Source of the DNA: a virus
Strand: one strand, 5' to 3'
DNA length: 26,513 nt
Virus record (IMG/VR): IMGVR_UViG_3300031857_001175
Coordinates: 1 to 26,513 of that record
The notes under the pieces are model-generated. The model did no database searches. It was not told the origin of the DNA and worked only from the letters and a program-made list of their open reading frames with translations. Shown here piece after piece: positions 1 through 26,513 of this stretch. The translations under genes and the position numbers were made by a program. Positions within the stretch are counted from its first letter, which is position 1; every line of letters begins with the position of its first letter.

Positions 1-393
1 GATAAGGATGCTCTCAAAAATATTGGCACTACTTTATTAGGGGGGCAGACGGTTGGTTCTGTATATAATGCTTTAAAAAGTAGAGCTGGCGCCGGGTTTG
101 CAATTCAAGCTCCATCATATGGTGGCGCCGGCGGCACTTCTTTGGAAAATGATGTGATGATTCCCTCTGGATATGGCAATAAAATTATATCTGCCGGCGA
201 AGATACCTTTGCATTAAATAATGATGATACGATTGTAGCAGGAACTAATTTATTTCCAAAACAATCATCTAACAATAGTGATTTAGCTTCAAAAATAGAT
301 CAATTAATTGCAGAAATACGAACACAAACGCGAGTATTATCAAAACGAGATAACACATTTGGTGCTGGTATAAACAGTGCATATTATGGATAG
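1..393 (+). CDS. C-terminal end of a tape-measure-like tail protein (partial)
   Basis: The frame is open from the first base, so this is the last 130 residues of a gene that starts outside the window; the internal ATG at 142 is not a convincing start. The tail end has a Gly/Ala-rich stretch, then a segment reading GEDTFALNNDDTIVAGTNLF. Many phage tape-measure proteins close with such a segment, a short polar stretch followed by an acidic pair, a small hydrophobic run and a T(K/N)-containing end. A short amphipathic, coiled-coil-like segment (about SDLASKIDQLIAEIRTQ) follows. Tape-measure proteins set tail length and sit inside the tail tube, and baseplate genes usually follow them, as they do here. 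The call rests on this C-terminal pattern and on the neighbours; a different large tail protein remains possible. Confidence 0.5.
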   Translation, partial: DKDALKNIGTTLLGGQTVGSVYNALKSRAGAGFAIQAPSYGGAGGTSLENDVMIPSGYGNKIISAGEDTFALNNDDTIVAGTNLFPKQSSNNSDLASKIDQLIAEIRTQTRVLSKRDNTFGAGINSAYYG

Positions 394-401
394 GAAATAA
401 C

Positions 402-2516
402 ATGAGTAATCCAACATTAGGAGCGAGTAATCAATTTACAGGACCATTTGATATATTACCTAACTCGATACATACTAATCCTACTGCACAAAATAATTCG
501 CAATTTGTAGGCCCATATGACATAAACACTACTCAAGAAAATATTATATCCCAAAATATATCTACATTAAGCCCGGGATATCAAGGTGGTATTCAATTTA
601 TTGGTGCTTATAACATAAACACCAATCAAGAAAATATTATCTCACAAAATATATCTACATATAATCCAACAATTGCTGGTAATATAACACAAACAGCATT
701 TAACATAAACACCAATCAAGAAAATATTATTTCTAACAATTTGTCTACATACAATCCAACAATTGCTGGTAATATAACGCAAACGGCATTTAATATAAAT
801 ACAAATCAAGAAAATATTATCTCACAAAATATATCTACATATAATCCAACGGTTAGTTCTCAACAATTTACATCTTTTAATATTAATAGTATTAATCCTA
901 CTAGCATTGGCCTTGCATCACAATTATTAGTGAATAATCCAACATTTAATAACAATATACAATTTGACAGTACATACACATCAACACCAGGATATATAGG
1001 CAATCCGTTTGATTCAAACATATCAAATATACCATATACGCCAATATTGGCACCGGGTGCAACTAGAATAATACCACAATCATCCAAACCAACTTCGATA
1101 AATGTAACTGGTAGTTTTACAAATTTAAATGATGCTAAATTTTTTAGAAATAGTTTTGGATATGCTAGCAGTATTGCAGCAGGTGCTACTGGATTTCCGC
1201 AAGTAGGTCAAAGTGCACAAAAAATATTTAATTCTGCTATTGATAATAATGACGTGATTAATAGTACATATTTTACATTGCCTTTTGATCAATTAACAAA
1301 CAAGTTGAATATTGGTGGTAATGCTATTGATATTGCTAATTCTATTGGAAGTTTATCACCATATCCAGATTTTAGAGCAAAACGTTTTGCTAGTTCATTT
1401 GCAAATCAAAATGCTAATTTACTTACACAAATAGGTTCAGCAATTGGTAATGCTAGAAAAGATGGCGGATCTGCTGCAATACGACCTGCACAAGCTAGTG
1501 GCAGAGCGGCATTATATGCTGCAACATCCTTGTCGCCTGCAGGTGCATATGCATTGTTTAATCTGAATGGCGTTGGACAATTTGGCTACGGATGGGGTGA
1601 TCATGATAGTGAGTATGCATTGCGTAGTGATTTTACATTGCGCAGTCAAATTAACACACAGTGGAAACCCGGTACTGATGGCTCTAAAAGATTTGCTAGA
1701 TCAACAAATCCACTAGAAGTAGTAACGCCATTCCGAGGAGACAAAGTTACGGTTATTGATTTCGGCAAACGCTTATTAAAAAATGCATATCAATGGAAAC
1801 CATCACCAGCTAGTTCTACAGATGCTACTCTTGTACCTAAAACATCACTAACTAAAGACTTTATAAAGTTTTTCTTAACAGGACCATCTTTAACTGCTAG
1901 AAATTTATTTGACAAGAATGATGCCGGCTTATCTGATGACATTATTGTGTTTCGTGCAGTATTAACATCACTAAGTGATTCATTTTCACCTGGATGGTCA
2001 GACGTCAAAATGATTGGTCGTGCTGATCCGAATTATCAATACAGCAGTTATGCGAGGTCATTAAGTGTAGACTTTGATATTGTTATAACCGATCGCGATG
2101 AAATTAAACCAACATGGAGAAAATTAAATGCACTTGCTGGTTATTGTGCACCTAAATATGATAAAACGTCAATAGCTATGGTAGCTCCATGGATGCGAAT
2201 AACATTAGGAGATTTATTTCATCAAACACCAGTAGTGTTGGATTCATTGAGTTATACATATGATTTAGATCATTCATGGGAAATCAATATTGAAGGCGAT
2301 AAAGAAATGTTTGAAACACCTAGAAAAATTTCTGTAAGTTGTCAGTTTAAAGTTATCGCTGATGCATTACCTCAAAATAACGGTCGTTTCTTTGGATTAG
2401 CAAAACAATATGATAATGATAATATTGCAATACAAGGCAATGATAACTGGTTAAGCGATTTTGAAACAAATGCACCATCAACAGATTTAGAACAAGATAC
2501 AATTACAGGCAGATAG
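402..2516 (+). CDS. Baseplate or tail-tube-associated structural protein with N-terminal tandem repeats
   Basis: This is a 704-aa protein starting 8 bases after the previous stop, with GGAAATAAC upstream of the ATG as a weak ribosome site. Residues 1-170 are Asn/Gln/Ile-rich and built on a ~30-residue repeat (core NINTNQENIIS.N.STYNPT). The middle (about 230-470) is Ala/Gly-rich with no recognised domain. Residues about 540-690 look like a compact domain: a DRDEIKPTWRKLNALAGYCAP stretch, then WMRITLGDLFHQTPVVLDSL and a PRKISVSCQFKVI strand. This layout recurs in myovirus baseplate and tube-cap proteins, where it forms beta-rich structures around the tube. The place between tape measure and LysM-like wedge gene supports a baseplate role. 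The exact T4 counterpart is not clear. The repeat block looks disordered or fibrous and may vary in length. Confidence 0.55.
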   Translation: MSNPTLGASNQFTGPFDILPNSIHTNPTAQNNSQFVGPYDINTTQENIISQNISTLSPGYQGGIQFIGAYNINTNQENIISQNISTYNPTIAGNITQTAFNINTNQENIISNNLSTYNPTIAGNITQTAFNINTNQENIISQNISTYNPTVSSQQFTSFNINSINPTSIGLASQLLVNNPTFNNNIQFDSTYTSTPGYIGNPFDSNISNIPYTPILAPGATRIIPQSSKPTSINVTGSFTNLNDAKFFRNSFGYASSIAAGATGFPQVGQSAQKIFNSAIDNNDVINSTYFTLPFDQLTNKLNIGGNAIDIANSIGSLSPYPDFRAKRFASSFANQNANLLTQIGSAIGNARKDGGSAAIRPAQASGRAALYAATSLSPAGAYALFNLNGVGQFGYGWGDHDSEYALRSDFTLRSQINTQWKPGTDGSKRFARSTNPLEVVTPFRGDKVTVIDFGKRLLKNAYQWKPSPASSTDATLVPKTSLTKDFIKFFLTGPSLTARNLFDKNDAGLSDDIIVFRAVLTSLSDSFSPGWSDVKMIGRADPNYQYSSYARSLSVDFDIVITDRDEIKPTWRKLNALAGYCAPKYDKTSIAMVAPWMRITLGDLFHQTPVVLDSLSYTYDLDHSWEINIEGDKEMFETPRKISVSCQFKVIADALPQNNGRFFGLAKQYDNDNIAIQGNDNWLSDFETNAPSTDLEQDTITGR
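522..884 (+). repeat. In-frame ~90-bp tandem repeat, four copies
   Basis: Four consecutive units lie at about 522-614, 615-704, 705-794 and 795-884, each encoding ~30 residues around the core QENIIS.N.ST. The first unit is one codon longer and more diverged; the last loses similarity in its second half. Bases 631-670 and 811-850 are identical over 40 nt although they are two units apart, which suggests recent duplication or gene conversion. The unit is a multiple of three, so gain or loss keeps the frame. Shorter relatives (QFTGPFDI, QFVGPYDI, QFIGAYNI) occur upstream and between units. Confidence 0.9.
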
Positions 2517-2543
2517 TAATTAACAATATGAGGAATAATAAAA

Positions 2544-2846
2544 ATGTCAAGTAGATATGCATCGTCAAAAGTTTTACAAAATTCAGCTGGAAAACGTAGA
2601 TTTTCGTCTACAATAATTCCTAATATTCCAATATCATTAAATGATATTTACATACGAACCACTTCGGTTGAAAGATTAGATAAATTAGCAAGTAGATTTT
2701 ATCAAGATGCAACAATGTGGTGGGCAATTGGAGTTGCAAATGGTTTAGGAAAAGGCACATTGATTATTCCACAAAATACTACAATACGAATCCCAGATAA
2801 AGATATTATACAACAAGTTATTAATGAAATAAATAATTCTAGATGA
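2544..2846 (+). CDS. LysM-like baseplate wedge protein (T4 gp53 / P2 gpX type)
   Basis: This is a 100-aa protein with a good ribosome site (GAGGAATAATAAAA before the ATG). After a basic N-terminus, residues about 32-90 show the phage LysM-like pattern: NDIYIRTTSVERLDKLASRF, then YQDATMWWAIGVANG, then a LIIPQNTTIRIP end. The order (order-dependent D.IY, RLDxLAxxxY, WWxIxxAN, G..LxIP) is shared by P2 gpX and T4 gp53-type proteins. Those help assemble the baseplate; in tail proteins the domain is thought to act structurally, not as a wall-degrading enzyme. The gene follows a baseplate gene and overlaps the next gene by ATGA, implying translational coupling within a baseplate operon. Confidence 0.7.
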   Translation: MSSRYASSKVLQNSAGKRRFSSTIIPNIPISLNDIYIRTTSVERLDKLASRFYQDATMWWAIGVANGLGKGTLIIPQNTTIRIPDKDIIQQVINEINNSR

Positions 2847-5209
2847 GCAACTTATTTTATTCAGAAGTAGATGCCGCAGTTCAATTAGAACTCAATGCAC
2901 GAGGTAATTCTGGCAAACGTCGAAATACTCAAGATCTCAATTTTATGCTAGGAAAAATTGCTAATGTACAATTAACTGCATATAAGTCAGGATCTGCTGA
3001 TCCGAAGTCTATACTTGATATATTAGGAGGCACTACTGTAAGATCCGGTAGATATCAACCTAGTGGTCCGGACGGTTTTTTAACAAATCCTAAATATACA
3101 GTTACAGAAATTAAATATGAAGGCGGAATCGCAACTACTGGTAGCAATGAATTAACTGATTATTCTAGAAGAATCGGGCCGATTATTACGGCTGTAAGTG
3201 TGGATATTGGTGACCATTCAATGGGATTGTTAAACAAAGCAATTGTTAACATAACAATTCCAAATCCAACCCGAGATTTAGATACATTTGAAGATACATG
3301 GTTATATCCAGGACGCTATGTTAAAATTGATATAGAGCATCCTAAATCTGCTATAATCACCGGGGCAGATACTAATCTTATTTCTACCGCATCATTATTT
3401 GGTTCATTATCAGAAGAAATAATTGATACAAAATTAAAAAAATTATATCCATCATTATTAAACGATTTAACCGCATTCAAACAAGAAATACGTAAACTTA
3501 ATAAATTTTCATTTCAAGGATTAATAACATCATTTGATTTTTCATATACAGAAGATGCTTCAGTAGACGTTACAATTTCGTTAACTGGAACTAGCAATAC
3601 ATATACTGATGTAAGCATGTTAATGAATCCAGATGTAAAGAAAGTTGAAAATGTAAAAGCTGTAGAATATAATACTGTTGCAACTAGTAGTGTAGCAGAA
3701 TTAGAAAACCTAGGTCAGCCAACTGGCTCTACTGAATTTTATGGACAACTATATAATGAGTTTGAAAGACTTCGAACTAATTTTAAAAATAAAAATAAAC
3801 TTACAACTGACCCGGAACTTTTACTAAAATTTAAAACTAGTAATAGTGTTACAGGCAAAGAATCTTCTGCACCAGATGGATTTATTTTGTACGGACAATT
3901 ATATCCAGGTGTACAATTACCAACGTATCAACGAGCAACATTTGCTGCAGATCCAAATTCGACTTTAAGTCTAGAAGACCAACAAGCTCAATTTAATGAA
4001 CAACAAGCCGCACAAGAACAAGCATTTAATGATAATCCGAAACGACAAACATATGTTGAAGTTCAGCGATATATAACATTAGGGGGCTTAATAGATTTTA
4101 TTAATAATAAAATTATAACTAAAATTACAGGCGCTGCTGATGCTGCAGCAATTATTTGTAGCGATTCTGTGCAATTTAGTAATTATTATCCGGCATTAAC
4201 ATCAAGTAAACCAAAAGATGTGTTATTATTACCAAAGAATTCAAATTTAGATCAAAGCAATGGCGGCATGAACGTATATGGTGAGTTAAAAATGTATCCG
4301 ACAGTAGTAAATAATATGACTACATATAATGATCCAAATAATCCTAATCCACCCTGGCCAGGTATCACAGATATTCAGAATGATACCACTGTAATATGTC
4401 CATCCCGAATTTTTTTAAATCTTCAAATGATTCAAGAAATATTAAATTCAATATCAGAAACAAATACTAAATCATTTACAGTAACTGATTTTTTAGCAAA
4501 TATTAGTGCTAGAATAGTTACAGCAACCGGAAATGCAATTAATTTAAAATTAGTATCAGACCCAAATTTACCTACTACGTTAACTTTTAGTGACACAAAA
4601 TATTTAAAACCATTAAACACAACAGTACCAGTTAAGCCATATTCAGTACCAATGTTAGCAAATCATCCAACTGGATCGATTGTTCGAGAATTTTCTTTTA
4701 AAGCAAAACTGCCTAATAATGTTAAAAATTTATCATATGTTTTAAACGCCGGAACTGACGTATCAGATGACGAAATTGCGCCATATTTAAATTTTATGTA
4801 TAATTCAAAAGACCCAGCAGCGATAAATCTAGCTCGAGATAAATATAAAGAAAAACATAATCAGATTATAAGTAATTTAAATGATGCAAAAACTAGTTAC
4901 GGTAAAATTCCATTTGTTTCTGAAAATGCTACTAAATTAAATAAAGCACTTATTGAATATATAAAATATCCATTTGATAATATTACAAAATCGCAACAAC
5001 TTACTGCACCAATATTTCCATTTGATGTTGAATTTACAATTGATGGGATCAACGGATTGCGATATGGCGATGTTTTAACATTTGATGCATTACCAGAAAA
5101 ATATAAAAAAAATACAGTGTTTAGCGTAATTGGTATCACTCACGATGTTGACACAGATGGCGATTGGAAACAACAAATTAAATGTATAATGCGACCAAAA
5201 ATAGGATAA
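2843..5209 (+). CDS. Baseplate hub-like protein (gp27/late-control-D type)
   Basis: This is a 788-aa protein whose ATG overlaps the preceding stop (ATGA). The N-terminal third contains NFMLGKIANVQLTAY, then IGDHSMGLLNKAIVNITIPN and a WLYPGRYVKIDIEHP segment. That strand and 'PG..v.I.i.hP' arrangement is typical of hub proteins of the gp27/gpD class. The last 60 residues (FDVEFTIDGINGLRYGD, then VFSVIGITHDVDTDGDWKQ) match the closing barrel of such hubs, which often reads 'Y.V..V.H.i..g.W.t.i...m.P'. Residues about 370-400 form a Gln-rich linker. The hub would sit at the tube-baseplate junction and carry the puncturing device. No lysozyme domain is visible. The middle region is not recognised, so the subunit identity is inferred. 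Confidence 0.6.
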   Translation: MSNLFYSEVDAAVQLELNARGNSGKRRNTQDLNFMLGKIANVQLTAYKSGSADPKSILDILGGTTVRSGRYQPSGPDGFLTNPKYTVTEIKYEGGIATTGSNELTDYSRRIGPIITAVSVDIGDHSMGLLNKAIVNITIPNPTRDLDTFEDTWLYPGRYVKIDIEHPKSAIITGADTNLISTASLFGSLSEEIIDTKLKKLYPSLLNDLTAFKQEIRKLNKFSFQGLITSFDFSYTEDASVDVTISLTGTSNTYTDVSMLMNPDVKKVENVKAVEYNTVATSSVAELENLGQPTGSTEFYGQLYNEFERLRTNFKNKNKLTTDPELLLKFKTSNSVTGKESSAPDGFILYGQLYPGVQLPTYQRATFAADPNSTLSLEDQQAQFNEQQAAQEQAFNDNPKRQTYVEVQRYITLGGLIDFINNKIITKITGAADAAAIICSDSVQFSNYYPALTSSKPKDVLLLPKNSNLDQSNGGMNVYGELKMYPTVVNNMTTYNDPNNPNPPWPGITDIQNDTTVICPSRIFLNLQMIQEILNSISETNTKSFTVTDFLANISARIVTATGNAINLKLVSDPNLPTTLTFSDTKYLKPLNTTVPVKPYSVPMLANHPTGSIVREFSFKAKLPNNVKNLSYVLNAGTDVSDDEIAPYLNFMYNSKDPAAINLARDKYKEKHNQIISNLNDAKTSYGKIPFVSENATKLNKALIEYIKYPFDNITKSQQLTAPIFPFDVEFTIDGINGLRYGDVLTFDALPEKYKKNTVFSVIGITHDVDTDGDWKQQIKCIMRPKIG

Positions 5210-5211
5210 CC

Positions 5212-5847
5212 ATGGCAAGATTTAAATTATACTATCCTGTTGACGAAATAACTACTAATTTATATACAACTGGTAAAGAATGGATGACTACTGACAAGAA
5301 GGAATATGTTGGTCTGTTTCATCTATATACAACGGGTGAAGCATATACACAACCTACATGGAATCCAAAATCATCTTTACAATTGATTCCATATCAAGAA
5401 GTAACTCCAGAAAATCAAAAAAATGTTGTTTATCAAGAATTAACAAATGATGCATATGCAGGAACATATGTTTCATTAAAATCAATTCCAGTTCAAATAC
5501 GCAAACAAGATATCTTGAACGGATTCATTTCTAGATATTTTCTTAAAAAACACAATGAATCTGACATTATAGAAACAAATGAATTGCAATATAGACAATG
5601 GCAATCTAATGTTATAGATTCAAAATTATATTCAGCAACATCGTTAACATGGTTTATTTCTGGGAACATCAATGATGAACGAATAAATGGTTATTTAGTT
5701 GAAGGCGTAACTACTAAAAATAAAAAAGAAATACAACGAGCTGCTTTATCATTGCCGCAACTCAGTAGTTATTTAATCAATCTAACTGAATATTATACAG
5801 ACAATGTTTTTAATATCCCAGCTGATATAAACGGGTTGGATTCTTGA
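5212..5847 (+). CDS. Probable virion protein of unknown function
   Basis: I chose the ATG at 5212 (MARFKLYYPVDEI) rather than the in-frame ATG at 5182. The earlier one would overlap the hub gene by 28 bases, and 5212 is preceded by AATAGGATAACC, a passable ribosome site just after the hub stop. The product is 211 aa, rich in Tyr, Thr and Lys, with no signal peptide, membrane segment or cysteines. The opening residues (YYPVDEITTNLYTTGKEWM, then a GLFHLYTTGEAYTQ segment) look strongly structured, and I believe similar openings occur beside hub genes in marine myoviruses, but I cannot name the family. By position it belongs to the baseplate or tail module. A function is not proposed. Confidence 0.6.
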   Translation: MARFKLYYPVDEITTNLYTTGKEWMTTDKKEYVGLFHLYTTGEAYTQPTWNPKSSLQLIPYQEVTPENQKNVVYQELTNDAYAGTYVSLKSIPVQIRKQDILNGFISRYFLKKHNESDIIETNELQYRQWQSNVIDSKLYSATSLTWFISGNINDERINGYLVEGVTTKNKKEIQRAALSLPQLSSYLINLTEYYTDNVFNIPADINGLDS

Positions 5848-5871
5848 TAAAATTTTCTTATTATCCATATA

Positions 5872-7197
5872 ATGATATTGGATACTACAGAAGAAGTTAC
5901 GCAAACGTTACGGTACATCAAAGATCGAAAGACATTGCTGGTACCGGTATACTGTAGTCCAACGAATCACACTGCCATCAATCACTTATGTGCAATATAC
6001 ATTTATACAGAAGATGCAGTAGAACGCATGATTCCTATTCGTCATACTGAACAACTAAGGGGCTTCCCTGAACATGTAAGTTCTTTTTTGGCATTGGAGA
6101 ATATCTTTGTTCACGACAAGAAGCGATGGCTACAAACGGGAGGTAATGGGGCTGTATGGGATGTAAAAACATTGTGGTGGTATACTTACGGTGAAGCATA
6201 TGATGAATCACATTATCCAACCGCAGCTCATCAATTTTATTGGAGACGTCACGCTACATTAGATGCAGTTAATTGCATTGTTCCATTGCAACAACACATG
6301 GCAATGTGTCAAAAGATACGTCACTATGCTTGGCCAATGTGTATGAATGCGCAATTATCAGAATCATACTTACAATTCAATGCCGTATATCCAGAAGTAT
6401 TTGCTCGTATTGAATCTGCAGGCTTACAAGTAACGCCAGATTTTCGTATGCCGGAATTGATACATGATGGTCGAGTATATTCAAACTATCATTATCATAC
6501 AACGACAGGTCGACCTAGTAATGCATATCGAGGTTTCAACTTTGCTGCAATGAATAAAGATGATGGAACCAGAGCAGCATTTTGTAGTCGCTTTGAACGA
6601 GGTGCATTAGTAGAAATGGACTTTGATTCATATCACGTACGGCTTATTGCAAAAATGATTGGTTATGATTTACCCACATCATCAATACATGATTATTTAG
6701 GTCAATTTTATTTTGATGTTGCAGAATTAACTGACACGCAGCGTGAAGAAAGCAAAGCAATAACATTCCGTTTGTTGTACGGAGGTATTGATCGAGAATT
6801 CTTAAGCATACCATTTTTTGCACAAGTAAATGATTTTGTATACAAAATATGGAATAAATGGAAACGCACAGGTTGTGTTGAAACGCCTGTATTGAAACGC
6901 AATATCTGCAAGGATGGTATGCAGAATATGACTGCTAATAAATTGTTTAACTATTATTTACAAGCAGTAGAAACCGAAGTATCAGTTCTTAAATTGAAGC
7001 AAGTGCAAGATTTGATTGAACCATATGCAAGTTGCATGATACTTTATACATATGACTCCATACTTTTCGATGTAGATTATGCAGAAGCAAAGGAGTTATT
7101 ACCTCAAATCAAACAAACGTTGGAACAAGGCAACTTTCCAGTAAAAGTGAAGGTTGGCGATACATACGATGAGATACAACATATTTATATTAAATGA
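5872..7197 (+). CDS. Divergent family A DNA polymerase-like protein
   Basis: This 441-aa protein carries the palm and fingers motifs of family A polymerases in order. A TTGR-containing stretch (residues 211-214) is followed by motif A at 247-260 (VEMDFDSYHVRLIA, with D250 and R257). Motif B is at 291-304 (REESKAITFRLLYG, with R291, K295, F299 and Y303 at canonical spacing), and motif C at 392-400 (YTYDSILFD, with D395). The two metal-binding Asp are kept. The usual Glu of motif A is His255, and the HDE of motif C reads YDS. Residues about 20-110 (an IPIRHTE segment, FVHDKKRWL, WDVKTLWWY) resemble a degenerate 3'-5' exonuclease fold without its acidic residues. The C-terminus looks complete. 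No Shine-Dalgarno is evident. Its stop overlaps the HNH endonuclease start. The window also holds a family B polymerase, so this one may be a repair or accessory enzyme; activity is unproven. Confidence 0.75.
   Translation: MILDTTEEVTQTLRYIKDRKTLLVPVYCSPTNHTAINHLCAIYIYTEDAVERMIPIRHTEQLRGFPEHVSSFLALENIFVHDKKRWLQTGGNGAVWDVKTLWWYTYGEAYDESHYPTAAHQFYWRRHATLDAVNCIVPLQQHMAMCQKIRHYAWPMCMNAQLSESYLQFNAVYPEVFARIESAGLQVTPDFRMPELIHDGRVYSNYHYHTTTGRPSNAYRGFNFAAMNKDDGTRAAFCSRFERGALVEMDFDSYHVRLIAKMIGYDLPTSSIHDYLGQFYFDVAELTDTQREESKAITFRLLYGGIDREFLSIPFFAQVNDFVYKIWNKWKRTGCVETPVLKRNICKDGMQNMTANKLFNYYLQAVETEVSVLKLKQVQDLIEPYASCMILYTYDSILFDVDYAEAKELLPQIKQTLEQGNFPVKVKVGDTYDEIQHIYIK
7181..7196 (+). promoter_or_regulatory. 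ATATTTAT-type motif before the HNH gene
   Basis: ATATTTATATTAAATG ends on the HNH start codon and lies inside the last codons of the polymerase-like gene. It resembles the 17-nt element shared by the two GIY-YIG genes (17898 and 22547). Its TATTTATA core (7182-7189) is the reverse complement of the T4 late-promoter consensus TATAAATA, so direction is uncertain. AT-richness makes chance similarity possible. Confidence 0.25.
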
Positions 7198-7748
7198 ATT
7201 ATCAGTATATATATCAACAATTAATTAAATCTTCGAAAAATAAAAATCGAATAAAGAATGATACTGATTCATATTATGAAAAACATCATATTGTTCCGAA
7301 ATGCCTAGGCGGCAATGATGATAATGATAATTTAGTATTACTTACCGCAAGAGAACATTTCATAGCTCATAAATTACTTTGTGAAATTTATCCAGATAAT
7401 GATAAATTACATTATGCATTATGGAGGATGATGAATCCGCAAAGTAAACGACATAAACGAAGTTATAATATTAGTTCATATGATTATGAACGAAGAAAAA
7501 AATTACAACAAGAACAAGTTAGAAAATTAGGTTTATCTAATAAAGGTCGTAATATCAGCGAAGAACAAAAAATTAAAATAAGAGAAAAACGTAAATTACA
7601 AATAATAAGTGAAGAAACTAAAACTAAGATAAGTAATACCTTAAAAAATAAACCAAAAAATAAAATAACATGTCCACATTGTAAAAAAACCGGTGGCGAG
7701 CCTCAAATGAAACGTTTTCATTTTTCTAATTGTAAAAATATGAATTAA
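7194..7748 (+). CDS. HNH homing endonuclease with C-terminal zinc finger
   Basis: This 184-aa free-standing homing endonuclease begins on the ATGA that ends the polymerase-like gene. The HNH core is at residues about 28-60: EKHHIVPKCLGGNDD (H31, H32), N46 in DNDNLVLLTAREH, then H55 and H59. A NUMOD3-like, Lys/Arg-rich DNA-binding segment follows (about 115-160, EEQKIKIREKRK and ETKTKISNTLK). A C-terminal CxxC...HxxxC finger (CPHCKKTGGEP to HFSNCK) closes the protein. Such enzymes nick or cut a cognate site in relatives lacking the gene and spread by repair. The abutment to the polymerase gene suggests its target lies at that gene's 3' end. A matching finger occurs in the GIY-YIG enzyme at 22569. 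Being a mobile gene, it may be absent in close relatives. Confidence 0.85.
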   Translation: MNYQYIYQQLIKSSKNKNRIKNDTDSYYEKHHIVPKCLGGNDDNDNLVLLTAREHFIAHKLLCEIYPDNDKLHYALWRMMNPQSKRHKRSYNISSYDYERRKKLQQEQVRKLGLSNKGRNISEEQKIKIREKRKLQIISEETKTKISNTLKNKPKNKITCPHCKKTGGEPQMKRFHFSNCKNMN

Positions 7749-7762
7749 CTTTTTATCATTTG

Positions 7763-7779
7763 ATATTTATTAATAAAAT
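7763..7779 (+). promoter_or_regulatory. ATATTTAT-type motif between HNH gene and next gene
   Basis: ATATTTATTAATAAAAT lies in the 46-base gap before the gene at 7795. It is one of six copies of ATATTTAT that I found at or just after gene ends. It could be a late-type promoter for the next gene, which has no clear Shine-Dalgarno. This copy lacks the full TATTTATA core. Confidence 0.25.
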
Positions 7780-7794
7780 AAAAACTATTTCTTT

Positions 7795-9060
7795 ATGAAC
7801 ATTGACTTAATTTTAACAGAATGGTGTTTTCGATTGCCTAAAGGTTATCCTACATGTGCTAAAGATTACAAAATATTATACGATGTCTTAATAGAGACTG
7901 CAAATATAACATCTAATCAAGCTCAACAAATTGTAGAACGAGCACAACGATTAAGTGAACAATCTACAGATTCTATATCACAAACATCTCAACAAGAAGA
8001 TAATAGTTCTATTATTGAACAAATAACTTCAATTGGTTTACCTAATGAAGTAAATATACAAATTTTATCTATATATAGATCACTCTCCGAAGATGCAAAG
8101 CGAGAATTTAATAAAAATTTTAGGGTACATTCAATTGAATCATTTGTGCAAGAAGGATGGAAAGCATTTGCAAATTTCTTTTTAGTAAATATCGGCGGCG
8201 CACGAGGTGGAATGGGTAATGGTGAAGTATCAATACTATTAGGCGTTAAAGACTCAAAACCAGGCGGCACTGAATATCATGATATAGTTATGCCAAATGG
8301 TCAATGGGAAGTTAAAGAATTAGATTCAGGTAAGTTTGACCCCGCTAAAGAAGGTGTAGCTACTAGATTTAAATTAACGGAACGAATTCGAGAATTTTAT
8401 AAAGATATCGTGTTGCCATTTAAAACGATCGGAGATCCATATACATATTTAAAACATATGGTTAATCCTGAATCAGCCGAATCTCTTAAAAAATTAATAA
8501 TGATATTTGAAACACGATTCATTGAAAGTATTGAAGATAGCAAATTATCTGGCGGAATGGAATGGAAGAAATCTGCATTTCATAATTGGTATGAAGGTTT
8601 CAAAGAATTACACGAAATATTTTATCAAACTGAATTAGATAGTGACGTTAAAGATACTCGTTTAACTGTTGCCGCCGGCGGCGAAACGCAATCATATTGG
8701 ATATCAGATGCAGATGCTGAAAAAATTAAATTAGCTGCTGGTGAAGAAAATCCTGCAGGAGTACGAATTGGAGAACCAATTGATAATATTAATACTAATG
8801 CAGCTATATGGTTTAAACGCGTAGAACGAAATTTGTTTATTAAAGAACCTAAAGACTTTGTTTTTGAATTAACTTCTATTAAAGATAATTTCTTTAAAGA
8901 AATTTTAGGATTGATTTATTATAATAAAAGAAATCCACAGCCTCATATAGCTAATCCTGAAGCATTTGTAATTGAATCGGTATCACAAGGACGATATAGA
9001 TTTGTATTACGTTCGGTACCATCATCTCAAAACTACCCATATCTAGAACAACAAGGATAA
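7795..9060 (+). CDS. Unknown protein with a possible PD-(D/E)XK nuclease-like core
   Basis: This is a 421-aa protein with no cysteines outside its N-terminus and no membrane segment. Residues 1-50 open with ILTEWCFRLPKGYPT and a helical stretch; 55-75 is a Ser/Gln-rich linker. The region 134-190 has GGARGGMGNGEVSILLGVKD, then a HDIVMPNGQWEVKELDSGKF segment. E144, D163 and E172-x-K174 are spaced as in PD-(D/E)XK nucleases (helix Glu, strand Asp, then ExK). The rest is mixed alpha/beta with no motif I know. The ATG lacks a strong ribosome site, so the start is the first ATG after the HNH gene. It sits between the endonuclease and the putative head-protein genes. Either a virion-associated nuclease or an unrelated structural protein would fit. 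The nuclease idea is an inference from a short motif. Confidence 0.6.
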   Translation: MNIDLILTEWCFRLPKGYPTCAKDYKILYDVLIETANITSNQAQQIVERAQRLSEQSTDSISQTSQQEDNSSIIEQITSIGLPNEVNIQILSIYRSLSEDAKREFNKNFRVHSIESFVQEGWKAFANFFLVNIGGARGGMGNGEVSILLGVKDSKPGGTEYHDIVMPNGQWEVKELDSGKFDPAKEGVATRFKLTERIREFYKDIVLPFKTIGDPYTYLKHMVNPESAESLKKLIMIFETRFIESIEDSKLSGGMEWKKSAFHNWYEGFKELHEIFYQTELDSDVKDTRLTVAAGGETQSYWISDADAEKIKLAAGEENPAGVRIGEPIDNINTNAAIWFKRVERNLFIKEPKDFVFELTSIKDNFFKEILGLIYYNKRNPQPHIANPEAFVIESVSQGRYRFVLRSVPSSQNYPYLEQQG

Positions 9061-9063
9061 TCA

Positions 9064-9450
9064 TTGAAAACACAACTACTTTGCACATTCGCACATAGGT
9101 CAGATTTAAACATAGTAACGGAATATATACAGCAAAGTTACATTATACCAGAACGCAGAATATTTGTATTTGCAAATGCAGAATCTGCAGATAATTTGTA
9201 TTGCACATACAATGCAGATGCTGGCACTCAAAGAGGTCAAAATACAATTAGCATCCACCGCAAAAAAGAAACTAATACATTATATACGGTTAATGCACTC
9301 AATGAAATTATTAGAGCCGTAAACAATGGTGTATTAGATAAAACATTCCAACTTGATTGGAGCATATATCAAAATTCATTTATCCTCACAGACGAAGCAG
9401 GATACCGCGTAATAGATCTTGTATTCTTCAAGAAAATCGTTTGGAATTAA
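9064..9450 (+). CDS. Hypothetical protein, TTG start
   Basis: This is a 128-aa protein starting on TTG, three bases after the previous stop, with AAGGATAATCA upstream providing a ribosome site at good distance. There is no ATG near the N-terminus in this frame, and residues from MKTQLLCTFAHRSDL onward look like a natural opening. It has alternating beta and helix, with a conserved-looking ISIHRKKETNTLYTVNALNE segment in the middle and a hydrophobic strand at the end (YRVIDLVFFKKIVW). No signal peptide, membrane helix or catalytic motif is seen. I have the impression that similar small proteins occur in T4-like marine phages as conserved hypotheticals. No function is proposed. Confidence 0.65.
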   Translation: MKTQLLCTFAHRSDLNIVTEYIQQSYIIPERRIFVFANAESADNLYCTYNADAGTQRGQNTISIHRKKETNTLYTVNALNEIIRAVNNGVLDKTFQLDWSIYQNSFILTDEAGYRVIDLVFFKKIVWN

Positions 9451-9452
9451 CT

Positions 9453-10163
9453 ATGATTAAATTAAAAAACTTATTAGCAGAAAGTATGCGTAGATTCAAA
9501 ACTAAGAATCTAAACGAAGATTCTGATCAAAACAATAACGGTTATCCAGATGATACAGAAAACTCATCTCTTGCAAATGATCCGATATTAAAACAATATG
9601 GATTTACGGGAACTAGTAAGCCAGATAAATTAAAAGGAAAACTAGTTTCTAGTTCACATCTAAAAGGAGTAACTACTATAGCATATTTCGATAATAGTAA
9701 CTGGAATCTACCTGAAAATCCATATGATAGAAATGAAATCAAACACAAAATTCATACTACTTTAGCAAATGCATTATCAAAATACGTAGGCGGAAAACTT
9801 AAAAGTATTTGGGATTCAGATAATGCCGATTTACCACCTAATATAACTGCACTTGCAATGATTGGCGAAAAAGCCCCGATTATCAAAATAATCAACGGGA
9901 GTGTACATAAAAATTTAAAGCATACGTCTTTTGTTGATGATAGAAGTGTTCACAAAATGTCTCGAATAGTTTTCGGTACTTATAATGGTAAACCATTTGA
10001 ATTAGAAACTATCGATGGAATGACGGTGATTCAAGTAAATGGCGAAGTAATTGATGATGAAGATCTCAAATATCAAGAAATTTTAGATGCAGTTATCGCC
10101 GGCGGCTATGAATTATATACTAGAATGTTGCACAAGAAAGATTACGAAATCAATCCTAATTAA
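9453..10163 (+). CDS. Putative internal head protein with capsid-targeting-like leader
   Basis: I chose the ATG at 9453 (MIKLKNLLAESMRRF). The open frame extends upstream to 9357, but that part lies within the preceding gene and reads like shadow sequence, whereas MIKLK matches the start of the next gene. The product is 236 aa. Residues 1-10 end in LAE followed by Ser, which fits the (L/I)xE cleavage rule of the T4 prohead protease gp21. T4 internal proteins carry a 10-residue leader, MKTYQEFIAE. Residues 12-20 (MRRFKTKNL) are shared with the next gene. A DSDQNNNGYPDD segment (about 24-35) looks like a calcium-binding loop of EF-hand or thrombospondin-3 type. The remaining ~190 residues form an unrecognised alpha/beta domain. 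A head-packaged protein is inferred, not shown. Confidence 0.65.
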   Translation: MIKLKNLLAESMRRFKTKNLNEDSDQNNNGYPDDTENSSLANDPILKQYGFTGTSKPDKLKGKLVSSSHLKGVTTIAYFDNSNWNLPENPYDRNEIKHKIHTTLANALSKYVGGKLKSIWDSDNADLPPNITALAMIGEKAPIIKIINGSVHKNLKHTSFVDDRSVHKMSRIVFGTYNGKPFELETIDGMTVIQVNGEVIDDEDLKYQEILDAVIAGGYELYTRMLHKKDYEINPN

Positions 10164-10179
10164 ATTTTTAATAGAATTG

Positions 10180-10196
10180 ATATTTATTTATATAGG
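10180..10196 (+). promoter_or_regulatory. ATATTTAT-type motif before the gene at 10204
   Basis: ATATTTATTTATATAGG stands in the 40-base gap, its AGG doubling as part of the ribosome site (TAGGATAAATTATG). A weak 6-bp hairpin (10182-10187 with 10197-10202) would place the AGG in its loop. This copy lacks the full TATTTATA core. Confidence 0.25.
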
Positions 10197-10203
10197 ATAA
10201 ATT

Positions 10204-10449
10204 ATGAAAAAACTAGAACACATCTTAGCAGAAAATATGCGTCGTTTTAATACAAAAAATTTACATGAAAATGAAGAATCAGATAAACGTTTTGCAGAAT
10301 ATGTTTATAAAAGTTATTTAGAAGATGCCGTACAAGAATTTTCTGCAGCTGGCGTTGCATATGCAATTATGTTAGATACAGATTCAAAAATTCTACCAGC
10401 ATATATTAAACATATCATGAAAAAATATTATGATATAAACTTAAAATAA
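10204..10449 (+). CDS. Small putative internal head protein with the same leader
   Basis: This is an 81-aa protein. It begins MKKLEHILAENMRRFNTKNLHE, sharing the layout of the preceding gene: a 10-residue leader ending in LAE, then MRRFxTKNLxE. The rest is short and helical (RFAEYVYKSYLEDAVQEF, then a basic end KHIMKKYYDINLK) without cysteines. T4 internal proteins are small, basic, packaged with DNA and processed by gp21 at (L/I)xE; size and leader fit that class. The ribosome site AGGATAAATT is good. Two neighbouring genes with the same leader but unrelated bodies is what a targeting peptide, rather than simple gene duplication, would give. The function of the mature 71 residues is unknown. 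Confidence 0.6.
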   Translation: MKKLEHILAENMRRFNTKNLHENEESDKRFAEYVYKSYLEDAVQEFSAAGVAYAIMLDTDSKILPAYIKHIMKKYYDINLK

Positions 10450-10471
10450 AATCTATAATAACTTAATAGTT

Positions 10472-10490
10472 TAAAAAAACTTAACAATTA
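10472..10490 (+). promoter_or_regulatory. TAAAAAAACT...TAACAATTA leader element before ssb
   Basis: TAAAAAAACTTAACAATTA resembles the leader of nrdB at 15030-15056, where TAAAAAAACT and TAACAATTTA are separated by seven extra bases. Both sites head a gene block with a strong Shine-Dalgarno. Whether this is a promoter component, a protein-binding site or low-complexity chance is not known. Confidence 0.25.
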
Positions 10491-10493
10491 ACT

Positions 10494-10532
10494 TTGAATT
10501 AACGAATTAATTACTTATATTGTAATTATAAT
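10494..10532 (+). promoter_or_regulatory. Candidate promoter of the replication operon
   Basis: The 122-base gap before the ssb-like gene holds TTGAAT (10494-10499), 16 bases, then TATATT (10516-10521), and a separate perfect TATAAT at 10527-10532. The strong ribosome site AAGGAGTACTT precedes the ATG at 10572. The gap is almost entirely A/T with repeated TTAA words, so hexamer matches carry little weight individually. The gap being the longest in the window, ahead of highly expressed replication genes, supports a promoter here. Confidence 0.35.
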
Positions 10533-10571
10533 TTAAATATTTTATTAACTTAATCAATTAAAGGAGTACTT

Positions 10572-11354
10572 ATGGCACTTAACCTTGACGCTATCAAAGC
10601 GAAACTTAATCAATTAAACAAAACCGATGACAAAAAAAGCAACATCTGGAAGCCTGAATCTGGCAAGACACGTGTTCGCATCGTCCCTTACGTTCATCGC
10701 AAAGAAAATCCATTTCTAGAATTGTATTTCCATTATGACATTGGTAAGAAAACCATGTTGTCACCTATCACCTTCGGAAATGCAGATCCAATTGTAGAGT
10801 TTGCTGAGAAATTGAAAAAGACCGGAGACAAAGAAGATTGGCTCATGGGTCGTAAAATTGAACCGAAAATGAGAACATATGTTCCTGTTATCGTTCGTGG
10901 TAAAGAATCTGAGGGAGTTAAATTCTGGGGCTTTGGTAAAACCATTTATACGGAATTGCTTTCTATTATTGCAGATGCTGATTATGGTGATATTACCGAC
11001 TTAATGAATGGCCGTGATATTGATGTAGAATTTACACCAGCAGAAGGTGCAGGTTCATATCCTAAGACAGCAATTCGTGTTAAACCAAATACGCAACCTG
11101 CAACAGAAGATAAAGAAGTTGCTCAGAAGATTATGAATCAACCACAAATTACTGATTTATTTCCAGAGCCGTCATTTGACGAATTGCAACAAGCATTAGA
11201 AGAATGGATGAATCCAGAAAATGCAGATTCAGATGTTGACTCAGAAGAAGAAACTTCTACACCTGCAGCAGCACCAGCAACAACATCAGCATCAAAACCA
11301 GCAGCTACAAAAGTAGACTCAGTTGCAGATGCATTCAATGATTTATTCAATTAA
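10572..11354 (+). CDS. Single-stranded DNA-binding protein, gp32-like, zinc site lost
   Basis: This is a 260-aa protein. It has a basic N-terminal segment (KAKLNQLNKTDDKKSNIWKP), then a core beginning with TRVRIVPY and ELYFHYDIGKK, as in T4-superfamily gp32 OB-fold proteins. The tail is acidic and low-complexity (about 218-260, SDVDSEEE, then Ala/Pro/Thr-rich, ending VADAFNDLFN), matching the gp32 acidic tail that recruits replisome partners. Where gp32 proteins typically have L-C-P ... C-P-x-C-E zinc ligands, this protein reads MLSPITFGNADPIVEF (about 62-77); it contains no cysteine at all, though His54 is kept. It is followed 13 bases later by uvsX, a partner of gp32 in T4 recombination. 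The family call rests on motif layout and gene order. Confidence 0.8.
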   Translation: MALNLDAIKAKLNQLNKTDDKKSNIWKPESGKTRVRIVPYVHRKENPFLELYFHYDIGKKTMLSPITFGNADPIVEFAEKLKKTGDKEDWLMGRKIEPKMRTYVPVIVRGKESEGVKFWGFGKTIYTELLSIIADADYGDITDLMNGRDIDVEFTPAEGAGSYPKTAIRVKPNTQPATEDKEVAQKIMNQPQITDLFPEPSFDELQQALEEWMNPENADSDVDSEEETSTPAAAPATTSASKPAATKVDSVADAFNDLFN

Positions 11355-11367
11355 GAAGGAGTCATAG

Positions 11368-12531
11368 ATGGCAAAGAGTAAAAGTAAACTGGAACTAGAA
11401 GACAGTCTAGCAAGTACATTAGCAGATAGTATCAACAAACAATTTAAAGGACAAAATCTTAAGACCGCGTTCTTTTTAGATGGCGATGAAGATTCTCCAA
11501 GCAATGTATCAGAATGGATTTCATCAGGTTGCTCGATGCTTGATTTAGCAATTTCAAACCGTCCCTATGGTGGATTTCCTGTGGGACGGATTACTGAAAT
11601 TACCGGATTAGAAGCATCTGGTAAATCATTATTAGCAGCACATACTTTAGCAGAAACGCAAAAGAAAGGTGGATTGGCTGTTTATATTGATACTGAATCT
11701 GCTACGAGTGCAGAATTCTTAACGGCAATTGGCGTTGATTTAAAAACAATGCTATATGTACCGTTAGAAACAATTGAAGAAATTTTTGAAACAATTGAAA
11801 CAATTGTAGAAGGCGTTCGAAAATCAGATAAAGATCGTTTAGTGACAATCATTGTAGACTCAATCATGGGTGCATCTACAAAAATAGAAATGTCAGCTGA
11901 ATATGATAAAGATGGTTATGCAACATCAAAATCAATCATCTTATCAAAAGCAATGCGCAAGGTAACCAATTGGATTGCACGTGAGCGTATTTGTTTGATC
12001 TTTACAAATCAGTTACGTACAAAATTAGGTGTATCATTTGGCGACCAATGGACAACTGCAGGTGGCAAGGCAATTCCATTCCACGCATCAGTTCGACTTC
12101 GTCTTAAAAACACCGGAATGATCAAAGCCAAAGTTAATGGCGTAGAACAAGTTGTAGGTAGCAAAACAAATGTACAGGTAGTTAAGAATCGTATGGGTCC
12201 GCCGCATCGCAAAGTAGATTATGAAATTTACTATGATAGTGGTATTGACAATTACGGTGGCTGGTTGGCTATCATGAAAAATTTTGATTTGGTTAAACAA
12301 TCAGGTGCATGGTATACATTGGAAGATGTTGACCACGAAACCGGAGAAACGTTTGGTGAATTAAAATTTCAAAGCAAAGACTTTGTTGAAAAGGTTATTA
12401 GTAACCCAGCAGCAAAGGATAGGTTATACAGAAGAATTTGCGATGCTTACATATTCAAATATCAAGCAGGTATCGATGGCGGTATTGATGATGTAATAAT
12501 TACAGACGAATTCATTGATGAAGAAGGATAA
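11368..12531 (+). CDS. uvsX: UvsX/RecA-like recombinase
   Basis: This is a 387-aa protein with a strong ribosome site (AAGAAGGAGTCATAG). Walker A is GLEASGKS at residues 80-87. The catalytic Glu follows in YIDTES (E110), and Walker B is the LVTIIVDSIMG strand. A FTNQLRTKLGVSFGDQWTTA segment matches the RecA L2/allosteric-Gln region, and the RLRLKNTG...VVKNRMGPP stretch matches UvsX/RecA core strands. It forms filaments on single-stranded DNA and drives strand exchange for recombination-dependent replication, loaded over the gp32-like protein encoded just upstream. The length agrees with T4 UvsX (about 390). Its stop codon overlaps the next ATG (TAATG), so the exonuclease is translationally coupled. 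Confidence 0.92.
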   Translation: MAKSKSKLELEDSLASTLADSINKQFKGQNLKTAFFLDGDEDSPSNVSEWISSGCSMLDLAISNRPYGGFPVGRITEITGLEASGKSLLAAHTLAETQKKGGLAVYIDTESATSAEFLTAIGVDLKTMLYVPLETIEEIFETIETIVEGVRKSDKDRLVTIIVDSIMGASTKIEMSAEYDKDGYATSKSIILSKAMRKVTNWIARERICLIFTNQLRTKLGVSFGDQWTTAGGKAIPFHASVRLRLKNTGMIKAKVNGVEQVVGSKTNVQVVKNRMGPPHRKVDYEIYYDSGIDNYGGWLAIMKNFDLVKQSGAWYTLEDVDHETGETFGELKFQSKDFVEKVISNPAAKDRLYRRICDAYIFKYQAGIDGGIDDVIITDEFIDEEG

Positions 12532-13583
12532 TGAATAAGTATCAACAATTATTCAAAGAGTTACAACAAGAAAGAAATTCAAGCCCGTCGGATGTAAATG
12601 ATCATCTCATGGTATTCGACGGCTTGAATACTTTTATTCGTAGCTTCGGTGCGACACCTGCCTATAATGAAGATGGCGATCATATCGGTGGTATTACTGG
12701 ATTTTTATATTCAGTGGGCAAAACAGTTCGAGACTTTAAACCAACACGTTGTGTTATTGTGTTTGATGGTAGAGGCGGCTCTGCAAAACGAAAAAAGATT
12801 TACGGCGATTACAAAGCAAATAGAGCAAATAAAACAAAACTTCGTCGCCATGATCATCATGATTCAACAATTGAAGATGAACAAGAATCAATGCGACATC
12901 AATTTAGTCGATTAGTTTCTTATCTAGACAATCTCCCAGTAACATTCATGGCAATAGACGGCATTGAAGCAGATGATGCAATTGCTTATATTGCGCAAAT
13001 GTATGAAGATATTTGCAAAAAAATTACCATTGTTTCTACAGATAGAGATTTTTATCAATTGGTAGATGACCGAATTCAAGTATGGTCTCCTATCAAAAAG
13101 AAAATGTATGATGTTGCAGCAGTGCATGAAGAATTTGGAGTGCATCCTAATAACATGGTTATTTATAGATCATTTACGGGAGATGCATCTGACAATATTC
13201 CAGGCGTTAATGGAATAGGACCAAAGACTATTTTAAAATTGATTCCTGAATTAGCACAGCCCGCAGAATATTCAGTTGATGCATTATTAGATAAAAGTCG
13301 AAATAATCTTAAAGAATCTAAATCATATCAGAAGATTCTAGATAATGCTCGAATCATTGAGCAAAATTATCAACTCATGAATATCAAATTATTAGATATT
13401 CCAGCACAGACTGCAAGTAAGATTCGAGGTATCATGGAACAGCCAATATCTGAATTAAATAAGTCTGAATTTCAAAGATTATTTTATGAAGATAAGATGT
13501 GGGCGATCATGAAGAATTTACCAGACTGGCTAAACAATACATGGTTATCTTTGAATGCATTTGCAAAACAAACACGCAAATAA
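12531..13583 (+). CDS. 5'-3' exonuclease / flap endonuclease (T4 RNase H-like role)
   Basis: This is a 350-aa protein of the FEN/5'-nuclease family. Acidic metal ligands appear in order: D30 (MVFDGLN), D79 (VIVFDGRGG), the IEADDAIA block (E146, D148, D149), D171 and D173 (VSTDRDFYQLV), and D218/D221 in GDASDNIPG. A helix-3-turn-helix (NIPGVNGIGPKTIL) follows. Basic residues at 86-106 (AKRKKIYGDYKANRANK) match the DNA-threading arch. In T4 this role, RNA primer removal from Okazaki fragments, is done by gene rnh; bacterial PolI N-terminal domains share the fold. It overlaps uvsX by one base. The overlapping open frame at 12649-12915 is a shadow. The C-terminal ~100 residues lack known motifs. 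Confidence 0.9.
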   Translation: MNKYQQLFKELQQERNSSPSDVNDHLMVFDGLNTFIRSFGATPAYNEDGDHIGGITGFLYSVGKTVRDFKPTRCVIVFDGRGGSAKRKKIYGDYKANRANKTKLRRHDHHDSTIEDEQESMRHQFSRLVSYLDNLPVTFMAIDGIEADDAIAYIAQMYEDICKKITIVSTDRDFYQLVDDRIQVWSPIKKKMYDVAAVHEEFGVHPNNMVIYRSFTGDASDNIPGVNGIGPKTILKLIPELAQPAEYSVDALLDKSRNNLKESKSYQKILDNARIIEQNYQLMNIKLLDIPAQTASKIRGIMEQPISELNKSEFQRLFYEDKMWAIMKNLPDWLNNTWLSLNAFAKQTRK

Positions 13584-13597
13584 TATTTGATATTATT

Positions 13598-13614
13598 AAT
13601 AAATTATATATAAT
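13598..13614 (+). promoter_or_regulatory. AATAAATT...TATAAT box before the helicase gene
   Basis: AATAAATTATATATAAT ends six bases before the helicase ATG. Similar boxes stand before folE (18588) and before the gene at 25710. The TATAAT (13609-13614) is so close to the ATG that a promoter here would give an almost leaderless mRNA. No -35 is evident. Confidence 0.3.
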
Positions 13615-13620
13615 GGTTAT

Positions 13621-14976
13621 ATGACAGATAAATTAAGTGAATACGGATTTGGATTTCAAGTCAAAGTCATAGCAGCATTATTTACGGATAGAATATTCTT
13701 ACAACAAATTGCAGATATCATTCAACCTGATTATTTCGAATCAGATTCAAATAGTTGGTTACTTGAGGTTATATTAGAACATTTTAAAGAATATAAAACA
13801 CCTCCATCGAAAGATGTACTTAAAGTAAAAATAACTGAGATTGAGAATGATATTCTCAAAACTGCAATATTAGAACAATTGAAAGAAGTATTCCGATACA
13901 TGGAATCAGATGATCTTTCATTTGTTAAAGATGAGATTCTTAAATTTTGTAAGAATCAAGAAATTAAACGAGCAATCATGGATTCGGTTACCTTGCTTAA
14001 AATGGGTAACTATGATGAAATTAAATCTAAAATGGATAGCGCTATGAAAGCTGGTGCTGATACAAATATTGGATTAGATTATATTAATGATGTAGCATCT
14101 CGTTATAATGAAGCAGCACGACATACAATCACAACTGGCTGGGATGTTATTGATGATTTAATGGACGGCGGATTAGCTCCAGGCGAATTAGGAGTAGTAA
14201 TGGCACCTGCAGGTATTGGTAAATCTTGGATGCTTATTAATATTGGTGCTAATGCAGTCAGAGCCGGTAAGACAGTTATACATTATACATTAGAGCTTAA
14301 CGAAAACTATGTAGGACAACGTTATGACTCAGTATTAACCGGTATAAACGCACAAACTCTAAAACATCATCAAGACACTGTCGAGGAAAAGATGCGTTCT
14401 CTAACGGGTAATTTGATTGTTAAATATTATCCAACTAAATCAGTTGGCATAATGGCACTCAAAGCTCATATTGAAAAAACCATAATGCAAGGCAAAACAC
14501 CAGATCTTATCATTGTGGATTATGGTGATCTTTTAAAGGTAAATACTAAGAAAGACAAACACGAAGCATTAGAAGATTTATATGAAGAACTTCGAGGAAT
14601 GGCGGGAGAATATAAAATTCCAGTTTGGACTGCATCGCAGGCAGGACGTAGTGCATTGGAGGAAGATATTATCGAAGCAGATAAAATTGCATCTTCATAT
14701 GGTAAAGTGATGGTTGCAGATTTCTTGATGTCATTGTCACGCAAAGTCGAAGATAAGATGTCAGGCACTGGTAGAGGCCACGTTATTAAGAATCGTTTCG
14801 GTCCAGATGGCATAACATTACCAAGTAAGATTAATACAAATAATGGTCAATTTCAATTCTTTGAACCACAAACTACCCAGGGTAAACAAACTACACAAGT
14901 TATGAAAACCGGAGAGAACTTAATGAAGAAAAATTTAGCTCAAAAGTTCAAAGATCTGGGTGGACAATTTGGATAA
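13621..14976 (+). CDS. Replicative DNA helicase, DnaB/T4 gp41-like
   Basis: This is a 451-aa protein. An N-terminal helical domain (residues 1-145) is followed by a RecA-like helicase core opening with GWDVIDDLMDGGLAPGEL, as in the DnaB family. Walker A is APAGIGKS (195-202), the catalytic Glu is in HYTLELNE (E225), and Walker B is DLIIVDYGDLLK. A later WTASQAGRSAL segment matches the sensor motif, and SLSRKVEDK with HVIKNRFGPDG matches the C-terminal arginine-finger/beta-hairpin region. It would unwind the fork as a hexamer with the phage polymerase and primase. No primase domain is fused and no separate primase is in the window. No Shine-Dalgarno is visible upstream. A hairpin terminator follows. 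Confidence 0.9.
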   Translation: MTDKLSEYGFGFQVKVIAALFTDRIFLQQIADIIQPDYFESDSNSWLLEVILEHFKEYKTPPSKDVLKVKITEIENDILKTAILEQLKEVFRYMESDDLSFVKDEILKFCKNQEIKRAIMDSVTLLKMGNYDEIKSKMDSAMKAGADTNIGLDYINDVASRYNEAARHTITTGWDVIDDLMDGGLAPGELGVVMAPAGIGKSWMLINIGANAVRAGKTVIHYTLELNENYVGQRYDSVLTGINAQTLKHHQDTVEEKMRSLTGNLIVKYYPTKSVGIMALKAHIEKTIMQGKTPDLIIVDYGDLLKVNTKKDKHEALEDLYEELRGMAGEYKIPVWTASQAGRSALEEDIIEADKIASSYGKVMVADFLMSLSRKVEDKMSGTGRGHVIKNRFGPDGITLPSKINTNNGQFQFFEPQTTQGKQTTQVMKTGENLMKKNLAQKFKDLGGQFG

Positions 14977-14980
14977 AATC

Positions 14981-14997
14981 ATATTTATATAAAATGA
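14981..14997 (+). promoter_or_regulatory. ATATTTAT-type motif after the helicase gene
   Basis: ATATTTATATAAAATGA lies five bases after the helicase stop and just before the terminator hairpin. A rightward promoter here would make only a very short RNA. Read leftward, its TATTTATA (14982-14989) is a perfect T4-type late consensus pointing antisense into the helicase gene. Confidence 0.2.
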
Positions 14998-15001
14998 AAT
15001 G

Positions 15002-15024
15002 GGAAGGAATCATCCTTCCTTTTT
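15002..15024 (+). terminator. Rho-independent terminator after the replication operon
   Basis: A 7-bp perfect GC-containing stem, GGAAGGA (15002-15008) with TCCTTCC (15013-15019), encloses the loop ATCA and is followed by five T (15020-15024). In this AT-rich window it stands out clearly. It separates the ssb-uvsX-exonuclease-helicase block from nrdB-nrdA. Confidence 0.88.
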
Positions 15025-15029
15025 CTATC

Positions 15030-15056
15030 TAAAAAAACTAAGTTATTAACAATTTA
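15030..15056 (+). promoter_or_regulatory. Leader element before nrdB
   Basis: TAAAAAAACT (15030-15039), seven bases, then TAACAATTTA (15047-15056) repeats the two halves of the element before the ssb-like gene (10472-10490). It lies just past the terminator, where transcription of nrdB must either restart or read through. The ribosome site AAAAAGGACATAG follows. Confidence 0.25.
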
Positions 15057-15068
15057 AAAAGGACATAG

Positions 15069-16064
15069 ATGCCAAAACTTTTTGAGAATCGAATCCCGTT
15101 TAAGCCATTTGAATATCCAGAATATTACAATGAAGGATGGCTAAAACAAGCACAAGCATTTTGGTTGCATACAGAAATTCCAATGCAAGGCGATATTAAA
15201 GATTGGAATGAAAATTTACAACAACATGAAAAGAATTTGGTAGGAAATATCCTTTTAGGTTTTGCTCAAACTGAATGTGCAGTATCAGATTACTGGACTA
15301 ACATGGTAACTAAATGGTTCCCTAAACACGAAATCAAACAAATGGCAATGATGTTTGGTTCTCAAGAAACGATACATGCAACAGCATATTCATACTTAAA
15401 TGAAACTCTAGGTCTTGAAGATTTTGCGGCATTTTTACATGAGCCTGCAATTGCTGAGAAATTTGAGTTTTTAACTGCAACTACTGCAGAATGGACTTAT
15501 GAAGATTTAGCATCAAATCCAGAAGCAAGAAAAGAAGTAGCTCGTTCATTAGCAATCTTTTCTGCTTTTGCCGAAGGGGTATCGCTTTATTCATCTTTTG
15601 CAGTACTTTATTCATTTCAAATGCGTAACATGTTGAAAGGCATTGGCCAACAAATGAAATGGTCTGTACGCGATGAATCGTTACATTCTAAAATGGGATG
15701 TCAACTTTTCCGTCATATGTATGAAGAATTTCCAGAACTCAAAGATGCAGTTCAATCAGATGTAGAAGAGGCTGCAACATTGATGGTACAAATGGAAGAA
15801 CAATTTATTGACAAAATGTTCGAGCAAGGTGATTTGGAAAATCTAAAAGCTGAAAACTTAAAAGACTTTATCAGAAAAAGAGCCAATGAAAAATTGCATG
15901 AGCTTGGATATCAATCTATTTTTAATTATAATGTAAAATCAGCGGAAGAGTTAGATTGGTTCTATCACTTAACCGGCGGGCTTACACATACAGATTTCTT
16001 TGCAGTACGTCCAACTGATTATTCAAAAGCAAATGAAGGCGAAGATTGGTCTGATTTATGGTAA
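15069..16064 (+). CDS. nrdB: Class I ribonucleotide reductase, small (beta) subunit
   Basis: This is a 331-aa protein with the full diiron site of class I RNR beta chains. The ligands are E69 (QTECAVSDYW), E100 and H103 in SQETIHATAYSY, E169 (FSAFAEGVSLY), and E203 with H206 (VRDESLHSKM). The radical tyrosine is Y107, four residues after H103, as Y122 is in E. coli NrdB, so a tyrosyl-radical enzyme is expected. It generates and stores the radical passed to NrdA for reducing ribonucleotides. The gene has a good ribosome site (AAAAAGGACATAG), follows a terminator, and overlaps the nrdA frame by 7 bases. Slightly short of the E. coli protein but typical of phage versions. Confidence 0.93.
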   Translation: MPKLFENRIPFKPFEYPEYYNEGWLKQAQAFWLHTEIPMQGDIKDWNENLQQHEKNLVGNILLGFAQTECAVSDYWTNMVTKWFPKHEIKQMAMMFGSQETIHATAYSYLNETLGLEDFAAFLHEPAIAEKFEFLTATTAEWTYEDLASNPEARKEVARSLAIFSAFAEGVSLYSSFAVLYSFQMRNMLKGIGQQMKWSVRDESLHSKMGCQLFRHMYEEFPELKDAVQSDVEEAATLMVQMEEQFIDKMFEQGDLENLKAENLKDFIRKRANEKLHELGYQSIFNYNVKSAEELDWFYHLTGGLTHTDFFAVRPTDYSKANEGEDWSDLW

Positions 16065-17866
16065 CAAAAAAAGAAAAAACAATGAAAAGTTTCGGAGAAG
16101 AATTAGGTTGGGAATTAGGAGTAGATTATCCGGAGTGGGGTAACACTGAAATATATGTTAAAACAATATCAAAAGGCTATTTGCTCGAAGGTGAAACTCC
16201 TAAAGATGCATATTGGCGTGTTGCAACAGCAGTAGCGCGCCGTTTAGGCAAACCATCATTGGCATCTAAATTCTTTGATTATATTTGGCGAGGTTGGTTA
16301 AATTTAGCAACACCAGTATTATCTAATACAGGAACAGACCGCGGTTTACCAATTTCGTGTTTTGGTATCGATGTAGCAGATTCAATTCAAGACATCGGCG
16401 GCAAGAATCTAGAAATGATGCTTCTTGCTAAACATGGAGGCGGTGTCGGTATTGGAATGAACATGATTCGGCCTGCTGGCAGCAAAATATCACAAAATGG
16501 TACATCTGATGGGGTAGTTCCATTTGCAAAGATTTATGATTCAACCATTTTAGCAACAAACCAAGGCTCAGTTCGCAGAGGTGCGGCATCAGTTAATCTA
16601 AATATCGATCATCCGGACTTTGAAGATTGGTTGGAAATCCGCGAACCAAAGGGTGATGTAAATCGTCAATGTTTAAATATGCATCAATGTGTAGTTGTAT
16701 CAGACAAATTTATGCGTAAATTGGAAGAAGGCAATGATGATGCTCGTCGCAAATGGGGTAAAGTACTTCAAAAGCGTAAAGCAACTGGCGAACCATATAT
16801 CATGTTTAAAGGCAATGTTAACAAGCAAAACCCAGATGCATATAAAACAAATGGTTTAAAGGTATTCATGACCAACATTTGTAGTGAAATTACATTGCAC
16901 ACTGACGAATCACACTCATTTGTTTGTTGTTTGTCGTCTTTAAACGTAGCAAAATATGATGAATGGAAAGATACCGACCTAATCTACACAGCAACCTGGT
17001 TTTTAGATGGTGTCCTTGAAGAATTTATACAAAGGGCCAAGAATATGCGAGGCTTTGAAAACTCTGTTAGAAGTGCGGAAAAGGGTCGTGCTTTAGGTTT
17101 AGGGGTTTTAGGTTGGCATACTTATTTGCAACAAAAAGGAATGTCATTTGAAGGATTGCCAGCACAATTCGAAACCCGTAAAATATTTTCACAAATAAAA
17201 ATTGAATCAGAACGAGCTTCCCGAGACTTGGCAAATGAATATGGCGAGCCATTATGGTGCGTTGGGACTGGTATGCGTAATACTCACTTAAGAGCAATTG
17301 CACCAACTGTTTCAAATTCAAAACTATCAGGCAATGTGTCTGCAGGAATTGAACCATGGGCAGCTAATGTATTCACTGAACAAACATCTAAAGGTACTTT
17401 TATTCGTAAGAATAAAGAATTGGAAAGAACTCTTAGAAAAATTGGAATCAATAATAAAGAAACTTGGGATAAGATTTTAGCTGACGGCGGATCTGTACAA
17501 GATTTAACAGAATTAGATAATTGGGGTTTTATTGCAGGTAAATTAATGCATCGAGACGAAATGCCAGAAACAGCTTTCACTAACAAAGAAATTGATTGGT
17601 CAAAAGATGTATTTAAAACATTCAAAGAAATCAATCAATTAGAACTAGTTAAACAAGCAGGCATTCGTCAGCAATATGTAGATCAGTCAGTTTCACTTAA
17701 TTTAGCATTTCCATCACAGGCATCTCCGAAATGGATTAATCAAATTCATATCGAAGCTTGGAAACAAGGAATTAAGACACTTTATTATATGCGTACCGAA
17801 TCAGTTCTTCGTGGAGATATTGCAATTCGTGCAACTGATCCTGACTGCATTTCATGCGACGGCTGA
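16058..17866 (+). CDS. nrdA: Class I ribonucleotide reductase, large (alpha) subunit
   Basis: This is a 602-aa protein, shorter than the ~750-aa cellular NrdA because no N-terminal ATP-cone is seen. Catalytic residues are present: C101 (LPISCFG) and C290 (FVCCLSSLN) as the redox pair. The thiyl C275 lies in NICSEI with N273 and E277. The radical-transfer tyrosine pair is in TLYYMRTES, and the C-terminal CxxC is in CISCDG for rereduction. Loop GGGVGIGMN and the RPAGSKISQNGTSDG segment match the substrate/effector region. It reduces ribonucleoside diphosphates to deoxy forms with NrdB. The start at 16058 overlaps nrdB; M9 (16082, MKSFGEELGW) is an equally plausible start since neither has a clear Shine-Dalgarno. 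Missing ATP-cone implies loss of dATP overall-activity inhibition (inference). No intron interrupts it. Confidence 0.93.
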   Translation: MVTKKEKTMKSFGEELGWELGVDYPEWGNTEIYVKTISKGYLLEGETPKDAYWRVATAVARRLGKPSLASKFFDYIWRGWLNLATPVLSNTGTDRGLPISCFGIDVADSIQDIGGKNLEMMLLAKHGGGVGIGMNMIRPAGSKISQNGTSDGVVPFAKIYDSTILATNQGSVRRGAASVNLNIDHPDFEDWLEIREPKGDVNRQCLNMHQCVVVSDKFMRKLEEGNDDARRKWGKVLQKRKATGEPYIMFKGNVNKQNPDAYKTNGLKVFMTNICSEITLHTDESHSFVCCLSSLNVAKYDEWKDTDLIYTATWFLDGVLEEFIQRAKNMRGFENSVRSAEKGRALGLGVLGWHTYLQQKGMSFEGLPAQFETRKIFSQIKIESERASRDLANEYGEPLWCVGTGMRNTHLRAIAPTVSNSKLSGNVSAGIEPWAANVFTEQTSKGTFIRKNKELERTLRKIGINNKETWDKILADGGSVQDLTELDNWGFIAGKLMHRDEMPETAFTNKEIDWSKDVFKTFKEINQLELVKQAGIRQQYVDQSVSLNLAFPSQASPKWINQIHIEAWKQGIKTLYYMRTESVLRGDIAIRATDPDCISCDG

Positions 17867-17885
17867 TGACTGTGATGGATAAGTT

Positions 17886-17935
17886 TATAACATATACATA
17901 TTTATAATAAAGGAATAAAATATGTATGTGTTATA
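17886..17935 (+). promoter_or_regulatory. Start-codon-sequestering hairpin with embedded promoter-like motif
   Basis: Bases 17886-17900 pair with 17921-17935 over 15 consecutive positions (one U-G). The loop of 20 bases (17901-17920) holds the Shine-Dalgarno AGGA, and the ATG at 17922 is in the stem. The motif ATATTTATAATAAAGG (from 17898) begins in the last bases of the 5' arm and contains TATAAT (17903-17908). RNA started just downstream would lack the 5' arm and expose the ATG; read-through RNA from nrdA would keep it closed. T4 I-TevI is controlled in this manner. Pairing is seen; function is inferred. Confidence 0.6.
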
Positions 17936-18575
17936 TGAAATCAAAAATGTTATTAACAATTGGCGATATATTGGTTGTACTAAAAATTGGACCGATCGTA
18001 AACAAGAACATATTCGAACATTAAATCAGAATACGCATTGTAATAAACATTTGCAACGAGCTTGGAATAAATACGGTTCTGATAAATTTATCTTTTCAAT
18101 TACTGAAACTGTACAATCAAAAGAAGAAATGTATAAACGCGAAATAGAATTAATTAGTGAAACTATAAATTTATATAATATTGTCAAAGGTGGAAATGGA
18201 GGTGATTTAATTACAATTCATCCAGAATATGATCGTATTATCGAAAATATGAAAGCCGCTCGTAAAAAAATGTATAAAGAAAAGCCCGAAGAAAGATTAA
18301 AACGCAATTGTTTCTTAAATCTATCAGAAGAAGAATATACAGAAAGATGTAAACTCTGGTCAGAAGTAAAAAAAGGTCCAGGCAACGGTAGATTTAAACA
18401 TGATAAAAAAATTGCACAAATTAACAAGAAAACTAATGAAGTGATTAAAATATGGGAATATTCGAGATTACTTGATTACAATGGTTTTAATTCAAAATAT
18501 GCAAGATGGGTAGCAGAAGGAAAACCTCAATTCAAAAGTCATAAAGGTTACTTATGGCAATACGTTGATATGTAG
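17922..18575 (+). CDS. GIY-YIG homing endonuclease
   Basis: This is a 217-aa free-standing homing endonuclease. The GIY-YIG domain fills residues 1-90: MYVLYEIKN (the GIY strand), YIGCTKN, then a RKQEH segment, a KHLQRAWNKYGSDKFIF helix, the catalytic Glu in KREIELISE, and YNIVKGG. A GGNGGDLITIHPE linker follows. The C-terminal ~60 residues (IAQINKKTNEVIKIWEYSRL to SHKGYLWQYVD) look like a NUMOD1/IENR1-type DNA-binding repeat module. It lies between nrdA and folE; endonucleases of this kind near nrd genes are well known in T4-like phages. Its start is enclosed in a hairpin. Unlike the enzyme at 22569 it lacks a C-terminal zinc finger. Confidence 0.88.
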   Translation: MYVLYEIKNVINNWRYIGCTKNWTDRKQEHIRTLNQNTHCNKHLQRAWNKYGSDKFIFSITETVQSKEEMYKREIELISETINLYNIVKGGNGGDLITIHPEYDRIIENMKAARKKMYKEKPEERLKRNCFLNLSEEEYTERCKLWSEVKKGPGNGRFKHDKKIAQINKKTNEVIKIWEYSRLLDYNGFNSKYARWVAEGKPQFKSHKGYLWQYVDM

Positions 18576-18587
18576 GTTGGAAATACC

Positions 18588-18607
18588 AAATAAATTTATT
18601 ATAATAT
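18588..18607 (+). promoter_or_regulatory. AATAAATTT.TTATAAT box before folE
   Basis: A 20-base element (18588-18607) matches the one before the gene at 25710 (25687-25706) in 19 of 20 positions. It contains TATAAT (18600-18605) and a perfect 12-base palindrome AATAAATTTATT (18589-18600). A start about seven bases past TATAAT would give a short leader ending in GAAAGAG before the folE ATG. Confidence 0.35.
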
Positions 18608-18625
18608 TATTGAAAGAGTTACAAT

Positions 18626-19333
18626 ATGACAGATAAGCAAAGACAAAACTTAGAACTAGTAAAACCTGGTTTCGCTAATGGTATTTCTACGCAATTAGCT
18701 AATAAACAAGCTATTGAAGGTCCTGATGCTAGATTGACTGATGATGAGAAACAGCATATTATTAAAATGGCTGCATTCTATTATGGTGAATTTCTCAAAG
18801 CATTAGGCGTAGATTGGGAAAAAGATCCTAATTCAGACAATACTCCTAAACGAGTAGCAAAGGCATATGTTAATGATTTATGGAAAGGTCGTTATGAGCC
18901 AATGTCAGATATTACTTCATTTCCAAGTGATGGTTATGACGGTATTGTATTCGAAGGCGGCATTCCATTAACTAGTATGTGTTCACATCATCATCAAACG
19001 ATTGAAGGACTAGTTCATATTGCATATATTCCAGCAGAGAACGGCAATGTAGTTGGATTAAGTAAATTAAATCGTGTTGTAGAACACTTTGGTAGACGAG
19101 GTGCAATTCAAGAACAATTAACAGTTGCAATTCAACACGCAATAGATGAACTTATTACTGACAATAAAGGTGTTGCTGTAATGATTGAAGCAACGCATAA
19201 TTGTGTATCTTGTAGAGGTGTTAAGCATCGTGGTGCATCAATGAAAACAGCAAAATTATCAGGAGCATTCTTAGAAGATGGTAATGCTCGTTCAGAATTT
19301 TATCAATTTGTGAAAGGTTACACTCATGGCTAA
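18626..19333 (+). CDS. folE: GTP cyclohydrolase I (FolE)
   Basis: This is a 235-aa protein. The zinc site is C119 with H121-H123 in TSMCSHHHQTIEG, and C193 in THNCVSCRGVKHRG. The GLSKLNRVVEHFGRRGAIQE and EQLTVAIQHAIDEL segments are the core FolE signature. The N-terminal ~40 residues are an extension; the DNTPKRVAKAYV stretch (72-83) matches the conserved entry helix. It converts GTP to dihydroneopterin triphosphate, the first step of both folate/pterin and 7-deazaguanine synthesis. queD overlaps its end by 8 bases and queE follows, pointing to the deazaguanine path. The ribosome site GAAAGAGTTACAAT is moderate. Confidence 0.93.
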   Translation: MTDKQRQNLELVKPGFANGISTQLANKQAIEGPDARLTDDEKQHIIKMAAFYYGEFLKALGVDWEKDPNSDNTPKRVAKAYVNDLWKGRYEPMSDITSFPSDGYDGIVFEGGIPLTSMCSHHHQTIEGLVHIAYIPAENGNVVGLSKLNRVVEHFGRRGAIQEQLTVAIQHAIDELITDNKGVAVMIEATHNCVSCRGVKHRGASMKTAKLSGAFLEDGNARSEFYQFVKGYTHG

Positions 19334-19787
19334 ATTTCAGTCAACAAAATTATTTGATGGTTATTCTACCTGTTTCCGCCAATGGCGAGCAGATGGTACA
19401 CATTGCAAATTCTTACATGGATATGCAGTATCATTTCGTGTATGGTTCGAAGGCGAATTAGATCATCGCAATTGGGTATTTGACTTTGGCGGTATGAAAC
19501 GAGCTACAACAAAAATTCAAGGAATGAATCCTAAAGATTACTTTGCGTGGTTATTAGATCATACTACAATTGTTGCCATGGATGATCCATATTTACCGCA
19601 ATTTAAACAAATGTATGAAGATGGTATTATTCAATTACGAATTTTAAAAGATGTTGGCTGTGAAAAGTTTGCAGAACATTTATACAACGTAATCAATGAA
19701 TTCTTAAAAGAAGAAACTGCAGGTAGAGTGAAAGCTATTAAAGTAGAAGTATACGAACACGAACGAAACTCAGCAAGTTATGAATAA
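19326..19787 (+). CDS. queD: 6-carboxytetrahydropterin synthase (QueD), variant metal site
   Basis: This is a 153-aa PTPS/QueD-family protein. The catalytic region reads STCFRQW ... HCKFLHGYAVSF: C27 and H31 match the canonical C..LHGH. The first zinc His is replaced by Cys16 (in STCF) and the last by Tyr33 (HGY). DFGGMKRA (53-60), LDHTTIVAMDDP (77-88, with H79) and VEVYEHE (140-146) fit the remaining signature. QueD converts dihydroneopterin triphosphate to 6-carboxytetrahydropterin for QueE. I believe a subfamily with the same FRQW...HGY form occurs in Alphaproteobacteria, so the change need not mean inactivity. It overlaps both folE and the next gene by 8 bases. Confidence 0.85.
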   Translation: MAKFQSTKLFDGYSTCFRQWRADGTHCKFLHGYAVSFRVWFEGELDHRNWVFDFGGMKRATTKIQGMNPKDYFAWLLDHTTIVAMDDPYLPQFKQMYEDGIIQLRILKDVGCEKFAEHLYNVINEFLKEETAGRVKAIKVEVYEHERNSASYE

Positions 19788-20163
19788 TATTAATGAAATG
19801 TATGTATCGATCTATGAATATACAGGTAGATCTGCTACACTTAACAATGTAGGTCGCGAAGTAATGGATGCTGCTTTAAAAGAAGGCATCAAAGTCGTTT
19901 GGCGAGATTTACCTCCAGATATGAAGCGCGAAAACTTCACACAGGTTGCAACATATCCTAGATCATTTCTAAATAAATTTTTTGGCAATGATGTTAAATA
20001 CACAATGATAGATCCAGTAACTTTAAACATGTTGTTTGATAAACTAACTGCATTAGAAGAAAAATTTAACGACCTAATAAAAAAATTAGATAATAAACAA
20101 GAAGAACAGTTAATAACAAAATTAGATCATGTCAATACCGATGATGATGAATTACCTTTTTGA
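19780..20163 (+). CDS. Unknown small protein with SSB-like acidic C-terminal tip
   Basis: This is a 127-aa protein lying between queD and queE and overlapping queD by 8 bases. Residues 7-70 look globular (YVSIYEYTGRSATLNN, VGREVMDAALKEGIKVVW, then YPRSFLNKFFG). Residues 80-117 form a likely coiled coil (LFDKLTALEEKFNDLIKKLDN). The protein ends in NTDDDELPF, closely matching the acidic tip (DDD(I/L)PF) by which bacterial SSB recruits repair and replication partners. No OB-fold signature is evident, so it is not called an SSB. Its position suggests translational coupling with the que genes. ATG at 19798 (MYVSIYEY) is an alternative start. Function unknown. Confidence 0.6.
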   Translation: MNNINEMYVSIYEYTGRSATLNNVGREVMDAALKEGIKVVWRDLPPDMKRENFTQVATYPRSFLNKFFGNDVKYTMIDPVTLNMLFDKLTALEEKFNDLIKKLDNKQEEQLITKLDHVNTDDDELPF

Positions 20164-20170
20164 GCCTATT

Positions 20171-20947
20171 ATGAAACCAGGAAGAATTACAGATTACGCA
20201 AAAACATTACCAATAGTAGAATTGTATCGTTGTGTACAATCTGAAGGCAGTCGATTTGGTCGCCCTACTATTGCAGTTAGAACTACAGGTTGCACTCATC
20301 GTTGCTATTTCGGCGAAGGAGGCTGGTGCGATTCTTGGTATACAAGTATCCATCCAGAAAAAGGTACTTTTTGTTTTAATGATATCATCAAGATTTATGA
20401 TGAGAATCCACATATTACAGAAATGATGTTAACTGGTGGTTCTCCGACTATGCACCCTGCATTAGTAAATGAATTAACTCATTTTGCAAATGAAAGAGAT
20501 ATCATTATCACGATTGAGACAGAAGGATCACATTTTATTGAAACTGATTATCCTATAGATCTTATTTCTCTTTCTCCTAAATTTGCAAATAGCGTTCCTG
20601 TTATAGGTGTTGCTACTCCGCAAGGTACAATTACGGATGAAAAAATGATTCGTCAACATAATAAGCATCGTCTTAATCATGAAGCTATTAAATCAATGTT
20701 ATCTTTTCATTCAGATTATCATTACAAACCAGTTTGGGATGGCACTGAAGAAAACTTAGCAGAGATTGAAGCATTTCGAATGTATCATAATATTCCAAAA
20801 TGGAAGACATTTATTATGCCTGCAGGCGATACAAGAGATGAATTAATTAAAATGTATCCAATTGTATTTGAAATGTGTGCTGAAAAGGGTTATAATATGA
20901 CTGGACGAGATCATATCATTGCATTTGATACTAAACGAGGTGTATGA
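20171..20947 (+). CDS. queE: 7-carboxy-7-deazaguanine synthase (QueE), radical SAM
   Basis: I chose ATG 20171 (MKPGRITDYA) rather than 20129, since the latter begins inside the previous gene and its extra 14 residues look like shadow sequence. The product is 258 aa. The iron-sulfur ligands are C41, C45 and C53 (TGCTHRCYFGEGGWCDSWYT): a C-x3-C-x7-C spacing, longer than the classic C-x3-C-x2-C. Insertions at this position are known in QueE. ELYRCVQSEGSRFGRP before it and MLTGGSPTMHPAL after it fit QueE. It turns 6-carboxytetrahydropterin into CDG, which QueC would convert to preQ0. folE and queD lie just upstream. QueC is not in the window. Confidence 0.88.
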   Translation: MKPGRITDYAKTLPIVELYRCVQSEGSRFGRPTIAVRTTGCTHRCYFGEGGWCDSWYTSIHPEKGTFCFNDIIKIYDENPHITEMMLTGGSPTMHPALVNELTHFANERDIIITIETEGSHFIETDYPIDLISLSPKFANSVPVIGVATPQGTITDEKMIRQHNKHRLNHEAIKSMLSFHSDYHYKPVWDGTEENLAEIEAFRMYHNIPKWKTFIMPAGDTRDELIKMYPIVFEMCAEKGYNMTGRDHIIAFDTKRGV

Positions 20948-21213
20948 GTATTATCAATTGGGAATTACATCAAAAGTTAAATAAAAATAACATAATTGAC
21001 ACGGAGTATAAATATATGAAACGAAAAACACCATTAACTAGACCAAAGCGTAAAAAGAATCATTTAAGTATGGTAACGTGGAATCAATTGACATATGAAA
21101 CAGTTAATATGCCAGCATATTTAGCGGATGAGTATGTTCGTCATTTTGATTTAACTAAAGTACCAACTACATCTGAATTACAATTTTGGATTTCACAACG
21201 AGATAGAAAATGA
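20944..21213 (+). CDS. Hypothetical small basic protein
   Basis: The frame opens with an ATG overlapping the queE stop (ATGA), giving 89 aa. An inner ATG at 21016 (MKRKTPLTRPKRKKN, 65 aa) has a better ribosome site, GGAG nine bases upstream, and gives a strongly basic N-terminus; it may be the true start. The rest is a short helical/beta region (HLSMVTWNQLTYETVNM, AYLADEYVRHFDL). No known motif. The TATAAATA at 21007-21014 equals the T4 late consensus but lies directly before the inner ATG. No function is proposed. Confidence 0.5.
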   Translation: MSIINWELHQKLNKNNIIDTEYKYMKRKTPLTRPKRKKNHLSMVTWNQLTYETVNMPAYLADEYVRHFDLTKVPTTSELQFWISQRDRK

Positions 21214-21269
21214 ATTGGACAGTAACAACGACATTTGGCAATGTCAATATTAATTATATCATAAAATGA
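21210..21269 (+). CDS. Possible 19-aa leader-like peptide
   Basis: MNWTVTTTFGNVNINYIIK fills the gap between two genes. Its ATG overlaps the preceding stop (ATGA at 21210) and its stop overlaps the thioredoxin ATG (ATGA at 21266), so ribosomes could pass through all three by coupling. It may only be a coupling device; no Shine-Dalgarno is seen. Low confidence because it is very short. Confidence 0.3.
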   Translation: MNWTVTTTFGNVNINYIIK

Positions 21270-21514
21270 AACAGATATTATACTTCACAGCAACATGGTG
21301 CGGTCCATGTAAAGTACTTAAGCCGAAAATCCAGGCTATGCAAAGTCAATTACCGATAACCATCTTAGATGTAGATACGAATTCAGAAGCAGTTGGAAAA
21401 TATTCAATTCGCAATGTACCTACAATTATTGTTACTAATGGTAGCAACGAAATAGGTCGATTAGTTGGCAATAACATCACACAAGAACGAATAGTAGAAT
21501 TATTTAATCAATAA
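21266..21514 (+). CDS. Thioredoxin-like protein
   Basis: This is an 82-aa protein with the thioredoxin active site WCGPC at residues 11-15 (FTATWCGPCKVLKP) after a first beta strand, and a cis-proline strand NVPTIIV. It is shorter than E. coli thioredoxin (~108 aa), in the size range of phage T4 NrdC-type glutaredoxins and minimal thioredoxins; the CGPC signature is thioredoxin-type. It could reduce the phage ribonucleotide reductase (C-terminal CxxC of NrdA), a role phage thioredoxin/glutaredoxin proteins often have. Start overlaps a 19-aa frame. No own ribosome site is clear. Confidence 0.88.
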   Translation: MKQILYFTATWCGPCKVLKPKIQAMQSQLPITILDVDTNSEAVGKYSIRNVPTIIVTNGSNEIGRLVGNNITQERIVELFNQ

Positions 21515-21528
21515 AAAAGGAATAAGTT

Positions 21529-21828
21529 ATGAATTGGACACCAATTGGAGATCAGGTTTTGATCAAAGTAGAAAAAGTTTCAGAGAAAACAAAAGGCGGC
21601 ATCATTTTAGTTGATCGCGATATGAATTTTACTAAAGGGGTTGTTGTTGCAACAGGTCAAGGGTTATTTACACAAACAGGTGATCGTATTCCGATGACAG
21701 TAAAAATAGATGATGAGGTATTTGTATACAAATCAAATCTAGGAGAAAATAAAAGCATTATCTTAGACGATACAGATTACATGTTGATTCGCGAATCTGA
21801 AATTGGGCTTGTAAATTCAACAAAATGA
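21529..21828 (+). CDS. GroES-like co-chaperonin (T4 gp31-like role)
   Basis: This is a 99-aa protein with the GroES fold signature. PIGDQVLIKVEKVSEKTKGGIIL opens the barrel; the FTKGVVVATGQG strand, the KIDDEVFVYKSNLGE strand and a YMLIRESEIGLV end follow, in the normal order. The mobile-loop region (about 17-26, EKVSEKTKGGI) is where GroES binds GroEL. Phage co-chaperonins help host GroEL fold the major capsid protein. A good ribosome site (AAAAAAGGAATAAGTT) precedes it. The roof-loop segment (about 40-57) reads ATGQGLFTQTGDRIPMTV. The next gene starts on its ATGA. Confidence 0.85.
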   Translation: MNWTPIGDQVLIKVEKVSEKTKGGIILVDRDMNFTKGVVVATGQGLFTQTGDRIPMTVKIDDEVFVYKSNLGENKSIILDDTDYMLIRESEIGLVNSTK

Positions 21829-22082
21829 TTGAAACATTAGGTTGGATAAGCACTTTATTAGTATTAGTAGGATATATACTCAATGCTAAATGTTTAAGAA
21901 CGCCAGCTATGATAGCTTGGATCGTTGGAGATATTGGATGGATAACATATGATATCTATATAGACAATTTTAGTCATTTAGCATTGAGTGCTATCATCAT
22001 TTCAATTAATTTATTCGGAATATACGAAACATGGAAAAAATCATCACAAAAGAACAAATACAAGACCGAGTTCAACAATTAG
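21825..22082 (+). CDS. Small 3-helix membrane protein
   Basis: This is an 85-aa protein with three predicted membrane helices: about 4-22 (LGWISTLLVLVGYILNA), 27-46 (TPAMIAWIVGDIGWITYDIY) and 50-68 (SHLALSAIIISINLFGIYETW), then a basic, polar tail. Glycines and aromatics recur in the helices, as in small transporter-like proteins (the pattern recalls PnuC or SemiSWEET repeats, but this is only a resemblance). Starts on the GroES stop (ATGA). Its last 17 codons overlap the next gene in another frame. Substrate and role unknown. Confidence 0.65.
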   Translation: MIETLGWISTLLVLVGYILNAKCLRTPAMIAWIVGDIGWITYDIYIDNFSHLALSAIIISINLFGIYETWKKSSQKNKYKTEFNN

Positions 22083-22534
22083 CAGAAGCAATTTCGGTAG
22101 ATCATATGAAATCTGGTAATGCATTACCACCGGTGATGATTTGCGTATTAAATGGGGCATTGCATTTCTTTTCAGATTTAACTAGAATGATGTCAATTCA
22201 TTGTGAAATTGATTGTATTCGATTAAAATCATATAATGGGCAAGATAATAGTGCAGGAGTTAAAGTAATTAAAGATGTTGAATTAGATTTGCATGGCAAA
22301 CGAGTTTATATCATCGATGATATTTTAGATACTGGTGCTACAATGTTTGAAGCATTGCATTTAGTTAATTCTCGCTACGCAGCAGATGTAAAAGTTGTAA
22401 CATTGCTTAAAAGAAAATCTAGTCCACTTATGACAGATTTTTATGCATTTGAAATTGAAAATCAATTTGTTGTTGGATATGGGCTCGATGATTGGGGTAT
22501 TAAAAGAGAATTGCCAGATATTTACAAAGTTTAG
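22031..22534 (+). CDS. Hypoxanthine-type phosphoribosyltransferase
   Basis: This is a 167-aa type I PRTase. The PRPP-binding loop is RVYIIDDILDTGATM (residues 91-105); loop I is VLNGALHFFSDL (39-50). KSYNG (66-70) lies where the flexible loop of HPRT has its S-Y/x dipeptide, and DDWGIKRELPDIYKV at the C-terminus fits the purine-binding hood. It would salvage a purine base (hypoxanthine or guanine) with PRPP, though base specificity cannot be read here. The N-terminal helix (ITKEQIQDRVQQLAEAIS) fits the family, so the 52-base overlap with the upstream membrane gene is genuine. Its link to the deazaguanine genes nearby is unproven. Confidence 0.87.
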   Translation: MEKIITKEQIQDRVQQLAEAISVDHMKSGNALPPVMICVLNGALHFFSDLTRMMSIHCEIDCIRLKSYNGQDNSAGVKVIKDVELDLHGKRVYIIDDILDTGATMFEALHLVNSRYAADVKVVTLLKRKSSPLMTDFYAFEIENQFVVGYGLDDWGIKRELPDIYKV

Positions 22535-22543
22535 GATACGGGT

Positions 22544-22579
22544 TAGATATTTATAATAAAGGATCATTATGATTATCTA
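22544..22579 (+). promoter_or_regulatory. Start-codon hairpin with embedded promoter-like motif
   Basis: Bases 22544-22549 pair with 22574-22579 (6 bp), then one U-U mismatch, then 22551-22557 pair with 22566-22572 (7 bp, one U-G). The 8-base loop, AAAGGATC (22558-22565), holds the Shine-Dalgarno; the ATG at 22569 is in the stem. The motif ATATTTATAATAAAGGA (22547-22563) is the same 17 bases as at 17898-17914 and makes up most of the 5' arm. A transcript starting just past it would lose the arm. Confidence 0.55.
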
Positions 22580-23168
22580 TAAAACAACTAATTTAGTTAA
22601 TGGAAAATTTTATATAGGACAAGATTCTAAAAATAATCCAAATTATTTAGGCAGCGGAACTTTGCTGAATAAAGCAATTGAAAAATACGGTCGAGAACAT
22701 TTTGTTAAAGAAATTATTGAATATTGCGAATCTGAAGAACAATTAAATTCTCGAGAAATATTTTGGATATCTGAATTAAAACCATTATATAATATAGCAA
22801 AAGGAGGCTCAGGTGGCGATACTATATCAAATCATCCGGAACGAGCTTTAATTATCGAAAAACTAAAACAACGACCTATACGTTATTGGACGGAAGAGCA
22901 AAAAAATAAGCAACGTGGAGATAAAAATCCAGCAAAGCGTATTGAAGTAAGAGAAAAAATAAGTAAATCAAAAATTGGAAAATCTAGACCAGATCAATTA
23001 GGCGAATTAAATTCTGCAAAACGATTAGATGTACGAGAAAAAATTCGTTTAAAACTAAAAGGAATTCCGAAAAATCGAATACAATGTCCATTTTGCGAAA
23101 AGGATGGCCAGGCATCTAATATGTATAGATGGCACTTTAACAATTGTAAATTTAAAACAAAAGAATAA
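22569..23168 (+). CDS. GIY-YIG homing endonuclease with zinc finger
   Basis: This is a 199-aa free-standing homing endonuclease. The GIY-YIG domain spans residues 1-85: MIIYKTTN, NGKFYIGQDS, YLGSGTLLNKAIEKYG, catalytic Glu in NSREIFWISEL, YNIAKGGSGGD. A NUMOD3-like middle (KNPAKRIEVREKISKSKIG and a second copy LNSAKRLDVREKIRLKLKG) follows. A C-terminal finger (IQCPFCEKDGQ to HFNNCK) closes the protein. The finger is like that of the HNH enzyme at 7194. The gene lies between the phosphoribosyltransferase and the family B polymerase, one base before the latter's start. Target site would be expected near the polymerase gene (inference). Confidence 0.88.
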   Translation: MIIYKTTNLVNGKFYIGQDSKNNPNYLGSGTLLNKAIEKYGREHFVKEIIEYCESEEQLNSREIFWISELKPLYNIAKGGSGGDTISNHPERALIIEKLKQRPIRYWTEEQKNKQRGDKNPAKRIEVREKISKSKIGKSRPDQLGELNSAKRLDVREKIRLKLKGIPKNRIQCPFCEKDGQASNMYRWHFNNCKFKTKE

Positions 23169-23169
23169 C

Positions 23170-25686
23170 ATGTACCAAGCAATAGGTTATGACAAAAAAA
23201 GTGGTTTAATGCACGTATGGGATGATGAGTTAGGACATCAAAAGTTTCCATTTCAACCATATGCATATTTACCAGATTCAAACGGACAATACAAATCATT
23301 AGATGGTGCAGTGTTAAATCGAGTACCGGGAAATCACAAAGACAATCGAACAGCATATGAATCTGATTTAAATGAAGAAGTACGAACATTAATTGATTTG
23401 TATTATGAATCAGATGAGCCATCGAAAGGACATCGAGACTTTTTCTTTGATATTGAGTCTGAACGTGATGAAAATGGTTACTCGACACCAGAAGAAGCTC
23501 GTTTAAGAATTACATCTATTGCATATTATGATAAAGCTGGCAATGATCGTAGAGTATTATTGTTAGATGAAGAAAAACGTGTTACAACAAATGGTTTTTC
23601 AGAAACTGATTATGAAGTAGAAATATTTCGTAGTGAAGCGGATATGTTAACTCGATTTATTAATATATTTGCAGAAGTTCAACCCACAGTAATTACAGGA
23701 TGGAATACAGATAATTATGATATTCCATATCTCATTAATCGTTGCAAAAATGTATTAGGTGCACAATCAATAAAAAAATTATCGCCGGCTGGAATTGTTG
23801 AATGGAATAAGAATCGCGAGCGTTATAAAATATTTGGAGTATCGAGTTTAGATTATTTGACACTTTACAAGAAATTTACATATACAGAACTTCCGAATTA
23901 TCGATTAGACACTGTTGCTAAATTTGAATTAGGTAGAGGTAAAGTTGAATATGAAGGAGATTTGAATCAACTCTTTGCAACGGATATTCATAAGTTTGTT
24001 GAATATAACATGGTCGACGTAAATCTGGTTCAAGATCTAGATGAAAAGACACAACTTCTTAATCTTGCTCGAACCATATGTCATAAAGGCCATGTTCCAT
24101 ATGAAGATGTATATTATGCATCTAAATATTTGGATGGCGCTGCAATTGTAGATTTGAAACGCAATAGATTAGTTGCACCTAACAAAGCATTTCGTTTTAT
24201 TGAAGAAGAAACTCAAGCAGATGCATTAGCAGGAGCTTATGTAAAAGATCCAGTTCCGGGATTATATAAATGGATATATGACTTAGATTTAACATCACTA
24301 TATCCTAGTATCATCATGACACTTAATATTTCTCCAGAAACCAAAATAGGTGTTATTAAAAATTGGGATCAAGAATGTTTGTTAAAATCAGAACCACAAG
24401 AAGTAACGTTACAAGATGGCAAACATATTCCTCACGTTAAAGCGTGGTTGTCTGATAATCAATATACTGTTGCTAGCAACGGAACTATTTACCGAACTGA
24501 TATTAGAGGATTCTTACCAACCATTCTAGAAAAATGGTTTGAAGAGCGTGTTATTTATAAAGACAAACGAGATGAGTTTGAAGTTGGGTCTGAACAATAT
24601 AAATTTTATGATGCATTACAATTAACACAAAAAGTATTGCTCAATTCATTTTATGGAGTATTAGGACTTAAGACATTTCGTTTCCATGATTTAGATAATG
24701 CGGGTGCTATTACAGCAACTGGTCAAGCAGTAATTAAATTCTCTGCAAAAGTTATTAATAATCATTATGCAAAAGAAACAGGTCAAGATCATTTTATCAA
24801 TGCAACAAAAGGTAAAGCAGAATTTGCATTTTATACTGATACGGATTCAACCTTTGTATCCAGTTTGCCATTAATTGAAAAACGATTCCCTGGATTTGAT
24901 GAATCAGATGAACAATTCATGATTGATCAAACAAATGCAATTGCATCAGAAGTTCAATCATTGGTAAATAAAATGTATGACAAATATGCCGTAGTATTTC
25001 ATAATACAGAAACGCATCGTTGGCAAATTAAACAAGAATATGTTGCAAAATCTGGTTTATGGATTGCGAAGAAACGATATGCACAATGGGTAATTTTCAA
25101 AGAAGGCAAACCTACGGATAAATTAGATATTAAAGGTTTAGATGTTGTTAGATCTTCATTCCCGGAAGATTTTAAAAAGATAATGAAAGAAACGTTATGG
25201 CATATTCTTAAAGAACGAGATAAGACTCAAACTACGGATATGATTCATGATTTCAAAAATAATTTAAAGAAATCTCCAGTACTCAATGTAATGAAAAATT
25301 CGGGAGTAAAAGAAATATCAAAATATACCAAAAAGCGTAAACCATTTACAGGTTATTTATCAGGTACTCCGGCACATGTTAAATCAGCAATTAATTTTAA
25401 TGATTTATTATCAATGCACAATATTCGAGACATTGAACCTATAACAGATGGTGAAAAGGTTAAATGGGCATACTTATCAGATAATCCATATGGCTTTGAC
25501 ACCATTGCATTACGAGGTTATCAAGATCCAAAAGTTATAGAAGATTTTGTTGAACAATATATTGATCGAAATAAAATCTTTGAAAAAGAATTGAAAAATA
25601 AATTAGATGATTTTTACGCTGCAATGAATTGGGGAGCATTTCCTGAAAATAATAATGTAGCCAAGTTCTTTTCATTTGGTAAATAG
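23170..25686 (+). CDS. Family B replicative DNA polymerase (T4 gp43-like)
   Basis: I chose the ATG at 23170 (MYQAIGYDKK). The open frame runs back to 23104 inside the endonuclease gene. The product is 838 aa, near the 898 aa of T4 gp43. The 3'-5' exonuclease motifs are intact: FFDIESE (I), TGWNTDNYDIPYLINR (II) and YNMVDVNLV (III). Polymerase motifs are DLDLTSLYPS (A), KVLLNSFYGVLG (B) and YTDTDS (C), followed by KKRYA. All catalytic acids appear present, so an active proofreading replicase is expected. It works with the helicase and ssb products. No Shine-Dalgarno is obvious; the ATG is preceded by GAATAAC, one base after the previous stop, so coupling is likely. Confidence 0.94.
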   Translation: MYQAIGYDKKSGLMHVWDDELGHQKFPFQPYAYLPDSNGQYKSLDGAVLNRVPGNHKDNRTAYESDLNEEVRTLIDLYYESDEPSKGHRDFFFDIESERDENGYSTPEEARLRITSIAYYDKAGNDRRVLLLDEEKRVTTNGFSETDYEVEIFRSEADMLTRFINIFAEVQPTVITGWNTDNYDIPYLINRCKNVLGAQSIKKLSPAGIVEWNKNRERYKIFGVSSLDYLTLYKKFTYTELPNYRLDTVAKFELGRGKVEYEGDLNQLFATDIHKFVEYNMVDVNLVQDLDEKTQLLNLARTICHKGHVPYEDVYYASKYLDGAAIVDLKRNRLVAPNKAFRFIEEETQADALAGAYVKDPVPGLYKWIYDLDLTSLYPSIIMTLNISPETKIGVIKNWDQECLLKSEPQEVTLQDGKHIPHVKAWLSDNQYTVASNGTIYRTDIRGFLPTILEKWFEERVIYKDKRDEFEVGSEQYKFYDALQLTQKVLLNSFYGVLGLKTFRFHDLDNAGAITATGQAVIKFSAKVINNHYAKETGQDHFINATKGKAEFAFYTDTDSTFVSSLPLIEKRFPGFDESDEQFMIDQTNAIASEVQSLVNKMYDKYAVVFHNTETHRWQIKQEYVAKSGLWIAKKRYAQWVIFKEGKPTDKLDIKGLDVVRSSFPEDFKKIMKETLWHILKERDKTQTTDMIHDFKNNLKKSPVLNVMKNSGVKEISKYTKKRKPFTGYLSGTPAHVKSAINFNDLLSMHNIRDIEPITDGEKVKWAYLSDNPYGFDTIALRGYQDPKVIEDFVEQYIDRNKIFEKELKNKLDDFYAAMNWGAFPENNNVAKFFSFGK

Positions 25687-25706
25687 AAATAAATTTCTTA
25701 TAATAT
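25687..25706 (+). promoter_or_regulatory. AATAAATTT.TTATAAT box before the gene at 25710
   Basis: AAATAAATTTCTTATAATAT matches the box before folE (18588-18607) at 19 of 20 positions. Its TATAAT (25699-25704) ends five bases before the ATG, so a promoter here would give a nearly leaderless transcript. No Shine-Dalgarno is seen for this gene. Confidence 0.35.
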
Positions 25707-25709
25707 AGT

Positions 25710-26159
25710 ATGATTGGTTATAAAAGCGTATGGTTTGGTAAAGAAGTCGAAGGTCGATTTACCGATGTAGAAACAATGTTTGTTTCTGATTTTAATGAAT
25801 TGTTACAAGGAAATGTGACAACAAAACCGGTAGCACACGTTTATATTTGTTCTCCGGCGACTAAGCAATTGGTAAACAATGAACTTAAAGATTTTGATTG
25901 GGGTAATTTGTTTAATATGATGTCAGACAAACAAATTATTTCAATTGAAGTAGAACCAGGTATGCTTGAAAAGATTCCTCCGATGATTCGTATTAGAGCT
26001 CACATATTATTAATGCTCAATGAAAAAGATGCTGGATTGTTAAAGAAAACAGATAGCATTAAAGTTGTATATAATGATTATTCATTGTATTGCACGACAG
26101 TGCATAATATGCAACAAGTATTACCAGATGATTATAAATTTGATAGATTCGAACAATGA
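25710..26159 (+). CDS. Hypothetical protein
   Basis: This is a 149-aa protein with no cysteine-rich, membrane or signal segments. It has a mixed alpha/beta pattern: VWFGKEVEGRFTDVETMFVSD, VAHVYICSPATKQLV, KQIISIEVEPGM, then a DSIKVVYNDYSLYCTTVHN segment and a charged end. Nothing recognised. It lacks a Shine-Dalgarno, and the next gene starts on its ATGA. Its start box is shared with folE, so the two genes may be co-regulated. No function proposed. Confidence 0.6.
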   Translation: MIGYKSVWFGKEVEGRFTDVETMFVSDFNELLQGNVTTKPVAHVYICSPATKQLVNNELKDFDWGNLFNMMSDKQIISIEVEPGMLEKIPPMIRIRAHILLMLNEKDAGLLKKTDSIKVVYNDYSLYCTTVHNMQQVLPDDYKFDRFEQ

Positions 26160-26509
26160 AATATAGCGTAGTAGTAACATTTAGTGTTGAAGGCTTTCAT
26201 AATTGGCCAGCAGCAAAAGACATTTTTCCTGACGTAGCATTTTTGTCAGATAGACATCGTCATATGTTTGGGTTCCGTTGTTATGCACATGTTACTCATA
26301 CAGATCGAGATGAAGAATTTATTCTTCTTAATCGCAAAATACAAAAAGCATTAAGAAACATTTTTATTAAATCAGAAACAAATGTATTTGAATTTGGTTC
26401 AATGTCTTGCGAAGCAATTGGAGAATGGTTATTAGAACAATTTCCATCTCTTTATAAAGTAGAAGTTTGGGAAGATTGGGAAAATGGTTGTGTTGTCGCG
26501 CGAGATTAG
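26156..26509 (+). CDS. PTPS/QueD-fold-like protein
   Basis: This is a 117-aa protein beginning on the previous stop (ATGA) and ending four bases before the window edge. The elements match the tetrahydropterin-synthase fold in order: F14-H15-W17 (EGFHNWPAA) for the first metal His; DRHRHMFGF (32-40, H34 and H36) where QueD has HGH. MSCEAIGEWL (83-92) lies where QueD has PTSENxA, and YKVEVWEDWENG (100-111) matches the VxVxET strand. The CE pattern also occurs in the queD at 19326 (GCEKFAEHL). The canonical C before HGH is not seen, so catalysis may differ. A second pterin/deazaguanine-related enzyme is plausible but unproven. Confidence 0.5.
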   Translation: MKYSVVVTFSVEGFHNWPAAKDIFPDVAFLSDRHRHMFGFRCYAHVTHTDRDEEFILLNRKIQKALRNIFIKSETNVFEFGSMSCEAIGEWLLEQFPSLYKVEVWEDWENGCVVARD

Positions 26510-26513
26510 GGAA

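Follow-up and report, generated by a model that had tools for sequence, protein, structure and literature searches.

What does a short N-terminal peptide do when two adjacent viral genes share it and their remaining sequences are unrelated? The question arises in a 26.5 kb fragment (26,513 nucleotides; hereafter the window, meaning the whole stretch of DNA that was analysed) of an uncultured T4-like virus, which encodes a gp32-like ssb, UvsX, a gp41-like helicase and a family B polymerase. In T4, ten residues of IPIII are enough for head targeting, with positions 4 and 7 serving targeting and 8 and 10 processing, and gp21 cleaves after L/I-X-E (PMC9026906). That such capsid-targeting sequences (CTSs) let T4-like phages package varied proteins is an idea already published (PMC9026906), and an initial annotation of the window, made from the letters alone, likened the two N-termini to them. 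Our answer, which we consider highly probable, is that the leader is a capsid-targeting propeptide of a T4-like phage that directs proteins to the head and is cut by an S77 protease after (L/I)xE, and that it consists of two parts. The features of the locus are as follows (slashes here and below mark LxE ends).

7763..7770, + strand: ATATTTAT, before the 421-aa gene that heads the gene run with leader 1
7795..9060, + strand: conserved 421-aa gene upstream of the cassette slot, starting MNIDLILTE/W
9064..9450, + strand: conserved 128-aa gene with a TTG start, left border of the slot
9453..10163, + strand: leader protein 1, 236 aa (ATG ORF with homologs)
9453..9482, + strand: CTS-like core of leader 1, MIKLKNLLAE, its LxE ending at residue 10 (compare T4 MKTYQEFIAE and MAKINELLRE)
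9483..9518, + strand: second leader block of gene 1, SMRRFKTKNLNE, the second LxE ending at residue 22
9519..10160, + strand: predicted mature body 1, DSDQNNNGYPD..., without known family or fold
10180..10187, + strand: ATATTTAT, putative late-promoter-like motif, 24 nt before leader gene 2
10204..10449, + strand: leader protein 2, 81 aa (ATG ORF; homologs L201-L206 without the second block)
10204..10233, + strand: CTS-like core of leader 2, MKKLEHILAE
10234..10269, + strand: second leader block of gene 2, NMRRFNTKNLHE, precisely what the homologs lack
10270..10446, + strand: predicted mature body 2, NEESDKRF..., a small helical domain in the predicted structure
10572..11354, + strand: gp32-like ssb gene, right border of the slot

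Two unrelated proteins share one leader

ORF 9453-10163 starts MIKLKNLLAESMRRFKTKNLNE and ORF 10204-10449 starts MKKLEHILAENMRRFNTKNLHE. Common to both is a 22-residue leader, M(x)6LAE-[SN]MRRFxTKNLxE, which occurs in just these two copies in the window. Leader 1 (9453-9518) and leader 2 (10204-10269) are identical at 15 of 22 residues, 6 of the 15 with different codons, and at 49 of 66 nucleotides. Their alignment scores 76, whereas the best of 1000 shuffles scores 35; this confirms that these adjacent genes have a leader in common, as the initial annotation had it. The bodies align with a score of 32, which is equalled in 12% of shuffles, and are therefore unrelated; the earlier view that MRRFxTKNLxE is shared ahead of unrelated bodies is thus borne out. 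The location had been given correctly, but the shared block ends at 10269, with the second LxE, and not at 10265. Homologs of leader protein 1 (65-69% identity) all carry the same leader or a decayed form of it.

The leader is widespread in viral contigs

A search for the leader in related phages had been suggested as a check, and it returned at least 100 distinct leader-bearing proteins. A degenerate DNA pattern for AExMxRFxxKNL matched at least 119 stretches of viral contigs with at least 137 ORFs, and among the matches listed an ATG lies 4-12 codons upstream in 131 of 137 ORFs. After reduction to unique proteins these fall into at least 54 body clusters, all from uncultured T4-like phages and with the leader at the extreme N-terminus; across the 54 clusters among the matches listed, lengths run from 82 to 700 aa.

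Residues left free in the search pattern provided an independent test of conservation. Among the 100 unique proteins listed, L precedes AE in 99, N follows it in 98 and the final E of KNLxE is present in 85; counted by body cluster (54 listed), L or I stands at -1 of AE in 54/54 and the E of the second LxE is found in 47. Across bacterial and archaeal genomes totalling 257 Gb, a slightly stricter pattern gave 4 matches, none of them N-terminal. We rejected these as true leaders, since three fall within CheR-like proteins and one lacks the peptide in frame. Because many viral ORFs stand against 4 stray matches in 257 Gb, the signal is judged to be far beyond chance. Searching 50,697 annotated phages by tblastn with both window proteins and the leader yielded no relative, and a full-text search of papers for the leader string and for CTSs in metagenomes found nothing.

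Two LxE sites and an optional second block

Both window leaders have LAE at residues 8-10, in agreement with the (L)xE at residue 10 of the initial annotation. That site is the first of two: a second LxE occupies residues 20-22 of the long leader, and the 12-residue block NMxRFGxKNLxE sits between them. Natural variants separate the two parts. Homologs of body 2 have the first site alone, as MIKLKNILKE/NEESDKRF (L201, L202) or MIKLKNLLAE/SEESDKRF (L204-L206), and the window counterpart, ...LAE/NMRRFNTKNLHE/NEESDKRF, differs from them by exactly the 12 residues between the LxE sites. A systematic search revealed three more clear swaps (L326/L007, L339/L098 and L057/L038), and at least four body families thus occur both with and without the second block, with the junction directly after LxE. 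In L057/L038, which belong to the MLRF class, the long leader extends to a later LxE (YLME/QTQV) and the junction lies there; an additional downstream LxE is present in 39 of 44 MLRF/MIRF leaders versus 5 of 56 MRRF leaders.

From its sequence, the propeptide of this leader group looks two-part, with an optional second block that is probably also removed from the protein. Swaps with junctions at LxE predict mature N-termini of DSDQNNNGYPD and NEESDKRF, not SMRRF and NMRRF. The previously proposed cut after LAE keeps its site but is probably incomplete, since variant bodies start after the second LxE.

The extreme conservation of the block, and the fact that the first site is the best match to T4 IPII and IPIII, would fit a CTS that is cut once, after LAE, leaving NMxRFGxKNL on the mature protein for a role such as DNA binding or ejection through the portal. 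We regard such a single cut as unlikely: bodies that lack the block begin immediately behind the first LxE, an LxE terminates the block in 85 of the 100 listed proteins, and the MLRF class extends to yet another LxE. Removal of both parts is the reading that we prefer. NMxRFGxKNL must still have some role, because it is conserved beyond the needs of a simple cleavage site, and the sequences suggest that it is a lineage-specific part of the head address and not a mere spacer.

A sister leader and short leaders in related phages

The NMxRF leader is absent from Flavobacterium phage immuto. Four immuto proteins with unrelated bodies instead carry a leader of the type MENFDLKKFLVE/NKLTxNSxLLKE, which we found in viral contigs on 76 unique proteins in 39 body clusters, the LxE glutamates again being 12 apart. 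The NKLT leader repeats the plan of LxE, 12 residues and LxE, and shares the slot, the S77 protease (encoded in 8 of 9 NKLT-type contigs) and the unrelated bodies; it differs in amino-acid sequence, and no case of the two leaders together occurs in 16 large contigs. Because architecture, slot and protease are alike despite different sequences, the two leaders appear to share a function. In one NKLT-type contig (G014), the immediate neighbours of a leader gene are the protease gene, whose end it overlaps, and the scaffold gene.

Short leaders were counted in six contigs with the NMxRF proteins left out. These contigs contain 36 cases of (L/I)xE whose E is residue 10, where 8.2 are expected (P = 7e-13), mostly of the form M[IK][RK]LKxLLxE, and by sequence these short leaders look like plain CTSs. 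Only the sharp peak at residue 10 was taken as evidence; LxE enrichment over residues 6-12, which is weak (1.4-2.4x), was left out. We counted it against the CTS reading that LxE is a weak motif and that N-termini of T4-like proteins are generally LxE-rich. Some proteins with a short leader (MI[RK]LKxLLxEI) are paralogs with related bodies in 2-3 copies per genome (G002 15028-16060 and 103396-103920; G003 20290-21412). Further short-leader proteins are scattered through the contigs, about 10-15 per 160 kb by eye (G001 14467-15647, G002 151181-151945 and others).

Two immuto proteins (MW353175 25061-25456 and 111675-112139) carry a third leader, MKKQILSEQF[KR]RMQ[FK]LAGIITES (ILSEQFRRMQKLAGIITES). 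It is similar to the C-terminal end of immuto's own scaffold protein, IISEVSEQVSRWQKLAGIIK (125626-126867), with QKLAGII identical; the scaffolds of G001, G002 and G004 were also examined. Judged by this likeness, leaders of the third type may mimic the scaffold for targeting.

Comparison with T4, and the protease

The T4 genome gives the leaders MKTYQEFIAE/A (IPII and IPIII) and MAKINELLRE/S (gp24). The window leaders have L4 and L7 or I7, where IPIII has Y4/F7 and gp24 has I4/L7, and their E10 and hydrophobic residues 4 and 7 are those required in T4 IPIII. The annotated likeness to the T4 CTS thus fits in every feature that can be checked in sequence: an N-terminal position, (L/I)xE at residue 10, hydrophobic residues at 4 and 7, and unrelated bodies. 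On such sequence features, the leader is real and widespread, and is probably a variant of the T4 CTS.

The nearest parallel is with T4 IPI, IPII and IPIII (and with Alt, which is also processed by gp21): unrelated, rapidly changing proteins headed by a short N-terminal leader, a 10-residue core ending in (L/I)xE with hydrophobic residues 4 and 7, and, here in related genomes, an S77 protease with T4-like scaffold, portal and capsid genes. Unlike in T4, the core here may be followed by a conserved block of 12 residues with a second LxE at its end, the leader is spread over far more proteins and genomes, the bodies are not homologous to those of T4, and targeting and cleavage are putative. Neither window protein matches an internal protein (IPI, IPII, IPIII or Alt) in PHROGs or Pfam. 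The gp24 propeptide also has 10 residues, in a pattern near the MIKLKNLLRE of short leaders, but gp24 is a shell protein whereas the leader proteins are no capsid homologs. Inner head proteins of the giant phages phiKZ and SPN3US likewise include paralogs with identical N-termini and have several cleavage motifs per propeptide (PMC5694885); they differ in the motif (A/S-x-E), in propeptides often longer than 100 residues and in a protease of another family (S80).

The initial annotation had called for a gp21-like protease gene. Five leader-bearing contigs of the NMxRF type (G001, G002, G004, G006 and G007) encode Peptidase_S77 at E 1e-32 to 1e-34, adjoining portal, scaffold and capsid genes, and two of them, G001 and G002, share the cassette slot of the window. 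The window itself, as a 26.5 kb fragment, holds no protease or head gene, and seven other records, shorter or partial, gave no S77 match, which is no evidence that the gene is absent. The leader genes of NMxRF-type contigs do not adjoin the head genes, which we counted against the CTS reading. When the capsid proteins are aligned with T4 gp23, an invariant E57 in the context [LIV]xE/[AS] falls on T4 E65, whose assignment as the gp23 cut site rests on the propeptide length of 65 residues (PMC9026906). Since E57 aligns with E65 in this context, the protease of this phage group very likely has a similar preference for hydrophobic-x-E.

Leader proteins can reach a considerable size, the largest having about 700 aa, as might be expected if the leader were an uncleaved N-terminal interaction tag that recruits proteins to another phage structure, such as the tail, the replisome or an infection compartment. 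This is quite improbable, because the LxE boundaries, the co-occurrence of S77, the site in the capsid protein and the leader gene within a head cluster would all have to be coincidences.

The bodies have no convincing match to known families

Pfam, PHROGs and PADLOC searches of 66 representative leader proteins returned two marginal Pfam matches and one marginal PHROG match, while 60 control ORFs taken from the contigs that carry them gave matches to 41 families in Pfam and 62 in PHROGs. AlphaFold models of both window proteins gave no significant fold match in Foldseek. In the model of protein 2, a small helical domain is predicted and confidence climbs only past the leader; body 1 is poorly predicted. 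By analogy with T4 IPI, anti-defence roles of the bodies are plausible.

Certain leader-bearing bodies are interrelated (one chained cluster has 27 members), and plain gene duplication, with paralogous bodies diverged past recognition and the N-terminus retained, could produce such a pattern. We consider this very improbable as the general explanation, given at least 54 clusters of widely differing length and the occurrence of the same body with different leaders.

A cassette slot between conserved neighbours

Both leader genes lie between the 128-aa gene and ssb. We collected 63 slots through the 128-aa neighbour, independently of the leader. At least one leader ORF is present in 43 of the 63, and leaders account for 62 of 80 slot ORFs (35 long, 27 short). 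Nearly all of the 14 other ORFs start M[IK][KR]LK or are leader variants, and the remainder are HNH genes. The same slot holds proteins with a different leader in the immuto lineage and a protein beginning MQFKQYILGE/S in Microcystis phage Mel-JY01; these comparison loci were mostly fetched by leader and are biased in that respect, whereas the 63-slot set is unbiased.

Arginine at conserved leader residues is encoded by AGA (57), CGA (29), CGT (20), CGG (18), CGC (8) and AGG (5), and because conserved residues show this full synonymous variation, selection acts on the leader peptide. Conservation of the 5' ends as DNA-level elements, whether as a handle for recombination or as a regulatory RNA element in cassette exchange, is hardly credible and was rejected for this codon diversity, even though leader genes sit in an exchange slot beside homing endonucleases and direct repeats (TTAnnnGAAAAT) lie on either side of the block in leader 2.

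Among the neighbours, the product of the 421-aa gene (7795-9060) starts MNIDLILTE/WCFRLPKGYP, with LxE at residue 9 and a late-like motif upstream; from these features it may be another packaged protein. The window also contains folE, queD and queE (18626-20947), and immuto has in addition a gene annotated as DpdA. The three genes suggest a 7-deazaguanine pathway, perhaps for DNA modification, and packaged proteins might interplay with restriction of DNA modified in this way.

A motif upstream of leader and structural genes

Of 99 leader genes, 79 have the octamer ATATTTAT no more than 70 nt ahead of them, compared with 18% of all ORFs. Among homologs of named genes it precedes 27 of 87 structural genes, including sheath, tube and portal, versus one of the 46 in the replication or nucleotide class (Fisher P = 3e-5), and it stands before no replication gene in the window. 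From this distribution we infer that ATATTTAT is a late-promoter-like element. As ATATTTAT(A), it precedes structural and leader genes by 20-35 nt (7763, 10180, 17898 and 22547 in the window; structural genes in G001 and G002). This longer form includes what we take to be the reverse complement of the T4 late promoter TATAAATA, in the orientation opposite to that of T4. The same motif is found just upstream of homing-endonuclease-like genes of the HNH or GIY-YIG type in the window (7194-7748, 17922-18575 and 22569-23168).

Proposed role and implications

Taken together, modularity, LxE boundaries, co-occurrence of the protease in relatives, the upstream motif and the slot are properties of the sequences themselves, and from them we infer packaging, cleavage and ejection of the leader proteins. 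In the proposed mechanism, a leader protein would be made late. Its core, M[IK][KR]LKx[LI]LxE, 10 residues long and equivalent to the T4 CTS, would bind the growing prohead core together with the block. The gp21-family (S77) protease would then cut after each LxE and the leader pieces would depart, leaving DSDQNNNG... and NEESDKRF... as mature proteins that would remain inside the head and be injected into the host along with the DNA. A more specific version, which we hold tentatively and at just under an even chance, is a two-part, lineage-specific head address in which a generic CTS core is joined to a block that must match the cognate core, and by which dozens of rapidly exchanging, uncharacterised protein families are loaded for injection; the address block would be NMxRFGxKNLxE, NKLTxNSxLLKE or, in immuto, the scaffold-end-like QFxRMQxLAGIITE. 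We found no two-part propeptide, natural module swap, lineage-specific block or cassette slot of this kind in the literature searched.

If the proposed role of the leader is right, the leader is a sequence tag for virion-packaged and probably injected proteins of phages that have never been grown, and about 90 protein families (54 NMxRF, 39 NKLT) become candidates for early-acting, perhaps anti-defence proteins. The presence or absence of the block poses the question of what a head address needs past ten residues. Flavobacterium phage immuto, which is in culture and carries the sister leader, makes the role of the CTS testable beyond T4.

Follow-up and report, generated by a model that had tools for sequence, protein, structure and literature searches.

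The 26156-26509 gene and its surroundings

The stretch of DNA analyzed here (the window) is a viral record of 26,513 bases and, judging from longer relatives, a fragment. At its right edge, a complete open reading frame of 117 codons for amino acids runs on the plus strand from an ATG at 26156 to a TAG that closes at 26509; the record ends at 26513. From the frame itself, its family match, its relatives and a fold model, we describe it as the gene of a QueD-like, putatively QueC-replacing protein. The product matches PHROG phrog_17812 (E 1.2e-24), whose function is annotated as unknown. In IMG/VR, 196 relatives were confirmed and 80 kept (77-93% identity), whereas a phage collection yielded 27 matching records at 31-40% identity. 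The kept relatives, the low dN/dS (0.08-0.18; NG86, nine comparisons), the phage matches and the PHROG match lead us to conclude that this is a real gene under purifying selection. The phrog_17812 family is widespread in phages. Twelve of the 27 phage records were examined, one per distinct phage group; the 15 left out comprise ten PA5oct-like Pseudomonas phages, a second copy of ACP17 and four Cellulophaga records. When the phiST homolog was used to scan IMG/VR, zero relatives came back; a scan of cellular assemblies used a single peptide pattern and thus undercounts the family.

Three other plus-strand genes of the window belong to the route to 7-carboxy-7-deazaguanine (CDG). The genes folE (GTP cyclohydrolase I, the first step; 18626-19333) and queE (CDG synthase, the source of the proposed substrate; 20129-20947) were recognized by profile matches. 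An earlier, sequence-only reading of this DNA held that the phage already has a queD, and it does, at 19326-19787 (Pfam PTPS, E 1.4e-13, 51.3 bits over a cut-off of 22.4; phrog_2389, E 8e-35), with the NCBIfam QueD model missed at 26.2 bits under 89.25. The encoded protein keeps the Cys and the Asp-His pair of QueD and is without two of the three canonical metal histidines, having FRQ and HGY at these sites. Many phage QueDs, some of them paired with QueC, share this loss. Elsewhere in the window, two GIY-YIG homing endonuclease-like proteins were noticed by eye (17922-18575 and 22569-23168); one of their genes sits between a ribonucleotide-reductase-like gene and folE.

The gene directly upstream (25710-26159, plus strand, 149 amino acids) overlaps the start of the 26156 gene by four bases and is lineage-specific. 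The sequence-only reading could not place it, and our searches assigned it to no family or fold: no Pfam, NCBIfam or PHROG match passed its cut-off, a profile match to a leucine-rich repeat protein among PDB sequences (E 0.044) was judged to be chance, and the fold model (pLDDT 78.7) had a best PDB structural match of E 0.14, so that no structural match was counted. That the two genes might be paired generally is not borne out. Homologs of the 25710 gene occur in 75 of the 80 near loci, but cellular assemblies have them in two loci out of 20, and both the 12 phages and another 35 viral loci are without any. The gene immediately before the 26156-type gene is a 25710 homolog in 27 near loci out of 80 and a cytidylyltransferase-like gene in 45, a call tested against Pfam in one locus (L074). 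In another (L030), the 25710 homolog lies between folE and queD, still within the pathway.

The start box that folE and the 25710 gene were said to share is indeed present: AATAAATTTnTTATAATAT occurs exactly, on the plus strand, at 18589-18607 upstream of folE and at 25688-25706 upstream of the 25710 gene. These two exact matches compare with none in 100 shuffles, a flattering figure given that the pattern was written from both sites; with three mismatches allowed, two were found against 1.2 expected, which is unremarkable. Among the relatives listed, the strict box is kept before the 25710 homolog in four of 20 and before folE in one of 12.

Pathway company of the family

Twenty-two whole records with the phrog_17812 family were searched for the CDG pathway: the window, nine long IMG/VR contigs and the 12 phages. 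FolE and QueE were each found in 21 of them and QueD in 20, the match in Aeromonas phage Ahp1 being weak. Faecalibacterium phage Roos is without all three enzymes, and no QueD was found in the whole record of Vibrio phage D479. Proximity gives the same picture: in 11 of the 12 phages, all but Roos, a gene annotated as GTP cyclohydrolase, QueD or QueE is no more than 6 kb away from the family gene.

In Roos (L089, 5303-7899), where searches of the record for FolE, QueD and QueE all came back empty, the family gene is found with a ParB_N-like gene, just under the cut-off, and a Vut_1 transporter gene. In another neighbor, motifs like those of DpdA are visible only by eye (hhalign 3%; phmmer finds only the protein itself). 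This arrangement suggests salvage, with a substrate that presumably comes in from outside and could be something other than CDG. Fused family members with N-terminal extensions were seen in Chryseobacterium phage MA9V-3 (L083, 5452-6333) and Vibrio phage Bakedbeans (L084, 5221-6372). The MA9V-3 extension looks HNH-like by eye, and neither extension has a Pfam match.

Family members also occur in cellular assemblies. In Streptomyces the family gene adjoins those for QueD and FolE, in identical stretches that lie on separate contigs of the same genome (L144 and L145) and are possibly terminal repeats. Four Magnetospirillum loci (L140-L142 and L146) hold a glycosyltransferase, the family gene and DpdA, with QueD in three or all four; contigs with the family reach 1.4 Mb in this genus, and the system is thus found in cellular genomes too. 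The first 14,669 bases of a Paenibacillus polymyxa locus (L135, 1-14669) encode FolE, QueD, QueE, the family protein, an NDK-like domain, glycosyltransferases, a carbamoyltransferase and sugar-nucleotide enzymes, and no transglycosylase was found within the 16 kb fetched. A cluster with FolE, QueD and QueE in which no transglycosylase was found suggests that the substrate of the family is a small molecule. The cluster possibly makes an unknown 7-deazaguanine natural product.

Transglycosylases and a glycosyltransferase beside the family

Every one of the 80 near loci has a glycosyltransferase gene downstream of the 26156-type gene, on the same strand and within 650 bases. Beyond it, again on the same strand, 74 of the 80 have a gene for DpdA (about 420 amino acids); the other six stretches end inside the glycosyltransferase gene. 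One of these DpdA proteins (L074) passed Pfam TGT with 30.1 bits, the cut-off being 26.3, and the same model gave two weak matches across the 22 whole records. These DpdA proteins are therefore far from the tRNA enzymes.

Across all 190 stretches with the family, a likely DNA-guanine transglycosylase was recognized nearby in 165, namely DpdA in 142, a phrog_20335 protein in 19 and a protein of the phage 9g kind in four. Among the remaining 25, 15 have the glycosyltransferase only; the window is one of the other ten, for it ends at the 26156 gene and so can show no transglycosylase. The glycosyltransferase accompanies the family in 153 of the 190 stretches, and never QueC or phrog_20335.

The phrog_20335 proteins (6801-7580 of locus L081, and 26 other stretches) are uncharacterized, 260-300 amino acids long, and marked by HFLG and DSSAAVW motifs. 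They lie beside the family in 19 loci and beside QueC in eight. Pfam TGT matched none of the 19 members. Their alignment with DpdA by hhalign is weak (15%, E 0.0018) and falls on the expected motifs; they align at 50% with a four-protein set of which three are 9g DpdA homologs, and their second-best PDB profile match, also weak, is the DNA-guanine transglycosylase 7ui4 (E 0.74). By these weak profile matches, phrog_20335 looks like a compact DNA-guanine transglycosylase.

The third kind is a homolog of the DpdA of phage 9g, which in 9g is annotated as queuosine tRNA-ribosyltransferase; the homolog neighbors the family gene in L168 (E 1.3e-12), L170 (2.8e-11), L174 (3e-7) and L171, a near-copy of L170. 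According to the available text of PMC6884629, the 7-deazaguanine pathway and DpdA of phage 9g have been tested experimentally. Thus, three kinds of transglycosylase accompany the family, and two of them pair elsewhere with QueC. The same insertion machinery can therefore apparently be fed either by QueC or by the phrog_17812 protein.

Predicted fold

Neither Pfam nor NCBIfam contains a match to the 26156 protein at E values up to 1, and its sequence alone finds only a chance match among PDB sequences (E 0.78). The motifs from which a tetrahydropterin synthase-like fold had been proposed are all present: FHNW (residues 14-17), HRH (34-36), CEAIGEW (85-91) and VEVWE (102-106). Fold prediction then bore the proposal out. 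An AlphaFold2 model built with 45 sequences from the window and the fetched loci (pLDDT 91.7, pTM 0.85) has strands at residues 5-15 and 34-44 separated by short helices, helices at 55-70 and 85-95, and strands at 99-106 and 110-115, which is the beta-beta-alpha-alpha-beta-beta domain of the T-fold, not a fold unlike it.

Foldseek returned 27 matches to this model at E <= 0.001, all of them QueD or PTPS, with E. coli QueD at the top (E 1.1e-6). In VIA-align, E. coli QueD superposes with Z 12.8 and an rmsd of 2.3 over 107 residues; dihydroneopterin aldolase reaches Z 8.7 and a QueF-like protein Z 8.5. The first 15 structural matches (Z 9.2-12.8) comprise one uncharacterized protein and 14 that bear the name QueD or PTPS. 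Profile comparison agrees: hhalign joins the family to phage QueD with a probability of 92% over almost the full length, against at most 1.4% for five gene sets from the clusters (FolE, QueE, a nucleotidyltransferase, the 25710 family and phrog_20335). The 26156 protein is thus confidently modeled as a T-fold and, on this model, is a distant relative of QueD.

Residues kept and lost

In QueD, three histidines are metal ligands and a glutamate of the C-terminal strands recognizes the ring. The family keeps the counterparts of all four. His15 (26198-26200), the first putative ligand, is invariant in both alignments (27 of 27 and 45 of 45 rows), as are, in the larger one, His34 and His36 of the HxH motif (His34-Arg-His36; 26255-26263), the putative second and third ligands; by sequence, the three-histidine site of QueD and PTPS is therefore in place. 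Glu106 (26471-26473), in the last-but-one strand, aligns with the ring-recognition glutamate of PTPS and QueD; it is invariant in the 27-row alignment and near-invariant in the 45-row one. Also invariant in all 45 rows are A20, L30, H48, R51, E54, F55, S84 and E86.

The catalytic elements are another matter. Where QueD has its catalytic Cys, four residues ahead of HxH, stands the invariant Leu30 (26243-26245), which the HMMER alignment places opposite the Cys of 4ntm. The Asp-His pair falls, in alignment with the solved QueD, inside an insertion that has no counterpart in the family profile. A motif not seen in QueD, HxxR[DE]xEF, is present instead, running in the window from H48 through R51, D and E54 to F55 (26297-26320). 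The S84-C85-E86 segment (26405-26413) has invariant Ser and Glu, whereas several relatives have Val or Met in place of Cys85. The family accordingly has no invariant Cys, and with it no candidate for the thioimide Cys of QueF and QueF-like enzymes. The sequence-only reading supposed that a phage with its own queD would not need a second copy, and the 26156 gene is not one: with both catalytic elements missing and a separate QueD in the same phage, we reject a second QueD or PTPS. The alignments suggest a family that retained the metal site and the pocket, lost the lyase residues and gained a new motif.

Near-exclusion of QueC

QueC is rarely found where the family is. It exceeded its cut-off in one of the 22 whole records, that of Vibrio phage D479, where a gene annotated as QueC-like lies beside one for nicotinamide phosphoribosyltransferase and in a different stretch (L150) from the family gene (L082). 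A match below the cut-off in Xanthomonas phage X1 proved to be an annotated NAD(+) synthase. The relation was also seen from the side of QueD, in 105 IMG/VR loci collected via the QueD of phage 9g (25) or of ACP17 (80 kept of 301). Within the stretches fetched, 42 have the family only, 29 QueC only, none both and 34 neither. When the window and all 256 fetched loci are counted by stretch, the family is in 190, QueC in 31 and the two together in none. Of 23 whole records, 12 were QueC-positive over the cut-off, and none of these 12 carries phrog_17812. Three QueC-negative records that are empty near queD (G022, G024 and G026) carry the family elsewhere, and four others, all short or partial (G018, G021, G023 and G025), have neither.

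The Fisher p-value for this exclusion is 1.4e-8, ignoring kinship. We do not lean on it, because a QueE tree built on 54 representatives, out of 135 eligible, needs just three changes: the family and QueC states change at least three times, two of these being forced by starred branches, against a mean of 10.3 when the states are shuffled. The swap between the family and QueC has thus been repeated, but few times, amounting to some three changes and not to 71 independent cases.

Discussion

We think it somewhat probable that the 26156 protein works as a T-fold enzyme that binds a metal and replaces QueC, most likely by decarboxylating CDG. QueE makes CDG, and QueC converts it to preQ0, as stated in the available portion of PMC13329287. 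A protein that stands in for QueC and supplies DpdA would most simply have CDG as its substrate too. Decarboxylation would be the simplest reaction for a one-domain metal protein that has no cofactor domain; we choose it on grounds of chemical economy, as our best guess. In the mechanism that we propose, the phage makes CDG with its own FolE, QueD and QueE. The 26156 protein would bind it in the former pterin pocket, with Glu106 on the guanine-like edge and a metal held by His15, His34 and His36. H48, R51 and E54, standing in place of the Cys and Asp-His of QueD, would then bring about removal of the carboxyl group, most likely yielding 7-deazaguanine. DpdA, encoded just downstream in the relatives of the window, would exchange this base for guanine in the phage DNA, and the glycosyltransferase encoded between the two would probably add a sugar in this lineage. 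The sequence-only reading had considered that the protein might act on another pterin. A 7-deazaguanine base is the likelier ligand, given that the family sits at the place of QueC, after QueE has made CDG. Some observations speak against our proposal: the family and a QueC-like gene together in D479, Roos with none of FolE, QueD and QueE, the 25 stretches in which no transglycosylase was recognized, and the small number of changes behind the exclusion of QueC.

The glycosyltransferase in all 80 near loci is awkward for a plain 7-deazaguanine product. Plain 7-deazaguanine has no obvious hydroxyl to glycosylate; therefore, either the sugar is attached to a carbon or nitrogen atom, or what the 26156 protein makes is not the plain base. 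It is conceivable, though we would not call it probable, that the T-fold enzyme, the glycosyltransferase and the DpdA of the relatives' operon together make a glycosylated 7-deazaguanine in DNA, by a chemistry shared with clusters such as that of Paenibacillus. The proposed route would have CDG decarboxylated or otherwise remodeled, sugar-coated and placed by transglycosylation. A related but unlikely alternative is that the protein acts on CDG without decarboxylating it and makes another 7-substituted base, bearing for example an oxygen or an activated carboxyl, as the attachment point for the sugar. The glycosyltransferase, which lies on the same strand downstream throughout the near loci and in 153 of the 190 stretches overall but never with QueC, speaks for this, as do the glycosyltransferases of the Paenibacillus cluster. 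However, the family also occurs without that enzyme, beside phrog_20335 in 19 loci, and we infer that a one-domain T-fold protein without a cofactor domain would have little means of reducing or activating a carboxylate.

A binding role, which the sequence-only reading had also entertained, is still a candidate, albeit an improbable one. As a non-enzymatic CDG carrier or specificity subunit, the protein would let DpdA insert CDG itself. The loss of the QueD catalytic residues would suit such a role, and with QueC absent CDG would be the end product. Yet pure binding needs no metal site, whereas the three metal histidines and H48, R51 and E54 are invariant in all 45 rows; this fully kept site and the new invariant polar motif favor an enzyme. 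Three unlike transglycosylases as partners would also be odd for a dedicated subunit.

We give very little credence to the notion that a CPH4 synthase has been split between the 26156 protein, as the missing half, and the phage QueD, the two forming a mixed hexamer. The complementary residue losses of the two proteins, in the window and in many relatives, raise it, but each occurs without such a partner: HGY-type QueD is found with QueC and without the family in 13 loci (the whole, fragmentary record having been checked for L183 and L186), and the family is found with a QueD that has the canonical HGH in L131, L135, L140, L144, L168, L170, L171 and, by eye, L174. The mixed hexamer, tested in this way, is unsupported. 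Equally doubtful is a role in folate or biopterin metabolism as another pterin enzyme, of PTPS, QueD or aldolase-like type, for although the T-fold matches PTPS/QueD and dihydroneopterin aldolase structures and folE is nearby, the company is queE and DNA transglycosylases, QueC is excluded, the PTPS/QueD catalytic residues are lost and Pfam PTPS does not match.

If the decarboxylation that we favor is correct, the phrog_17812 family is a branch point that sets the base in phage DNA, with QueC leading to preQ0-type bases and the family to 7-deazaguanine-type bases. This would help to explain phages that have folE, queD and queE but no QueC. Further, the neighboring glycosyltransferase would give a testable hint that DNA contains a guanine bearing a sugar, and the family would illustrate that a pterin enzyme can shed its catalytic residues and retain its metal site to carry out a new reaction. 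Our literature search, which covered few subscription papers, returned no phrase for a CDG or deazaguanine decarboxylase or for a glycosylated 7-deazaguanine, and no paper joining 7-deazaguanine, DpdL and phage; the part of the MIJ3 paper that was available has nothing on phage DNA modification.

Comparison with known systems

QueD of E. coli (PDB 4ntk, 4ntm and 3qn9) is like the 26156 protein in its one-domain T-fold, near-equal length, three-histidine site and C-terminal strand-pair Glu, and the two are homologous by profile. They differ in that the family has Leu at the Cys position, no Asp-His loop and the HxxR[DE]xEF motif, and in that the phage has a separate QueD.

In proposed role, the nearest counterpart is DpdL. 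Cui et al. (2023) are said to have predicted it to be a CDG decarboxylase in phages with 2'-deoxy-7-deazaguanine (dDG) in their DNA. The likeness is one of description. The phrog_17812 family may be DpdL, in which case the window gene would be a further member.

QueF and QueF-like enzymes act on 7-deazaguanines after the pterin stage. They too have the T-fold (PDB 5jyx and 5k0p), and it is a QueF-like protein that superposes on our model with the Z score given above. Unlike the phrog_17812 family, they form a covalent thioimide (according to the title of entry 5jyx) and hence have an active-site Cys.

QueC (preQ0 synthase, PF06508) stands at the same point of the pathway as the 26156 protein, between QueE and DpdA, and presumably shares its substrate, CDG. 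It is, by contrast, a Rossmann-type protein with its own Zn motif, as described in the accessible text of PMC13329287, and the two almost never co-occur.

Finally, TubF, the UbiD-family protein of tubercidin biosynthesis, resembles our proposal in its chemistry, for it has been proposed to remove the 7-carboxyl group from a CDG derivative (available text of PMC6112128). It belongs to another protein family and, in the same part of that source, is proposed to act after ribosylation and with a prenyl-FMN cofactor. Because of this protein, decarboxylation of the kind that we suggest for CDG has a proposed natural precedent (PMC6112128, same portion).
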